In this document: in pieces, positions 1 through 64,000 of the stretch | Position numbering within the stretch: position 1 is the first letter of the stretch | How the letters are laid out: each line of letters starts with the position of its first letter | Assembly: GCF_030845175.1 (NCBI RefSeq) | Contig: NZ_CP132542.1 | Location: 1,534,607-1,598,606, forward strand | Reading direction: 5' to 3' | DNA length: 64,000 nt | Source: Coralliovum pocilloporae | Lineage (GTDB): Bacteria; Pseudomonadota; Alphaproteobacteria; Rhizobiales; Cohaesibacteraceae | Translations under genes and position numbers: made by a program | Notes under the pieces: generated by a model | What the model was told of the DNA's origin: nothing | What the model saw: only the letters and a program-made list of their open reading frames with translations | Databases searched by the model: none

Positions 1-148
1 AGCCGACTAAATAGTAATATCATTCATTCAATGAATTTAAAACATGAATAAAATCACTATTTACAGAGGTATATCCCTAATTCATCATTCTTTCAGGTTA
101 TCATTATGCAGTCTCAGTTTCTGCGATCTTCAGGAGGTCAACGGCTAC

Positions 149-1117
149 ATGGCTATTTCATCTATTGGCTTTATCGGGCTCGGCAATGTTGGCGGCAAGC
201 TGGCCGGGTCGTTGATCCGCAACGGTTTCAATGTGACGGTTCGGGATCTGGACAGAGATGTGGCGCAGCCATTCCTTGATAGAGGTGCGCAGTGGGGTGA
301 AAGTCCCAAAGCCATGATGGAAACCTGTGACATGGTAATCACCTGTCTGCCTTCCCCTGCTGCGAGTGCTGCGGTTATGGAAGCTGAGGATGGTATTCTG
401 GCCGGGATGTCCTCTGGCAAGATCTGGGCGGAGATGAGCACCACGGATGAGCATGAGGTCAAACGACTTGGTGCGCTGGTGCGCGAGCGGGGCGGTGAGC
501 CGATTGACTGCCCGGTTTCGGGCGGTTGCCACAGGGCGGCAACCGGCAACATCTCGATTTTTGCAGGATGTGACCGGGCGACGTTTGAGACAGCATTGCC
601 GGTGATCAAGGCCATGGGACGCCGCATTCTTCATACGGGGAATCTGGGTTCCGCTTCGATCCTGAAGGTGGTTACAAACTATCTGGCCACGGCCAATCTC
701 GTCACCCTGTGTGAAGCGCTTGTCACTTCGAAGGCGGCAGGTATGGATCTGAACACGGCCTTTGAAGCCATCAGAATTTCCTCCGGAAATTCCTTTGTTC
801 ACGAGACGGAAAGTCAGGTCATTCTCAACGGCAGCCGCGATATCAATTTCACCATGGACCTGGTGGTGAAGGATATTTCCCTGTTCCAGGAAGTTGCGGA
901 CCGGTGTGACGTGCCGCTTGAAATTTCCCCCATGCTGAAAGCGATTTTCCTCGATGGTCAGGAGCGTTATGGCCCGAGAGAACTGTCTCCCAACATCATC
1001 AAACGGCTGGAAGAAACAACAGGCCTTGATATCCGGGCTTCGGGCTTTCCAACAGAAATGGTGGATGATGAGCCGGAAGAGCCGGGATATGAGGTGATCC
1101 CGACCGGAAAGGGCTAG
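149..1117 (+). CDS. 3-hydroxyisobutyrate dehydrogenase family NAD(P)-dependent oxidoreductase
   Basis: A 322-aa cytosolic beta-hydroxyacid dehydrogenase. The N-terminal Rossmann fold carries GFIGLGNVGG (G10-x-G12-xx-G15). The family substrate-binding signature DCPVSGG is at 120-126, and the presumed catalytic lysine is K173 in the GSASILKVVTN helix. The family oxidises 3-hydroxyisobutyrate, tartronate semialdehyde or related beta-hydroxyacids; the substrate here cannot be fixed from sequence. An upstream in-frame ATG at 44 exists, but the ATG at 149 is preceded by AGGAGG at 132-137 and puts the Rossmann glycines at the normal distance from the N-terminus, so I use 149. The acidic C-terminal tail (DDEPEEPG) is not typical of the core family. 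It converges on the Ada-like gene 16 bp downstream. Confidence 0.9.
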   Translation: MAISSIGFIGLGNVGGKLAGSLIRNGFNVTVRDLDRDVAQPFLDRGAQWGESPKAMMETCDMVITCLPSPAASAAVMEAEDGILAGMSSGKIWAEMSTTDEHEVKRLGALVRERGGEPIDCPVSGGCHRAATGNISIFAGCDRATFETALPVIKAMGRRILHTGNLGSASILKVVTNYLATANLVTLCEALVTSKAAGMDLNTAFEAIRISSGNSFVHETESQVILNGSRDINFTMDLVVKDISLFQEVADRCDVPLEISPMLKAIFLDGQERYGPRELSPNIIKRLEETTGLDIRASGFPTEMVDDEPEEPGYEVIPTGKG

Positions 1118-1133
1118 GCCCTGATCCTAGACA

Positions 1134-2024
1134 CTAACCCTGATGCGTTTCCAGAAAGGCTGTTTCCCAGCCGATGAGGGCTCGCTTGCGGGTGATTCCC
1201 CAGTGATAACCGCAGAACCCGCCGGATTTCCCAACAACCCGGTGGCAGGGAACGACGAAGGAGATCGGATTTTTGCCAACGGCCGTGCCAACGGCCCGGG
1301 ATGCTTTCGGATTGCCCAGATGCTCAGCAATGCGGGAATAGGTGGTGGCCCGTCCTACCGGAATTTTCAAGAGTGTCTCCCAGACCCGGATTTCAAAATC
1401 CGTCCCGATCAGTGTGATGCGCACCGGATTGTCGGGAGTCCATTGTTCGGCATTGAAGATCTGTGCTGCGTAAGGTGCCGTCGCCGCTGAGTCCTCCAGA
1501 TAGTCTGCCCTTGGCCAGCGCGCCCGCATATCGTCCAGGGCTTTGGCTTCCTCGCCCTCATCGGCAAAGGCCAGTCCGGCGAGGCCATGATCTGTTGCCA
1601 TCAGAAGAACGAGTCCGAACGGGCAGGGATGAAATCCGTAGCGAATCACGACACCTGCGCCCTTTGCCTTGTAAACACCGGGGGTCATTGCCTCATGCGT
1701 CACAAACAGGTCATGCAGACGGCTGGGGCCTGAGAGGCCGACTTCGAAAGAGGTCTCCATGATGGAGGCTGAATCTTCCAGAAGTTTACGGGCATGATCC
1801 ATGGTGATGGACTGCAGGAAGGCCTTGGGCGTGATCCCGGCCCAGCGGGTAAACAGCTTCTGCAGGTGCCCGGCACTCAGGCCAACATGGGTTCCGATCT
1901 CATCCAGAGAGGGCTGGTCGTGCCAGTTCTCACTGAGATATTCGATAGTTCGCCGGACCGTATCATAATCCCGCAAAGCGCCTGATTCTGTGCCAAGGTC
2001 TGAATCGAGAACCGGAATAGCCAT
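1134..2024 (-). CDS. Ada-like protein: AraC-type HTH fused to O6-methylguanine-DNA methyltransferase
   Basis: A 296-aa protein with two regions. Residues about 20-120 form an AraC-type helix-turn-helix domain (LSAGHLQKLFTRWAGITPKA). Residues about 125-290 form the alkyl-DNA transferase domain with the active-site motif PCHRVVG (acceptor Cys260) and the following GYHWGITRKRALIGWE. The family irreversibly moves alkyl groups from O6-alkylguanine to this cysteine. The N-terminal zinc domain (AdaA) with the methylphosphotriester-accepting cysteine of E. coli Ada is absent, so how DNA damage would activate its HTH is open. An inverted repeat containing the ribosome-binding site lies directly before the start (see 2030-2057). 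Confidence 0.9.
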   Translation of the reverse strand: MAIPVLDSDLGTESGALRDYDTVRRTIEYLSENWHDQPSLDEIGTHVGLSAGHLQKLFTRWAGITPKAFLQSITMDHARKLLEDSASIMETSFEVGLSGPSRLHDLFVTHEAMTPGVYKAKGAGVVIRYGFHPCPFGLVLLMATDHGLAGLAFADEGEEAKALDDMRARWPRADYLEDSAATAPYAAQIFNAEQWTPDNPVRITLIGTDFEIRVWETLLKIPVGRATTYSRIAEHLGNPKASRAVGTAVGKNPISFVVPCHRVVGKSGGFCGYHWGITRKRALIGWETAFLETHQG

Positions 2025-2029
2025 GGATC

Positions 2030-2057
2030 GTGTCTCCCGCAGTCAAGTTGGAGACAC
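2030..2057 (-). promoter_or_regulatory. 8-bp perfect dyad overlapping the Shine-Dalgarno of the Ada-like gene
   Basis: GTGTCTCC (2030-2037) and GGAGACAC (2050-2057) are perfect inverted repeats separated by 12 nt. On the minus strand the proximal arm reads GGGAGACAC followed by GATCC and the ATG, so the likely ribosome-binding site GGGAG lies inside the arm. It may be a protein operator or an RNA hairpin that masks the ribosome-binding site. It does not resemble the E. coli Ada box. Confidence 0.5.
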
Positions 2058-2110
2058 ATTAGCGATTTGGCCCTCCGCTTCCCACCCGAAAACGGTGACA
2101 GATGCCCTGT

Positions 2111-2617
2111 TCAAGCGCGACCGGTACGGGCGTCGGAGAGCGCAATGGCAAAGGCCTTGCTGAATGTCTCCCGATCTGCGGGGTTGAGAAAGGAACCGAG
2201 CTCCAGTTCCCTGCCATGGGATGTCAGAGTCAGACGGGTGACGCCCTCATCAGGCAGGCATTCCACATGAAGGCGCGCCCAGTAGGGATTAAAGGTGAAG
2301 ACCTGTTCCTGGCCATTGGGTGACACACGCCGGATCACCAGCTCGGACCGGCTGACATGGACTTCTTCAAAGGCGCGCCCTGACCGGTAATTGAGACGAA
2401 AAGCGATATAGATCGCCAGAACGTCAAGGCCGAGAAATCCGGCAACGGGCCAGGCACCGACGGCCCAGAAGACGACGCCCGAAACAAAGGAAATCAGAGT
2501 AATCAATCCCATGACGATGAGAAAACCACTGCGCCCCAGAGATCTGTAGGGCGTCAGCAGAACCGAGAAAAAGGGCTGATCCGTCTGTGGATCTGTTTTT
2601 GCATTGCCTTCCGTCAT
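2111..2617 (-). CDS. DUF2244 family membrane protein
   Basis: A 168-aa protein that fits DUF2244, a family of unknown function common in alphaproteobacteria. It begins with the conserved PYRSLGRSGF, followed by two hydrophobic segments at about 35-55 and 58-78 and the typical FRLNYRSGRAFEEVHV stretch. The C-terminal half is soluble, with an FNPYWARL motif. It is divergent from nth with only 15 bp between starts, an arrangement seen in related genomes where DUF2244 and endonuclease III are neighbours. No catalytic residues are recognised and no function is inferred. Confidence 0.8.
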   Translation of the reverse strand: MTEGNAKTDPQTDQPFFSVLLTPYRSLGRSGFLIVMGLITLISFVSGVVFWAVGAWPVAGFLGLDVLAIYIAFRLNYRSGRAFEEVHVSRSELVIRRVSPNGQEQVFTFNPYWARLHVECLPDEGVTRLTLTSHGRELELGSFLNPADRETFSKAFAIALSDARTGRA

Positions 2618-2632
2618 GTGGCCTCAGTATAG

Positions 2633-3388
2633 ATGAACTTCGAAAAGTTCCAAAGAGCCCAGGACCGTTTCATGTCTGCAAGCAAACCACGAAAGCGCAG
2701 CCGTCTGTCTGTTGCAGACCGGCACGAGATGTTCGCCCGTTTTGAGCAGCAGATGCCGGAACCCAAGGGCGAGCTGGACTATGTCAATGAATTCACGCTT
2801 CTGGTCGCAGTGGTGCTTAGCGCCCAGGCAACGGATGTCGGCGTCAACAAGGCCACAAAAGACCTGTTCAAGATTGCCGATACGGCTGAGAAAATGCTGG
2901 CTCTGGGCGAAGACACGGTCCGGGACTACATCAAGACCATTGGCCTTTATCGGAACAAGGCCAAGAATGTCATTCTGCTCTCAGAACAGCTGATCAAGGA
3001 CCATGGTGGTCTCGTGCCGCAGACCCGGGAGGAGCTGGAAGCCTTGCCGGGGGTCGGACGCAAAACCGCCAATGTCGTGCTGAATATCGCATTTGGCCAG
3101 CCAACCATTGCGGTTGATACGCATTTGTTCCGGATTGCCAATCGCACAGGTCTTGCGCCCGGGAAAAATGTCCTTGATGTGGAACTGCTGCTGGAAAAGA
3201 CAGTCCCGAAGGAATTTCTGCTCCATTCCCATCACTGGCTTATTCTGCACGGTCGCTATATCTGCAAGGCACGCAAGCCTGAATGCACGAAGTGTATCAT
3301 CGCAGATATCTGTAAATCAGCCGAGAAAACCTGTGATGTGCCAGCGGAGATTGTCGAGATAAGGGACTGGCGTGAGATCCAGATCTAG
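2633..3388 (+). CDS. nth: endonuclease III
   Basis: A bifunctional DNA glycosylase/AP lyase for oxidised pyrimidines in base-excision repair. Using the ATG at 2633 the protein has 251 aa: the helix-hairpin-helix is LPGVGRKTANVVLN with catalytic Lys144, the catalytic Asp162 is in VDTHLFRIANR, and the [4Fe-4S] ligands are C211-x6-C218-x2-C221-x5-C227. The 39 nt to a second ATG at 2672 (MSASKPRK) could be leader, because AGGA stands at a workable distance from that ATG; the true start is undecided. Its TAG stop overlaps the TAG stop of the convergent glycosyltransferase gene in a shared CTAG (3385-3388). Confidence 0.95.
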   Translation: MNFEKFQRAQDRFMSASKPRKRSRLSVADRHEMFARFEQQMPEPKGELDYVNEFTLLVAVVLSAQATDVGVNKATKDLFKIADTAEKMLALGEDTVRDYIKTIGLYRNKAKNVILLSEQLIKDHGGLVPQTREELEALPGVGRKTANVVLNIAFGQPTIAVDTHLFRIANRTGLAPGKNVLDVELLLEKTVPKEFLLHSHHWLILHGRYICKARKPECTKCIIADICKSAEKTCDVPAEIVEIRDWREIQI

Positions 3389-5376
3389 AGCTCACTCAGA
3401 TCACCTTTCGGCAGGGGTAGAGAGCTATTCGGGGTAAAATCGACGAAACTGCCACCCAACTGCTGCAAACTCTCCTGAACACGCGCTAAGGCAAAACGAC
3501 CTGGCTCGTCCTCAGCCTGAAGGCCTGTTGACGTATCTTGACCCGCACCATTGAAGCTGCTGTCTTTGCCGTCGGAGCCATTGTCACAGCCAACCAGACC
3601 TATTTGCCGGTAGCCCAGGCGCAGGGCTATCGGAAGAGCAACGCTCAGGAGGCTTGTTCGTCCGTCATGTGTGAAACCGTCAATATCCAGGTTTGAAGTA
3701 CCCATAACGTCTATGAGCTCTTTCTGCGGCTTTTCAAAAAGCACGTAACGGATATCAAACTCGTCTGCCAGACCTGAGATTTCAAAATATTCCCGGAAAT
3801 AGAAACTGGTCCAGATCTGTGGGCGCCAGGCCCTCTTGCGAAGCGTGCTTATGTATTTTTTGGGCATTGTCGGCTGACGTGTGTGCCATCCTCCAAAAAA
3901 CGCATGAGAACCAAGAACCAGATGATCAGGTTTGATTGCGTCAAAATCCGGATGGTGGATGAACCAGTCAAAGGTGAAGGTTTCAAACTCTTTCAGCCTG
4001 CAAAGGTCCGTTTCATTGATGGATGGTCCATTGCCAATAAACAGGCAGGCTGGCTTGCCATCAATCGTACCGGGTTTTTCAACCCGGCGATCAAAGTAGC
4101 CAGGACGGGAAATTTCTGTCTGATAGTGCTGCTGACGAAGCCGCCCAAGTTTCTGGAGGTTCAGCATGCGCCATATACTTGGACGAACAGCGCCATCACC
4201 ACCCTGAGGAATCTGGCTTTCATCCATGAAGTCTTCATGGAACCAGGGTTTGTATCCTGCAAAATGGATCATCCGTATGAAACTGGTGTCACCGGCACGG
4301 TTCTGATCCAGAAACTTGATATTGCAATTGAAATTGATAGGAAGAAACTCAGCCTGACGCGCATAGATAAAGCGGTTCCAGGCTTTCTGATCTGCAAACC
4401 GATCCAGAAGCGGGCAAAAAGGCTTGTGATTTGTCCGGACCAGATCCTTGAGTTCGTCAAAGTCCGTTTTGTCCATATACCGGCGCGGGATTGAAAGAAT
4501 TCCGCTGTTGATAATGGGCTGTCCAGTACCAGGAGAAACAGCTGCCCAGGGACGTGCGCCATAGTCCTGGCAGGCAAAAATCGTGTCGTCCTCAACAGTT
4601 GCAGGCTTCTCTTCAGCACCCAGGGGCAGATCTTCGCCGGTCCAGAAATGGCTGATATCGTCGATAATGGCTGTATCTGAATCGAGCACCACCACGCGTT
4701 CATAGTCGGTCAGGCCTAATGCCATAACACTCATATAGCCAAAGATGCCGATACGTTTCCTGTTCTGGCTGTCCCGGGCAATACTGCCGAGCCAGCTCAT
4801 ATCCGGTTCCCTGAAATGGACATTTGGATAGATATGACGGGCTCTGCGCATGGAAAAGTTACTGATACTGCCGTCATGGAAAACGATCACATCAGATTCA
4901 AAATCCGGGTAGACATCGAGAAAGGAAGCCAGAAGAACTTCAAGTCCCGGCAGAAAAAGATCGTTGGCTATGGTGACAAAGGCAACTGAGCGCGGAGGGG
5001 TACGCCGTTGCGGAAACACTTTGGTATATACCGGTGATTTTACGCCATGCTCCATTTCACGCACCGAGATAGATGCGATTTCAAGCTTCTCCCGGTCACC
5101 CTCAAGATCCTCATATTGCTGGCGCGCAGTCTCTACATCTGAGAAGTAGTTGGCTTTCTTTCCCCCCTGGGAATCAGCAATCAGCAAGGCCCGTTTTGCA
5201 GCATTCGCAGCGTCCATACGCTGGTTCCGGGCTTTGTCCCGCTGCTTGCGCAGGAGAGCATTTTTCTCTTTCAGATGCCTGGTTTCATGGGGGGTTATAA
5301 CGGCGGCAACAGGCTTGATCAGCGCATAATAGGCAAGTTTCCTGAGCATCTTCATGGATAGATTCTCTTTGTCCAT
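3385..5376 (-). CDS. two-domain protein: GT8-type glycosyltransferase plus DUF115-like domain
   Basis: A 663-aa protein. Residues about 30-100 are charged and predicted helical or coiled-coil. Residues about 128-385 resemble family GT8 (retaining, nucleotide-sugar-dependent): the DxD motif LDSDTAI at 231-237, an IINSG motif near 288-292, and the family hallmark HFAGYKPW near 371-378. Residues about 440-650 begin with ACLFIGNGPS and later contain an S-L-L-S-V-A helix followed by GYRQIGLVGCDNG, the layout of DUF115/MAF-type domains linked to surface-glycan or flagellin glycosylation. No signal peptide is obvious, so it is probably cytosolic. Neither neighbour (nth, EI24 protein) belongs to a glycan cluster. 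A later start at MKMLRKL (5355) is possible. Donor and acceptor are unknown. Confidence 0.75.
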   Translation of the reverse strand: MDKENLSMKMLRKLAYYALIKPVAAVITPHETRHLKEKNALLRKQRDKARNQRMDAANAAKRALLIADSQGGKKANYFSDVETARQQYEDLEGDREKLEIASISVREMEHGVKSPVYTKVFPQRRTPPRSVAFVTIANDLFLPGLEVLLASFLDVYPDFESDVIVFHDGSISNFSMRRARHIYPNVHFREPDMSWLGSIARDSQNRKRIGIFGYMSVMALGLTDYERVVVLDSDTAIIDDISHFWTGEDLPLGAEEKPATVEDDTIFACQDYGARPWAAVSPGTGQPIINSGILSIPRRYMDKTDFDELKDLVRTNHKPFCPLLDRFADQKAWNRFIYARQAEFLPINFNCNIKFLDQNRAGDTSFIRMIHFAGYKPWFHEDFMDESQIPQGGDGAVRPSIWRMLNLQKLGRLRQQHYQTEISRPGYFDRRVEKPGTIDGKPACLFIGNGPSINETDLCRLKEFETFTFDWFIHHPDFDAIKPDHLVLGSHAFFGGWHTRQPTMPKKYISTLRKRAWRPQIWTSFYFREYFEISGLADEFDIRYVLFEKPQKELIDVMGTSNLDIDGFTHDGRTSLLSVALPIALRLGYRQIGLVGCDNGSDGKDSSFNGAGQDTSTGLQAEDEPGRFALARVQESLQQLGGSFVDFTPNSSLPLPKGDLSEL

Positions 5377-5573
5377 AGAAACGGCAAATGGAAATCAGTT
5401 TGCTGGATTCCGCGAGAACGCCTGATGCGAAACGCTTCAATATGGTTCGTCTTGAGGAGCGCCATTCTCTTCTCAGTCTCGAAAAGAAAACCACTTATTG
5501 CATGCCTGATAACAGGTGTCACGGGCGCTGGCATGGCTGATCAGCAATAACCGGATAATGAGTATGTGTCTGG
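5377..5573. other. intergenic region between EI24-type gene and glycosyltransferase gene
   Basis: About 200 bp containing the promoter and leader of the minus-strand glycosyltransferase gene and the 3' end of the upstream minus-strand gene. Short ORFs on the minus strand have no ribosome-binding site or recognisable product. I see no clear terminator hairpin. Confidence 0.5.
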
Positions 5574-6278
5574 TCAGGCTCTCTTGTCTCTTGCTCTGCG
5601 GTCAATCCGCTTGTGCATATGCACCATAAAGGCGGTGGCGAAGAGCGGGGTCAGCAGGTTGACGATAGGAATTGCAACGAAACCGGCAATGATGACACCT
5701 GCGAAGAAGACGCGTGCACCATTGTCCTGCCGCATCGCCTTGGCTTCTTCGACGGAATGAAACCGCATGGCAGCCAGCTCGAAATATTCCCGCCCGAGCA
5801 GATAGCCGTTCGCGATGAAGAAAGCGATGAAGTTGATGCCGGGCAAAAGGGTCAACAGGAGAACGAACAGGTTCACCGCAATCACCATAAGGGTGAATTT
5901 GGCGGTCAGGGCGAGAGACTTCGCCAAGGGCAGTTCGCGTCCAGGTGCGTCATGCGGATAGCGGGTCTGTTCGACAGTCTGGGCGATCTCGTCGAGAAAA
6001 AAGCCAGCAATCGCTGACGTAATGGGTGGCACGAGAAAAACGAGCCCCAGAAAAACACCAATTCCTGCCAGAATGGCGATGGTCGTATCAAGCCATGGAT
6101 AGGGGACCACAAGAAAGGCTTCGAGCAGACCTTGCGCTCCAATCCAGATCACGACGAGAAGGGCTGCGGTCAAACCGAGGGATTTGAACAGGACCGATCG
6201 GAAGGGTGGCGTAAAGAGGTCGCTCAAGGCAAGCAGCGCGGCGGAAATCATAAGGTCTGATCCTGTCAGATGAGCCAT
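5574..6278 (-). CDS. EI24/CysZ-like integral membrane protein
   Basis: A 234-aa protein with about four strongly hydrophobic regions (around 30-50, 65-90, 125-165 and 190-220) and the family sequence PWLDTTIAILAGIG, followed by VPPITSAIAGFFLDEIA. The EI24 domain family includes the sulphate permease CysZ, so sulphate uptake is a family-based suggestion only; no cysteine-biosynthesis operon surrounds it, although cysK lies 1.3 kb away. The extreme C-terminus is basic (HKRIDRRARDKRA), which suggests a cytoplasmic end. It is divergent from the adenosine kinase gene. Confidence 0.8.
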   Translation of the reverse strand: MAHLTGSDLMISAALLALSDLFTPPFRSVLFKSLGLTAALLVVIWIGAQGLLEAFLVVPYPWLDTTIAILAGIGVFLGLVFLVPPITSAIAGFFLDEIAQTVEQTRYPHDAPGRELPLAKSLALTAKFTLMVIAVNLFVLLLTLLPGINFIAFFIANGYLLGREYFELAAMRFHSVEEAKAMRQDNGARVFFAGVIIAGFVAIPIVNLLTPLFATAFMVHMHKRIDRRARDKRA

Positions 6279-6322
6279 TCAAAGAAACGGATATAAGCAG
6301 TGGCCGGAGATTGCACAAGCGC

Positions 6323-6350
6323 TTGCGTTGAGACCGCCGCTGACTATACT
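6323..6350 (+). promoter_or_regulatory. possible promoter of the adenosine kinase gene
   Basis: TTGCGT (6323-6328) and TATACT (6345-6350) are separated by 16 nt. They lie about 60 nt before the kinase start, in the divergent intergenic region. The -10 element is good and the -35 is weak. Confidence 0.35.
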
Positions 6351-6409
6351 CCGCGCGTCCCGCAAGAGGGGCTGAACCAACGCGTCATCATCCTGCCAGG
6401 AGCACCTTT

Positions 6410-7411
6410 ATGACTGACACGAAATTTGATGTTCTTGGCATCGGAAATGCCATTGTCGATATTATCGCTCGTGAGAACGATGATTTTCTCGCCAGTCATG
6501 ACATGGTCAAGGGCTCCATGATGCTGATCGATGAGGCGCAGGCCGATTCAATCTATAATGACATGGGCCCTGCAACGGAAATTTCTGGCGGTAGCGCAGG
6601 CAACACAATTGCCGGTGTGGCGTCCTTCGGCGGTCGGGCAGCCTATTTCGGCAAGGTTGCGGATGATGAGCTGGGCCGGATTTTCCGGCATGATATCCGG
6701 GCCATCGGCGTTCATTTCGAAACAGCACCACTGACGGAGGGCCTGGGCACGGCGCGCAGCATGATTCTGGTCACGCCGGACGGAGAGCGGACCATGAACA
6801 CCTTCCTTGGAGCCTGCGGTGCGCTGGGGCCGGATGATATTGATGCGGAAATCGTCGGGGCTTCTGCCATCACCTATATGGAAGGCTATCTCTGGGACCC
6901 GGAAGAAGCCAAGAAGGCGTTTCTCAAGGCAGCGGACATTGCACACGCCCGAGGTCGGAAAACCGCGCTGACCCTGTCTGATTCCTTCTGTGTCGACCGG
7001 TATCGCGATGAGTTCATCGGCCTCCTGCGTGATAATCACATTGATTATCTCTTCGCCAATGAGGCCGAGTTGAAATCGCTCTACCAGACATCGGATTTCC
7101 AGTCCGCCGTTGATGCTATCCGCAAGGATTGTGCCTTGGCGGCTGTAACCATCGGTGAAAAAGGTGCGCTGGCAATTGCAGGAGATGCTGTTTACGAGAG
7201 CTCAGCATTCCCGGTTGAGGAAATTGTTGATCTGACCGGAGCTGGTGATCTGTTTGCCGCTGGTTTCATGACGGCTCTGACCCGTGACAAATCCCTTGAT
7301 GATGCTCTGGAACTGGGATGTCTGGCAGCCTCAGAGGTTATTTCTCATCTGGGTGCCCGACCAAACACGTCTCTGAAAGAGCTGGCCGGGCAAAAAGGCA
7401 TCGAGCTTTAA
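6410..7411 (+). CDS. PfkB-family sugar/adenosine kinase
   Basis: A 333-aa ribokinase-fold enzyme, most like the alphaproteobacterial proteins annotated as adenosine kinase (ATP-dependent phosphorylation of adenosine to AMP in purine salvage). Signatures: GIGNAIVDI near the N-terminus, the substrate loop SGGSAGNTIAGVASFGG (about 60-76), and the PfkB signature 2 DLTGAGDLFAAGF with catalytic Asp280. The start is supported by CCAGGAGC 7-12 nt upstream of the ATG. The substrate is inferred from family resemblance; other PfkB substrates remain possible. A repeated hairpin element starts 8 bp after the stop. Confidence 0.85.
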   Translation: MTDTKFDVLGIGNAIVDIIARENDDFLASHDMVKGSMMLIDEAQADSIYNDMGPATEISGGSAGNTIAGVASFGGRAAYFGKVADDELGRIFRHDIRAIGVHFETAPLTEGLGTARSMILVTPDGERTMNTFLGACGALGPDDIDAEIVGASAITYMEGYLWDPEEAKKAFLKAADIAHARGRKTALTLSDSFCVDRYRDEFIGLLRDNHIDYLFANEAELKSLYQTSDFQSAVDAIRKDCALAAVTIGEKGALAIAGDAVYESSAFPVEEIVDLTGAGDLFAAGFMTALTRDKSLDDALELGCLAASEVISHLGARPNTSLKELAGQKGIEL

Positions 7412-7418
7412 TCAGAAA

Positions 7419-7524
7419 CTATAGCGTGCTTCCGAAAAGTTGACAGACTTTTCGGATAAAAGCTCGCGTAAAAATAATATGTTAAAGCACCTTCGCCGGT
7501 TCAGCATTAAGGTTTGGTGCTTTA
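7419..7524 (+). repeat. 106-bp dispersed double-hairpin element, copy 1
   Basis: It aligns without gaps to 61910-62015 (82 of 106 bases identical; only 4 differences in the first 50). Hairpin 1: TCCGAAAAGT (7431-7440), loop TGACAG, ACTTTTCGGA (7447-7456), 10 bp perfect. Hairpin 2: TAAAGCACC (7483-7491) with GGTGCTTTA (7516-7524), 9 bp perfect. The element sits between the convergent adenosine kinase and cysK genes, next to a further hairpin. It resembles the small palindromic intergenic elements of rhizobia in general style. Confidence 0.85.
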
Positions 7525-7551
7525 GATGGGCGCATGTATTGTGCGCCCATC
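7525..7551. terminator. perfect 10-bp hairpin between convergent genes
   Basis: GATGGGCGCA (7525-7534), a 7-nt loop, then TGCGCCCATC (7542-7551). It abuts the repeat element and lies 12 bp from the cysK stop. There is no T-tract on either side, so it would act as a stabiliser or weak bidirectional terminator. Confidence 0.5.
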
Positions 7552-7562
7552 TGTTCCTGACC

Positions 7563-8534
<972 letters not shown>

Positions 8535-8730
8535 AATAGACCCTCACGCAGTCTCTGAACGGTTCATACAGAGGTAAGCCAAAAGCTTTCGGAAAACCAG
8601 CCCTTGAATATGTAAGGTTTTGCCCGGTATTAAAAAATAATCCTACTGCATCTGTCTTTACGGAGGAAAATGCCCAATCAGCGTAGGTTTTTATAATTTT
8701 TCTAGAATAACGTTCTTCAGGCTAGCCTGT
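8535..8730. other. A+T-rich intergenic region upstream of cysK, downstream of dut
   Basis: It holds the cysK promoter region for the minus strand and the dut 3' flank. A perfect 12-bp palindrome CAGGCTAGCCTG (8718-8729) abuts the dut stop codon, but no T-tract follows it on the minus strand. No ORF or RNA gene is recognised. Confidence 0.5.
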
Positions 8731-9189
8731 CTATGTCGTGCCAGTGGACCCGAAACCACCTGCGCCTCTGTCGGTTTCATCGAGTGCGTTAACCTCGATA
8801 CAGTGGGCCTGTATGGTTTCTGCAATCACCATCTGCGCAATCCGGTCACCACGCCGGATCTCGAAGGCCTCGGCGCCGAGATTGACCAGCAGAACCTTCA
8901 CTTCCCCACGGTAATCGCTATCGATTGTGCCGGGTGCATTCAAAACGGTGACGCCATGCTTGGCAGCCAGGCCGGACCGTGGTCTGACCTGGGCTTCAAA
9001 CCCTTCCGGCAAGGCCATGGTCAGACCGGTGGGGACAGCACCCCGCGCCATGGGTTCAAGCACAAAAATCTCTCCCTCGGGCAAGGCAGCGCGCAGGTCC
9101 ATACCAGCGGAGCCTGTTGTCTCATAGGATGGAAGCGGCAGGCCTGATCCGTGGTCAAGCCGTCTGAAAGGAAGGTTTATTCTGGTCAT
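8731..9189 (-). CDS. dut: dUTP diphosphatase
   Basis: A 152-aa trimeric dUTPase that hydrolyses dUTP to dUMP, supplying the dTMP pathway and keeping uracil out of DNA. The conserved motifs are in order: AGMDLRA (motif 1), PRSGLA (motif 2), [11 protein letters not shown] (motif 3), [11 protein letters not shown] (motif 4), and the C-terminal glycine-rich arm [10 protein letters not shown] (motif 5) that closes over the substrate. It lies 4 bp after coaBC, and the coaBC-dut pairing is a common bacterial arrangement. Confidence 0.96.
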
Positions 9190-9193
9190 TCGG

Positions 9194-10399
9194 TCAATCC
9201 GTGAAGGTCTTCAGTGTCTTAGCCATCCGCTCGACCAGTCTGGTCGCCACATCAGTCTTTGTCATGTTTGGCCATTCCTCGACACCATCAGCATCAACAA
9301 TCCTGACGGAATTGTGGGAGCCTCCCATAATACCAGTTTCAGGTGAGACATCATTGGCGACAATCCAGTCTGCTTTCTTGCGATCCAGTTTGCCGCGCGC
9401 ATTCTCAACCACATCGTCAGTTTCAGCTGCAAAGCCGATCAGAAGCCTGGGCCGTTTCTCATGATGGCCAACGGTTTTCAGAATGTCGGGATTCTCGACA
9501 AAGGAGAGTTGCGGAGTGTCTCCACCGGGCTCCTTCTTGATCTTGGACTGTCCGGCTTCTGCGACCCTCCAGTCTGCAACAGCCGCTGTCATGACGGCCA
9601 GATCAACGGGCAGGGCCTGTTCCACCGCATCCAGCATTTCGCGGGCTGTTTCCACATGACGGGTTGTGACGCCGTAAGGATCAGGAATGGAAACAGGCCC
9701 CGAAATCAGCGTGACGGATGCTCCGGCGCGAGCCAGTGCTGCCGCAATCGCATGGCCCTGCTGGCCGGATGACCGGTTGGCGATATAGCGTACCGGGTCA
9801 ATCGGCTCATGGGTTGGCCCGGATGTAACAAGTGCCGTTTTGCCTCTGAGGTCGAGAGTGCTTCCAAAATAGGCATCAACGGCATCGGCAATCGCGTCTG
9901 GCTCTGCCATGCGGCCCGGTCCGAATTCGCCGCAGGCCATGTCACCCTCATCGGGGCCGACAAAATGGACACCATCGGACCTGAGAGTGGACAGATTGCG
10001 CTGGGTGGCCGGATGGGCCCACATCCGCACATTCATGGCAGGTGCTGCAAGCACGTCCGTATCAGTGGCAAGAAGCAGGGTAGAAGCCAGATCATCGGCC
10101 TGACCATGAGCCATCTTGGCCAGAAGATCGGCGGTCGCCGGGGCGATGACAATCAGGTCAGCAGAGCGCGACAGCTGAATATGGCCCATCTCCGCTTCAT
10201 CGGTCAGATCAAACAGATCCGTATGGACCCTGGTTCCGGTCAAAGCAGATACGGACAGGGGGGTGACGAATTCATGCGCGGCTCTGGTCATCACCGCGCT
10301 GACTTCGTAGCCGCGATCTTTCAGGCGTCTGATCAGCTCCAGTGATTTATAGGCTGCGATACCGCCTGCAATCATCAAGAGAATGCGCTTGCCGGACAT
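9194..10399 (-). CDS. coaBC: bifunctional phosphopantothenoylcysteine decarboxylase/phosphopantothenate-cysteine ligase
   Basis: A 401-aa two-domain enzyme of coenzyme A synthesis. The N-terminal CoaC flavoprotein half (about 1-185) has [11 protein letters not shown], the APAMNVRMW substrate clamp region and the [11 protein letters not shown] flap with its catalytic cysteine. The C-terminal CoaB half (about 190-400) has [23 protein letters not shown], binding CTP and 4'-phosphopantothenate. It is transcribed with ubiB upstream (53 bp apart) and dut downstream. Confidence 0.96.
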
Positions 10400-10452
10400 G
10401 TCTGAACTCCTGACGACCCGAGACTTTGGGGCTCCGGTCAGATGGCGTCATA

Positions 10453-12033
10453 TCACCAGAGATAGGGTTCCACTGCAAGGGCAGCCAGTGCGGCGGCAAT
10501 GACCCAGAGCGCGATACGGCCAGATCGTGTGCGCCGGGCCTCATTGGCACCTATGCGGTCGACGGTTTCGGGCGCCAGCCGGAACCCGGTTTCAGCCATG
10601 GACGCCATCTCGTCAGACAGGCGCTCGGCGCGCTCAGCAAGCTCTGGCAGGGATTCGACCAGTCGACCCACGGCACCAAGACTGTCTGCAGCCTGTTCAA
10701 GCCGCCCGGCCGGGCCCAGATTACGGGTCATCCAGTCACGCACCACCGGCTCCGCCGTCTTCCACATATTGAGATCCGGATCGAGCATCCGGGCCACGCC
10801 CTCGGTCACCACCATGGTCTTCTGAAGCATCAGCAGCTGCGGCTGGGTCTTCATGTCAAACACATCGGTGAATTCAAACAGCTGGCCAAGCAGGCGGGCC
10901 ATGGAGATTTCGCTGGCATTGCGGCCCTGCAAAGGCTCTCCGATGGAACGCAGAGCCTGGGCGAACATCTCCACATCCTGGTGCGGCGGTACATAGCCGA
11001 CTTCGAAATGAACTTCCGAGACCCGTCGATAATCACGGGTGATAAAGCCGTAGAGAATCTCGGCAAGGGCGCGGCGCTCATGTTTTGGCAGCCTTCCCAT
11101 GATGCCGAAATCAACGGCAACGATATCACCGTCTGCAACAAACAGATTGCCCGGATGCATGTCGGCATGGAAGAAACCGTCCCGCATGGCATGGCGCAGA
11201 AAGCTCTGCATCACCTGTGCGGCAAGCGCCTTGCGGTCAAGACCGGCTTCTTCGATTGCCTCCAGATCCGTCAGCTTGATTCCATCGACCCATTCCAGGG
11301 TCAGAACGGCCTTACCCGACCGCTCCCAGAACACATCCGGCACATGAAAGCCCGGATCCTCCTGTACATTGTCAGCCATTTCGGAAAGGGCAGCGGCCTC
11401 AAACCGGAAATCCATCTCAAAATCAACGGACCGGGCCAGTGTCTCAATCGTATCCACCGGGCGGAGGCGGCGGGATGGCGGATGAAAAAGCTCAATCATC
11501 CGGGCCGCAAACAGGAAGGCTTTCAGGTCACGGCGAAATTTCCGACGGACGCCCGGACGGAGCACCTTGACGGCGACAGATTTCGGGCCGTCTTCGGTCT
11601 CGATTGTCGCTTTGTGAACCTGGGCGATGGAGGCGGCAGCCACCGGGGTGCTGAAATCGGAAAAGAGTTTTGAGACAGGCCTGCCCAGTTCCTGTTCAAT
11701 CCGGAGGCGGGCTTTCTCGTCACCAAAGTCGGCGATCCGGTCCTGAAGCTGTTCCAGATGGGCTGCCATGGTTTTACCGACCACATCCGGTCGTGTGGCC
11801 ATAAACTGGCCAAGCTTGACATAGGACGGGCCGAGCCGGTTGAGTGCACCGCTGAGGCTGTCGGAGACCGATGTTTCAGAGAGGCCCGAGCGCTCCACCA
11901 GACGGGCGGTCCGCAACAGCAGGCGGGCTGGCAGGGGCAGACCCTCGGTCGGGGCCAGGCGCAGGACGCCCTCCCGCGCAAAGACATAGCCCACGCGAAC
12001 CAGCCGGAACGGAAGAGTAAGAGTGGCGAGCAT
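10453..12033 (-). CDS. ubiB: UbiB-family protein required for ubiquinone biosynthesis
   Basis: A 526-aa atypical kinase-like ATPase (ABC1/ADCK/UbiB family) needed for ubiquinone synthesis, probably by extracting or presenting membrane-bound quinone intermediates. Visible features are the family KxGQ motif in PSYVKLGQFMATRPD, the AVKVLRPGVR nucleotide-binding lysine region, the HADMHPGNLF catalytic-loop equivalent and VAVDFGIMG (DFG equivalent). A C-terminal membrane anchor covers about 507-526. The start overlaps the ubiE stop by one base (TGATG), which points to translational coupling. Confidence 0.95.
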   Translation of the reverse strand: MLATLTLPFRLVRVGYVFAREGVLRLAPTEGLPLPARLLLRTARLVERSGLSETSVSDSLSGALNRLGPSYVKLGQFMATRPDVVGKTMAAHLEQLQDRIADFGDEKARLRIEQELGRPVSKLFSDFSTPVAAASIAQVHKATIETEDGPKSVAVKVLRPGVRRKFRRDLKAFLFAARMIELFHPPSRRLRPVDTIETLARSVDFEMDFRFEAAALSEMADNVQEDPGFHVPDVFWERSGKAVLTLEWVDGIKLTDLEAIEEAGLDRKALAAQVMQSFLRHAMRDGFFHADMHPGNLFVADGDIVAVDFGIMGRLPKHERRALAEILYGFITRDYRRVSEVHFEVGYVPPHQDVEMFAQALRSIGEPLQGRNASEISMARLLGQLFEFTDVFDMKTQPQLLMLQKTMVVTEGVARMLDPDLNMWKTAEPVVRDWMTRNLGPAGRLEQAADSLGAVGRLVESLPELAERAERLSDEMASMAETGFRLAPETVDRIGANEARRTRSGRIALWVIAAALAALAVEPYLW

Positions 12034-12815
12034 CAGAGTTTGTAACCGGAATGAATGGCAGCGATGCCGCCGGACAGATTACGCCAGGTAACGCGGGAGA
12101 ACCCGGCTTCCTCAATCATCGCGCCAAACCGGTGCTGATTGGGAAACTGACGGATTGATTCCACCAGATACTGGTATGGCTGACCATCGCCCGTAACCAT
12201 TTCGCCGATTTTCGGGATCGCACCAAAGGAAAAGGCGTCATAAACCTTATCCAGTACAGGCATCTCGACTTCAGAGAATTCAAGGCACATGAACCGGCCA
12301 CCCCGTTTCAGCACCCGATGGGCTTCCCTGAGAGCCTTGTCGATACGGGGAACGTTACGAATGCCAAAAGCGATCGTATAGGCGTCGAACTCGCCCGGAC
12401 CGTAGGGCAGGTCCTCGGCGTTACCAACCACGAAATCAGTCTGTTTCGATAGGGACCGCGCCTTTGCCCTGTCCTTGCCCACCCGCAGCATGGATTCATT
12501 GATATCTGTAACCCGCACGTGGGCCGATCCGCGCGAGGCTTCGACGATGCGAAAAGCGATGTCACCGGTGCCGCCTGCCACATCAATGGTGCGATAGGAG
12601 TGCTTGCCGGATTTGGGCGGGCACAGCCAGGCAATCATGGCGTCTTTCCAGAGCCTGTGCATGCCACCGGACATCAGGTCATTCATCAGGTCATAGCGCT
12701 CTGCCACCTTGTGAAAGACATCATTCACAAGGCCCTGCTTGTCACCAAGCGGGACGGTCTGAAACCCGAATGAAGCTGTATCGGATTGTGCAGTCCCGGT
12801 TTTTTGTGCAGTCAT
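12033..12815 (-). CDS. ubiE: ubiquinone/menaquinone biosynthesis C-methyltransferase
   Basis: A 260-aa SAM-dependent methyltransferase for the C-methylation step of ubiquinone (and menaquinone where present). The SAM-binding motif [12 protein letters not shown] is at about 82-93. The UbiE signature regions [17 protein letters not shown] and the later [23 protein letters not shown] are present. It is the first gene of ubiE-ubiB-coaBC-dut on the minus strand and is divergent from mutM, in the arrangement common in alphaproteobacteria. Confidence 0.96.
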
Positions 12816-12885
12816 TGAATCGGTGCTTTCGCATCATGCTGTCATCCCTGATCATCAGGAACGCACTTATCTGGTCGCGGCGGAC

Positions 12886-12913
12886 CCTATAACAAAGCCA
12901 TGCAAGTGCCAAG
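12886..12913 (-). promoter_or_regulatory. possible promoter of ubiE-ubiB-coaBC-dut
   Basis: Read on the minus strand, CTTGGC (12913-12908) precedes TATAGG (12891-12886) with 16 nt between. The position is about 70 nt before the ubiE start. It resembles the alphaproteobacterial housekeeping pattern but is not a perfect match. Confidence 0.35.
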
Positions 12914-12985
12914 CGCACCATTGACGCGGGCGGGCGATTTCGGTCATCTCAGCATCAATATGGTTATCAGTGCCGGAGGATTGTC

Positions 12986-13867
12986 ATGCCAGAGCTGCCG
13001 GAAGTGGAAACAGTCAGAAGTGGTCTTGCCCCTGTTCTTGAAAGCCAGAGGCTGGAGCAGGTCGATGTAAACCGGCCGGATCTGCGGTTTCCGTTTCCTG
13101 ACCAGTTTGCCGAAAGGCTTGAAGGGCGGTGTTGTACCGCGCTCGGTCGGCGGTCAAAATATCTTCTGATGGATCTGGATGATGGCTCTGTGGTGGTCAT
13201 GCATCTGGGCATGTCCGGTTCATTCCGGGTCGTCACGGCTGAAGAAGCGCGTCAACCCGGTTCCTTTCATCATGAGCGGTCAAAGAATGAAGCGCATGAT
13301 CATGTGGTCTTTCACCTGAAAAGCGGTGATCGGGTTATCTATAATGATCCGCGCCGGTTTGGTTTCATGGACCTCATCCGTCGGGAAGACCTGCCGGAGC
13401 ACAAGTTCTTCAGGGCGCTTGGAGTTGAGCCGACTGGGAATGCCCTCGGTGCGGATTATCTGGCAGCACGGTTTGCCGGTCGCAAGGCCCCGCTGAAATC
13501 GGTTCTCCTGGATCAGAGCATCATTGCCGGGCTGGGCAATATCTATGTCTGCGAATCGCTCTGGCGTTCAGGACTGGCTCCGGACCGGGCAGCCGCGACC
13601 CTGGTTCGCAAGGACGGCAAGCCGCGAAAGTCCCTGATCACTCTGACGGGCCATATCCGTGCCGTCATCGCAGACGCAATTGCAGCAGGGGGCTCTTCGC
13701 TGAAGGATTATGTCCATGCGGACGGGTCGCTCGGTTATTTTCAGCACAGTTTCTCGGTTTATGACCGGGAGAATGAACCGTGCCGCACTGAGGCGTGTGA
13801 CGGTGTCATCAATCGCATGGTCCAGAGTGGGCGTTCTACATTCTATTGCCCGTCCTGTCAGAAGTGA
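12986..13867 (+). CDS. mutM: formamidopyrimidine-DNA glycosylase
   Basis: A 293-aa bifunctional glycosylase/AP lyase that removes 8-oxoguanine and formamidopyrimidines. The mature N-terminus P-E-L-P-E-V-E-T-V supplies the catalytic Pro2 and Glu3, so the start is secure. The H2TH region includes [17 protein letters not shown]. The C-terminal zinc finger is C-x4-C-x16-C-x2-C (CRTEAC to CPSC). GGAGG stands 6 nt before the ATG. The short C-terminus ends right after the zinc finger, as normal. Confidence 0.97.
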
Positions 13868-13973
13868 TCCGGCACGGGATCGCAGAAGGTCGGACTTGCG
13901 TCTCACCCTCGCCTTGGGTAGCTCTACCTGTATTGAATTTGGATATCAGCTCTGAGTGGAAGGCCGAAACGTC

Positions 13974-14747
13974 ATGGCATTTGAAAATATCCTCGTTGAA
14001 ACGCGCGGCAATGTGGGGCTTATCACCCTCAATCGTCCAAAGGCGCTGAACGCCCTGAATGGCAAGATCGTTGAAGAGATCACCACAGCGCTGCAGGCCT
14101 TCGATACCAATGATGATGTGGGCTGCATGGTTCTGACCGGTTCGGAAAAAGCCTTTGCTGCGGGCGCTGACATCAAGGAAATGCAGTCGCTGGATTATGT
14201 CACGGCCTATACAGGTGACTTCCTCACGTCCTGGGACGCCATTACCAAGGTCCGGAAACCGGTCATTGCCGCTGTTGCGGGCTATGCGCTTGGCGGTGGC
14301 TGCGAGATTGCCATGATGTGCGATTTTATCCTCGCGGCCGACAATGCAAAATTTGGCCAGCCGGAAGTTCAGCTGGGCGTGATGCCTGGTGCTGGCGGCA
14401 GCCAGCGCCTTACACGGTTTGTCGGCAAGTCCAAGGCGATGGAAATGAACCTGACGGGCCGGATGATGGATGCCGAGGAGGCTGAGCGTGCCGGACTTGT
14501 GTCCCGGATCATTCCGCTGGATGAGCTCGTGGATGAGGCTGTAAAGACAGCCCAGAAGATTGCTGAATTCTCTCGCGCCTCTATTCTGATGACCAAGGAA
14601 GCGGTCAATCGGTCCTATGAGGTTCCCCTCTCTGAGGGCACGCGGTTTGAACGACGGCTGTTCCAGTCTCTCTTCTCAACGGAGGATCAGAAAGAGGGTA
14701 TGGCGGCCTTTGTCGAGAAGCGAAAGCCAAACTTCGAAAACAGATAG
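13974..14747 (+). CDS. enoyl-CoA hydratase
   Basis: A 257-aa crotonase-fold enzyme that hydrates 2-enoyl-CoA in fatty-acid beta-oxidation or related pathways. The oxyanion-hole segments are [11 protein letters not shown] and [16 protein letters not shown]. The two catalytic glutamates expected for hydratases are at GGGCE and [13 protein letters not shown]. An upstream in-frame ATG at 13956 is less likely: the ATG at 13974 has GGAAGG about 10 nt upstream and begins the usual MAFENILVE. Its position between mutM and rpsT-dnaA is a recurring alphaproteobacterial arrangement; specificity is not known. Confidence 0.93.
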
Positions 14748-14757
14748 CGGAAACCCG

Positions 14758-14786
14758 TTGACGCGGCCAGCCGGACTGACTATAAC
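14758..14786 (+). promoter_or_regulatory. strong sigma-70-type promoter for rpsT
   Basis: TTGACG (14758-14763), 17-nt spacer, TATAAC (14781-14786): the best housekeeping-promoter match I noticed in the window. Transcription would start near 14793, leaving a leader of about 130 nt before rpsT that contains the hairpin GGCGAG-ATG-CTCGCC (14801-14815). Confidence 0.7.
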
Positions 14787-14924
14787 CAGCGCCGACTGGT
14801 GGCGAGATGCTCGCCGCCCCGCATGCCTGTTGCCGATCTCAGGGATCTTGGCGTTCAGGCTCTCTTAGTGATCATGAGGGTCATCGAAAGATGACCTGGC
14901 CAGCGAAACAGGAAAGGCTGATCC

Positions 14925-15191
14925 ATGGCCAATACACCTTCGGCCAAGAAGGCCGTTCGCAAGATTGCCGCTCGGACGGCCGTCAATAAATCTCGCCGCA
15001 CCCGCATGCGCGGTTTTATCCGCAAAGTGGAAGAGGCTCTTGCCTCCGGCGATTCCAGCGCAGCAGCAGCAGCGTTCAAGGCAGCTCAGTCCGAGATCAT
15101 GACGGCTGTCAGCAAAGGCATCGTGCACAAGAACACTGCGTCTCGCAAAGTGTCTCGTCTGAATGCCCGCGTGAAAGCACTCAGCGCCTGA
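14925..15191 (+). CDS. rpsT: 30S ribosomal protein S20
   Basis: An 88-aa basic protein that binds 16S rRNA in the small subunit. It begins with the typical [25 protein letters not shown] and ends with [18 protein letters not shown], the conserved S20 C-terminal helix. It has its own strong promoter upstream and a clear intrinsic terminator downstream, so it is probably a single-gene transcript. The rpsT-dnaA neighbourhood is frequent in alphaproteobacteria. Confidence 0.98.
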
Positions 15192-15217
15192 TTTTTCGAC
15201 GCTATAGCCTTTTGTAG

Positions 15218-15240
15218 AGCCCGGCTTTTGCCGGGCTTTT
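15218..15240 (+). terminator. intrinsic terminator of rpsT
   Basis: AGCCCGGC (15218-15225), loop TTTT, GCCGGGCT (15230-15237), followed by a T-rich tail. It is a perfect 8-bp stem 27 bp after the rpsT stop. Confidence 0.9.
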
Positions 15241-15249
15241 ATTTGCCAG

Positions 15250-15850
15250 AACGCCTGCTTTTCTAACCTCCGGTTGTGTCTTCAGTCGCTCGCCCAATCA
15301 GGGGGAGGTAATATGGTAAGAGAGTGGCGTGGCAAAATTATCTCTTTAATATCAAATGCTTATCCATATGATGTTAAAGAGTGTGATGTGGATAGGGGAT
15401 TCGAGACGAGTCAATATCTGACAAAAATATTTTTTGTCGGCTTCGTAGAATCGCAGTGCGGGTAATCGCTCAGACCCGTGAATCCATTGAGTCAAAAGGC
15501 GTTAGGGGATGGGGCCGCGAATTTGCGTGATTGATGAGGCGGGTTTCATGGGTATATGAGGTCATTTGCGACGTTTGAGTCTGTTGCGCGAGCCCATTTG
15601 CCGGTGTATCTTCCAATTATCGATTGGGGCAAGTAATACCGAGAGTAACGCGAGTTCGATCTAGTCGTCTTTGCCGATTCCTGGCAAAGCAATCAGTATA
15701 GTTGTGTCGATCAAAAGTATGTCTTGAAGATATACTTGGCTAACCATTTTGCGCTTTGCGCAAAGTCCTTGTTCCGTTTTGCTCGGGGCGCATTTATAAA
15801 GCTGCCGGAAGGTTTAAGCACATTCCTTGATTGGAGTGAGAGGGAAAACT
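15250..15850. other. dnaA-upstream regulatory region with GANTC cluster and DnaA-box-like sites
   Basis: About 600 bp without a convincing gene. Seven GANTC sites (CcrM-type methylation) begin at 15398, 15408, 15448, 15480, 15489, 15577 and 15676. DnaA-box-like sequences are TTATCCATA (15360-15368) and TGTGGATAG (15387-15395, reverse strand CTATCCACA), each one mismatch from TTATCCACA. Other palindromes: A+T-rich GACAAAA-ATATT-TTTTGTC (15420-15438), CTTTGCC/GGCAAAG (15669-15689, with a GANTC in the loop) and TTTGCGCAAA (15755-15764). It could be the chromosomal origin or a methylation-controlled dnaA promoter region; sequence alone does not decide. Confidence 0.6.
15313..15465 (+). CDS. possible 50-aa small ORF with strong ribosome-binding site (doubtful)
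   Basis: An ATG at 15313 is preceded at good spacing by GGGGGAGG, an excellent Shine-Dalgarno, and opens 50 codons starting M-V-R-E-W-R-G-K. Against coding: it uses codons that the surrounding genes mostly avoid (AGA, AGG, ATA twice, TTA), it contains DnaA-box-like and GANTC sites, and it shows no recognisable domain. I list it because the ribosome-binding site is striking. Confidence 0.2.
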   Translation: MVREWRGKIISLISNAYPYDVKECDVDRGFETSQYLTKIFFVGFVESQCG

Positions 15851-16297
15851 ATGTCTGAACGTTCAGATTTGCCTTATGCGGGAGACATTTCTGTAGCTGA
15901 GCTCGGGGAGCGCCTGGGTGAAGATAGCAACGCTGTGCTGATTGATGTGCGCACGCAGGCCGAATGGGCTTTTGTGGGCGTGCCTGATCTCTCAGAAGCA
16001 GGGCGCGATCCGCTCTTTCTCGAATGGCAGTCTTTTCCGGGCGGACAGCAGAATGGACAGTTTGTCGACCTGCTGACACAGGCGCTTGGTGCAAACGGTC
16101 TCGGCAAGGAGACAGCACTTTATTTTCTATGTCGGTCCGGAGCCAGAAGTGCGGCTGCGGCAGCTGCTATGACGCAGGCTGGCTTCAAGGCCTGCTTCAA
16201 CATTGCGGAAGGGTTTGAAGGACCGATGGATCAGGATGGGCATCGCGGCACGGTTTCGGGCTGGAAACAGTGCGGACTGCCCTGGCGGCAATCATAA
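15851..16297 (+). CDS. rhodanese-like domain protein
   Basis: A 148-aa single-domain rhodanese homologue (sulphurtransferase fold). The active-site loop CRSGARSA (about 98-105) keeps the catalytic cysteine and the C-x-x-G-x-R pattern, so persulphide chemistry is possible. [19 protein letters not shown] is the family's entry motif. The ATG at 15851 follows AGAGGGA at good spacing; a TTG at 15827 is less likely. It ends 164 bp before the chosen dnaA start in the same direction, so it may share transcription with dnaA. Its sulphur donor and acceptor are unknown. Confidence 0.88.
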
Positions 16298-16461
16298 CAG
16301 AACGTTTTGAAGGACAGGTTCCTTTCAAGAGGCCAAACGTGACAAAAACACTGCAACAACAAGAAGAGAGACAGGCGTTTCAGGCGCATCTGTCTGATTC
16401 CGTTAGACACTGCACAGAGGTTGGGGTGACCGATTGCAATGAAACAAACGCGGGGGTGGGT

Positions 16462-17910
16462 ATGACATTAGAACAGACCGGTGAAGATCACTGGAAGCGC
16501 GTAAAACAGAAGCTGCGCCGTGAGCTGGGAGAAGATGTCTTCTCCAGCTGGTTTGCCAGCGTTGATCTGGAAGAGCGCTCCAATGGGACTGTTCATCTGT
16601 CTGTTCCGACCCGGTTCCTGAAATCCTGGATTCAGTCTCACTATCGTGAGCGTCTGATGTCCGTCTGGCAGGGCGAGTGCGAGGATGTTCAGCAGATCGA
16701 ACTGACCGTTCGTGGTGCAATCAGGCAACGTCCGACCCGCCTGCAGCGCCCCGGCGCGCCAAAATCGATCCCGGTTCGTCAGGCGCAGGTGCCGACAGCA
16801 GGTGTTGAGGCATCTGCTGGAACGACATCCTTCAAGGGAACGACAGAGTCTGAAGATCTGCTCGGTGGTTCACCGCTCGATGCGCGCCTGACCTTTGACA
16901 GCTTTGTCATCGGTGGCTGCAACACTCTGGCCCATGCGGCTGCAAAACAGGTTGCTGAAGCGCCCAAAGGTGCTCCGGCTACATTCAATCCGCTTTATCT
17001 TCATGCCTCTGTTGGCCTGGGTAAAACCCACCTTCTGCAGGCCATAGCCTGGCATGCCCGTGAGCGGACCCCTGAGCGTCGCGTCCTGTATCTGACGGCT
17101 GAACGCTTCATGTACCGGTTTGTGGCCGCGTTGAAAAACCAGAGTGCTATCGCATTCAAGGATGCCCTGCGCGATATTGATCTGCTTTTGATCGACGATC
17201 TGCAGTTCCTGCAGGGTAAATCCATCCAGCAGGAGTTCTGCCATACGCTGAATTCCCTGATCGACGGAGCCCGCCAGGTGGTTGTGGCATCAGATCGCCC
17301 ACCGGTAGAGCTTGAATCGCTTGATGAGCGGGTGCGCTCTCGTCTGGCCGGGGGTCTGGTTGCCGAGATTGCTGATCTCGACAGCGAAATGCGTCGTGCC
17401 ATCCTGCTGAACCGCGCGCGTGCCGCCATGGGCAAACATCCGGGCCTCGATATCCCGGATCCGGTTCTCGATCATGTGGCCCGAATCGTTTCGTCCAATG
17501 GGCGCGATCTGGATGGTGCCTTTAATCGCCTGATGGCGCATAACCAGCTGACTGGTGCGCCAATCACACTGGATATGGTGGATACGGCTCTCCGTGATCT
17601 GTTGCGGAACAAGGAGCCGAAGCGCGTTCGTATTGAAGATATTCAGCGGATTGTCTCAAAGCACTTCAATGTGTCCCGGGCCGATCTCCTGTCGTCCAGA
17701 AGAACCCGGGTGATTGTCCGCCCGCGCCAGATCGCCATGTATCTCGCCAAAATTCTGACGCCGCGCTCGCTTCCTGAGATCGGACGTCGCTTTGGCGGCC
17801 GCGATCACACGACGGTTCTGCATGCGGTGCGGAAGATTGAGGATCTGATCAAGACGGATCAGGCCCTCCATCAGGAAATCGAAAGTCTGCGTCGTGAGGC
17901 AGAGGAATAG
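16462..17910 (+). CDS. dnaA: chromosomal replication initiator protein DnaA
   Basis: A 482-aa AAA+ initiator that binds DnaA boxes and melts the origin. Domain I starts [22 protein letters not shown], followed by a variable linker of about 75 aa. The AAA+ core has Walker A VGLGKTH, Walker [11 protein letters not shown] and sensor and arginine-finger regions. Domain IV carries the DnaA signature [15 protein letters not shown]. The reading frame is open upstream to a GTG at 16270 inside the rhodanese gene; those 64 residues (K-T-L-Q-Q-Q-E-E-R and so on) do not look like DnaA, so I start at ATG 16462. The 164-nt leader contains one more GANTC (16394-16398). Confidence 0.96.
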
Positions 17911-17934
17911 ATCCTGTATTTTCAGATATAACAG

Positions 17935-17968
17935 AAAGGCCGCGTTCCTGAGGAACGCGGCCTTTTTT
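17935..17968. terminator. strong intrinsic terminator after dnaA
   Basis: GGCCGCGTTCC (17938-17948), loop TGA, GGAACGCGGCC (17952-17962), then six T. The AAA before the stem makes it potentially bidirectional for the convergent dehydrogenase gene. Confidence 0.93.
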
Positions 17969-18007
17969 GCTGTTTAAACCTTAAAAGCAAACTGTAATAT
18001 CAGTGAC

Positions 18008-18994
18008 TTACAGCATGGAGGGCAGAACGCGGTCTGGCGGACGGTGTCCATCCATAAAGGTCTTGATGTTGATGATGACCTTCTCACCCATATCAATCCG
18101 GCCTTCAATTGTTGCAGAGCTCATATGAGGCAGCAGGACCACGCGGTTTGACTTGAGCAGTTTGGGATTGACGGCAGGCTCCTGCTCGAACACATCGAGG
18201 CCGGCGCCTGCAATATCACCCGCATCCAGCAGGCGCGCGAGCGCATTTTCGTCGATCACCTCGCCACGGGCGGTGTTGACGATATAGGCGTCCCGACGCA
18301 GAAGCTTCAACCGCCGTGCAGACAGAAGATGGAAGGTGCCTGGCGTATGAGGGCAGTGGATGGAAATAACATCCATACGGGCCAGCATCTGATCGAGGCT
18401 TTCCCAGTAAGTGGCCTCAAGCTCTTCCTCAATGTGAGACGCAACGCGGCGGCGATTATGATAGTGAATCTGCATGCCAAACGCTTTCGCGCGACGTGCC
18501 ACGGCCTGCCCGATGCGGCCAAGCCCGATGATGCCAAGACGCTTGCCGAAAATACGATGACCCAGCATATAGGTGGGTGACCAGCCGGCCCACTCACCGT
18601 TTTTCATCACCTGGATGCCTTCGGAAATCCGTCTTGGGACCGCAAGCATCAAGGCCATGGTCATGTCGGCTGTATCCTCAGCCAGCACGCCCGGTGTATT
18701 GGTGACGGTGATGCCACGATTGTTGGCGCTGTCCACGTCGATATTGTCGACACCATTGCCGAAATTGGCGATCAGTTTGAGATTTTCGCCCGCCTGCGAC
18801 AGAAGTGCTGAATCAATCCGGTCAGTTACAGTCGGGACAAGAACATCAGCGGTTTTGACGGCTTCGACCAGTTCGGCCTGCGTCATATTGCGGTCGTCTT
18901 CGTTGAGCCGTGTCTCGAACAGTTCCCGCATACGGGTTTCAATGGTGTCCGGGAGCTTCCGAGTGACAAAAACGATTGGTTTCTTTATTGGCAT
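18008..18994 (-). CDS. D-isomer-specific 2-hydroxyacid dehydrogenase
   Basis: A 328-aa NAD(P)H-dependent reductase of 2-ketoacids, resembling glyoxylate/hydroxypyruvate reductases. The Rossmann motif is GLGRIGQAVARRAKAFG with a downstream NRR, which favours NADPH over NADH. The second signature is VNTARGEVIDE, the catalytic glutamate is in LDVFEQEP and the catalytic histidine in LLPHMSSAT. The longer frame starting at 19105 adds 37 residues that do not look native; MPIKKPIVFVTRKLP at 18994 is the natural start. It is divergent from the SH3 gene. Confidence 0.9.
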   Translation of the reverse strand: MPIKKPIVFVTRKLPDTIETRMRELFETRLNEDDRNMTQAELVEAVKTADVLVPTVTDRIDSALLSQAGENLKLIANFGNGVDNIDVDSANNRGITVTNTPGVLAEDTADMTMALMLAVPRRISEGIQVMKNGEWAGWSPTYMLGHRIFGKRLGIIGLGRIGQAVARRAKAFGMQIHYHNRRRVASHIEEELEATYWESLDQMLARMDVISIHCPHTPGTFHLLSARRLKLLRRDAYIVNTARGEVIDENALARLLDAGDIAGAGLDVFEQEPAVNPKLLKSNRVVLLPHMSSATIEGRIDMGEKVIINIKTFMDGHRPPDRVLPSML

Positions 18995-19236
18995 CGCGAG
19001 GTTCCGACAAAGCTGTTGACCGGGCATTAACCGAAAACAGGACATGCTGCCCGAGGGGTACAAATAATCCGGTTGTTGATCTGTAGCAGATGAGTAGCCA
19101 AACACAAAGTTAGAGATGGGCTTATAGGGCGAATTAACAGGGTTGAGCTGCCAGGGCAGGCTGTGTAAGGAAAGCGGTCCTTTTCCTTGTCTGTATCAGT
19201 TCAGCGTTGGAAGCGCCGCAAGCTGTTGTTTGGGTT

Positions 19237-19773
19237 ATGTTGATGGTTCGTTCCTTATATCAGGCGTCGCTTGGTGTTTTTGTCCTGCTTGCAGGGCTTT
19301 TTCTCGCTGATCATACATATGCGCAGCAGACCAAGGTCGGCCCGAGCGGATTGCCTCTGCCGCGTTATGTGAGCATCAAGTCGGGGGCGGCCAATGTGCG
19401 GATCGGGCCAAGCCGGGATCATCAGGTCTCCTGGGTTTTCACGCGTCCGGGATGGCCGGTTGAAGTTATCCAGGAGTTCGACAACTGGCGCAGAATTCGC
19501 GATGCTGATGGTGCTGAAGGCTGGGTTTTCCATAGTCTTCTGAGTGGAGCGCGGACAGCGCTTGTTGTGCCATGGGAGAAGGACACATATCAGGAAGCCC
19601 TGCGCAGTGATGCAAAGGACGATGCGTCCATTGTGGCCTGGATGGAGCCCAAGGTTCTGGTCCATATTTCAGAATGCACAGGAAAATGGTGCTACATTTC
19701 CGTCCAGACATATGATGGCTGGATCAGGCAGGATCGTCTCTGGGGTGTCTACCAGGATGAACAGGTCAACTGA
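19237..19773 (+). CDS. exported SH3-domain protein
   Basis: About 179 aa. The N-terminal hydrophobic signal sequence (SLGVFVLLAGLFLADHTYA-QQ) suggests export to the periplasm with cleavage after Ala. Two bacterial SH3-like repeats follow: the first begins at YVSIKSGAANVRIGPSRDHQVSWVF with the typical WRRIRDADGAEGWVF, and the second ends with WCYISVQTYDGWIRQDRLWGVY. Such modules usually bind peptidoglycan or other envelope ligands. ATGs at 19237 and 19243 are both possible; a TTG at 19207 is less likely. No catalytic domain is present. Confidence 0.85.
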   Translation: MLMVRSLYQASLGVFVLLAGLFLADHTYAQQTKVGPSGLPLPRYVSIKSGAANVRIGPSRDHQVSWVFTRPGWPVEVIQEFDNWRRIRDADGAEGWVFHSLLSGARTALVVPWEKDTYQEALRSDAKDDASIVAWMEPKVLVHISECTGKWCYISVQTYDGWIRQDRLWGVYQDEQVN

Positions 19774-19883
19774 TAGGCGCTGATGCTAAAACACCAGACC
19801 TTTAAACTTGTTTTTGCGCGAGCTTTTATCTGAAAAACCTATCAACGTTTCACAAGCACGCTGTCGAAAGTGACCCAAACACA

Positions 19884-19912
19884 AAAGGCATGTCACTGCG
19901 TAACATGCCTTT
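19884..19912. terminator. hairpin between convergent SH3 gene and irr
   Basis: AAAGGCATGT (19884-19893), 9-nt loop, ACATGCCTTT (19903-19912), a perfect 10-bp stem. A three-T run in each direction makes it a plausible bidirectional terminator. Confidence 0.75.
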
Positions 19913-19943
19913 CGGGAATTCATAAGTCAGGAAAACGGCCGGA

Positions 19944-20390
19944 TTACTGCTTTTCGCGCAGCCGTACCACAACATCCACACGGGCAATCTCCATACCCTC
20001 TGGTGGCTCCGGCAGTTTGCCGATGGCAACGCCATTGGTCGGGATATCGACCACCTGGTTCTCACCCTCGATGAAGTAGTGATGGTGATCGCTCAGATTG
20101 GTGTCGAAATATGTTTTTGACCCGTCAACCGCGACTTCGCGAAGCAGCCCGGCTTCTGTGAACTGATGCAGGGTGTTGTATACTGTCGCAAGAGACACCG
20201 GAACCCGCTGGTCGATGGCTTCCTCATGCAGACTCTCGGCCGAGACGTGGCGATCGCCCTTGGAAAACAAGAGGGAGGCAAGCGCCAGCCGCTGGCGTGT
20301 CGGGCGCAAACCGACAGATGTCAGCCGTGAACGGATATCCTGATCGTCATGACCAGGGTTATGGCGATGAACGTGGCTACCACTAAACAT
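19944..20390 (-). CDS. irr: Irr-type iron response regulator (Fur superfamily)
   Basis: A 148-aa winged-helix regulator. The DNA-binding helix is VSLATVYNTLHQFTEAGLL, and the Irr-type histidine cluster is in YFDTNLSDHHHYF, the region that in Irr proteins senses haem rather than free iron. It has no cysteine at all, so the Cys-Pro haem regulatory motif of Bradyrhizobium Irr is absent; a histidine-rich N-terminus (GSHVHRHNPGHDD) is present. Two adjacent ATGs (20393 and 20390) exist; AGGAG is spaced better for the second. A Fur/Mur-like palindrome lies about 70-85 bp upstream. The irr-fabA neighbourhood is known in rhizobia and Brucella. Confidence 0.9.
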   Translation of the reverse strand: MFSGSHVHRHNPGHDDQDIRSRLTSVGLRPTRQRLALASLLFSKGDRHVSAESLHEEAIDQRVPVSLATVYNTLHQFTEAGLLREVAVDGSKTYFDTNLSDHHHYFIEGENQVVDIPTNGVAIGKLPEPPEGMEIARVDVVVRLREKQ

Positions 20391-20393
20391 CAT

Positions 20394-20702
20394 ATCTCCT
20401 GACGCTGATAGAAAAAGTCAGCGACTTAAACCAGAATTTGACAGTCATATTAGTGGAATTGCAAATCATTCGCAATACACATTATCCCGGATGGTTGCGA
20501 AAGAATCCAATTCCAGCATGACCCATTGTAAACAAGCCCCGTCCACCTGATTGTGTGGTGTTTCGACGCATATTTCCTGAATAAATGTGACGATCATATT
20601 ACAAACGCCTCTTTCGAACAGCTTGTTACGTGTGTTAGAGAAGGGCAAAGAACAGGACTGCGCGGGGGGTCCCCGGCAAAGACCAGAGGGGTCATGAATT
20701 AT
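20394..20702. other. irr-fabA intergenic region
   Basis: About 310 bp between divergent irr and fabA. It contains the Fur/Mur-like palindrome near the irr side and otherwise A+T-rich DNA expected to hold both promoters. The frame of fabA stays open to 20553, but that extension has no family resemblance. No further structured element is evident. Confidence 0.5.
20458..20476. promoter_or_regulatory. candidate Fur/Mur-type operator upstream of irr
   Basis: ATTGC (20458-20462) and GCAAT (20472-20476) flank AAATCATTC, giving TTGCAAATCATTCGCAA. From memory this matches the TGCAAAT-N-ATT-N-GCA style of alphaproteobacterial Fur/Mur operators. It lies between irr (minus) and fabA (plus). Confidence 0.5.
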
Positions 20703-21209
20703 ATGGCAGATCGCCAATCCAGCTACTCTTATGAAGAGCTCCTGACTTGCGGGCGCGGTGAACTTTTCGGTGCGGGTAATGCCCAGCTTCCAGCGCCGCC
20801 CATGCTGATGTTTGATCGCATTACCTCTATTGCGGAAGATGGTGGTGAATACGGCAAGGGTCATGTTCGTGCTGAGCTTGATGTCCGTGAAGATCTCTGG
20901 TTCTTCGGCTGTCATTTCATTGGTGACCCGGTCATGCCGGGCTGTCTGGGACTGGATGCGCTCTGGCAGATGACGGGCTTTCACCTTGGCTGGCTCGGAG
21001 AGCCGGGCCGTGGCCGCGCGCTCTCTGTTGGTGAGATCAAGTTCACCGGCCAGGTTCTGCCAACGGTCAAGAAGGTCGAGTATGGGGTCGACTTCAAAAG
21101 AGTGATGCGTTCGAAGCTGGTTCTCGGCATTGCTGACGGCTTTGTGAAGGCCGATGATGAAGTCATCTATCGGGCCAAAGACCTGCGGGTTGGCCTGTTT
21201 CAGACTTAA
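20703..21209 (+). CDS. fabA: beta-hydroxydecanoyl-ACP dehydratase/isomerase
   Basis: A 168-aa hotdog-fold enzyme that dehydrates 3-hydroxydecanoyl-ACP and isomerises the trans-2 to the cis-3 product, the entry into unsaturated fatty acids. The active-site stretch is [23 protein letters not shown], with catalytic His in GCHF and Asp in GLDAL. The start MADRQSSY aligns with E. coli MVDKRESY. An ATG at 20694 (MNYMADRQ) is closer to the AGAGGGG ribosome-binding site and may be the true start. It is followed by fabB and fabI, the full unsaturated-fatty-acid set. Confidence 0.95.
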
Positions 21210-21233
21210 ACAGCTGGATTAAGAACTGAAAAT

Positions 21234-21265
21234 GGGTCGCGGGACTGTCTGTTCGGCGACCCTTT
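21234..21265 (+). terminator. weak hairpin between fabA and fabB
   Basis: GGGTCGC (21234-21240), 15-nt loop, GCGACCC (21256-21262), TTT. It lies 24 bp after the fabA stop and could be a partial terminator that sets the fabA to fabB ratio. Confidence 0.45.
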
Positions 21266-21355
21266 CGCTATCATGGCTTTAAGAAGATTCTGATTCCCGC
21301 CATATTATTCTGAGAAGACGGGATCAGGTTCACGTGCGAAACCGGAAGGTGTCAT

Positions 21356-22576
21356 ATGAAAAGGGTCGTCGTGACAGGTATGGGTATCGTATCCTCCATC
21401 GGGGATAACGCCCAGGAAGTGCTGGCAAGTCTGCGTGAAGCAAAGTCCGGCATATCACATGCCGAAGAATATGCTGAGCTGGGCTTCAGGTGTCAGGTAC
21501 ACGGCAAGCCTTCTCTGGATCCCGCCGAAACTCTGGATCGCCGCACCACCCGGTTTATGGGCACGGGTGCCGCCTGGAACTATATCGCTATGGAACAGGC
21601 CATTCAGGATGCGGGCCTGGAAGAGACAGACGTCTCGAATGAGCGGACCGGTATCATCATGGGCTCAGGTGGTCCATCCACCAAGGCTATCGTGGATGCG
21701 GCTGACATCACCCGGAACAAGGGCGGCCCCAAGCGCATTGGCCCGACAGCTGTGCCGAAGGCCATGTCGTCCACCAATTCCGCAACGCTGGCGACACCGT
21801 TCCACATCAAGGGCGTCAACTATTCCATCTCGTCTGCCTGTGCCACGTCGAACCACTGTATCGGCAATGCCTATGAGACCATTCAGCTCGGCAAGCAGGA
21901 CATCATCTTCGCCGGTGGTGGTGAAGAGCTGGACTGGACACTGTCCAACCTGTTCGATGCCATGGGCGCCATGTCGTCGAAATACAATGACAGCGCATCC
22001 CGTGCATCCCGCGCTTATGACAAAAACCGCGATGGTTTTGTGATTGCCGGCGGCGCCGGTGTTCTGGTTCTGGAAGAACTCGAGCATGCCAAGGCGCGCG
22101 GTGCCAAGATTTATGCCGAAGTGGTCGGCTATGGTGCTACATCTGATGGCCATGACATGGTTGCCCCAAGTGGCGAGGGTGCGGTTCGCTGCATGAAGAT
22201 GGCCCTTAAGGGTGTTGAAGGTCCGATTGACTATATCAATCCGCATGCCACCTCCACACCGGTTGGTGACCAGAAGGAAATCGAGGCAATTCGTGAAGTC
22301 TTCGGCGATGCCATTCCGCCGATTTCTGCCACCAAGTCGCTCACCGGGCACTCCCTTGGCGCAACAGGTGTTCAGGAAGCCATATATTCCCTGCTGATGA
22401 TGCAGAACGGCTTTATCTGTGAATCCGCTCATATTGACGAAATCGACCCGGATTTTGCCGATATCCCCATCGTCACCGAACGTCAGGATAATGTGACGCT
22501 GAATACGGTTCTGTCCAACTCCTTCGGATTTGGTGGCACCAATGCAACGCTGGTCTTCCAGCGCTATCAGAGCTAG
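21356..22576 (+). CDS. fabB: beta-ketoacyl-ACP synthase I
   Basis: A 406-aa thiolase-fold condensing enzyme that elongates the cis-3-decenoyl-ACP made by FabA. The Cys-His-His triad is visible: Cys in [11 protein letters not shown], His in [12 protein letters not shown] and His in [11 protein letters not shown]. The C-terminal [11 protein letters not shown] glycine loop is intact. The ATG at 21356 follows CCGGAAGGTGTCAT. Its location directly between fabA and fabI supports FabB over FabF. Confidence 0.96.
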
Positions 22577-22592
22577 GCGGGGGCAAGGCAAC

Positions 22593-23411
22593 ATGACTGG
22601 ATTGATGCAGGGCAAGCGCGGCCTGATTATGGGCGTGGCCAATGATCATTCTATTGCCTGGGGTATTGCCAAGGCACTGGCCGATCAGGGGGCGGAGCTG
22701 GCCTTTACCTATCAGGGTGAAGCCTTTGGCAAACGGGTCAAACCTCTTGCTGAATCTGTTGGCTCTGACCTTCTGCTGCCGTGTGATGTGGAAGATACGG
22801 AAACAGTTGATGCGGTTTTTGATGCGCTGAAAGCGCGTTGGGACAGTATCGATTTTCTGGTCCACGCCGTGGCCTTTTCCGACAAGCGGGAACTGAAGGG
22901 CAAATATGCCGACACCACGCGAGACAATTTCACCCGTACCATGGTGATTTCCTGTTTCTCGTTTACAGAAATTGCCAAGCGGGCAGCCGAGATGATGCCG
23001 AATGGTGGCTCTCTGGTGACGCTGACCTATGGCGGTTCCACCCGGGTGATGCCGAACTATAATGTCATGGGTGTTGCCAAGGCGGCTCTTGAATCATCTG
23101 TCCGCTATCTGGCGATGGATTATGGCGATCAGGGCATTCGGGTGAACGCGATTTCCGCTGGCCCTATCCGGACGCTGGCCGGTGCCGGTATTGGTGATGC
23201 CCGGCAGATGTTCAATTATCAGAAGCGTAATTCGCCGCTGGCGCGTACAGTGTCCATTGAGGAAGTTGGCGGGGCCGGGCTCTATCTCATGTCCGATCTC
23301 TCAAGCGGTGTAACCGGTGAAGTGCACTTTGTCGATTCCGGTTACAACATCGTTTCCATGCCGCGTCTTGGTGAGTTGAAAGACCAGGACAAGCTGCAGG
23401 AAGGCGCTTGA
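22593..23411 (+). CDS. fabI: enoyl-ACP reductase (NADH)
   Basis: A 272-aa short-chain-dehydrogenase-type enzyme reducing trans-2-enoyl-ACP in the last step of each fatty-acid elongation cycle. The N-terminal GVANDHSIAWGIAKAL binds the cofactor. The FabI catalytic pattern Y-x6-Y-x6-K is in the TYGGSTRVMPNYNVMG stretch followed by VAKA. The frame is open from 22530, overlapping fabB, but MTGLMQGKRG at 22593 with an upstream AAGG is the natural start, 16 bp after fabB. A GC-rich hairpin (CAGGGCGCG 23426-23434, CGCGCCCTG 23451-23459) follows. Confidence 0.96.
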   Translation: MTGLMQGKRGLIMGVANDHSIAWGIAKALADQGAELAFTYQGEAFGKRVKPLAESVGSDLLLPCDVEDTETVDAVFDALKARWDSIDFLVHAVAFSDKRELKGKYADTTRDNFTRTMVISCFSFTEIAKRAAEMMPNGGSLVTLTYGGSTRVMPNYNVMGVAKAALESSVRYLAMDYGDQGIRVNAISAGPIRTLAGAGIGDARQMFNYQKRNSPLARTVSIEEVGGAGLYLMSDLSSGVTGEVHFVDSGYNIVSMPRLGELKDQDKLQEGA

Positions 23412-23442
23412 CCGAACCAGAGTCTCAGGGCGCGTCGGCTGG

Positions 23443-24633
23443 TTAAACCGCGCGCCCTGCAGCAACACCGCTGGACCAGGCCCACTGGAAATTATATCCG
23501 CCCAGATGGCCGGTCACATCCACCACTTCGCCGATAAAATAAAGCCCCTCAACCGTGCGGCATTCCATGGTTTTGGAGGAGAGGCTGTTGGTATCGACAC
23601 CACCCAGTGTCACTTCAGCCGTGCGATAACCTTCTGAACCATTGGGCTTCATATCCCAGCGGTGCACTCGATCAGCTATGGCGTCGATGGTTCTGGTTGC
23701 CAGTTCGGCCATCTTCCGATTGACACCCATTTCGTCAATGATGGCATGAGCCAGACGTTTCGGCAGCACCGTGGACAGCGCCGTGGAGGCCTGCTGTTTG
23801 CCGCTGTCTTTCTTCATTCGGTTCAGGTCATCCGCCACCTTTTGGCCTGGCAGCAGGTTGATGCGGACATTGTCGCCCTCTCGCCAGTAGGATGAAATCT
23901 GCAGAATGGAAGGTCCGCTCAGGCCGCGATGGGTAAACAGCAGGGCTTCTTCAAAGGCCGTCTTTCCGTGAGACACAACAGCCTCTACAGACAGGCCGGA
24001 CAGCTCTTTGAGGCGGGCCTTGTCATTGTCTGCCCAGGTGAGCGGAACCAGCGCCGGACGCGGTTCGACAATCGGCAGATCAAATTGCTGGGCAATCTCG
24101 TAGCCAAAGCCTGTTGCACCGATTTTCGGGATAGATTTGCCGCCAGTGGCGATCACCAGAGCTTCTGATGTAAGGCTTCCCTGATCGGTCGCAAGACGAA
24201 AGCCGCTCTCGGTCTTGTCGACACCTGAGACATTCACGCCTGTGCGCAGATCAACCCCGGCCTTCTGGCATTCACCAAGCAGCATGTCGATAATCTGCTG
24301 GGCGCTGTCATCGCAGAAGAGCTGGCCGAGGGCTTTCTCGTGAAAGGCTATCCGGTGTTTCTTGACCAGCTCGACAAAATCATGCTGGGTGTAGCTCTTC
24401 AGCGCTGACTTGCAGAAATGTGGATTTTGGGAGAGGAAATTCTGCGGAGCCGTGCGCATATTGGTGAAGTTACAGCGCCCGCCGCCGGAAATCCGGATCT
24501 TCTCGCCAGGTGTCTCCGCATGATCCAGAAGCAGTACAGACCTGCCCCTGTTGCCCGCCTCAATGGCGCACATCATTCCAGCAGCTCCAGCTCCGATAAT
24601 GATGACATCTGCAGTATTCATAACGCGGTCCAT
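23443..24633 (-). CDS. YhiN/HI0933-family FAD-dependent flavoprotein
   Basis: A 396-aa protein with an N-terminal FAD-binding Rossmann motif (DVIIIGAGAAGMMCAIEAG), the family block KIRISGGGRCNFTN, and the C-terminal VTLGGVDTNSLSSKTMECRTVEGLYFIGEVVDVTGHLGGYNFQWAW. The HI0933 family is widespread; some members are annotated as aminoacetone oxidases, but the substrate is not established here. MNTADVIII at 24621 could also be the start. Its 3' end overlaps the hairpin that follows fabI, with which it converges. Confidence 0.88.
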   Translation of the reverse strand: MDRVMNTADVIIIGAGAAGMMCAIEAGNRGRSVLLLDHAETPGEKIRISGGGRCNFTNMRTAPQNFLSQNPHFCKSALKSYTQHDFVELVKKHRIAFHEKALGQLFCDDSAQQIIDMLLGECQKAGVDLRTGVNVSGVDKTESGFRLATDQGSLTSEALVIATGGKSIPKIGATGFGYEIAQQFDLPIVEPRPALVPLTWADNDKARLKELSGLSVEAVVSHGKTAFEEALLFTHRGLSGPSILQISSYWREGDNVRINLLPGQKVADDLNRMKKDSGKQQASTALSTVLPKRLAHAIIDEMGVNRKMAELATRTIDAIADRVHRWDMKPNGSEGYRTAEVTLGGVDTNSLSSKTMECRTVEGLYFIGEVVDVTGHLGGYNFQWAWSSGVAAGRAV

Positions 24634-24712
24634 TCTGTTGGCGCTGGAACAGACAATCCCGGGTGATTGTCATCAACCCGGGATCGCTCAATTGAATCAA
24701 AAAGACTTGACG

Positions 24713-26569
24713 CTATTTCCGCTCGATCTGGGAGACGTCGCGGACAGCACCCTTTGCGGCATTCGACACCATGGCAGCATAAGCACGCAGCGCCGCTGAG
24801 ACCCGACGTTCGCGCGGTTCAACCGGAGCCCATGCATCTTTGCCCTTAGCGTCCATGGCGCCGCGCCGCGCGGCCAGTTCTTCATCGGACAGACGGACAT
24901 TGATACCGCGGTTAGGAATGTCAATTTCGATCATATCACCTTCCTGGAGAAGACCGATATTACCGCCCTCGGCTGCTTCCGGAGACACATGGCCGATGGA
25001 AAGGCCGGAGGTGCCGCCGGAGAACCGGCCATCGGTGATCAGCGCGCAATCCTTGCCCAGTCCCATGGATTTGAGATATGAGGTCGGATAGAGCATTTCC
25101 TGCATGCCGGGGCCACCCTTCGGACCCTCATAGCGGATGATGACCACATCACCGGCAACAATATCCTTGGAGAGGACGCGTTTGACGGCTTCATCCTGGC
25201 TTTCGCAAACCCGGGCCGGGCCAGTGAAGGTCCAGATGCTTTCATCAACACCGGCGGTTTTCACCACACAGCCTTCCTGGGCAATGTTGCCGAACAGAAC
25301 TGCAAGGCCGCCATCCTTGGTGAAGGCCTGCTCAACGGAGCGGATGACGCCACCGTCCCGATCCATGTCCAGTTCCTTGTAGCGGCTGGCCTGGCTGAAA
25401 GCGACTGTGGTCCGAACGCCGCCCGGTGCCGCCTTATAGAGCGTATGCACATCTTCGGAATTGGTGCGGGTGATATCCCACTGATCCAGTGCATCACCCA
25501 TGGTCGCTGCATGTACGGTGGATGCATCACGATGGATAAGGCCGCCTTTATCCAGCTCCCCGAGGATCGACATGATGCCACCGGCGCGGTGAACATCTTC
25601 GATATGGACATCAGGAACAGCCGGAGCAACCTTGGACAGGCAGGGCACCTTGCGGGACAGGGCGTCCATATGCTCAAGGGTAAAGTCCACATGGGCTTCG
25701 CGAGCGATGGCCAGCAGATGCAGGATCGTATTGGTTGAGCCACCCATGGAGATATCCAGTGTCATGGCATTTTCAAATGCCTTGAACGTGGCGATGCCGC
25801 GCGGGGTGACGCTTTCATCACCTTCCTTATAATAGCGACGGGTCAGCTCAACGATCTGCCGGGCAGCCCGCAGGAACAGTTCCTTACGGTCGGCATGAGT
25901 GGCAACAACGGTGCCGTTTCCGGGAAGAGCCAGGCCGAGGGCTTCAGCCAGACAGTTCATCGAGTTGGCGGTGAACATGCCGGAGCATGAGCCGCAGGTC
26001 GGGCAGGCATTCTTTTCGAATTCCGCAACTTCCTCGTCGGTCCGATCCGGATTGGCCGCCTGAACCATGGCATCAACCAGATCAACCGCAATTTCCTTGC
26101 CATCAATGTTCACGCGCCCGGCTTCCATCGGGCCACCGGTGATGAAAATGGTCGGGATGTTCAGCCGCATGGTGGCCATCATCATGCCTGGCGTGATCTT
26201 GTCGCAGTTGGAAATGCAGACAAGGGCATCGGCACAATGGGCATTGGCCATATATTCAACGGAATCGGCAATCAGATCGCGGGATGGCAGGGAATAGAGC
26301 ATGCCGTCATGGCCCATGGCGATGCCATCGTCCACGGCAATGGTGTTGAACTCCTTTGCAACGCCACCCGCAGCCTCAATCTCGCGTGCCACCATCTGGC
26401 CGAGATCTTTCAAGTGCACATGGCCGGGCACGAACTGGGTAAAGGAATTCACCACAGCAATAATCGGCTTGCCGAAATCTTCATCCTTCATGCCTGTGGC
26501 GCGCCACAGGCCGCGTGCGCCTGCCATGTTACGGCCATGGGTGGATGTGCGAGAACGGTAAGGAATCAT
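24713..26569 (-). CDS. ilvD: dihydroxy-acid dehydratase
   Basis: A 618-aa Fe-S enzyme of branched-chain amino-acid synthesis, dehydrating 2,3-dihydroxy-isovalerate and 2,3-dihydroxy-3-methylvalerate. The start [20 protein letters not shown] matches the E. coli N-terminus, so the in-frame ATG at 26614 is not used. Cluster ligands are expected in SNCDKITPG and [19 protein letters not shown]. The length fits the long E. coli-type subgroup. It stands alone, with no other ilv genes nearby. Confidence 0.96.
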
Positions 26570-26727
26570 TGCTTTCGCCTTTAAATCGATCGGGCAGGCC
26601 CAGAGGCCTGCCAAGTGCCAGATTGTGCGACTGTTTAGACCAAAACAGTCCTTTTGGAAATAGGGCAGACCTGCATCCGGTCAAGAGGTTCTCCGGGCCG
26701 GACACAGGTTTTGAAGCCCGGAAGCAA

Positions 26728-27516
26728 TCAGGGTTTCTGGAACAGCTCCCGTTCCCGATTGAGCTTGCGCTGATATCGGCCCTGGACAATATCCACCAGC
26801 ACCATCACCCCGATGACGAAATAGAAGGTCGACTTGGCCATCGGCTCAATTGCAGTGCCAAACAGCTTCAGGTGAGACAGATGTCCGCCTTCTGACAGAA
26901 GCAGAATGCCGACAATGAACAATATGAACAGGCCGAGCACCTCATACATGCGGTTTTTCTGCAGAAAATCTGACACCCGGTCCGCAAGTGCAATCATCAG
27001 GAGGCCTGAAATCAGGATAGCGGCTGCCATCACCCAGAACACATCAGTCAGGGCGATGGCCGACAGGATGGAATCGAAGGAGAACACCAGATTCATCGCG
27101 ACAATCCAGAAAATCGCCATCGTGACGGACTTGCCACCAGCTTCCGTATCCTGCTCCAGATCATCCAGAGACAGCATATGGGCAATTTCCTTGGTGGCCG
27201 TATACATGATGAAAACACCACCGATCAGCACGATCAGACTGTGAATGGTCAGCGAGCCTTCAATCACGCCCGGCCAATTGAAATGGGTGAACGGATCCTG
27301 GAAATATTGAATGGCCGAGGTGATGACAAACAGCAGTACAATACGCAACAGAATGGCCAGTCCAATCCCGACCCGGCGCACATAGGCCTGCCGATGCGGT
27401 GCCACTCTCTTTGACTCAAGAGAAATATAGAGAAGGTTGTCGAACCCGAGAACCGCCTGCAACAGGATCAGCATCATCAGGGTGAACAGGTTATCGAGCG
27501 TCAGAAGCTCAGCCAT
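26728..27516 (-). CDS. TerC-family integral membrane protein
   Basis: A 262-aa protein (from MAELLTLDNL) with about seven hydrophobic segments. It carries the TerC aspartate motifs GFDNLLYISLESKRV and FSFDSILSAIALTDVF. TerC-family proteins have been linked to metal-ion handling and to tellurite resistance; some are proposed manganese exporters. The regulator Fur/Mur in this window is a possible link but no operator is seen here. A GTGGGG ribosome-binding site fits the ATG at 27516 better than the one at 27543. Confidence 0.85.
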   Translation of the reverse strand: MAELLTLDNLFTLMMLILLQAVLGFDNLLYISLESKRVAPHRQAYVRRVGIGLAILLRIVLLFVITSAIQYFQDPFTHFNWPGVIEGSLTIHSLIVLIGGVFIMYTATKEIAHMLSLDDLEQDTEAGGKSVTMAIFWIVAMNLVFSFDSILSAIALTDVFWVMAAAILISGLLMIALADRVSDFLQKNRMYEVLGLFILFIVGILLLSEGGHLSHLKLFGTAIEPMAKSTFYFVIGVMVLVDIVQGRYQRKLNRERELFQKP

Positions 27517-27613
27517 CACGCATATCCCCACCAGAATTTCCACTGACAGTGGTTATGGCGTCAAAGGGAGACTTTGGCTAGCGGGGAAATTGGATTGACG
27601 ACTATCCCATAGT

Positions 27614-27642
27614 AAAAACGCGGCCCCGATTGGAGCCGCGTT
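27614..27642 (-). terminator. intrinsic terminator of the rpsO-pnp operon end
   Basis: AACGCGGC (27617-27624) and GCCGCGTT (27635-27642) form an 8-bp stem; read on the minus strand the second arm runs into TTTTT. It is about 50 bp past the pnp stop. Confidence 0.9.
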
Positions 27643-27691
27643 CTCGTGTCTTGTCAGTCAAGGCAGAAGTCTGGGGGATGTCCTCGGATTT

Positions 27692-29806
27692 CTACTCGTC
27701 TTTCGGAATTTCCTGGCCGGTTTCCTGATCAACCACTTTCATGGACAGGCGAACCTTGCCGCGATCATCAAAGCCCATCAGCTTGACATAGACCTTGTCG
27801 CCTTCATTCACCACTTCCTTGACCGTCTGCGGGCGGCCCTGGGTCAGCTGGCTGATGTGGACGAGGCCGTCACGTGCGCCGAAGAAGTTCACGAATGCAC
27901 CGAAGTCGACCACTTTCACGACCGTACCCTGGTAGATCTCGCCAACTTCCGGCTCAGCCGCAATGGACTTGATCCAGTTCAGCGCAGCCGTGATGGATTC
28001 ACCGCTGTTGGAAGCGACTTTCACGGTGCCGTCGTCCTGAATGTCGACTTTTGCGCCGGTCTTTTCGACGATCTCACGGATCACTTTACCGCCGGAGCCG
28101 ATCACTTCACGGATCTTGTCGACCGGGATCTGCAGCACTTCGATGCGCGGTGCATATTCACCCAGCTCCGGACGGGCTTCGTTCAGAGCTTCGGCCATGC
28201 GACCGAGGATGTGCAGACGACCGTCCTTGGCCTGGCCAAGAGCAACCTGCATGATCTCTTCGGTGATACCGTTGATCTTGATGTCCATCTGCAGGGAGGT
28301 GATACCTTCCTCGGTACCCGCTACCTTGAAGTCCATGTCGCCGAGGTGGTCTTCATCGCCGAGAATGTCAGAGAGGACAGCGAACTTGTCGCCTTCCTTG
28401 ATCAGACCCATGGCGATACCGGCGACCGGACGACGAAGCGGAACACCTGCGTCCATCAGAGCCAGAGAGGAACCGCAAACGGTTGCCATAGAGGAGGAGC
28501 CGTTGGATTCGGTGATGTCAGACACCAGACGGATCGTGTACGGGAACTCGTGGTGCGGCGGCAGCATCGGGTGGATGGCGCGCCATGCCAGCTTGCCGTG
28601 ACCGATTTCACGACGGCCCGGGCTGCCGATACGACCGGTTTCACCAACGGAGAATGGCGGGAAGTTGTAGTGCAGCATGAAGGCTTCCTTGCGGGTGCCT
28701 TCGAGCTGGTCAACAAACTGCTCGTCATCGCCGGTGCCGAGGGTGGCAACAACCAGAGCCTGGGTCTCACCGCGGGTAAACAGAGCGGAACCGTGTGTGC
28801 GCGGCAGAATACCAGCTTCAGAGACGATCTGACGAACGGTCTGAACGTCACGGCCATCAATACGGGCACCCTGCTCAATGATGCGGCCACGAACGATGTC
28901 GCTTTCCGCTTTCTTGAACAGCTCGGAAACGGCCTGCTTGTGAGACGCGTCGTCGTCTTCACCAACCAGAGCGTCGATAACCTTCGCCTTGGCGGCGTCG
29001 ATGGCATCCTTGCGCTCGGTTTTGGTGGAGATGGAGTAAGCGGCTTCCAGATCAGCGCCTGCAATCTCTTTGACTTTCGCCAGCAGCTCGCTGGTGTCCG
29101 GCATGGAGAATTCGCGCGGTTCTTTCGCAGACCGCTCAGCCAGACGGATGATGGCATCAATCACAGGCTGGAAGCCGGCATGACCGTGCATCACTGCGCC
29201 GAGCATGATGTCTTCCGGCAGTTCCTGAGCTTCTGATTCAACCATCAGAACAGCATCATGGGTACCGGCAACAACCAGATCAAGCTTGCTGTCAGCCATC
29301 TGATCGAGGGTCGGATTGAGAACGTATTCGCCGTCAACATAGCCAACGCGCGCACCACCGATCGGGCCCATGAACGGAGCGCCGGACAGGGTGAGGGCAG
29401 CAGAAGCACCAACCATGGCAACGATATCCGGATCATTTTCCAGATCGTGGCTAAGGACTGAGATAATTACCTGTGTGTCGCACTTGTAACCGTCAACGAA
29501 CAGCGGGCGGATCGGACGGTCGATCAGACGGCTGGTGAGGGTTTCTTTCTCGCTCGGGCGGCCTTCACGCTTGAAGAAGCCACCTGGAATGCGACCGGCA
29601 GCAAATGCCTTTTCCTGATAGTTCACGGTCAGCGGGAAAAAGTCCTGACCCGGCTTTGGTTCCTTTGCGGAAACAACAGTGGCAAGAACAGTGGTCTCGC
29701 CATAAGTGGCCATGACAGCGCCATCGGCCTGACGGGCAACCTTACCCGTCTCGAGGATGAGCGGACGTCCGCCCCATTCAATTTCTTCGCGTTGATAGTC
29801 AAACAT
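27692..29806 (-). CDS. pnp: polyribonucleotide nucleotidyltransferase
   Basis: A 704-aa phosphorolytic 3'-5' exoribonuclease, the core of the RNA degradosome. Two RNase PH-like domains are joined by a helical domain (the second contains [21 protein letters not shown]), followed by a KH domain ([26 protein letters not shown]) and an S1 domain ([28 protein letters not shown]). The frame is open to 29944, but [13 protein letters not shown] at 29806 with an AAAGGAC ribosome-binding site is the natural start. It is last in the rimP-nusA-infB operon, separated from rpsO by a 236-bp structured spacer. Confidence 0.97.
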
Positions 29807-29999
29807 GACTGTCCTTTCGATCTTCCGATCCGTGGCGAGCCATGAGCAAGACGACGAGACTGTCCCTTGTGAGACAATCCGGCAATCCTGCCATGGCTCC
29901 TGTATTTTCGGTCTGGTCGAAACCGGTGCCCCGCCCAGAATCATGAGACATGACTGATTCGCATGTCATTTTGAATGCACGAGAGATGTGCAGGAATGT

Positions 30000-30028
30000 G
30001 AACGGCGGCTCTTGTGGAACCGCCGTTC
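30000..30028 (-). terminator. 9-bp hairpin in the rpsO-pnp spacer
   Basis: GAACGGCGG (30000-30008), 11-nt loop, CCGCCGTTC (30020-30028). It starts 15 bp after the rpsO stop and lacks a T-tract on the minus strand. By analogy with E. coli rpsO-pnp it may be a partial terminator or an RNase processing site for pnp autoregulation. Confidence 0.6.
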
Positions 30029-30042
30029 GAAACTTCTTTGTC

Positions 30043-30312
30043 TTAGCGACGAATGCCGAGACGCTTGATCAGAGACTGATAGCGCTCAACGTCGTGAGAC
30101 TTGACATAGTCAAGCAGGCTACGACGCTGGCTGACCAGCTTCAGAAGACCGCGGCGGGAATGGTTGTCCTTGCCGTGAGATTTGAAGTGTTCGGTCAGGT
30201 TGGTGATCCGCTCGGTCAGGATAGCAACCTGAACTTCGGGAGAACCGGTATCGCCGTCTTTGGTAGCGAATTCAGCAATAAGCTCTTGCTTGCGAGCTGC
30301 AGAAATCGACAT
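30043..30312 (-). CDS. rpsO: 30S ribosomal protein S15
   Basis: An 89-aa protein binding the central domain of 16S rRNA. It shows the conserved [17 protein letters not shown] and the core [19 protein letters not shown] followed by [12 protein letters not shown], ending in the expected [13 protein letters not shown]. It starts 27 bp after truB. Confidence 0.98.
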
Positions 30313-30339
30313 CGGATGTTCCTTTTTGTCGAGATAGGC

Positions 30340-31284
30340 CTACTGGCCTGTAAGGTTAAACACGCGCTTTGGTGAAAATTCACCACCAGACACATCACCA
30401 AGAGCAATCAGATTGCCCTGGAATGTGGCATAGGCGATGCCCGAAAAGACGGGTGCATCACGTCCACGCAGGAGAATGGCCTGGCCGCGTTTCAGCCGGG
30501 CCTGATCATTACCGTTGATGGCCAGGGCCGGGATGTCGTCCAGCGCGGTCTCAACAGGTAACAAAGCTTCAGAAAGGTCAGTATTGCCCCCCTCGTCGGC
30601 GGGCGCACTATTGCTCATTTCTCTCAGGTTTTCCAGAGAAATCATATCCTCTTCGTCAAATGGGCCGACAACGGTCCGGCGAAGGGCAATCACATGGCCT
30701 CTGGTCTTCAGATGACGGCCAAGATCGCGGGCAATGGCCCGGACATAGGTGCCTTTGCCGCATTCAGCTTCAAAGACGGCCGTATCCTCATCAACCATCT
30801 CCACCAGATCAAGGCGATGAATGGTGATCGGGCGGGCTTCAAGTTCCACTTCTTCGCCGTCACGGGCCAGGTCATAGGCGCGCTCGCCATTCACCTTGAT
30901 GGCGGAAAAGCGCGGCGGAACCTGCATGATGGTGCCGGTAAAGTGAGGCAGTGCGGATCGGATGGCCTGCTCCGTCGGGCGGCCTGACGAGGTGTCAATA
31001 ATCTCGCCTTCGGTGTCGTCCGTGTCTGTTTCCTCACCCCAGCGCACCGTGAACTGGTAGACCTTGCGGCCATCCATGACAAACGGCACGGTCTTTGTGG
31101 CTTCGCCAAGAGCAATCGGCAGAAGGCCTGTTGCCAGCGGGTCCAGTGTTCCCGCGTGACCGGCCTTGCCCGTATCAAAAATCCGCTTGATGATCGAAAC
31201 CGCTTTGGTGGAGGTCATGTCATAGGGCTTATCGAGGATCAGCCAGCCGTGGACATTGTTCTTCTTGTTGCGCCTGCGTCCCAT
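30340..31284 (-). CDS. truB: tRNA pseudouridine-55 synthase
   Basis: A 314-aa enzyme making pseudouridine 55 in the T-loop of tRNAs. The catalytic aspartate is in GHAGTLDPLATGLLPI, and the N-terminal GWLILDKPYDMTST matches the family. The C-terminal PUA-like part ends with GGEFSPKRVF. Overlap-free spacing of 2 bp after rbfA fits the operon. Confidence 0.96.
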   Translation of the reverse strand: MGRRRNKKNNVHGWLILDKPYDMTSTKAVSIIKRIFDTGKAGHAGTLDPLATGLLPIALGEATKTVPFVMDGRKVYQFTVRWGEETDTDDTEGEIIDTSSGRPTEQAIRSALPHFTGTIMQVPPRFSAIKVNGERAYDLARDGEEVELEARPITIHRLDLVEMVDEDTAVFEAECGKGTYVRAIARDLGRHLKTRGHVIALRRTVVGPFDEEDMISLENLREMSNSAPADEGGNTDLSEALLPVETALDDIPALAINGNDQARLKRGQAILLRGRDAPVFSGIAYATFQGNLIALGDVSGGEFSPKRVFNLTGQ

Positions 31285-31286
31285 GA

Positions 31287-31691
31287 TCAGTCCTCATCCT
31301 CATCGCGATGAAGGTCACGCACCACTTCGGGAGAATTAAGCAGGGCGTCGATACGGCTTGATTCCTCAAACCGGTCGTCATAGCGGAACCGCAGATCCGG
31401 CATGTATTTCAGTGTCAGCCTTGGTGCGATCTGCCCGCGCAGGAATTTCTTGTTCTGTGCCAGGGCTTTGACAATCTTATCTCCGTCCGCAGGAGTGCCG
31501 CCCAGTGGCAGAACGTAAGCTGTTGCGATCTTCAGGTCCGGTGACATCCGGACTTCGGGAATGGTCACCAGCATGGTTTCAAGAACCGGATCGTGAATGC
31601 GGCCCTGAGCGAGAATATCGGACAGTGCCTTGCGGACCAGTTCTCCAACGCGAAGCTGGCGCTGGGACTGGCCGTCTCCAAGCTGAGACAT
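31287..31691 (-). CDS. rbfA: ribosome-binding factor A
   Basis: A 134-aa KH-type protein for 30S maturation and cold adaptation. It has the family's [14 protein letters not shown] opening, an ITEV-type core here as [24 protein letters not shown], and [19 protein letters not shown] near the end. It follows infB after a 128-bp gap with a hairpin, and precedes truB. Confidence 0.96.
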
Positions 31692-31755
31692 GATGTTACC
31701 TGTTCAATAGGCGGAGATCGGAATCGGACCGAAAACCGCTTGTGTCAAACGGAAA

Positions 31756-31783
31756 GAAGCGCCGGGGTGGGCCCGGGCGCTTC
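31756..31783 (-). terminator. GC-rich hairpin between infB and rbfA
   Basis: GAAGCGCC (31756-31763) and GGCGCTTC (31776-31783), with a G/C-rich 12-nt loop; on the minus strand CTTTCC follows. It may be a partial terminator lowering expression of the distal operon. Confidence 0.5.
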
Positions 31784-31819
31784 CATATTGAGATCGGACA
31801 GGGTCCGATGGGCGTCCGG

Positions 31820-34528
31820 TTACAGCGAACGCTGGATTTCTTCCACCCGGAAACACTCGATCATGTCGCCCTGGCGGATGTCCTGATAGTTTTCGAAGGC
31901 CATACCGCATTCCTGGCCGCCAACCACTTCCTTGACTTCGTCCTTGAAGCGCTTGAGCGTCGACAGTTTGCCTTCGTGGATAACAACGTTGTCGCGCAGA
32001 AGACGGACACCGGAACCACGTTCCACTGTACCTTCGGTAACGCGGCAACCGGCAACCTTGCCGACCTTAGTGATGTTGAACACTTCCAGAATTTCCGCGT
32101 AACCGATAAAGGTCTCGCGACGTTCCGGGCTCAACAGGCCAGACATGGCGGCTTTGATGTCATCCGTCAGATCATAGATGATGTTGTAATAACGGACTTC
32201 AATACCGGACTGATCAGCGGAATCCCGAGCCTGTTTGTTGGCACGGACGTTGAACGCCAGGATTGGAGCACCAGACGCCTCAGCGAGGGTCACGTCAGAT
32301 TCTGTGACAGCGCCAACGCCGGAATGGATAACCTGAGCCTGAACTTCATCATTGCCGAGCTTCTCAAGCGCGCCGACGATGGCTTCAACAGAACCCTGCA
32401 CATCGCCTTTAATCAGGATCGGGAACTTCTGTGTTCCGGTTTCCTTGAGCTGGTTGAGCATCTGCTCGAGCGAGCCGCGATGAGCGCGGGCCTGAGACAG
32501 CTCACGGCCTTTCCGCTGACGATATTCGGTAATTTCGCGCGCGCGGGCTTCGTTTTCGACCACAGCAACCCGGTCACCGGCTTCAGGAGCGGCATTGAAG
32601 CCGAGAATCTCGACCGGTTTGGATGGCTCGGCTACCTTGACCTGGTTGTTCTGGTCATCAAGCAGGGCACGAACACGGCCCCACTGCTCACCGGCCACAA
32701 CAATATCACCCACATTCAGCGTGCCGCGCTGAACAAGAACGGTAGCAACCGGACCACGACCCTTGTCGAGTTTGGCTTCAACAACCGTACCTTCGGCAGA
32801 GCGGCCCGGGTTGGCTTTAAGTTCAAGCAGTTCTGACTGCAGAAGAATTGCATCCAGCAGCTTGTCGAGATTTGTGCCCTGAAGCGCAGATACTTCCACT
32901 TCCAGAACGTCGCCACCCATGGATTCCACAAAGACTTCATGCTGCAGAAGCTCGGTTTTCACCCGGCTCGGATCCGCAGCAGGCTTGTCGATCTTGTTGA
33001 CAGCAACGATGATCGGCACTTCAGCGGCCTTGGCATGGTTGATAGCCTCGATCGTCTGCGGCATCACGCCATCATCAGCGGCAACCACGAGAATGACGAT
33101 ATCGGTCGACTGGGCACCACGGGCGCGCATCGCGGTAAAGGCCGCGTGGCCCGGGGTATCGATGAAGGTGATCTTCTGATCGTTCTTCTCGACCTGATAG
33201 GCACCAATATGCTGGGTAATGCCACCAGCTTCACCGCGGACCACATTGGTGTTGCGAACCGCATCAAGCAGCGAGGTCTTACCGTGGTCAACGTGACCCA
33301 TGATGGTGACGACCGGAGGCCGCGCCTCAAGGGTATCATCGTTGTCATCAGCTGCGAACAGACCCTCTTCAACATCAGCATCAGAGACGCGCTTGACTGT
33401 GTGGCCCAGCTCGGATGCGATCAGCTCAGCTGTATCTGCATCCAGAATGTCGGTGACCTTTGCCATCTGGCCCTGCTTCATCAGCAGGCGGACAATATCA
33501 ACAGCACGCTCGGACATACGGTTGCCGAGTTCCTGAACCGTAATGGTTTCAGGCAGAACAACTTCGCGGGAAATTTTCTCACGTGGTGTATTCTGCTGCT
33601 GGGCGCGTTTTTCCTTTTCGCGACGGCGGCGCATGGCTGCCAGACTGCGACTGCGCTCATTGTCGAGATCAAGAGCGTTTGTCACCGTCAGTTTGGCACG
33701 CTGTTTGCCGTCACCACCGGTACGGGACGGTTTGGCTGGCTTGGCCGGTTCCGCCGCCTTTGGTGACCGCTTGACAGCTTTGATCTGGTTTGGCTTTTCG
33801 CTTTCCGGCGGAATTGGCTCCATCGGAGTGATCGGGCGTGGGCCACCTGGACGTCCACCGCCGGCACCTGTGCGGGGTTTCTGGTCAGGCCGTCCACCAC
33901 CGGGACGAGGTCCGCGATCAGAGCGCGGTCCACCAGGGCGGTCCCCACCGCGACTCTGTCCATCACGGGCCTGTCCGTCGCGAGCTGGGCGATTGCCTGG
34001 AGCGCGATCGCCGCCGCGTGCATCACGTGCAGGCTTTTCAGCTGCCGGTGCAGACGCTTCTGTTTTTGCCGGTGCCTTTGCTGCCTGAGCTTCTTCCTCA
34101 GTCTTGCGACGGGCTTCCTCTTCGGCCTTCTGACGGGCTTCAGCTTCAGCCTGAACCCGGGCCTCTTCCTCAGCCTTGCGGCGTGCTTCTTCCTCGACCT
34201 TGCGACGGGCTTCTTCCTCAACACGCTTCTGCTGATCGATGACTTCCCGCTGGCGGGCTTCCTGCAACGCTATGGCGCGTGCATCCCGTTCGCCTGCTGT
34301 CAGGGTCCGGTTGTTGGGATCACCCTTGCCGCCACGACCACGGCCGCCTTCGCCCCGATCATTGGGGGTAACGACGCGGCGCTTTTTCTTCTCGACCACG
34401 ACCGCCTTGGTTCTGCCGTGAGAGAAATTCTGGCGAACCGTGCCCTGTTCCACATTGCGCTTGAGCGTAAGTGTCTTGCGACGCCCTGCGTCCTGAGATT
34501 TATCGCCAGTTTTGTTCGTATCGTCCAT
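31820..34528 (-). CDS. infB: translation initiation factor IF-2
   Basis: A 902-aa GTPase that brings fMet-tRNA to the 30S subunit. The first 20 residues carry an IF-2-associated motif ([18 protein letters not shown] at 18-35). A K/E/A/R-rich coiled stretch at 101-148 is followed by an Arg/Gly/Asp/Pro-rich low-complexity segment at 167-233. The second IF-2 N domain is around 325-375, and the G domain has GHVDHGKT (411-418), DTPGHAAFT and NKIDKP. C-terminal beta-barrel domains complete the usual architecture. Confidence 0.97.
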
Positions 34529-34572
34529 GCGTCCAACGTCCTGCGGTGTCGCGTCGAAATCGGCCCGTTATG

Positions 34573-35178
34573 TCATGACTCTAATCCACGATAAAGAGCT
34601 AGCTGACGAGCTTTTTCCAAGAAACTGCTACATGCTCTCTTCGAAAGCAGCGCAGCGTGTATCACATTCATTCGACCCAGTGCCTGATTCAACTGTTCCG
34701 ATGTGAACAATCGAATAACCTTGAGCCGGCTTTCACAGTCCGTTGCCCGAGCAACGACCTGCTTCATTTTTCTGATGCCATCCGGGGCACCATCTGAGGC
34801 CTGAACGAGCGCAATCGCTTTTCCGGAGCTGATTGCCGACTCGACTTTGGCAAATCCTGTAACGACCTGTCCGGCTTTCGTAGCCAGTCCCAATCCGCCG
34901 AGAGTTGCCTTCTGAAGCAATTCGTCGATCCGATCAGGCAGATCATTATCAACCTTGGCGTCCGTCCGAAACCCCCGGGCGAACAACTTTTTTGTCACAG
35001 CGGTCTGCACACAATCGCGCGAACCGGTTATCCAGACCCCGCGACCCGGAAGAGATCGCTTTAAATCTGGTGTTACTTGTCCGTCCGGAGACAGAACAAA
35101 TCGGATCATCTGGTCAACGGGTTTGGTATCCCGTGTCACAAGGCATGTCCGGTCAACAGGCTTTGACGCACGCGCCAT
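34573..35178 (-). CDS. YlxR-family RNA-binding protein with L7Ae-like C-terminal part
   Basis: A 201-aa protein. Residues 8-85 are the YlxR domain (RTCLVTRDTKPVDQMIRFVL and LPGRGVWITGSRDCV). Residues about 90-190 resemble the L7Ae-like fold seen in alphaproteobacterial DUF448 proteins (ATLGGLGLATKAGQVVTGFAKVESAISSGKAIALV). It lies between nusA and infB as is usual, and probably works in ribosome or transcription-antitermination functions; no precise role is assigned. Confidence 0.9.
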   Translation of the reverse strand: MARASKPVDRTCLVTRDTKPVDQMIRFVLSPDGQVTPDLKRSLPGRGVWITGSRDCVQTAVTKKLFARGFRTDAKVDNDLPDRIDELLQKATLGGLGLATKAGQVVTGFAKVESAISSGKAIALVQASDGAPDGIRKMKQVVARATDCESRLKVIRLFTSEQLNQALGRMNVIHAALLSKRACSSFLEKARQLALYRGLES

Positions 35179-35217
35179 GATCCGACTTCCCGTTCAACCG
35201 GTTATCCCGCCAGAGGC

Positions 35218-36858
35218 TTATGCCAGGCTGGCGGTCTCCTCAACCTCAACAGCATCTGCCGGCTCGGCGTCATCGCCCAGATCGTCTTCACCCTCGTCTT
35301 CTTCTTCAACAGGGGCTTCAATCCATCCGGCCAGAATACGAGCGGTCATGATCATGTCTTCCGCGTCTGCACGTGACACGTCATGGCTGCTCAATGTGCC
35401 TTCAAAGCGCTTGACTTCACCGTCTTTCTTCTCGGTCCAGCCGACAAGATCATCGGTTGCACAGCCTGCGAGGTCTTCAACGGTCTTGATGTCATCTTCA
35501 CCAAGGGCGACCATCATCGGTGTGGTGATGCATGGGACATCCCGCAGCTGGTCCTCAACACCAAGAGCGATACGCTTGTCATTCTGCTCCTGCTCGAAAC
35601 GCTCCAGATGATCCCGTGCGCGGTTCTGAAGTTCTTCAGCAGTTTCAAAGTCGAAGCCTTCAATAGCAGCAATTTCATCCTGCTCGACATAGGCAACTTC
35701 CTCAATCGAAGAGAAGCCTTCAGAGGCAAGAAGCTGACCGAGAACCTCGTCCAAATCCAGGGCATCTGTAAACAGTGCAGAGCGCTCCATGAATTCCTTC
35801 TGGCGACGCTCGGATTCTTCATTCTCGGTGAGAATGTCGATATCCCAGCCCGTCAACTGTGAGGCGAGACGTACATTCTGCCCGCGACGGCCAATAGCCA
35901 GAGAAAGCTGATCATCCGGAACGACCACATCAATACGCTCTGAATCCTCATCCAGCACCACTTTGGCCACTTCGGCAGGCTGTAGGGCGTTGACGATGAA
36001 GCTTGCAGAATCTTCGGACCACGGGATGATGTCGATCTTTTCACCCTGAAGCTCGTTGACCACAGCCTGAACACGGCTGCCGCGCATACCCACACAGGCA
36101 CCGACCGGATCAATGGATGAATCCGTTGAAATCACGGCGATCTTGGCGCGCGAACCCGGATCACGGGCAACAGAGCGGATGGTGATGATGCCGTCATAGA
36201 TTTCCGGCACTTCCATGCCAAACAACTTGGCCATGAACTGCGGATGAGTCCTGGACAGAAAGATCTGCGGGCCACGCTGTTCCCGGCGCACATCATAGAT
36301 ATAGGCGCGGATACGGTCGCCATAGCGATAGGTTTCGCGCGGGATCATCTCATCGCGGCGCACAATGGCTTCCGCCCGTCCGAGATCGACGATCACATTA
36401 CCATATTCTACGCGTTTGACCTGACCGTTGACCACTTCGCCGACACGGTTCTCAAATTCTTCAAACTGGCGATCACGTTCGGCTTCACGAACTTTCTGGA
36501 CAATAACCTGCTTGGCGGACTGTGCAGAGATACGGCCAAAATCCAGCGGTGGCAGCGGATCAGTCAGAACATCGCCCAACTCGGCAGACGGATTGCTCTT
36601 GCGGGCTTCGTCCAGAGAAATCTGGGTAATCGGATCCTCAACCTCTTCCACAATGGTGGTTGCGCGATAAAGCCGGACTTCGCCGGTCTTGCCGTTGATT
36701 TCGGCGCGCACATCGGTTTCAGAGCCATAGCGCGACCGCGCGGCTTTCTGGATGGCGTCTTCCATAGCCGAGATGACGATTTGCCGGTCAATTGATTTCT
36801 CTCGCGCGACCGCATCAGCGATCTGCAGGAGTTCAAGACGGTTCGCACTAATGGCCAT
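35218..36858 (-). CDS. nusA: transcription termination/antitermination factor NusA
   Basis: A 546-aa RNA-polymerase-binding factor. The N-terminal RNAP-binding domain (about 1-130) is followed by an S1 domain near 135-200 (VVNGQVKRVEYGNVIVDLGRAEAIV), then KH1/KH2 (VGACVGMRGSRVQAVVNELQ and the later SLAIGRRGQNVRLASQL). The C-terminal acidic helix-hairpin repeats end in an extremely acidic tail (EAPVEEEDEGEDDLGDDAEPAD), an alphaproteobacterial feature. It sits 24 bp after rimP. Confidence 0.97.
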   Translation of the reverse strand: MAISANRLELLQIADAVAREKSIDRQIVISAMEDAIQKAARSRYGSETDVRAEINGKTGEVRLYRATTIVEEVEDPITQISLDEARKSNPSAELGDVLTDPLPPLDFGRISAQSAKQVIVQKVREAERDRQFEEFENRVGEVVNGQVKRVEYGNVIVDLGRAEAIVRRDEMIPRETYRYGDRIRAYIYDVRREQRGPQIFLSRTHPQFMAKLFGMEVPEIYDGIITIRSVARDPGSRAKIAVISTDSSIDPVGACVGMRGSRVQAVVNELQGEKIDIIPWSEDSASFIVNALQPAEVAKVVLDEDSERIDVVVPDDQLSLAIGRRGQNVRLASQLTGWDIDILTENEESERRQKEFMERSALFTDALDLDEVLGQLLASEGFSSIEEVAYVEQDEIAAIEGFDFETAEELQNRARDHLERFEQEQNDKRIALGVEDQLRDVPCITTPMMVALGEDDIKTVEDLAGCATDDLVGWTEKKDGEVKRFEGTLSSHDVSRADAEDMIMTARILAGWIEAPVEEEDEGEDDLGDDAEPADAVEVEETASLA

Positions 36859-36882
36859 TATGTCGTCTCCATTCGTCGGGTT

Positions 36883-37458
36883 CTAGGCGTCGCGGCTTTC
36901 TTCTGCCGTTCCGGCCTTGAGCGCTGCATCAATCAATGCATCGGTCAGAACCAGCTTAGCTTCCCCAATTTCATCCAGCCGGATGGTTGCGTCTGCATCA
37001 CCATCAGCTCCGGCATCATCCATACGGATGGTCAGATTTCCATCCTCAACAGCGAGGATTGTCCCGCGAAAGCGGCGTCGCCCGTTGATCAGAAGGGCGG
37101 TTTCCAGTTTCGTGACATGCCCTGTCCAGCGCAGAAAATCGCTCTCGCGAACAAGCGGCCGGTCAATCCCCGGAGAGGAGACCTCCAGGTGATAGGCCCG
37201 GTCAATCGGGTCTTCCACGTCAAGAACAGGCGAGACGGCCTTGCTGACAGCCTCGCAATCATCAACAGACATTTTGCCATCCGGGCGCTCTGCCATGATC
37301 TGCAGCGTGCAGCCGTTCAGACCACTGATGCGCGCCCGCACAAGGCGATAGCCCAGGTCCAGAATGGCGGGCTCGACAATCGCGGCAATGCGCGCGTCCA
37401 GTCCCTTTTCCTCGATCAGGCGAGGTTCATTTAGATCGGCGTTGACTAAATCTATCAT
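36883..37458 (-). CDS. rimP: ribosome maturation factor RimP
   Basis: A 191-aa protein needed for 30S assembly. It contains DLGYRLVRARISGLNGCTLQI, the central SVDDCEAVSKAVSPVLDVEDPI and YHLEVSSPGIDRPL, which is the family signature, followed by an SH3-like C-terminal domain. It is the promoter-proximal gene of rimP-nusA-ylxR-infB-rbfA-truB-rpsO-pnp. Confidence 0.96.
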   Translation of the reverse strand: MIDLVNADLNEPRLIEEKGLDARIAAIVEPAILDLGYRLVRARISGLNGCTLQIMAERPDGKMSVDDCEAVSKAVSPVLDVEDPIDRAYHLEVSSPGIDRPLVRESDFLRWTGHVTKLETALLINGRRRFRGTILAVEDGNLTIRMDDAGADGDADATIRLDEIGEAKLVLTDALIDAALKAGTAEESRDA

Positions 37459-37487
37459 ACGATAAGCGTTTAACAGGCCCCAGATAA

Positions 37488-37519
37488 CAAAAAAGAGCGG
37501 GTCCCGGAGGTCCCACTCT
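37488..37519 (-). terminator. intrinsic terminator after trmB
   Basis: AGAGCGGG (37494-37501) pairs with CCCACTCT (37512-37519), with one G-U pair. On the minus strand the hairpin is followed by TTTTTTG (37488-37494). It separates the metK-trmB transcript from the rimP-nusA operon. Confidence 0.88.
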
Positions 37520-37619
37520 CAACGATTCTCTATCGTTCAGAGATATATTGATGCCTCTATACGCCTACAAAGGCGGTTTGGCAAGAGAGCAAACGTCCGC
37601 CGCGCTTTTATTTCAGCAA

Positions 37620-38315
37620 TCAGTCTGCCTGCTTGCTGAAGGTGAGATAGGCTGGCGTGCGGCCTTCCCGTATGGCTTTGGCTTCGTACCGTGTCCTGAT
37701 CCAGTCAGCCCATGGAGCGTGCCAGTCGGAGGCCTGGTCGGCCGTCCAGCGAAATCTGCCGGATGCGTGGCAGTGGCGCAGGGTCCAGTCCACATAGGTA
37801 TCGATATCTGAGGCAAAGCGAAATTCCCCATCCGGCCTGAGCGTACGGGCAAACTGGTCAAGTGTGCTCTGGGACACAAATCGGCGTTTCCAGTGTCTCT
37901 TCTTCGGCCAGGGGTCCGGATAGAGCAGATAGACGCGGCTGAGGCAGCTGTCCGGCAACCAGTTCAGCACATGCAGGGCATCATCGTGATAGAGGCGGAT
38001 ATTGTCCTGCCCGCCCTGTGCAATACCCGCAAGCGCCTTGGCCATGCCATTGACGAACGGCTCGACACCGATAAAGCCAATATCAGGGTGAAGGCTGGCC
38101 TGATGCAGAAGATGCTCGCCACCACCAAAGCCGATTTCAAGCCAGATTTCCCGAACAGGTCTGGGGAAAAGGGATTGCATGGCCGAAGGCGCAGGCCGGC
38201 TCACATCAAGCGACAGATCGGACAGAAGACCATCCATCAGGTCTTCCTGTCCGGGTCTCAGCTTGTGGCCCTTGCGTCGTCCATAAAAGGCGGATTCTGC
38301 AGGATCGCGCATCAT
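37620..38315 (-). CDS. trmB: tRNA (guanine-N7-)-methyltransferase
   Basis: A SAM-dependent enzyme forming m7G46 in tRNA variable loops, 231 aa from MMRDPAESAFYGRRKGHKLR at 38315. The SAM-binding motif is LEIGFGGGEHLL, and the substrate region is YLLYPDPWPKKRHWKRRFV, the TrmB hallmark. A longer frame to 38369 would overlap the metK end by 29 bp and adds non-conserved residues, so it is not preferred. Confidence 0.94.
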   Translation of the reverse strand: MMRDPAESAFYGRRKGHKLRPGQEDLMDGLLSDLSLDVSRPAPSAMQSLFPRPVREIWLEIGFGGGEHLLHQASLHPDIGFIGVEPFVNGMAKALAGIAQGGQDNIRLYHDDALHVLNWLPDSCLSRVYLLYPDPWPKKRHWKRRFVSQSTLDQFARTLRPDGEFRFASDIDTYVDWTLRHCHASGRFRWTADQASDWHAPWADWIRTRYEAKAIREGRTPAYLTFSKQAD

Positions 38316-38340
38316 GTCATACAGACCGTCAGATTGAGTA

Positions 38341-39525
38341 TCAGCCGATCGCAGACCGAATGGCATCAATCAGGTCGGTACGCTCCCAGGAGAAGCCGCC
38401 ATCAGCTTCAGGTGCGCGACCGAAATGGCCATAGGATGCTGTGCGCTGATAAATCGGCCGGTTCAGACTGAGGTGCTGGCGAATGCCGCGTGGCGTCAGG
38501 TCCATCACGTTCATCAGCGCCGCTTCAATCTTTGCCTCATCGACGGTTCCGGTACCCTGGGTATCCACATAAAGAGACAGAGGCTCGGCTACACCGATCG
38601 CATAAGAAAGCTGAATAACACAGCGTTCTGCCAGACCTGCAGCAACCACGTTTTTGGCCAGATAGCGCGAGGCATAGGCTGCGGAGCGATCAACCTTGGT
38701 TGGGTCTTTACCGGAGAATGCGCCACCACCGTGAGGTGCGGCACCGCCATAGGTGTCAACGATGATCTTGCGACCGGTCAGGCCTGCATCACCGTCCGGA
38801 CCACCAATAACGAACTTGCCGGTCGGGTTAACGTGCCAGACTGTCTGGTCTGTGACCCAGCTTTCCGGCAGAACCGAGCGGATGTAAGGCTCGACCATGT
38901 CGCGGATGTCAGCAGACGTCAGAGCCTCGTCAAGATGCTGCGTGGAAAGGACCAGCGATGTGACTTCTACAGGCTTGCCGTTCTCGTAGCGAACTGAGAG
39001 CTGGCTCTTGGCATCAGGGCCAAGGGCGGCTTGCTCGCCCGAGTGGCGCACGTCAGACAGACGCTTCAGAATCTGATGAGCATAATAGATCGGAGCAGGC
39101 ATCAGCTCGGGTGTCTCGTTCACCGCATAGCCGAACATGATGCCCTGGTCGCCAGCGCCTTCGTCCTTGTCCGCACCTTCATCAACGCCTTGCGCGATGT
39201 CAGCAGACTGCTCATGTACGTGAACGGAGATATCAGCTGTCTGCCAGTGAAAACCGTCCTGCTCATAACCGATCTGCTTGATTACATCCCGTGCAATCTG
39301 CTCCATCCGATCAGCATTCATGCTGTCCGGGCCACGGACTTCACCGGCGAGAACCACGCGATTGGTTGTTGTCAGAGTTTCAACAGCAACACGAGAATAC
39401 GGGTCTGCTTCCAGATAGGCATCAAGGATGGCGTCTGAAATCTGATCACAGATTTTGTCCGGATGACCTTCAGAAACGGATTCACTGGTGAACAGGTAAT
39501 CTTGACGTGCCACGGCACTCTCCAT
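38341..39525 (-). CDS. metK: S-adenosylmethionine synthetase
   Basis: A 394-aa ATP:methionine adenosyltransferase. The start [28 protein letters not shown] includes the conserved SEGHPDK motif. The other hallmarks are [12 protein letters not shown] and [19 protein letters not shown]. The frame extends to 39624 without family resemblance. It makes the cofactor used by several enzymes in this window (UbiE, TrmB, MiaB). The leader holds a strong hairpin but I do not recognise a SAM riboswitch. Confidence 0.97.
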
Positions 39526-39612
39526 CGCGATTGCTCTCAAGATGCCTGAATGCTGGCCGGGATCTTTGAGAACATCAATAAACAAGACGTATTTTATGAC
39601 GACATAACGGAA

Positions 39613-39635
39613 GAGGAGCCGCAAGGCGGCTCCTC
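39613..39635 (-). terminator. perfect 10-bp hairpin between praR-like gene and metK
   Basis: GAGGAGCCGC (39613-39622), loop AAG, GCGGCTCCTC (39626-39635). On the minus strand TTCCGTT follows. It is about 48 bp after the regulator's stop and some 90 bp before metK. Confidence 0.65.
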
Positions 39636-39682
39636 AACCAGATTTCAGGTCTTTTGGCAATCTTTCGATGCCGGGTCAAGCT

Positions 39683-40096
39683 TTAAGCGGAATCCGCGCT
39701 TGAAATTGCCTGGACCAGCTCAACCACTTTGCGGCGTGTCTTGGCATCCTTGATCTTGACGAACGCCTTGTTGAGCTGGAGGCCTTCCGAGCTGGACAGG
39801 AAGTCCACCACGTAGGAACCGGACTGGGAATCTGAGAACCCCTCAGCGGCTTCTGAAGGTGTGCCTGGCGCATCTTCAAAGAAGAAGGCCACCGGCACAC
39901 CGAGCACGGTTGCAATGTGCTGGAGGCGGCTTGCACCTATACGGTTGGTGCCTTTTTCATATTTCTGAATCTGCTGGAATGTGATGCCGAGATGTTCGCC
40001 AAGTTTTTCCTGACTCATACCAAGCATCATGCGCCGAAGACGGACGCGGCTGCCAACATGGATATCAATTGGGTTCGGAGCTTTTTTACTGGCCAT
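39683..40096 (-). CDS. XRE-family HTH regulator, PraR-like
   Basis: A 137-aa regulator. The HTH is at about 18-72: GSRVRLRRMMLGMSQEKLGEHLGITFQQIQKYEKGTNRIG. The start PNPIDIHVGSRVRLRR and the length match rhizobial PraR/PhrR-type proteins, known from rhizobia as repressors of biofilm, attachment and quorum-sensing genes; that role is inferred, not shown here. The C-terminal half is predicted mostly helical. A perfect 11-bp inverted repeat lies upstream, at 40125-40174, a candidate autoregulatory site. Confidence 0.88.
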   Translation of the reverse strand: MASKKAPNPIDIHVGSRVRLRRMMLGMSQEKLGEHLGITFQQIQKYEKGTNRIGASRLQHIATVLGVPVAFFFEDAPGTPSEAAEGFSDSQSGSYVVDFLSSSEGLQLNKAFVKIKDAKTRRKVVELVQAISSADSA

Positions 40097-40124
40097 TGTG
40101 GCCCCTCTTTTTCTGTTTATGTTG

Positions 40125-40174
40125 ATCTCATCAGCGGCTTCTTATCTGGCGCTTGTTAAATATGCTGATGAGAT
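40125..40174. promoter_or_regulatory. 11-bp perfect inverted repeat upstream of the PraR-like gene
   Basis: ATCTCATCAGC (40125-40135) and GCTGATGAGAT (40164-40174) are exact reverse complements with a 28-bp spacer. The near arm starts 29 bp upstream of the start codon. The arms may be two operator half sites or may form a leader hairpin. Confidence 0.55.
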
Positions 40175-40255
40175 TTCCCGGTTAAAGGGTTTTGGCTGCT
40201 TTGACAACCATTAGCGCCTGACCCGACTATGGCTTGTAAAATCGAACCGAGTCAA

Positions 40256-41848
40256 TCACAGACCTTGTCTTTCACGGTATATAAGATGGGAAAGTAACAA
40301 CACAGCTGAAAAAACGTATATAAAAAAGAATATACTACCATAAGAGCTATATATGGTTGCCTGCTGTGCTTTGGGAACTTCAGAATCCAGAATAGATCGT
40401 TCACCCAGCGACAACAGATTGTCAACGCGTCCGAATGGGTCAATCACTGCGGAAATACCCGTATTGGCGGCCCGGACAATGCTAAGGCCGCTCTCGACGG
40501 CTCTCAGGCGGGTCTGGGCGAAATGCTGGTGTGGTCCGATGGTTTCGCCAAACCATGCATCATTGGTCACATTCAGGAGCCAGCCTGGCCTTTCTTCCCA
40601 ACCTGATGCCAGCCCAGGAAAGATCGCCTCATAACAGATCAGGATACCAACCGGCGGGCCAATCCCGGGATCGACCGGCCTCAGGCGGCGACCTGCCTTG
40701 AACCGACCGGCTGACTGAACGATCGGTGAGAGCCCGATTGCCTCCAGAATGGGTCTTAACGGCAGATATTCGCCAAACGGCACAAGATGAACCTTGTCGT
40801 AAGAGTCGGCCAGTGCACCGTCATCATTGATCACATAGACAGAGTTGAAATAGTCCCGCTCGGCTCCATCATTGGATATCTGTGATCGGATAGCTCCTGT
40901 AAGAAGGCGGGTTTCAGAAGGCAGAAGATCCGCAATCGCTGTAAGCGTGCGGGCGTCCTCCGCCATAAGATAGGGCAGGGCAACCTCTGGCCAGATGAGA
41001 TGAGTGATGCCAAGAAGGCCGGTTTTGTCTGCACCTTCAGCTGTGCTCAGGTCAAGGTAAGCCCGGAGAATTGCCTCGCGGTTCTCCGGCTTCCATTTCT
41101 CTGTTTGTGCGATAGCCGGCTGAACAATCCTGACACGAACAGATTCCGCAGGTTCCATTTCAGCCGTTGAAAGACGATAGGCACCAAAGCCTGCATGAAG
41201 CATGACCAGGCAGCATGTGATGCTCAGGAACACGCTATTTTTCCGGTTTCCCGTCAGGGCAGCAGGTGCAGCAAAAACCAGAATGGCAAAGAAGGTCAGC
41301 CCATAGATGCCGATGATTGAGGCGGACTGCATCAGCAGGGGAGTTGGAGCCAGCGCGTAGCCAAGCAGATTCCAGGGGAACCCCGTCAGGATGTGACCCC
41401 TCAGAAACTCGGCAAGAAACAGAAAGAGCGTCAGAGACAGGACACGGGGCCAGCCTTCCAGCCAGAAGAGACGTGCAAGGCCCGTGGCGAGCCCCCAGAA
41501 GATGGCCAGGGCGGCAGGAAGGCCAAAAATGGCGAACGGAACCAGAAGCGCGTCACGCGCCGGGTCGACGAAGAAAGCACTTCCCATCCAGTGGAGGCCA
41601 GCGGTGAAAAAGCCAAAACCGAACCACCAGCCCACTGCGAAGGGGGCACGCAACCTCTGGCGGATTGTCCCGCGCTCCGTTCCGGCTCCATCAAGCAGCC
41701 AGACAAGTCCCGGAAGGGTGATCCAGAGAACAGGTGGGAAATTGAACGGCGCAAAGGCAAGGATGGATGCGACGCCGAAAACAAAGGCAACAAACAGGCG
41801 GCGCCATCCCCAGAGAATAATCAAACGGTCGGCAAATGCATCAATCAA
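40256..41848 (-). CDS. lnt: apolipoprotein N-acyltransferase
   Basis: An inner-membrane enzyme adding the third acyl chain to bacterial lipoproteins. Five or more N-terminal membrane segments (about residues 10-190) precede a periplasmic nitrilase-fold domain. The nitrilase triad is visible: Glu in WPEVALPYL, Lys in YDKVHLVPFGEYLPL and Cys in ILICYEAIFPG. A final membrane segment lies near the C-terminus. No ATG start is available; TTG at 41848 (LIDAFADRLIILWG) or TTG at 41941 are the options, and the extra 31 residues of the latter look non-native. Confidence 0.9.
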   Translation of the reverse strand: MIDAFADRLIILWGWRRLFVAFVFGVASILAFAPFNFPPVLWITLPGLVWLLDGAGTERGTIRQRLRAPFAVGWWFGFGFFTAGLHWMGSAFFVDPARDALLVPFAIFGLPAALAIFWGLATGLARLFWLEGWPRVLSLTLFLFLAEFLRGHILTGFPWNLLGYALAPTPLLMQSASIIGIYGLTFFAILVFAAPAALTGNRKNSVFLSITCCLVMLHAGFGAYRLSTAEMEPAESVRVRIVQPAIAQTEKWKPENREAILRAYLDLSTAEGADKTGLLGITHLIWPEVALPYLMAEDARTLTAIADLLPSETRLLTGAIRSQISNDGAERDYFNSVYVINDDGALADSYDKVHLVPFGEYLPLRPILEAIGLSPIVQSAGRFKAGRRLRPVDPGIGPPVGILICYEAIFPGLASGWEERPGWLLNVTNDAWFGETIGPHQHFAQTRLRAVESGLSIVRAANTGISAVIDPFGRVDNLLSLGERSILDSEVPKAQQATIYSSYGSIFFFIYVFSAVLLLSHLIYRERQGL

Positions 41849-42006
41849 AGTCGAATATCCCGCCAACTGGCATGTAATCTGTCGGTCGGTGATGTTGTCC
41901 TGGCCATGACACTTCAAACAAGGCGCACCCTGGCTCTTCAACGGCGCGAATCACCCGATCACGACATTAACGGTTTTCGATTGAATGGAGAATCAGGGTT
42001 TTGATT

Positions 42007-43083
42007 CTAAGACTTCTGATCAGATGAACGCGCCTCTCCGCGCCAGAGCTTCGGGCGTGCCACACCCTGCTTGCCCTTGAAGATCCTGAGCTTCTTGATC
42101 CGCCGCGGATCAGCATCAACAACTTCGAATTCGAAGTTGGGAAGGGCGGTTATCAACTCCCCGCGAACCGGTATCCGACCGATCAGGACAAAGAGCAATC
42201 CACCCAGCGTATCCACATCCTCGCTGTGTTCGCCAGCATGGAAATCATCACCGAGGGTCTCAGCGAGATCATCAAGCGCGACCCGTGCATCAGCGATCCA
42301 CTGGTCAGCACCGGCTTCAACAATCAGCTCGCTGTCGTCCACGTCATGTTCATCTTCGATATCGCCCACAACAGTCTCGACCACGTCTTCAAGGGAGACC
42401 AGTCCGTCTGTTCCGCCATACTCATCGATTACCAGGGCCATCTGGGTGCGGCTGGCCTGCATCTTGGCAAGAAGGTCCGTTGCCGGCATGGATGGAGGGA
42501 CAAAGAGAACATCGCGGATCAGATTGCAGTCAGAGAGCGTACGGGTCAGATCAACATGCTCGTCATCAAGCTGCGGCAGGTTCGTTTTTGAATCACCGTT
42601 GGGCTGGGCCGTCTCGATAATATAAGCCATCACATCCTTGATGTGGACCATGCCACGCGGGTCATCCAGTGTGTCGTTATAGACCGGCATGCGGGAATGC
42701 CCCGCTTCCCGGAAAATCTCCAACAGAGCGCCAAGCGTGATATCGGCTTCAACAGCATTGATGTCGGCGCGGGGCACCATGACGTCATCCACGCGCACTT
42801 CCCTGAGGCGCAGGATGTTGCGCAGCATTTCCTTTTCTTCAGGTGAGAAGTCGGATGCTTCCCCGTGATCATCGGTCAGGGCCTGTTCAAGGTCATGTCT
42901 CAGACGGCCTGGATCCCTGAATCCCAGAAGATTCCGTAACCGGTCAATCCAGGGCTCTCCCTGTCGTGCAGGTTGCGTGTCTGCCTTGACCGGTTCAACG
43001 GTCTCGGATGACCCGGATTTGCTACTTCGCGAGTCGTCGTCTTCGTCAGTGATAGAGGGGGTCTGCTGCGTGTCAGGTGTCAT
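42007..43083 (-). CDS. corC: CBS-domain hemolysin/CorC-family protein
   Basis: A 358-aa soluble protein. Two CBS motifs are at about 90-225 (VDDVMVPRADINAVEADITLGALLEIFREAGHSRMPVY and the following pair), followed by a C-terminal CorC/HlyC transporter-associated domain (LVSLEDVVETVVGDIEDEHD). E. coli CorC has been associated with Co/Mg efflux and sits beside lnt and ybeY as here. It lacks the N-terminal membrane domain of the larger hemolysin-type paralogues. Confidence 0.93.
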   Translation of the reverse strand: MTPDTQQTPSITDEDDDSRSSKSGSSETVEPVKADTQPARQGEPWIDRLRNLLGFRDPGRLRHDLEQALTDDHGEASDFSPEEKEMLRNILRLREVRVDDVMVPRADINAVEADITLGALLEIFREAGHSRMPVYNDTLDDPRGMVHIKDVMAYIIETAQPNGDSKTNLPQLDDEHVDLTRTLSDCNLIRDVLFVPPSMPATDLLAKMQASRTQMALVIDEYGGTDGLVSLEDVVETVVGDIEDEHDVDDSELIVEAGADQWIADARVALDDLAETLGDDFHAGEHSEDVDTLGGLLFVLIGRIPVRGELITALPNFEFEVVDADPRRIKKLRIFKGKQGVARPKLWRGEARSSDQKS

Positions 43084-43085
43084 GA

Positions 43086-43598
43086 TCAGTTTACCGGAAA
43101 CTCGTCGATCGGGTGATCTCCATAGGGATCATCAATATCGAGCGAGCCAAGAATAGAAATTTCCAATCGTTCCATCTCTTCAGCTTCATCGTCATTCAGA
43201 TGATCATAGCCCAAAAGATGAAGAAAACCGTGAACAATAAGGTGAGTAACGTGATCCTGAAAGGAGCGATCGGATTGATCGGCCTCCCTTCGAACCGTCT
43301 CATAGGCGAGAATGATGTCACCGAGAAGGCCGGACGGATCATCAAGCGGATTATCGGATTGCGGGAAGGACAGCACATTGGTTGGCTTATCCTTCTGCCG
43401 GTAATCCCTGTTGAGGACGCGAATTGCGGCATCATCCGTGAAGACGGCAGAGAGCTCCTGGGGTACGGCAAAGGACGTCTTGAGTGTCGAACAGGCAGCC
43501 TCAATGGCGCGCTCCGCCATGGCTTCCAGATCATCAGGATCACCCCAGGCGTCGGCTTCCACCAGAACATCAATATCGAAATCAGTCATGACCGGCAT
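43086..43598 (-). CDS. ybeY: endoribonuclease YbeY
   Basis: A 170-aa metal-dependent single-strand endoribonuclease for rRNA maturation and quality control. The metal-binding motif is HGFLHLLGYDH. LNRDYRQKDKPTNVLSFPQ and GDIILAYETV are the other family landmarks. The ATG at 43598 overlaps the phoH stop (TGATG); an internal ATG at 43589 is possible. Confidence 0.95.
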   Translation of the reverse strand: MPVMTDFDIDVLVEADAWGDPDDLEAMAERAIEAACSTLKTSFAVPQELSAVFTDDAAIRVLNRDYRQKDKPTNVLSFPQSDNPLDDPSGLLGDIILAYETVRREADQSDRSFQDHVTHLIVHGFLHLLGYDHLNDDEAEEMERLEISILGSLDIDDPYGDHPIDEFPVN

Positions 43599-44668
43599 CA
43601 ATCCGCTTCAGTCACCCTGGAGGCTTTCGCCTCTGCTTTCTGACGCCCCGCTTCATCATAGGCACGTACAATACGGGCAACCAGTTCATGGCGTACCACA
43701 TCCTGATCGCGGAAGCGGACCTGAGCAACACCTTCCACATCTTTCAGAAGCGCCAGAGCTTCCCGCAGACCGGATGTCTGGCCGGGTGGCAGATCGACCT
43801 GACTCGGATCGCCGGTGATGATCATCTTTGACCCCTCGCCAAGCCGGGTCAGGAACATCTTCATCTGCATACTGGTGGTGTTCTGCGCCTCGTCCAGAAT
43901 GACAACCGCATCAGACAGCGTCCGCCCGCGCATGAAGGCAAGGGGAGCGATCTCGATCATGCCGGACTGCAGGCCACGATCCACCTTTTCCGGCGACATC
44001 ATATCGTAGAGAGCGTCATAAAGAGGCCGGAGATAGGGGTCGACCTTCTCCTTCATGTCGCCGGGCAGGAAGCCAAGTCGTTCACCGGCTTCAACGGCAG
44101 GCCGCGACAGGATCAGCCGGGAAATCTCCCCCCGCTCAAGAAGGGCTGCTGCATACGCGACGGCCAGATAGGTCTTGCCCGTACCGGCGGGCCCGACACC
44201 GAAGATCATTTCCACCCGGTCCATCGCCCGGATATAGGCATCCTGAGTGGTCGACCGGGCAATCAGGGTTTTCCGGCGTGTTGAAATCTGCGCCATGGAC
44301 TGGCGGTTCTTTGTCTCAAGTGTAGGCAGGGAAAGCTGGGCTGCACTTTGTGCTGCAACCCGGACCGCGCCATCCACATCACCGGGGACCAGATCCTCAC
44401 CGGACAGAAGGCGCTGATAGAGGCTTTCCAGAACGTGCCGGGCCTGTTCACAGGCGTCACCATCGCCTTTGATGGTGACCTTGTTGCCGCGTGCAATAAC
44501 GTCAACGCCGATCTTCTGCTCAATCATGGCGAGGTTCTGATCGAATTCCCCGAACAGCAGGCCAACAAGGCGGTTGTCATCGAAAGCCAGAACAATATGA
44601 CCGAGATCAGAGGCATGAGCCCCATTCCCGGATCCGCCGGACGTGGCGTCAGATATGTCAGTGCTCAA
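43598..44668 (-). CDS. PhoH-like ATPase
   Basis: A 356-aa cytosolic ATPase with a KH-like N-terminal region (about 40-95) and a PhoH domain. Walker A is [15 protein letters not shown], Walker B lies in VILDEAQN, and [27 protein letters not shown] is the family signature. Start codon choice: the frame opens at a GTG (44701), but a TTG at 44668 has AGAGAGG at ideal spacing and overlaps the miaB stop by only 11 bp, so I use TTG. The phoH-ybeY pair is widely conserved and linked to RNA metabolism. Confidence 0.93.
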
Positions 44669-46079
44669 CGAGCGACCTCTCTGCTTGCGAATCCTGTTCA
44701 CTGATCTCAGAGTGCGCCCAAACCGGCGTGTCCGTCAATGATGCAAACAGACTGTTATTGCCAACCTTGTCGATCCGTACCCGTGCGATCTGACCGATAA
44801 GGCTCTGAGGCGCTTCAACCTGCACGGCCTGCAGCCACGGAGAACGGCCCACCAGCTGGCCATCCATGCGCCCCGGGCGCTCAAGCAGAAGATCCATTTC
44901 CCGTCCCAGACAGGACTGGTTGAAAGCCGCCTGTTGTTCTTTGAGCAGGTCCTGCAGACGATAAAGTCGCTCGGATTTCACATCTTCCGGCACCTGCTCC
45001 TCGCTGTCGGCAGCGGGTGTGCCAGGCCGGGGGCTGTATTTGAAGGAATAGGCCTGGGCGTATGTCACCCGCCGGACAAGGTCGAGCGTATCCTCGAAGT
45101 CCTGATCAGTTTCACCCGGAAAACCGACAATGAAATCACCGGAAAGCGCAATATCGTCCCGTACCGAGCGAATGCGGTCCACAAGACGGAAATAGTCCTC
45201 CCGCGTATGACGGCGGTTCATGGCTTTCAGGATGGCGTCGGAGCCTGACTGAACCGGCAGATGCAGATAGGGCATCAGCTTGTCGAGAGAACCATGCGCA
45301 TCGATCAACGCATCATCCATATCACCCGGATGGCTTGTGGTATAGCGCAGCCGCTCCAGGCCTTCTATATCAGCCAGGTGGTGAAGCAGCTCGCCAAGAC
45401 CCCATTCCCGACCGTCCTGACCTTCTCCATGCCAGGCATTGACGTTCTGTCCGAGCAGGGTGATTTCACGGACACCTGCCTCAACCAGAGCCTGGGCTTC
45501 GGCCTGAATCTGGGCAACAGACCGGGACACTTCAGCCCCGCGCGTATAGGGCACCACGCAGAAGGCGCAGAACTTGTCGCAGCCTTCCTGCACAGTCAGG
45601 AAAGCGGTTGAGCCGCGGGCCTGTGTCAGTTTCTTGTCCGGCTTGGGAAGAGCCGCAAACTTGTCCTCGACCGGAAAGTCCGTATCCACAAGGCCGCGTG
45701 TGTCTTTGGCCTTGTCAATCAGATCGGGAAGCTTGTGATAGCTTTGCGGACCGAAGACGAGATCAACCACGGGCGAACGACGAACGATTTCCTCGCCCTC
45801 AGCCTGGGCCACACAACCGGCAACGCCGATCATCATGGAACCGCCCTGGGCTTCACGCGCTTCCTTCAGCTTGCGGATGCGCCCGAGCTCTGAATAGACT
45901 TTTTCCGCCGCTTTTTCCCGAATGTGACAGGTGTTGAGAATAACCAGATCGGCACCCTCGATCGTTTCCGTCACATCATAGCCGCTTGGCAGCAGAGCGT
46001 CGGTCATCCGGTCGGAATCATAGACGTTCATCTGGCAGCCATAGGTCTTTACAAAAACGGTCTTGCGTGCGTCGCTCAT
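44658..46079 (-). CDS. miaB: tRNA-2-methylthio-N6-dimethylallyladenosine synthase
   Basis: A 473-aa radical-SAM methylthiotransferase acting on i6A37 of tRNAs. The N-terminal cluster cysteines are in [22 protein letters not shown] and GVAGCVAQ. The radical-SAM motif C-x3-C-x2-C is in [15 protein letters not shown], and a TRAM domain forms the C-terminus ([18 protein letters not shown]). It is the first gene of miaB-phoH-ybeY-corC, which overlap or nearly touch. Confidence 0.97.
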
Positions 46080-46222
46080 ATCACTAACGGAACTGGTCTT
46101 TCAGGACATCACATAGTGTGTCCGCATGTCGATTTCATGATGGCAATGGCGCGACGGGTCTTTTTATCCGGCGCGAGGCGTCTCCTTAGCCTGTTTTCTG
46201 CCGTTTGGAAATGAATTTCCTG

Positions 46223-47026
46223 CTATTCGGCATCCGGTCGGCCAAGGGTCGCTCTCACCGTCATCTGCCGGACCGTGTCTTCCAGATGTTTTGCCATCAC
46301 CTTGCGGTTGGCAAAATCATGGATGGAAACGGGATCGCCAAAGCTGACGGTCACATCCACCGCGCCACCTTTCAGGATATCCCAGAGATGGGGCCCGAGA
46401 TCCATATCACCATACCAGGCGGTTGCCGGTCGGTCGCGGCGGGTCATGGGCAGACCATCAAGCCGTGTATAGGCAATCGAGACGGGCTGGATCAGCACAT
46501 CAGAATGATCGGATGCGCCCGCAATAACCTTCTCGGTTGCGCCAATCAGGGCGCTTTTGAAGGGGAGCGTATAATTGCCATCGGATGATGTACCTTCAGG
46601 AAAGAGGACAATAGGGTCTCCATCCGACAGGCGATCCGCCATCTGGCTTGCGGCCTTGCCAGTGGCAGAGCGTCGTGTTCGTTCAACAAAAATGGATCGT
46701 TGCAGCCGGGCAAACGTCCCGATAATGGGCCAGCCGGCCACATCGGACTTGGCAACAAAGGAAAGCGGCATCACCGCACTGAGAACCGGTATATCCAGCC
46801 AGGACAGATGGTTCGAGGTGATAAGGAGTGGCCGTTTGCCGGTTGGGGCGCCTTCGATATGGATGCGAACACCGATTGCAGCGCAGACATAGCGATGAAA
46901 GAGATTGGGAATCAGACGGGCCGGTGGCAGCTTGAATCGAACGCAGATCCATTGCAGTGGCAGGCCCGGGATCAGAAACAGCGCCAGAGCAACCAGAGAA
47001 AAGACCGCGCGCGCCTTTGCCATCAA
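46223..47026 (-). CDS. 1-acylglycerol-3-phosphate O-acyltransferase family protein
   Basis: A 267-aa PlsC-family membrane acyltransferase. The N-terminal membrane segment covers about 8-30. The catalytic H-x4-D motif is in SNHLSWLDIPVL and the substrate motif is VLFPEGTSSDG. Such enzymes acylate lysophosphatidic acid or related lysolipids. It starts 6 bp after fur in the same direction. Several PlsC paralogues usually exist, so I give no symbol. Confidence 0.9.
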   Translation of the reverse strand: MMAKARAVFSLVALALFLIPGLPLQWICVRFKLPPARLIPNLFHRYVCAAIGVRIHIEGAPTGKRPLLITSNHLSWLDIPVLSAVMPLSFVAKSDVAGWPIIGTFARLQRSIFVERTRRSATGKAASQMADRLSDGDPIVLFPEGTSSDGNYTLPFKSALIGATEKVIAGASDHSDVLIQPVSIAYTRLDGLPMTRRDRPATAWYGDMDLGPHLWDILKGGAVDVTVSFGDPVSIHDFANRKVMAKHLEDTVRQMTVRATLGRPDAE

Positions 47027-47032
47027 CCGGAC

Positions 47033-47458
47033 CTACGCCTTGTCATCATCAAGGGGAACGCCATACAGCTCCAGCCGGTGGTCGACGAGTTTGAAACCCA
47101 GCTCACGGGCCACGATCTCCTGAAGCCGCTCGATATCTTCGGAGCGAAATTCGATAACGGAACCACTCCTCAGATCAATCAGGTGATCATGATGCTCATC
47201 AGGAATGGTCTCATAGCGTGAGCGGCCATCGCGGAAGTCATGTCGGGCGATGATCCCGGCATCCTCGAACAGCTTTACGGTCCGGTAGACAGTTGAAATC
47301 GAGATCTTGTCATCAACAGCCACAGCCCGGCGATACAGTTCTTCCACATCCGGATGGTCTGAGGCATCCTGCAGAATACGGGCAATCACCCGGCGCTGAT
47401 CGGTCATGCGCATGCCGTTTGCTGCGCACAGTTCCTCCAGGGTTTTTTCCGGTTCCAT
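47033..47458 (-). CDS. fur: Fur/Mur-family metalloregulator
   Basis: A 141-aa winged-helix regulator. The N-terminal DNA-binding domain has MTDQRRVIARILQDASDHPDVEELY and the recognition helix ISISTVYRTVKLFEDAGII. Metal-site histidines are in DEHHDHLIDL. In rhizobia and relatives this orthologue (Mur) responds mainly to manganese; in others to iron, so the metal is open. The classic zinc-type CxxC pair is missing, as is common in alphaproteobacterial members. A matching type of operator sits upstream of irr. Confidence 0.93.
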   Translation of the reverse strand: MEPEKTLEELCAANGMRMTDQRRVIARILQDASDHPDVEELYRRAVAVDDKISISTVYRTVKLFEDAGIIARHDFRDGRSRYETIPDEHHDHLIDLRSGSVIEFRSEDIERLQEIVARELGFKLVDHRLELYGVPLDDDKA

Positions 47459-47510
47459 ATGACTTCTCGAATCGTCGTGCCAGGGATTATTCGGTTTCTG
47501 TGCCTAGCGA

Positions 47511-47999
47511 TTAGCTAAGATCTGTGCGCATGACAAGGGCAGTTGCCTTGTGGCCGTCCTTGTCCTGGTAATATCCGCTCCGCTTGCCGACCACTTCAAA
47601 GCCGTTTTTCTCATAGAGGTGACAGGCTGACAGGTTGCCTTCATCCACCTCGAGAAACACGGTTGAGATACCTTCTGCGACAAGCCTGCGACCTGCTTCG
47701 TGCAGAAGTGACTGGGCAATATGACGGCGGCGATAGGTTGGATTCACGGCAAGGGTGAGGATTTCCGCTTCATCTGCAGCCTGACGGGTGACAAGAAAGG
47801 CAGCCAGTCGCAGGGTGCCAGTCCAGGTGCGCTGGAAAGCGGACAGGGTCAGAACCGACGTGTCAGCCAGAAGATCGGCAAGCTCTGCCTTGCTCCACCC
47901 GCGGGCAAAGCAGCTCTCATGCAGGGAAGCCATGGCGCGCAGGTCGTCCTGACTGGCGTTGCGGATAAGGGCAGACTGATTTTGTCCGAACAGGCTCAT
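47511..47999 (-). CDS. rimI: RimI-like ribosomal-protein-alanine N-acetyltransferase
   Basis: A 162-aa GNAT enzyme. The acetyl-CoA loop is in LTLAVNPTYRRRHIAQSLL, and LEVDEGNLSACHLYEKNGFEVVGKRSGYY is a strong RimI-type C-terminal block. It overlaps tsaB by 4 bp (ATGA) and is the usual partner of tsaB. Its real targets may extend beyond ribosomal protein S18. Confidence 0.92.
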   Translation of the reverse strand: MSLFGQNQSALIRNASQDDLRAMASLHESCFARGWSKAELADLLADTSVLTLSAFQRTWTGTLRLAAFLVTRQAADEAEILTLAVNPTYRRRHIAQSLLHEAGRRLVAEGISTVFLEVDEGNLSACHLYEKNGFEVVGKRSGYYQDKDGHKATALVMRTDLS

Positions 48000-48658
48000 G
48001 CGCGGGCAATCCGGGCCCTGGTCTGTGGCTTGGCATCGGGCGGACGAAGATAGAGGGGTGTGGGACTCTGGGCCGTATCCGCTTCAAGTCCCAGCCGCAG
48101 GACGGCCTGAATATCCGGATACTCACTGTGGCTCAGCACATTGTCCTGCCGGATTGCATCAAGATCCAGAAGCAGCTGGGCGGCTGAGCCGATGAGGGCA
48201 TATCCGTCCAGACCGGCTGCAAGATCCTGAAGCAGCACGGCTGCCGGTTCTGCATAAGGGTCTGAGGGGAGAGAGCTGCGGACATAGACTTGGCCGCGTC
48301 GGGCATCAAGAGCGGCAAGGATCGGCCTGTCGCTTGCAAGGCTCCTGCCTTCTTCAAGTAGGGCATCAAGCGTGGAGATACCAACGACAGGGCAGCCAAC
48401 AGCAAGGCCATAGCCCCGCGCCGCCGCTATACCGACACGCAATCCGGTGAAGCTGCCGGGCCCGACGGTGACAGCAATCCGGTCGATTGTCCCGAATGTT
48501 GCGCCAGCCTCGGCCAGAACCTTGTCAACAAGACCGGGAAGATGCTCAGCATGGCCCTTGCCGATGACGTCACTGTGGCTGCAGAGCGTCTCACTTTCCG
48601 TATCGGCAAAGGCGACGGAGCAGGCGGCCAGAGCCGTATCAATCGCCAGTATCCGCAT
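47996..48658 (-). CDS. tsaB: tRNA threonylcarbamoyladenosine biosynthesis protein TsaB
   Basis: A 220-aa ASKHA-fold protein that supports TsaD in t6A37 synthesis. The family block is MRILAIDTALAACSVAFAD at the start, followed by AVTVGPGSFTGLRVGIAAARGYGLA. The frame reaches 48739, but MRILAIDT at 48658 is the standard start. The stop overlaps the rimI start by 4 bp. Confidence 0.95.
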   Translation of the reverse strand: MRILAIDTALAACSVAFADTESETLCSHSDVIGKGHAEHLPGLVDKVLAEAGATFGTIDRIAVTVGPGSFTGLRVGIAAARGYGLAVGCPVVGISTLDALLEEGRSLASDRPILAALDARRGQVYVRSSLPSDPYAEPAAVLLQDLAAGLDGYALIGSAAQLLLDLDAIRQDNVLSHSEYPDIQAVLRLGLEADTAQSPTPLYLRPPDAKPQTRARIARA

Positions 48659-48683
48659 CAATCCGGTCTTCTGTCTGGTCTGA

Positions 48684-49238
48684 TCAGGCGGCCCGAACTT
48701 CCTGTACATCCGGCAGGAAGTGCCGGAGCAGGTTTTCAATGCCGTGCTTCAGGGTCAGTGTGGAGGATGGGCATCCGGCGCAGGCACCGCGCATGTGCAG
48801 ATAGACGATGCCATCCTTGAAACCGTGGAAAACAATGTCTCCGCCATCAGCCGCCACGGCCGGGCGCACGCGGGTCTCCAGCAGTTCCTTGATGGTGTTG
48901 ACGGTTTCAAGATCCGCCTCATCAAAAAACTCTTCACCTGGAGCGCCGGACTGCTCGGATTCAACGGCCGGGCTGCCGGACATGAAATGTTCCATGATCG
49001 CGCCCAGAATGGCCGGCTTGATATGCTGCCAGTCTGCGTCACCCTTGGTGATGGTGATGAAATCATAACCAAAGAACACGCCAGCAATCCCGTCAACGGC
49101 AAACAGGCGCTGCGCCAGAGGAGACTTGTCTGTTTCATCCAGAGAACGGAAATCAGCAGTGCCTTCTTCAAGAACCACACGGCCTGGAAGAAACTTCATC
49201 GTAGCCGGGTTGGGTGTCGCCTCGGTCTGAATAAACAT
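48684..49238 (-). CDS. NifU-like Fe-S scaffold/carrier (Nfu type)
   Basis: A 184-aa protein with an Nfu N-terminal domain (MFIQTEATPNPATMKFLPG) and a C-terminal NifU-like domain (ETVNTIKELLETRVRPAVAADGGDIVF). The C-x2-C cluster ligands are in GACAGCPSS. It transfers assembled Fe-S clusters to clients such as IlvD, Nth and MiaB. The ATG at 49238 has AAAGG upstream; a longer frame to 49325 is not family-like. The Nfu-tsaB neighbourhood is conserved in rhizobia. Confidence 0.95.
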   Translation of the reverse strand: MFIQTEATPNPATMKFLPGRVVLEEGTADFRSLDETDKSPLAQRLFAVDGIAGVFFGYDFITITKGDADWQHIKPAILGAIMEHFMSGSPAVESEQSGAPGEEFFDEADLETVNTIKELLETRVRPAVAADGGDIVFHGFKDGIVYLHMRGACAGCPSSTLTLKHGIENLLRHFLPDVQEVRAA

Positions 49239-49328
49239 GGGAGTGCCTTTCGCGATAAGCAGGCTATTGTTTTGAGCAGTTCTAAACTGCGAAACACATG
49301 TAAGGCTTTGTCTGATCTGTTGCAAGCA

Positions 49329-49823
49329 TCAGGCAATCGCCAGAATTTCCTCATCCGTCAGATCACCGGGGACAATTGTCACCGGGATAGCCAGACTGCC
49401 GGTCCCGCCACTGGCAATGGCTGAGACAAGCGGGCCCGGTCCGTCCGAACTTTCAGCGGCACCGAGCACGAGAATGGCAATATCTTCATCTTCACTGATG
49501 AGGTTGACGATTTCCTCGGTCACCTGACCCTCACGGACAATCAGCTCCGGATCAACAAGCGCCTTGGCGCGGGCTGCCTCGGCAAAGTCGGTCAGCTTCA
49601 TGCGCGCTTCCTCAATAGCTTCCGCCCGCATGATATTCTCGACACCAAGCCAGTGCTGGAACCCGCCGGGTTCGACCACATAAAGCAGCACAAGGCCGCC
49701 GCCTGTATGTTCTGCCCGGATCGCGGCATAGGACAATGCCGTGCCGCACTCGGGTGTCTCATCAATCACAACGAGGAATTTCCGGTTATGACCTTCCTCG
49801 TGGCTTTTTCTTAATCGGCCCAT
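49329..49823 (-). CDS. universal stress protein family
   Basis: A 164-aa cytosolic UspA-fold protein. It begins with a basic stretch, then FLVVIDETPECGTALSYAA. The ATP-binding-type loop region LVLGAAESSDGPGPLVSAIASGGTGSLAIPVTIVPG resembles the G-x2-G-x9-G-S/T pattern. Its function is unknown; in related genomes it sits between trpS and nfu, as here. The C-terminus is acidic. Confidence 0.88.
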   Translation of the reverse strand: MGRLRKSHEEGHNRKFLVVIDETPECGTALSYAAIRAEHTGGGLVLLYVVEPGGFQHWLGVENIMRAEAIEEARMKLTDFAEAARAKALVDPELIVREGQVTEEIVNLISEDEDIAILVLGAAESSDGPGPLVSAIASGGTGSLAIPVTIVPGDLTDEEILAIA

Positions 49824-49921
49824 ATAGACGCTGCCAACCTGTTGAACTCAGTGCAAACCTGACAGACTCTTGCTGCCAAATCAATCTGCCAAAGCGTCTC
49901 ACATCTTCAGCAGTCCTGAGT

Positions 49922-50959
49922 CTAGCGTACCAGACCCATGATGTCCTTGACGGAAGCCAGGACAGGCTGGGCGATTGAATCTGCCCGCTCTGCACCATCT
50001 TTAAGAACCTGATCGATGTGGCCGGGGTCCGCTTCAAGACGGCGGATTTCAGCGGCAATCGGTGCAAGCTTCTCAACAGCCAGATCGCTGAGCTCTGGTT
50101 TGAAAGTCGAGAACTGCGAGCCGCCAAATTCGCCAAGGACCGCGTCCTGGGTCATCCCGGAGAGGGCCGCATAAATGCCGACCAGATTGGCCGCTTCAGC
50201 GCGCCCTTCAAGACCATCCATTTCGGATGGAAGCGGATCGGGGTCTGTGCGCGCCTTGCGGAATTTCTGCGCGATGGTGTCTGCATCATCCGTCAGGTTG
50301 ATGCGGGACATGTCAGACGGATCGGATTTTGACATCTTCTTGCTGCCGTCGCGCAGCGACATGACACGAGTAGCCGGGCCGGTAATCATTGGCTCAGGCT
50401 GCGGGAAGAACGCATCTCCAAAGCCCAGCCTTGCGAGCTGATCGGCATAATCATTATTGAATTTCTGGGCAATATCCCGGGTCAGTTCCAGATGCTGCTT
50501 CTGATCTTCACCAACCGGCACATGCGTTGCCTGATAAAGCAGGATATCGGCTGCCATCAGGTTCGGATAGACGAACAGACCGGTGGATGCGTTCTCCCGG
50601 TTCTTTCCGGCTTTTTCCTTGAACTGGGTCATCCGGTTCAACCAGCCCATGCGGGCGATACAGTTGAAAATCCAGCCGAGTTCCGCATGCGCGCCAACAC
50701 GGCTCTGATTGAAGATGATGCTCTTGACCGGATCAATGCCAGCAGCCAGGTAGGCCGCGGCCACACCGCGTGTTGCAGCACTCAGATCAGCGGGATCCTG
50801 CCAGGTGGTGATCGCATGCATATCAACGACGCAGTAGATTGATTCCTGCTGGTCCTGAAGAGCCACGAATTTGGTGATCGCGCCGAGATAGTTGCCCAGT
50901 GTCAGATTGCCGGTCGGCTGAACGCCGGAGAACACCCGTGGGGTAAATGCCTTGCTCAT
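49922..50959 (-). CDS. trpS: tryptophanyl-tRNA synthetase
   Basis: A 345-aa class I aminoacyl-tRNA synthetase. The HIGH equivalent is TLGNYLG in [17 protein letters not shown] and the KMSKS motif is intact (KKMSKSDP). [35 protein letters not shown] is the tryptophan/tyrosine-type core. It lies in the trpS-usp-nfu gene block after murJ with 91 bp between. Confidence 0.97.
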
Positions 50960-51050
50960 GCGGAAAGTCCGGTCTCGCTTTAGTTATTCTGCGTGTGCGG
51001 TTATGGACAAGGCCGATGCAAAGCGCAAGAGGGCGAGCGCTAAATGTCAA

Positions 51051-52622
51051 TCAGTCCCGGGGTTCGCTGCGTCTCAGAAAGCGTCTGGCCTGCCTGAGAT
51101 CCAGTGTGCCGGTGAGCTGGATCGCAACGAAATAGGTAACAGCACCAAAGGTGACCAGCGCCAGCATCAGGCTGATCCGTGCCAGAATGGCGGTCGAGGT
51201 GACAAGCCCTGACAGAGTGCTTTCTCCCCACCAGAGAAGGCCGCCCATAATAGCGGCGGACAGCAAGACGCCGCCGAGCTGACGCAAGGTGCCTGACGCA
51301 AAACTCCAGTGACCGCGTTTGATGAGACCGGCAAAAAGCAGTGCCGCATTGACCCAGCCCGAAACGCTGGTTGCGTAGGCAATCCCCACCGGACCAAAGA
51401 CTGGAAACAGTGCAAGACTTCCCACGACATTGACAGCCACGGAAACAGCGGCGAAGCGCATGGGAGTTGCTGTATCTTCCCGGGCGAAATAGCCCGGAGA
51501 AAAAATCTTGATCAGGACAAAGGCCGGAAGCCCGAATGCGAAAGCCGTCAGAACCCGGGCTGTCAGGGCAGTATCTTCGCTGGTAAATGCGCCATGCTGG
51601 AAGACGGCTGCAATCAGTGGAGTAGGTATGATGGCCAGGGCGATAGCTGCGGGGACAGTCAGAACCATCCCGAACAGGATGGACTGGTTCTCGGTTTCAA
51701 TGGCAGCCTCCTGTCTGTCAGCCTTCAGGTGGCGGGACAGCTCGGGCAGGAGGACGACACCGATGGCGATACCAATGACGCCTAGCGGCAGCTGATAGAG
51801 GCGGTCGGCATATTGCAGAACCGAAATGGCACCATCCTGCTGACTGGCAATAATCTGTCCAATCAGAAGGTTGATCTGGGTTACTCCCCCGGCAATGGCA
51901 GCAGGAAAGGCCAGGATCAGCAGACGTTTGACCTTTGGCGTTGGCTTCGGGATACGGGGGGCGAACAGAAAGCCCTGTCGTTTCAGCGCCAGAACCAGCA
52001 TGAGAAGCTGCAGTAGACCCCCGGCAAACACGCCCCATGCCATCAATTGCCCGGTCAGGGAGGAGTTCCCGGTATCAAACACAAGACAGATTAGAAGCAC
52101 TGCAATCATCACCACGTTCAGCAGCACGGGGGCGAGGGCTGCCGCAAAGAACTTCCGAAACGTGTTGAGGACCCCGCTCAGCATGGCAACAAGCGACATG
52201 CACAGCAGATAGGGGAACATGATCCGTGTCAGCAGAATGGTGAGGTCGCGTTTGCCGTCCTCATTGTCGAAATAGGGGGCAACAATCGTATCGACCACAA
52301 AAGGCATGGCCAGTTCGGCAAGAATGGTCAGGCCCAGAAGAATGATCAGCAGAAAAGACAGGATATCCCGTGCGAAATCCCGTGCAGCCTCCCGCCCGTC
52401 TCCTTCGAGAGTTTTGGCAAACAGCGGCACAAAGGCTGTGTTGAAGGCACCTTCCGCAAACAGCCGACGGAACAGGTTGGGAAACCGGAAGGCCGCATAA
52501 AAGGCATCTGCCACGGGGCCTGATCCCAGAAGTGAGGCAATCAGCACTTCGCGGACAAATCCCAGAATACGACTGGAAAGGGTTGCGCCGCCCACTGTTG
52601 CAAAATGTCGGATCAGACTCAT
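51051..52622 (-). CDS. murJ: lipid II flippase MurJ
   Basis: A 523-aa polytopic membrane protein of the MOP superfamily with about 14 predicted transmembrane segments, exporting lipid II for peptidoglycan synthesis. The family start is FATVGGATLSSRILGFVREVLIASLLG and GPVADAFYAAFRFPNLFRRLFAEGAFNTAFVPLF. ARVLTAFAFGLPAFVLIKIFSPGYFAREDTATP is the other hallmark. The glnD-murJ-trpS order is common in rhizobia. Confidence 0.95.
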   Translation of the reverse strand: MSLIRHFATVGGATLSSRILGFVREVLIASLLGSGPVADAFYAAFRFPNLFRRLFAEGAFNTAFVPLFAKTLEGDGREAARDFARDILSFLLIILLGLTILAELAMPFVVDTIVAPYFDNEDGKRDLTILLTRIMFPYLLCMSLVAMLSGVLNTFRKFFAAALAPVLLNVVMIAVLLICLVFDTGNSSLTGQLMAWGVFAGGLLQLLMLVLALKRQGFLFAPRIPKPTPKVKRLLILAFPAAIAGGVTQINLLIGQIIASQQDGAISVLQYADRLYQLPLGVIGIAIGVVLLPELSRHLKADRQEAAIETENQSILFGMVLTVPAAIALAIIPTPLIAAVFQHGAFTSEDTALTARVLTAFAFGLPAFVLIKIFSPGYFAREDTATPMRFAAVSVAVNVVGSLALFPVFGPVGIAYATSVSGWVNAALLFAGLIKRGHWSFASGTLRQLGGVLLSAAIMGGLLWWGESTLSGLVTSTAILARISLMLALVTFGAVTYFVAIQLTGTLDLRQARRFLRRSEPRD

Positions 52623-52703
52623 GAAGTGCCCTGTGACTGCTCTCTGGATGCCCTGGTCAGAGTGGATATTGATCTTTATAGGCAGAGGAGCGTTGCGAAG
52701 CTG

Positions 52704-55517
52704 CTAACGACTGGCCGCTGCGGCTTCTTTTGAGGCTTCTGTGCCGTCAAAGGCCCGTCGGAGCTGGTTGGTTATGGTTTTGCGCCGTCCGCCTGCAGTG
52801 ATTTTCGCACCTGTAAGGTCTGTAACATAGAACACATCGACAGCCCGTTCTCCATAGGTGGCGATATGTGCTGAGATGATGTTGAGATTGAGACGCGACA
52901 GGGCACGTGTCAGATCAAACAGCAAGCCTGATCGGTCGAGCCCGGACACTTCAATAACGGAGAACCGGTTTGACAACTCATTGTCCAGGGTCACTTCCGT
53001 CTTGGTGGCGAATGTCTTGCGGCGCTTGCCTGCGGCACGGTCCTGCGAACGCGGATCCGGCAGTCTCTTTCGCCCACGCAGGGCATTTTCAATCAGCGAG
53101 ACAATGCGTTCAGCGCGGCGTTTCTCGTCCGCATCCGTATCAAAACTGCGTTCGAGAAAGATGGTATCAAGCGCCCGGCCATCTGTGGTCGTGTAGATTT
53201 GCGCGTCGGCAATATTGGCATCACCAACCGAGCAGGCACCGGCAATCAGGGACAGAAGGCGCGGATGGTCAGGAGCCAGAATGGTTATCTCCGTTACACC
53301 CTCAAAAGTCAGTGGCTTAATGGCATAGGCAAAGGATTGCCCCGCCTGGTCGGTTTCCCGGATGAAGCCAGCATGTTCTATCTTGCGATCTGTATCGACC
53401 CTGAGCCAGTAGCCGGGATAGTGCAGCTCAAAATAGGCATCACGCTCATCAGATGACCAGTCTGACAGCGCATCAAGCAATTCGCTTTTGGCGGCCTGGA
53501 CCAGATGCTCGCGTTTTCCGGCACTGTGCCCGCCGGTCAGGTAGCTTTCGGTTTCCGAGTAAAGCGTGCGCAGCAGCTGGCCTTTCCAGCCCGTGAAGAC
53601 GCCGGGGCCAACGGCCTTGATATCAGCAACGGTCAGGATAAGAAGCATCTTCAGGCGCTCGAGGGTCTGCACGACGGCGGCAAAATCCTCAATCGTTTTC
53701 CGGTCCTGCAGATCGCGGGACTGGGCAACGCTTGACATGACAAGGTGATTCTCGATCAGCCAGGCAACCGCGTCAGTCTGGGTTGGTGACAGGCCGAAAC
53801 GCGGGCAGAGTTTGCGGGCAATCTTGGCCCCTTCAACAGAATGATCTTCCGGGCGTCCCTTGGCGATGTCGTGCAGGAACAGAGCCACGTAGAGAATGGT
53901 CGGATCAGCCAAATCCGGCATCAGGCTGTGGGACAGTGGATGTTCAGCTTCCAGCTTTTCCCGATCGATCTCGGTCAGCACGCCAATTGAGCGCAGCAGA
54001 TGTTCGTCCACTGTGTAGTGGTGATACATGTTGAACTGCATCATGGCGACGATTTTGCCAAATTCGGGGACGAACCGACCAAGCACGCCGGTCTCGTTCA
54101 TCCGGCGGAGCGTGATCTCGCCATTTTCGGGAGAGCACAGGATATCGAGAAAGATCCGGTTTGCCTCCGGATCTTTCCTCACATCAGCCTTAATCAGCTT
54201 CAGAGAGTTTGAAACCAGGCGCAGTACGTGTGGCTGAAAGGCCAGATTGTTCTTCTCGGCAATCTGGAACAGACGCAGCAGGTTGACAGGGTCGCGTTTG
54301 AACACGTCATCATCGGCAACTGTCAGTCGGCCGTTTTCAATGACAAAGTCCTGTACACCCTTGATGCCCCGGCGTTTGCGGCGGAAGGGCCTGATCAGCG
54401 TGTTGAGACCGGGTGTCGGCTTCACATGCTGTTCTTCGAGTGAGGCGCAGAGCACACGGGTCAGATCGCCCACAGTCTTGGCGGTCAGGAAGTAGTGCTT
54501 CATGAAGCGTTCCACATCCTTCAAACCCGCATGTGCCGTATAGTGCAGTCGCGGGGCCAGTTCTCTCTGCAGTTCAAAGGACAAGCGTTCCTCAGGCCGC
54601 CCCGTGACGAAATGCATATGACAGCGTACCGCCCAGAGAAAATCCTCGGCCTTGTGCACCTTTTGCAACTCGCTGCGTGTGAGAACGCCTTTTGAAACAA
54701 GCTCGGAGGCTTTCTCCGTGCGATAGAAATATTTGGCGATCCAGAACAGTGTATGCAGATCGCGCAGCCCGCCCTTGCCTTCCTTGATATTGGGTTCCAG
54801 CACGTAGCGACTGTCTCCCAGGCGGCGGTGGCGATCATCACGCTCCTGAAGCTTGGCTTCAATGAAGGCCTGCCCGGTATAACGGACCACATCCTGATCA
54901 AAGCGGTCGACCATCTCGTCGAACAGGGCCTTGTCACCCCAGACCCAGCGGGCTTCCAGAAGTGAGGTGCGGATGGTCATGTCGCTCTTTGACAGGCGAA
55001 TGCAGTCATCAATGCTGCGGGTGGCGTGGCCAACCTTCAGCCGCATGTCCCAGAGCATGTAGAGAATATATTCGATCAACGCCTCTGCCGAGGCTGTCAG
55101 CTTGTAGGGCAGCAGAAACAGCAGATCGATATCGGAACCCGGCGCCATGGTGCCGCGCCCATAACCGCCAATAGCCACAAGCGTGATCTTTTCGCCCGCC
55201 GACGGGTTGGTGATGCGATAGACGTGATAGACGGCGAAATCGTAGAGCGCGCGGATAATTGTATCCTGCAGATCACTGAGACGTCGGGCACAGGCAAGCC
55301 CTGATCCATCAATGAGAAACTGCGCTTCGATTGCCTTGCGGCCATCTTTCATGGTCTGTTTGAGATGGCTGAGAACCGCATTGCGAACAGCCTGTGACGA
55401 CCCGTCGCTGGCGGTGTCCTGCGTCAGGGCAGTCAACTCCACACGAAGCTGGTCGAGATCCACGGGTGGTTCAAAAACGGGCGCTTTGGCGCGAGGCATG
55501 GCAGCCATCTCCGGCAA
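52704..55517 (-). CDS. glnD: PII uridylyltransferase/uridylyl-removing enzyme
   Basis: A 937-aa central nitrogen sensor. The nucleotidyltransferase domain has GGYGRGTMAPGSDIDLL with the metal aspartates D129 and D131. The HD phosphohydrolase domain has LHDIAKGRPEDHS. Two C-terminal ACT domains (about 725-800 and 840-915) bind glutamine. It uridylylates the PII proteins GlnB/GlnK when glutamine is low. All four parts look intact. Confidence 0.97.
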   Translation of the reverse strand: MPEMAAMPRAKAPVFEPPVDLDQLRVELTALTQDTASDGSSQAVRNAVLSHLKQTMKDGRKAIEAQFLIDGSGLACARRLSDLQDTIIRALYDFAVYHVYRITNPSAGEKITLVAIGGYGRGTMAPGSDIDLLFLLPYKLTASAEALIEYILYMLWDMRLKVGHATRSIDDCIRLSKSDMTIRTSLLEARWVWGDKALFDEMVDRFDQDVVRYTGQAFIEAKLQERDDRHRRLGDSRYVLEPNIKEGKGGLRDLHTLFWIAKYFYRTEKASELVSKGVLTRSELQKVHKAEDFLWAVRCHMHFVTGRPEERLSFELQRELAPRLHYTAHAGLKDVERFMKHYFLTAKTVGDLTRVLCASLEEQHVKPTPGLNTLIRPFRRKRRGIKGVQDFVIENGRLTVADDDVFKRDPVNLLRLFQIAEKNNLAFQPHVLRLVSNSLKLIKADVRKDPEANRIFLDILCSPENGEITLRRMNETGVLGRFVPEFGKIVAMMQFNMYHHYTVDEHLLRSIGVLTEIDREKLEAEHPLSHSLMPDLADPTILYVALFLHDIAKGRPEDHSVEGAKIARKLCPRFGLSPTQTDAVAWLIENHLVMSSVAQSRDLQDRKTIEDFAAVVQTLERLKMLLILTVADIKAVGPGVFTGWKGQLLRTLYSETESYLTGGHSAGKREHLVQAAKSELLDALSDWSSDERDAYFELHYPGYWLRVDTDRKIEHAGFIRETDQAGQSFAYAIKPLTFEGVTEITILAPDHPRLLSLIAGACSVGDANIADAQIYTTTDGRALDTIFLERSFDTDADEKRRAERIVSLIENALRGRKRLPDPRSQDRAAGKRRKTFATKTEVTLDNELSNRFSVIEVSGLDRSGLLFDLTRALSRLNLNIISAHIATYGERAVDVFYVTDLTGAKITAGGRRKTITNQLRRAFDGTEASKEAAAASR

Positions 55518-55588
55518 CAGAACGATAATGCCTATGGCCTAGCGACTGGTCGCCTGTTTGACAAGCACCGCTTTTGGTCAGCCAGGCC

Positions 55589-58312
55589 TCAGGCCTCAGA
55601 ACTCAGCAGCGCCCGCAGGCGATAGAGCGCGTCATGGGCTTCCCGTGGTGTCATGTCATCCGGATTCATACCGTCAAGCGCTTGGCGCAGCTCATCCGGC
55701 CCGGAGGTTGTGTCCGGCTTTGCCTGGACAACAGAGAAGAGCGGCAGGTCATCAACAAGCTGGCTGGCTGGTGATTTTCGCTCTCCATCCTCAAGTTGCT
55801 GCAGGACATCGCGGGCACGCTCAATAACAGCTTTCGGCAGGCCAGCCAGCTTTGCCACTTGAATGCCATAGGACCGATCTGCTGCACCCGGTGCGATCTC
55901 ATGGAGAAAGATCACATCTCCCTTCCATTCCTTGACGCGCACGGTCGCATTGGCAAGGCGATCCAGCTTCTGAGAAAGAGCCGTCAACTCATGATAATGG
56001 GTGGCAAACAGGGTCCGGCCACGATTGACCTCATGGAGGTGCTCAATCGCTGCCCAGGCAATGGACAGGCCATCAAAGGTGGCCGTGCCGCGTCCGATTT
56101 CATCCAGAATGACCAGAGATCGTTCACCCGCCTGATTGAGAATAGCGGCTGTCTCAATCATCTCGACCATGAAGGTCGACCGACCCCGCGCCAGATCATC
56201 AGCCGCGCCAACTCGCGAGAACAGACGATCCACCAATCCGATATGAGCACTGTCTGCAGGGACATAACTGCCAAGCTGGGCCATAACGGCTATCAGGGCG
56301 TTTTGCCGCAGATAGGTTGACTTACCAGCCATGTTCGGGCCCGTCAGCAGCCATATCTGGCCATGATTCTGGGTCTGGTCAGGTCCGAGAGAGCAGTCAT
56401 TGGCGACAAAAGGATCGTCATTGGCGCGCCTGAGCGCCTGTTCCACGACCGGGTGGCGACCGCCGGTAATGGAGAAGGCGAGGCTGTCATCCACCTGCGG
56501 GCGACTGTAATTCCACTCTTCTGCAAGCTCAGCCAGACCGCCTGCCACATCAAGGGCTGCAAGAGCCCGGGCGGCAGCCTTCAGGGAATCGGACTGGCTG
56601 ACAACGGAGCGGGACAGATCATCGAACAAGGCCTGTTCCAGCCCGAGTGCCTGGCCGGCTGCATTGGAAATCCGGGTTTGCAGATCCGCCAGTTCCGTGG
56701 TCGTGAACCGCATGGCATTGGCCAGCGTCTGCCGGTGAATGAACTGCTCCTGCAGATCTCCATTCATCATCTTGTCGGCGTGAAGCGCGGTGACTTCGAT
56801 GAAATAGCCGAGCACATTGTTGTGCCGGATTTTCAGGCCCTTGATGCCCGTCAGGTCGGAATATTGCGCCTGAAGCCCGGCGATCACCTGGCGGCTTTCA
56901 TCACGAAGTGCACGGGCTTCATCCAGTTCGCGATGGAAGCCTTTGCGAATAAAGCCGCCATCACGCCGGAGAAGCGGCAGGTCATCGTCCAGGGCAAAGC
57001 CAAGCTCTGACCCAAGATCAGCCGGAGCCTGACCAAGTGCTGACACACAGGTTTTAATATCGCCCGGTAAGGCCAGCTGCGGATCACTTTCAAGGCGTAC
57101 AGACAGGGTTTTCGATGCAACAATACCAAGCCGGATCGCATCAAGGTCACGCGGCCCGCCACGATTGAGGGCCAGACGTGACAGAGCGCGTGCCATATCT
57201 GGTGCAGCTTTCAGAGCTGCGCGCAGATCGCTTCTGAGGCCGGTATTTTCAACAAAATGCTGGACCGCATCAAGCCGTGCTGCGATCCGGGTTACATCAG
57301 TCAACGGCGAAGACAGACGTTCGGCCAGAAGCCGGGCGCCCGCTCCTGTTACCGTTCTGTCAATGGCGGAAAGCAGGCTGCCCTTTTTCTCGCCACCCAG
57401 TGTTCTGATCAGCTCCAGATTGGCGCGTGTGGCCGCATCAATCAGCATGGATGCTGCAGCATTCTCCCGTACCGGACGTGACAGGGATGGCCGCTCGCCG
57501 ATCTGGGTTTTTTCCACATAGGCGATGGCGGCGGATGCTGCGGTCATCTCCAGGCGCGAAAACGCTCCAAAGGAATCGAGCGTCTGCACGTGGAAGAAAT
57601 CAAGCAAACGCTTCTCCGCAACAGCACCATCAAAGAAAGATGCGGGCAGAGGCGTGATTGGAGACTTGAGACCATCCCAGATCAGGCGCAGTTCCGGAGC
57701 GCTGAACAGCGTGTCGGACAGGATAATTTCACGGGGATCAATTCTTGCCAGATCAGCTGCCATGCGCTTCTGATCCGCTTCCAGAACAGAGAAATCACCC
57801 GTGGAAATATCGATCCAGGCCAGAGCAAAGCGATCTCCGCCTTCCGTGCCGCCCTTGTTGCGGGCAATCGCGGCAAAGAAGTTGCTTTGCCCCGCAGACA
57901 GCAAGGTTTCCTCTGTCAGAGTGCCGGGTGTGACCAGCCTGACCACATCGCGCCGGACCACGGATTTTGAACCGCGTTTCTTGGCTTCTGCCGGATCTTC
58001 GGTCTGTTCACAGACAGCGACACGAAATTCGAGTGCAATCAGCTTCTGCAGATAGTCGTCAGCGGCGTGCACTGGAACGCCACACATGGGGATATCTTCA
58101 CCCAGATGCTTGCCCCGTTTGGTGAGGGTGATGCCCAGTGCGCGGGATGCTTCAACAGCATCCTCGAAGAACAGCTCATAAAAATCGCCCATCCGGTAAA
58201 ACAGAAGACTGTCCGGATTGGCTGCCTTGATTTCCAGATACTGCTCCATCATCGGGGTAGGTCGTGCGTCGGACGACGGAGAGCCGGATCGTGATTCTTT
58301 TGCGTGCGCCAT
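55589..58312 (-). CDS. mutS: DNA mismatch repair protein MutS
   Basis: A 907-aa ATPase that recognises mismatches. The mismatch-binding Phe-x-Glu is in [17 protein letters not shown]. The connector, lever and clamp region carries the [14 protein letters not shown] block. The ATPase has Walker [26 protein letters not shown], and [21 protein letters not shown]. The C-terminal residues contain the dimerisation helix. The glnD-mutS neighbourhood is conserved in alphaproteobacteria. Confidence 0.97.
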
Positions 58313-58468
58313 GGCGGGAAAACCTATCAGACCGTTAACGGCATTTGAAAAGAACTTTCTTGCATCTGGGTCTTTTTCCCCGGTTTGATGGTGTAAAAGA
58401 GCAAGCTATTGTCGTAGCGGAAACAGTTCACCCCGAATTGCCGCCCCTTGAGCAGAAGAAAGAAAGAT

Positions 58469-60751
58469 ATGTCTCGAAAGAATGACGCCTCTGACGGCCA
58501 GGTTTCGGTTACGGATCAGGAAGCGCTGCGATTTCATCAGCAGGGACAGCCTGGAAAGATTGAAATCAACCCGACAAAGCCCATGGCCACCCAGCGCGAT
58601 CTGTCGCTGGCCTATTCTCCGGGCGTGGCGGCACCGGTGCTGGCGATTGCTGAAGACCCGAGCCGTGCCTTTGACTATACATCGCGTGGCAACATGGTTG
58701 CCGTCATTTCAAACGGCTCAGCCATTCTTGGTCTTGGCAATCTCGGTGCGCTGGCATCAAAGCCGGTGATGGAGGGAAAAGCTGTTCTCTTCAAGCGGTT
58801 TGCCGATGTGGATGCCATTGATCTTGAGGTTGATACTCAGGATGTGGATGAATTCATCAATGCGGTGCGCTATCTCGGCGTCACATTTGGCGGCATCAAT
58901 CTTGAGGATATCAAGGGGCCGGACTGTTTCATCATTGAGCAGAGACTGCGGGAGCTGATGGATATCCCGGTCTTCCATGATGATCAGCATGGAACGGCCA
59001 TCATTGTGGCGGCCGGTCTCATCAACGCGCTTCATCTGACCGGCCGGAATATCAAGACAACGAAGATCGTCTGTAACGGTGCTGGTGCGGCTGGTATTGC
59101 CTGTATCGAACTGGTCAAGGCCATGGGTGTGCCCCATAACAATGTCATCCTCTGCGACACCAAGGGGCCGATTTATGCGGGTCGCGATTTCGGCATGAAC
59201 CAGTGGAAAGCCGCTCACGCAGTTGAAACGGATGCACGCAGCCTGGAAGAGGCCATGGATGGGGCCGATGTTTTCTTCGGAGTGTCGGTCAAGGGTGCTC
59301 TGACGCAGGATATGGTCGCCTCCATGGCGGATAACCCGATCATCTTTGCCATGGCCAATCCGGACCCGGAAATCACCCCGGAGGAAGTTGCGGACGTTCG
59401 GGATGATGCCATCATGGCGACAGGGCGCTCGGATTATCCGAACCAGATCAACAATGTGCTTGGGTTTCCCTATATTTTCCGCGGAGCACTGGATGTCCAG
59501 GCGTCCGCCATCAACGACCAGATGAAGATTGCGGCAGCCCATGCCCTGGCCAATCTTGCCCGGGAAGATGTTCCCGATGAGGTGGCCAGTGCCTATCGCG
59601 GCAACAGGCCGAAATTCGGCCCGAACTACATCATTCCCGTGCCGTTTGATCCACGTCTCATCAGTGCGGTTCCGCCCGCTGTTGCTCAGGCAGCGATGGA
59701 ATCAGGCGTTGCCAAGCGTCCGTTGATGGACCTGGAGCTTTACTCCCATCAGCTTTCTGCCCGCCGGGATCCGGTCGCAGGAACCCTGCATAGAATCTCC
59801 ACCCGGGTCCGGCGCAATCCGAAGCGGGTTGTCTTCGCTGAGGGAGAAGAAGAGCAGGTCATCCGCGCTGCAGCGTCCTTCGTCAATCAGGGGCTTGGAA
59901 CCGCAATCCTTGTCGGGCGGGATCACGAAATCCGGGCGACGGCGGACCGTGCCGGTATCGAGCTGAACGAGAATATCGTGCTGATGAATTCGCAGAGCTC
60001 ATCCAGAACCGAGGATTATGCGGAATATCTTTACAGGCGCCTGCAGCGTAAGGGTCATCTGTTCCGGGACTGCCAGCGCCTTGCAAAGCATGATCGCAAT
60101 TATTTTGCCGGCAGTATGGTGGCTTTGGGAGATGCTGACGCGGTTGTCAGCGGCGTGACGCGGAACTACTCCGTCGTGCTGGAAGACATGAAAACCGTGA
60201 TTGATCCCAAGCCCGGCCAGCGTGTCATTGGTGTTTCACTGGCTTTGTGCCGGGGGCGAACGGTTCTGATCGCCGATACTGCCGTGCATGATATGCCGAC
60301 AGCGGAAGAGCTCGCGGATATTGCTGAAGAGGCGGCTGCCGTGGCCCGTCGTCTTGGGCATGAACCGCGTGTTGCCCTGTTGGCCTATTCCACCTTTGGT
60401 CATCCACCGGGAGAGCGGTCCAACAAGCTCCGGGAAGCGGTGGAAATTCTGGATTCGCGTCGGGTTGACTTTGAGTATGACGGCGAGATGGCGGCTGATG
60501 TGGCTCTGAACAAGGAGTTGATGGCAGCCTATCCGTTCTGTCGCCTCTCAGGTCCGGCCAATGTTCTGGTCATGCCAGCCTTCCACTCTGCGTCAATTGC
60601 CACCAAAATGCTGCAGGAGCTGGGTGGCTCAACGGTTATTGGTCCGCTGCTGGTGGGCTTTGAGAAGTCTGTCCAGATTGTCACGCTCGGTGCAAAGGAT
60701 TCCGATATCGTCAATATGGCCGCGCTGGCTGCCTACAATGTAGGTGGATAG
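58469..60751 (+). CDS. maeB: NADP-dependent malic enzyme with C-terminal phosphotransacetylase-like domain
   Basis: A 760-aa enzyme converting malate to pyruvate, CO2 and NADPH. Residues about 1-430 are the malic-enzyme part ([33 protein letters not shown], the Rossmann motif [14 protein letters not shown]). Residues about 435-755 resemble phosphate acetyltransferase ([16 protein letters not shown] and the later [10 protein letters not shown]). In MaeB-type enzymes this C-terminal domain is usually regulatory, binding acetyl-CoA. The ATG at 58469 follows AGAAAGAAAG; a TTG at 58448 is less likely. Confidence 0.96.
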
Positions 60752-60769
60752 AGCCCTGACTCTAACGAC

Positions 60770-60798
60770 AGCCCGGGCCATTTGCTCTGGTCCGGGCT
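60770..60798 (+). terminator. hairpin after maeB
   Basis: AGCCCGGGCCA (60770-60780), 7-nt loop, TGGTCCGGGCT (60788-60798), 11 bp with one G-U pair. A clear T-tract is missing, so efficiency is uncertain. It lies between convergent maeB and the acyltransferase gene. Confidence 0.7.
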
Positions 60799-60829
60799 GC
60801 TTCCAAAACAGGTCTTCAGATAACCAGGA

Positions 60830-61762
60830 TCAGTTCGCGCGACGCCGGGTCTGACCGCTGTAATAATTGACGTAGCGGTCATCAATCTGGCTGATCGGGA
60901 TAACGATAAACACATCGGTGGTCCCGAACTGGTAATCAATTACGGCACCATCTCCCACATAGGCACCGAGGCGCATGTAACCCTTGATCAGCGGCGGCAA
61001 CTGTCTGAGCACGGCTTTCTGATCAACCGCTTCCAGCGGCATGCGGTTCATGTGAACATAACGGCTCTGCACGGCGCGGGCAGACCAGGTGTCCGGCGCT
61101 GATGCGCTGTGGTGAATGAAACTCAGCTGTTCCGCCAGTTCCTGAGGGTCCGTGCCTTCAATACTGGCACAGCCAAACAGAACATCAATATTGTGCATGC
61201 AGATATAGGACCAAATGCCCTGCCAGAGTAGCTCGACCGTTCTCTTGCTGCGATAAGATTTCAGAACGCAGGATCGGCCAAGCTCAAGAAAGGTCTTGTC
61301 CGGGTTCTGTTCTATCAGACCGCTGATGTCATATTCATCTGTTGTATAAAAACCGTGGTTGAGCTCAGCAACATCCTGCCGCAACAAGCGGTAAGTGCCG
61401 ACAATCTGCGGTTTCTTGCGGCGGAAACGACCTGAAACCGGCTCATGATCAATAACCAGCAGATGATCACAGATAGCATCGAACTTGTCGGCATCACGCC
61501 GGGTTGCCCGGGTCATCTTGTTCGGTTTGGCCGACATCTCTTCATAGAAAACCCGATAGCGCAGGCGCTGAGCCTTGCGGATCTCTCTTGGTGTGCGGGC
61601 AAGCCGGACTTCCAGAGATCCGATTCGTCCCAGCGTATCACCCTGGCTTGCAATCTCTCCCCGGCGCGGCAAGGGGATGACGTTACTGGCGAGTGGGGTG
61701 AACCGCTTGACCAGACGCGTGGTTGACAATCTCTGAGGGCGCATCATTGGTTTCCTGAACAT
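60830..61762 (-). CDS. olsB: GNAT-type acyltransferase, OlsB-like
   Basis: A 310-aa protein that resembles rhizobial OlsB, which N-acylates ornithine with 3-hydroxyacyl-ACP in ornithine-lipid synthesis. Key stretches: LGRIGSLEVRLARTPREIRKAQRLRYRVFYEEM, DAICDHLLVIDH, FLELGRSCVLKSYRSKRT and DVLFGCASIEGTDP. Older annotations call this family hemolysin-like. The symbol is by resemblance. The partner olsA is not identified; one PlsC-family gene lies in the window at 46.2-47.0 kb, far away. The N-terminal 35 residues are basic and variable. Confidence 0.8.
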   Translation of the reverse strand: MFRKPMMRPQRLSTTRLVKRFTPLASNVIPLPRRGEIASQGDTLGRIGSLEVRLARTPREIRKAQRLRYRVFYEEMSAKPNKMTRATRRDADKFDAICDHLLVIDHEPVSGRFRRKKPQIVGTYRLLRQDVAELNHGFYTTDEYDISGLIEQNPDKTFLELGRSCVLKSYRSKRTVELLWQGIWSYICMHNIDVLFGCASIEGTDPQELAEQLSFIHHSASAPDTWSARAVQSRYVHMNRMPLEAVDQKAVLRQLPPLIKGYMRLGAYVGDGAVIDYQFGTTDVFIVIPISQIDDRYVNYYSGQTRRRAN

Positions 61763-61819
61763 TCCGGCAGTTTATCACATGCCGGGCCTTTCGCCATCTA
61801 AGTTTCTGTGTGCAGCGGC

Positions 61820-61837
61820 TGAACCGGGATCGGTTCA
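61820..61837. promoter_or_regulatory. 7-bp inverted repeat upstream of the olsB-like gene
   Basis: TGAACCG (61820-61826), GGAT, CGGTTCA (61831-61837), 58 bp upstream of the gene's start. It is a possible regulator-binding site; I do not recognise the motif. Confidence 0.35.
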
Positions 61838-61909
61838 ATCCATCAAAACACACGTCATCCATAAGACAGGCTCATGACAGAATGACGACGGAATTTACGG
61901 GTCTGAATC

Positions 61910-62015
61910 CTACAGCGTGCTTCTGAAAAGTTGATAGACTTTTCAGATAAAAGCTCGCGCAGAAACAAACTCGTAAAGCGCCGCTACCAATTCAAGTTAA
62001 AGGTCTGGTACTTTA
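61910..62015 (+). repeat. 106-bp dispersed double-hairpin element, copy 2
   Basis: The ungapped counterpart of 7419-7524. Hairpin 1: TCTGAAAAGT (61922-61931), loop TGATAG, ACTTTTCAGA (61938-61947), still 10 bp perfect because both arms changed together. Hairpin 2: TAAAGCGCC (61974-61982) with GGTACTTTA (62007-62015), retaining seven Watson-Crick pairs and one G-U pair, with one mismatch. Its last three bases are the stop codon of the minus-strand hybrid kinase. Confidence 0.85.
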
Positions 62016-64000
62016 ACGGGATGCGATATCGGCAAGAAGGCTCTGCAGGCGTTCAGGATCGATAGGCTTGGTGATAAAGCCGTCGAATTGCAGGTCATCA
62101 GGGTTTTGGCCGTCCTCGGCCAGAACATCTGCTGTGAGGGCGACTACAGGAACCGGGGCGCGACCCAGCTCCTGTTCATCTTCCCGGATCTGCCTGAGGG
62201 CGGATCTGCCATCCACTCGGGGCATGTGAAGATCCATCAGGATCAGGTCGTAGGTTCTTTCCCGGGCGGCCATGATACCTGCATCACCATCGGCAACCCG
62301 TGCGGGTCGATGGCCTGTTTTCTGCAACAGGGTTGTGACCAGAAGCGCGTTGACATCATTGTCTTCCACAACGAGCACTTTCAGCGCAGACACGGGCGCT
62401 GGCTTGTCTGCATCAGTATCAAGGATCGTTTCCGGCGCTTTATCGAGCGGGGTCGTGTGATCATCCGGATCAAGAAGCTGATCGAGCAGTCGCTTGAGTG
62501 TTGCCGATCTGATCGGGCGAACCAGAAAAGCGTCCAGTCCCTGGGCCTGCCAGTCATTCAGCCTGTTGCGACCGTCATGGGTGAGAATGACTGCACGGGG
62601 GATATCCGGCAGTGATATTTCTCTGAACCGGGTCGATACAGTTTCGGGGTTCTGCTCACCAGTATCCGCGTAAAGCAGAAGATCCGGTTTGAACTTATCA
62701 TCAAACCTGATGTCTTTCAGGTCGGACGCGATGGTAACGTGATGGCCGAGTGCCTCAAGATCGGTTTTCAGAGCTGGTGCTTCCAGCGGGCTGTCCCAGA
62801 TAATCAGGCAATGACCCGGATCTGAGGACGATTCAGTTACAGAGGCGGGGTCTGCCTTGACAGACAACACAAAATGGAAGCGACTGCCGGATGTGCCTGT
62901 CTCAACATCAATATGGCTGCCCATCAGGTGGACGATGCGCTGGGAAATTGAAAGCCCAAGGCCGCTGCCGCCATGCAGGCGCGTGGGGCCTTCGTCTGCC
63001 TGGGTGAACTCATCAAAGACGGCTTCTACCGGCTCAACCGCGATGCCGGGCCCTGTGTCCTCAACGGAAAAGGTCAGGTGATAATGTCCGTCTTCCTTAT
63101 CCGGTTCAGAGGATATGGACACCCGGACGCCACCGGTCTCTGTGAATTTGACCGCATTGCCGATCAGGTTGAGAAGAACCTGCCGCAAGCGGCTACCGTC
63201 AAGCATGATGTTTGAAGGCAGGGCCGGGTCAAGCTGTATGGCCAGATCAAGGGATTTTGCATAGGCCTTGGGAGCGAACAGTTCGGCCAGCTTTTCAACC
63301 AGATCCCGAATATCCGTGGGCTCTGAACTCAGATCCAGCCGCCCGGCCTCAATGCGTGAGATGTCGAGCAGGTCGTTGATCAGTTCAAGAAGAGCCAGGC
63401 CGGAAGACTGGGCAATATCCGCGTAATTCCGCTGCTCCGGAGAAAGCTCGGTATCCATCAGCAGGCCGGTCATGCCCAGAATGCCGTTAAGTGGCGTACG
63501 GATTTCATGACTGACCGTGGCCAGAAAACGGGACTTGGCGCTGTTGGCATCCTCAGCCGCGATCTTCGCGTCTGTCAGGGCCGTCTCATGCGCCTTGCGG
63601 TTGGAAATGTCCTGCGCCAGGGTCAGTGTCGAGGTGACACGGTTTGCCTCATCCCGGATGGTGATATCACGCCAGGAGAACCAGCAGGGACCTGACACCG
63701 TCTGCAATTGCAGGTCAATATCGCCTTCACCATTGACCGAAATGGTATTGTAGCTTTCTGTCAGATGATCCAGATCGAGTGTGTTGCCGATCCTGATATG
63801 CGGATTGCCCGCAAGAAGGCGGCTGGCCGATGGGTTCATATAGGTGATGCGATCATTGGAATCCCGCTCCAGAACCACATCTCCGGACTGGTCGATCAGG
63901 GCGCGGTAGTGTTGAAGGGTGTCCCGCAGTTCCCAGATTTCATCCTGGAGCTGCTCGCTTTGATCCGCTGAAGCCCTGACAGCAAGGGCTGAACCGTTTG
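62013..64000 (-). CDS. hybrid sensor histidine kinase/response regulator, 5' end outside window
   Basis: The reading frame stays open to the right edge (it reads N-G-S-A-L-A-V-R at the edge), so a GTG at 63878 is not the start. In order: a coiled-coil-like piece, a PAS domain (around GDVVLERDSNDRITYMNPSA), HisKA with the phospho-His in FLATVSHEIRTPLNGIL, HATPase_c with NLIGNAVKF, DTGPGIA and GGSGLGLSIS, a first receiver-like segment that is degenerate (no LxMD-type aspartate), and a complete receiver (KVLVVEDND, LILMDLHMP with the phospho-Asp, ALTAD and a conserved KP). Its stop codon is provided by a repeat element. The input signal and downstream target are unknown. Confidence 0.9.
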   Translation of the reverse strand, partial: NGSALAVRASADQSEQLQDEIWELRDTLQHYRALIDQSGDVVLERDSNDRITYMNPSASRLLAGNPHIRIGNTLDLDHLTESYNTISVNGEGDIDLQLQTVSGPCWFSWRDITIRDEANRVTSTLTLAQDISNRKAHETALTDAKIAAEDANSAKSRFLATVSHEIRTPLNGILGMTGLLMDTELSPEQRNYADIAQSSGLALLELINDLLDISRIEAGRLDLSSEPTDIRDLVEKLAELFAPKAYAKSLDLAIQLDPALPSNIMLDGSRLRQVLLNLIGNAVKFTETGGVRVSISSEPDKEDGHYHLTFSVEDTGPGIAVEPVEAVFDEFTQADEGPTRLHGGSGLGLSISQRIVHLMGSHIDVETGTSGSRFHFVLSVKADPASVTESSSDPGHCLIIWDSPLEAPALKTDLEALGHHVTIASDLKDIRFDDKFKPDLLLYADTGEQNPETVSTRFREISLPDIPRAVILTHDGRNRLNDWQAQGLDAFLVRPIRSATLKRLLDQLLDPDDHTTPLDKAPETILDTDADKPAPVSALKVLVVEDNDVNALLVTTLLQKTGHRPARVADGDAGIMAARERTYDLILMDLHMPRVDGRSALRQIREDEQELGRAPVPVVALTADVLAEDGQNPDDLQFDGFITKPIDPERLQSLLADIASR

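Follow-up and report, generated by a model that had tools for sequence, protein, structure and literature searches.

What is the 106-bp, two-hairpin repeat that lies in the gap between the convergent genes 6410-7411 (+) and 7563-8534 (-), whose translations read as sugar/adenosine-kinase-like and cysteine-synthase-like, respectively? The original prediction offered a structured RNA or a palindromic mobile unit. We analysed the repeat in a window of 64,000 nt (G000:C1:1534607-1598606, in a single contig of 3,918,007 bp, 3.92 Mb) of Coralliovum pocilloporae, in the rest of this genome and in related genomes and plasmids. With a probability of roughly 0.7, we read it as a MITE-like, non-autonomous mobile element of small size that belongs to the CIR / RIME / Bru-RS kind, probably moved by a transposase of the IS630 type.

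The copies of the repeat in the window and their parts are given in Table 1. When copies 1 and 2 are aligned without gaps, 82 of 106 bases are identical, as had been stated, and this is far above chance since no other ungapped match of copy 1 on the plus strand of the window exceeds 46 of 106. Both copies are bounded by TA. The double change described for hairpin 1 is present (TCCG...CGGA in copy 1, TCTG...CAGA in copy 2), and the left half is indeed better conserved, with 46 of 50 bases shared compared to 36 of 56 in the right half. The same is seen family-wide: in 62 full-length copies from this genome, hairpin 1 deviates less from the consensus (0.044 at paired and 0.068 at unpaired positions) than hairpin 2 (0.104 and 0.172), and in both hairpins the paired positions deviate somewhat less than the unpaired ones. 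Folded as DNA, copy 1 gives z = -5.46 (+) and -5.13 (-), and copy 2, whose second hairpin is partly decayed, gives the weaker values of -2.35 (+) and -2.27 (-). No Rfam family matched the window over its gathering score. A perfect 11-bp palindrome whose loop is 7 nt long (window 7524-7552) begins where copy 1 ends, sharing its last base, and lies between the convergent genes.

Table 1. Copies of the repeat in the window and their parts (window positions; R1, covariance model of the repeat).
Feature	Position	Strand	Remarks
Copy 1, full-length element (106 bp)	7419..7524	+	R1 121.9 bits
Hairpin 1 of copy 1	7424..7467	+	T.T mismatch and 4-nt bulge on 3' side
A-rich linker of copy 1	7468..7482	+	
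Hairpin 2 of copy 1	7483..7524	+	
5' terminal TA of copy 1	7420..7421		Flank CTA
3' terminal TA of copy 1	7523..7524		Flank TAG
Copy 2, full-length element	61910..62015	+	R1 126.8 bits; one minus-strand gene on either side
Hairpin 1 of copy 2	61915..61958	+	T-A at the place of the C-G of copy 1
Hairpin 2 of copy 2	61974..62015	+	Partly decayed
TAA stop codon of histidine-kinase/response-regulator gene 62013-63998 (-)	62013..62015	-	Last three bases of copy 2
Copy 3, shortened	19787..19866	-	R1 54.5 bits; hairpin 1 and linker retained, hairpin 2 mostly gone

Far from being restricted to two copies, an outcome that the original prediction had counted against itself, the repeat is scattered over the genome in about a hundred copies. 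A blastn search with copy 1 gave 41 matches, and the covariance model R1, built from 29 copies, gave 116 matches at E<=0.01, on both strands and over the whole chromosome, and at least 128 at E<=1, with 150 of 1568 first-look candidates scored; the copy number is a lower bound. Fetching and re-searching 100 loci produced 111 rows, corresponding to 108 places, and to 106 after removal of two antisense double calls; copy 3 of the window lies outside these 106. According to a simple hexamer ORF caller made for this analysis and trained on 26 window ORFs, 88 of the 106 places are clear of called ORFs and 18 overlap one. All of the 62 full-length copies differ from one another, nearest neighbours sharing 84-105 of 106 bases. 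We regard the repeat population in this genome as old and decaying. By eye, the weak matches include half elements, made up of hairpin 1 alone (e.g. L117 and the first match of L087) or hairpin 2 alone (L129). The latter (L129:2471-2512, G000:C1:1229070-1229111) is a solitary TA-bounded hairpin 2 that contacts the stop codons of both of its convergent neighbours.

Among 31 near genomes, a set in which the closest relatives come from another genus, R1 found matches in seven: 116 in the own genome, 91 in G009, 61 in G016, 53 in G030, 16 in G020, 7 in G018 and 2 in G024, whereas most congeners of G009 gave none. With a broader model, R2, based on 25 sequences from six genomes, 15 of the 240 genomes sampled from the class gave matches under strict filters. 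The anatomy is constant, consisting of a hairpin 1 core resembling CCGAAAAGT...TTTTCGG and then GATAAGA or a similar sequence, a AAAACAAA-like linker and YTA...TA ends, and the stem of hairpin 2 varies between genomes. Repeats matched by the G020 copies are present in 68 plasmid records (58 from Rhizobium) and those matched by the G016 copies in 61 (56 from Rhizobium); a direct blastn of copy 2 against the plasmids gave no match. The exact core of the own type was found in one record only of the genome contigs searched, L154, a Hyphomicrobiales MAG, where hairpin 1 (L154:7343-7370) lies in a ribosomal-protein gene cluster, between genes read as rpoA and rplQ.

The ends of the repeat point to an insertion site. 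TA is present at the 5' end position in 78 of 106 places, where it is preceded by C (49) or T (29) and never by A or G, and at the 3' end in 79 of 108, where it is followed by A (48), G (18) or T (13) and never by C; from these counts, the target site is therefore YTAR. Empty alleles were sought at five loci in Rhizobium plasmids, three of which gave pairs of filled and empty sites. At the pRL9 locus, the insertion is base-exact with TA on both sides, as the filled allele (L179) reads GAGCGTC-TA-GAGC...GCTC-TA-AACCCG and the empty one (L184) GAGCGTC-TA-AACCCG, with L182, L183, L185 and L186 likewise empty. The malonyl-CoA synthase locus is filled in L157 and L175 and empty in L171-L174, and the mctP locus is filled by a hairpin-1 half in L159 and L177 and empty in L176 and L178. 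At the fourth locus (L158), only filled alleles appeared among the 30 records listed out of 251, and no close relative was found for the fifth (L181). The relatives in Rhizobium thus agree with what an IS630-mobilised MITE would leave, namely a TA at each end of the element and one TA where the site is empty (three loci, one base-exact). At all three loci this TA belongs to a stop codon: the empty alleles have TAA or TAG there and the filled ones TAG (L171 is unannotated). At two of the three (L157, L175; L159, L177), the base before the TA is C when the site is filled and G or A when it is empty, which counts against the model because a simple duplication of TA does not predict such a change.

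IS630 is the best candidate for the mover, probably with a partner that is now lost in the own genome, since the element has its TAGAGC tips, its TA boundaries and its YTAR flanks in common with an alphaproteobacterial IS630 clade. The same TAGAGC ends bound ISRel6 of Rhizobium etli and related elements from Rhizobium, Bradyrhizobium, Mesorhizobium and Sinorhizobium: eight of nine ISRel6-like elements carry TAGAGC at both ends (1049-1087 bp; adjacent bases all Y-TA/TA-R), and in the ninth (L198) both ends read GAGCGTTTCAC and one TA has been lost. The pair TAGAGC...GCTCTA bounds the elements L187, L188 and L189, and the IS630-type loci L190-L194 are not so bounded. In a class-wide draw of 30 IS630 loci, TAGAGC at both ends was the best pair of TA-bounded inverted ends in 15 (one being L187 again), with Y-TA and TA-R flanks throughout; the rest comprised two with TAGAGT on one or both sides, one weak pair that probably arose by chance and 12 in which no end pair was found. 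When compared to the IS consensus TAGAGCGTTTC, the tips of 25 elements score 7.76 (5') and 7.08 (3') of 11, against a background of 4.24 for TA-anchored 11-mers of the window. Weighing against IS630, the tip shared with an IS630 element, TAGAGC, is short, with 6-7 bases fully conserved, inward of it the element and the IS differ, and the tips of the own-genome type have drifted to TACAGC and TAAAGC.

We looked for the transposase itself in six genomes and found matches to PF13358 (IS630 DDE) in G016 (2), G020 (2) and G257 (4). The own genome, G009 and G030, which are three of the four most copy-rich genomes (116, 91 and 53 copies), gave no PF13358 match and thus lack the partner transposase that an IS630-mobilised MITE would be expected to have in the same genome, which speaks against the model; G016 (61 copies) is the sole one of the four with a match. 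An IS630 query transposase also found no match in the own genome. When 240 genomes of the class were compared, IS630 relatives were commoner among the element-positive genomes (6 of 15) than among the element-negative ones (34 of 225; Fisher p = 0.023; 5 of 15 versus 18 of 225, p = 0.008, at a stricter cut of E<=1e-50 that was chosen after the data had been seen), and 9 of the 15 element-positive genomes have no IS630 match. In the mechanism that we propose, a transposase of the IS630 clade with YTAGAGC...GCTCTAR ends would have acted on the tips to copy and insert the element, and old copies would then drift. The palindromes would matter as DNA to the moving element, or would help it to survive as a source copy, and would not act as transcripts of each copy.

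A different mover is unlikely, although two candidates deserve consideration. One is a RAYT/Y1 transposase (IS200/IS605-type) acting on single-stranded hairpins: two Y1_Tnp (RAYT) genes of identical sequence are present in the own genome, and the YTA of the left flank and the TA of the right end can also be read as Y1 cleavage sites. However, these genes are flanked by another palindrome (GGTGACAGTTTACT-type) and not by the window element, and we therefore reject RAYT as a mover of the REP/BIME type, where the repeat flanks the RAYT gene. The other candidate is an IS5-type element targeting YTAR, such as IS711, which is reported to target YTAR with duplication of the TA and to land in Bru-RS (PMC2266754, PMC3163539); what is reported there is insertion into Bru-RS rather than a sharing of its ends. 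The RAYT-like Y1 genes are located at G000:C1:2723001-2723327 (+) and 2741162-2741488 (-) (L155 and L156), and the palindrome, GGTGACAGTTTACT / AGTAAACTGTCACC, is found on both sides of them with more copies near by, forming a second small-repeat family.

Exact contact with a neighbouring stop codon was found for 31 of the 106 own-genome elements (33 contacts, of which 32 are with TAA or TAG and one with TGA), as in copy 2, whose terminal TTA supplies the kinase gene with its TAA stop. A special targeting of stop codons is rejected, as 31 of 106 fits the proportion expected for YTAR sites (17 in stop codons among the 67 window YTAR sites located between genes or within a stop codon; p = 0.61). 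Insertion into a stop codon is harmless because the tip rebuilds a stop: YTAR sites within TAA or TAG stops would tolerate the element, as the tip base after TA (G or A) would restore the codon. Among the 105 elements with both neighbours called, 44 lie between convergent genes, 55 between tandem genes and 6 between divergent genes, compared to 7, 30 and 7 of 44 window gaps. Convergent contexts are thus enriched (p = 0.002) and divergent ones are rare (p = 0.058). Relative to tandem genes, 19 elements are in sense and 36 in antisense orientation (p = 0.03), a bias that disappeared when flush copies were left out (18 and 26, p = 0.29).

This distribution could be taken to mean that the repeat does a cellular job at the 3' ends of genes, as a terminator, as a protection of mRNA ends or as a site for CcrM (GANTC) or a nucleoid protein, an explanation that we consider rather improbable. 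Neighbouring genes face the elements with their 3' ends in 144 cases and with their 5' ends in 67, in line with such a job, as are the rarity of divergent gaps and the exact stop-codon contacts. Yet the contacts match random YTAR insertion outside coding sequence, and purifying selection against promoter hits yields the same 3' bias, so that promoter avoidance accounts for the gene context as well as a function would. Furthermore, of the 73 full-length copies in the own genome, just 13 have GANTC in the second half (the background in the window is 0.09 per 45 bp), and beside copy 1 the separate 11-bp palindrome is already available to the convergent genes. GANTC in the second half is found in 10 of 17 copies in G009, 2 of 16 in G030, 2 of 4 in G020 and 0/4 in G016/G018.

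The double change in hairpin 1 had been taken as a sign of selection for pairing, and the outcome differs with the level of comparison. Between genera (25 sequences), 94.9% of 622 cells are paired, a percentage that is favoured by taking the structure from the same alignment. Double changes occur in 14 of 25 pairs, with 83 double-changed cells against a shuffled mean of 24.3, and the covariation score is 0.405 compared to 0.177 when shuffled, a score as high being reached in 0 of 500 shuffles and slid controls giving 0.035-0.106. Within the own genome, covariation is weak (A1), with 8 double-changed cells against 2.3 in shuffles and a score of 0.085 against 0.072. In the 62 copies, 208 of 1784 stem cells deviate. 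One-sided changes have broken the pair in 90 of these and left it intact in 81, and double changes have left it intact in 24 and broken it in 13. Pairing has thus been kept through double changes between genera and subfamilies, and within the genome the changes are mostly uncompensated. Uncompensated stem mutations throughout the genome, named beforehand as evidence against the idea, are largely what single copies contain, whereas compensation among subfamilies and genera is real. We read this as structure being retained in the lineages that spread and lost in the copies left behind, which decay as DNA. A repeated element with two hairpins, in which pairing was retained through double changes, is supported, and so is the palindromic mobile unit of the original prediction.

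Mutation alone could also produce pairing without selection, if template switching copied one arm of a hairpin onto the other (quasipalindrome correction), but as an explanation of the compensatory changes this seems quite improbable. In L074:2462-2563 and L079:2493-2594, the bulge is lost and the mismatch is mended together, giving a perfect palindrome. In these 2 of 62 copies, the bulge is gone, the T.T mismatch is paired and the arm is copied exactly, as one event would do, and both palindromes are probably due to template-switch correction. In nearly all copies, however, the bulge and mismatch persist, and such corrections must therefore be rare; moreover, at the hairpin 1 pair that differs between copies 1 and 2, the T.G state is common (T-A 45, T.G 10, C-G 6, A.A 1), as stepwise change predicts. 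Template-switch correction nevertheless provides a mutational source of paired change without selection. The repeat as a whole also warns that compensatory changes need not imply a functional RNA.

Such an RNA, that is, a structured RNA or small-RNA gene family whose copies are transcribed and whose hairpins act in RNA (stability, termination or regulation), is very unlikely. The strong covariation between genera and the enrichment of copies between convergent genes would both fit it, as would the full-length alignment of RF02600, reported as a small RNA of Brucella abortus, in four genomes (E 7.9e-10 to 5e-4). RNA selected on one strand should favour G.T over A.C, and one-sided G.T cells are not clearly commoner than A.C cells (59 versus 49, and 49 versus 49 without the hairpin 1 pair of copies 1 and 2), which, together with the mostly uncompensated stem changes within the genome, leaves the RNA role unsupported and leads us to reject structured RNA as the main reading. 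The non-flush copies without orientation bias to tandem genes, the hundreds of loci with TA-bounded insertion and empty alleles, and the lack of a clear T run after any stem in the copies inspected also argue against it.

RF02600 (BASRCI27) itself is described in PMC9751625 as a 166-nt small RNA with confirmation of the RT-PCR type, but one transcribed Brucella copy does not turn the family into an RNA gene. Its full-length alignments have E values of 7.9e-10 to 5e-4 in four of five sources and 0.067 in the fifth, all under the 59.8-bit cut-off; it also matches Caulobacter vibrioides, among 14 controls, below the cut-off. In the own genome, it has 29 matches at E<=0.01, none over the cut-off, and 15 of these are outside the R1 list. 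By eye, these 15 loci (L201-L215) form two further subfamilies of the same anatomy, starting with TAGAGCATATTCCCGAAAAGTGTGTGCGGTTTTCGG or TAAAGCGTGTTGCGCCAAAGTGGGAACCGGTTTGGC, and part of them have GANTC. The RF02600 family appears to be a copy of the dispersed repeat, and its annotation as a single small-RNA gene deserves a second look. Some alphaproteobacterial small-RNA families may be mobile repeats.

By its anatomy, the element is a CIR / RIME / Bru-RS repeat of Alphaproteobacteria: it has two hairpins and a linker, is about 103-110 bp long and is dispersed, intergenic and alphaproteobacterial. Rhizobia, Brucella and Caulobacter have been known to carry such repeats since the 1990s. The kind of repeat is, therefore, already known, and no published connection of these repeats to IS630 was found in the open-licence literature searched. 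A review from 2007 stated that more information was needed on how such repeats move (PMC2229807), and the empty sites, the YTAR target and the tips shared with IS630 make this old question of their spread testable with one transposase and one mini-element. We would go further at about even odds, and suggest that the whole CIR / RIME / Bru-RS superfamily consists of non-autonomous passengers of one IS630 clade (YTAGAGC tips), with silent, stop-rebuilding insertion into YTAR and an exchange of hairpin halves as modules, and that some annotated 'sRNAs' (RF02600) belong to it.

Compared to the known systems, the element appears to resemble RIME, reportedly the Rhizobium-specific intergenic mosaic elements of Osteras 1995, in its size, two palindromes, intergenic location and mosaic halves; repeats in 58 Rhizobium plasmid records match the G020 relatives of the window element. 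CIRs (Chen and Shapiro 2003) are about 110 bp long, with two arms, a linker and GANTC at the loop, and their mobility was unexplained (PMC2229807); the table of that review gives their termini as TA and their target duplication as '?'. The window element is like them in its length of about 110 bp, intergenic location, two hairpin arms with a linker, terminal TA and distribution across Alphaproteobacteria, and perhaps in the GANTC loop of some copies, and differs in that GANTC is mostly lost in the window type; the empty sites and IS630-like tips are added here. Bru-RS1 and Bru-RS2 of Brucella are palindromic intergenic repeats of 103-105 bp (PMC2267715, PMC3163539). They have the same length, palindromic nature and intergenic location, and RF02600, which comes from Brucella, aligns full-length in four genomes and in Caulobacter, but scores below its cut-off, and Bru-RS is likened here by its description.

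The working model for the window element is taken from RUP of pneumococcus, which is about 107 bp long, with about 108 copies and a TA target, and is thought to be moved by the transposase of IS630-Spn1, which has the same ends (PMC2229807). The two are alike in size, copy number and TA target; however, the ends of RUP pair together, whereas each half of the window element forms its own hairpin, and the hosts are unrelated. Finally, the ISRel6-like IS630 elements share with the repeat the TAGAGC tips, the TA boundaries and the Y-TA...TA-R flanks, and differ from it in being about 1.05 kb long with a transposase gene and in having an inner sequence unlike that of the element.
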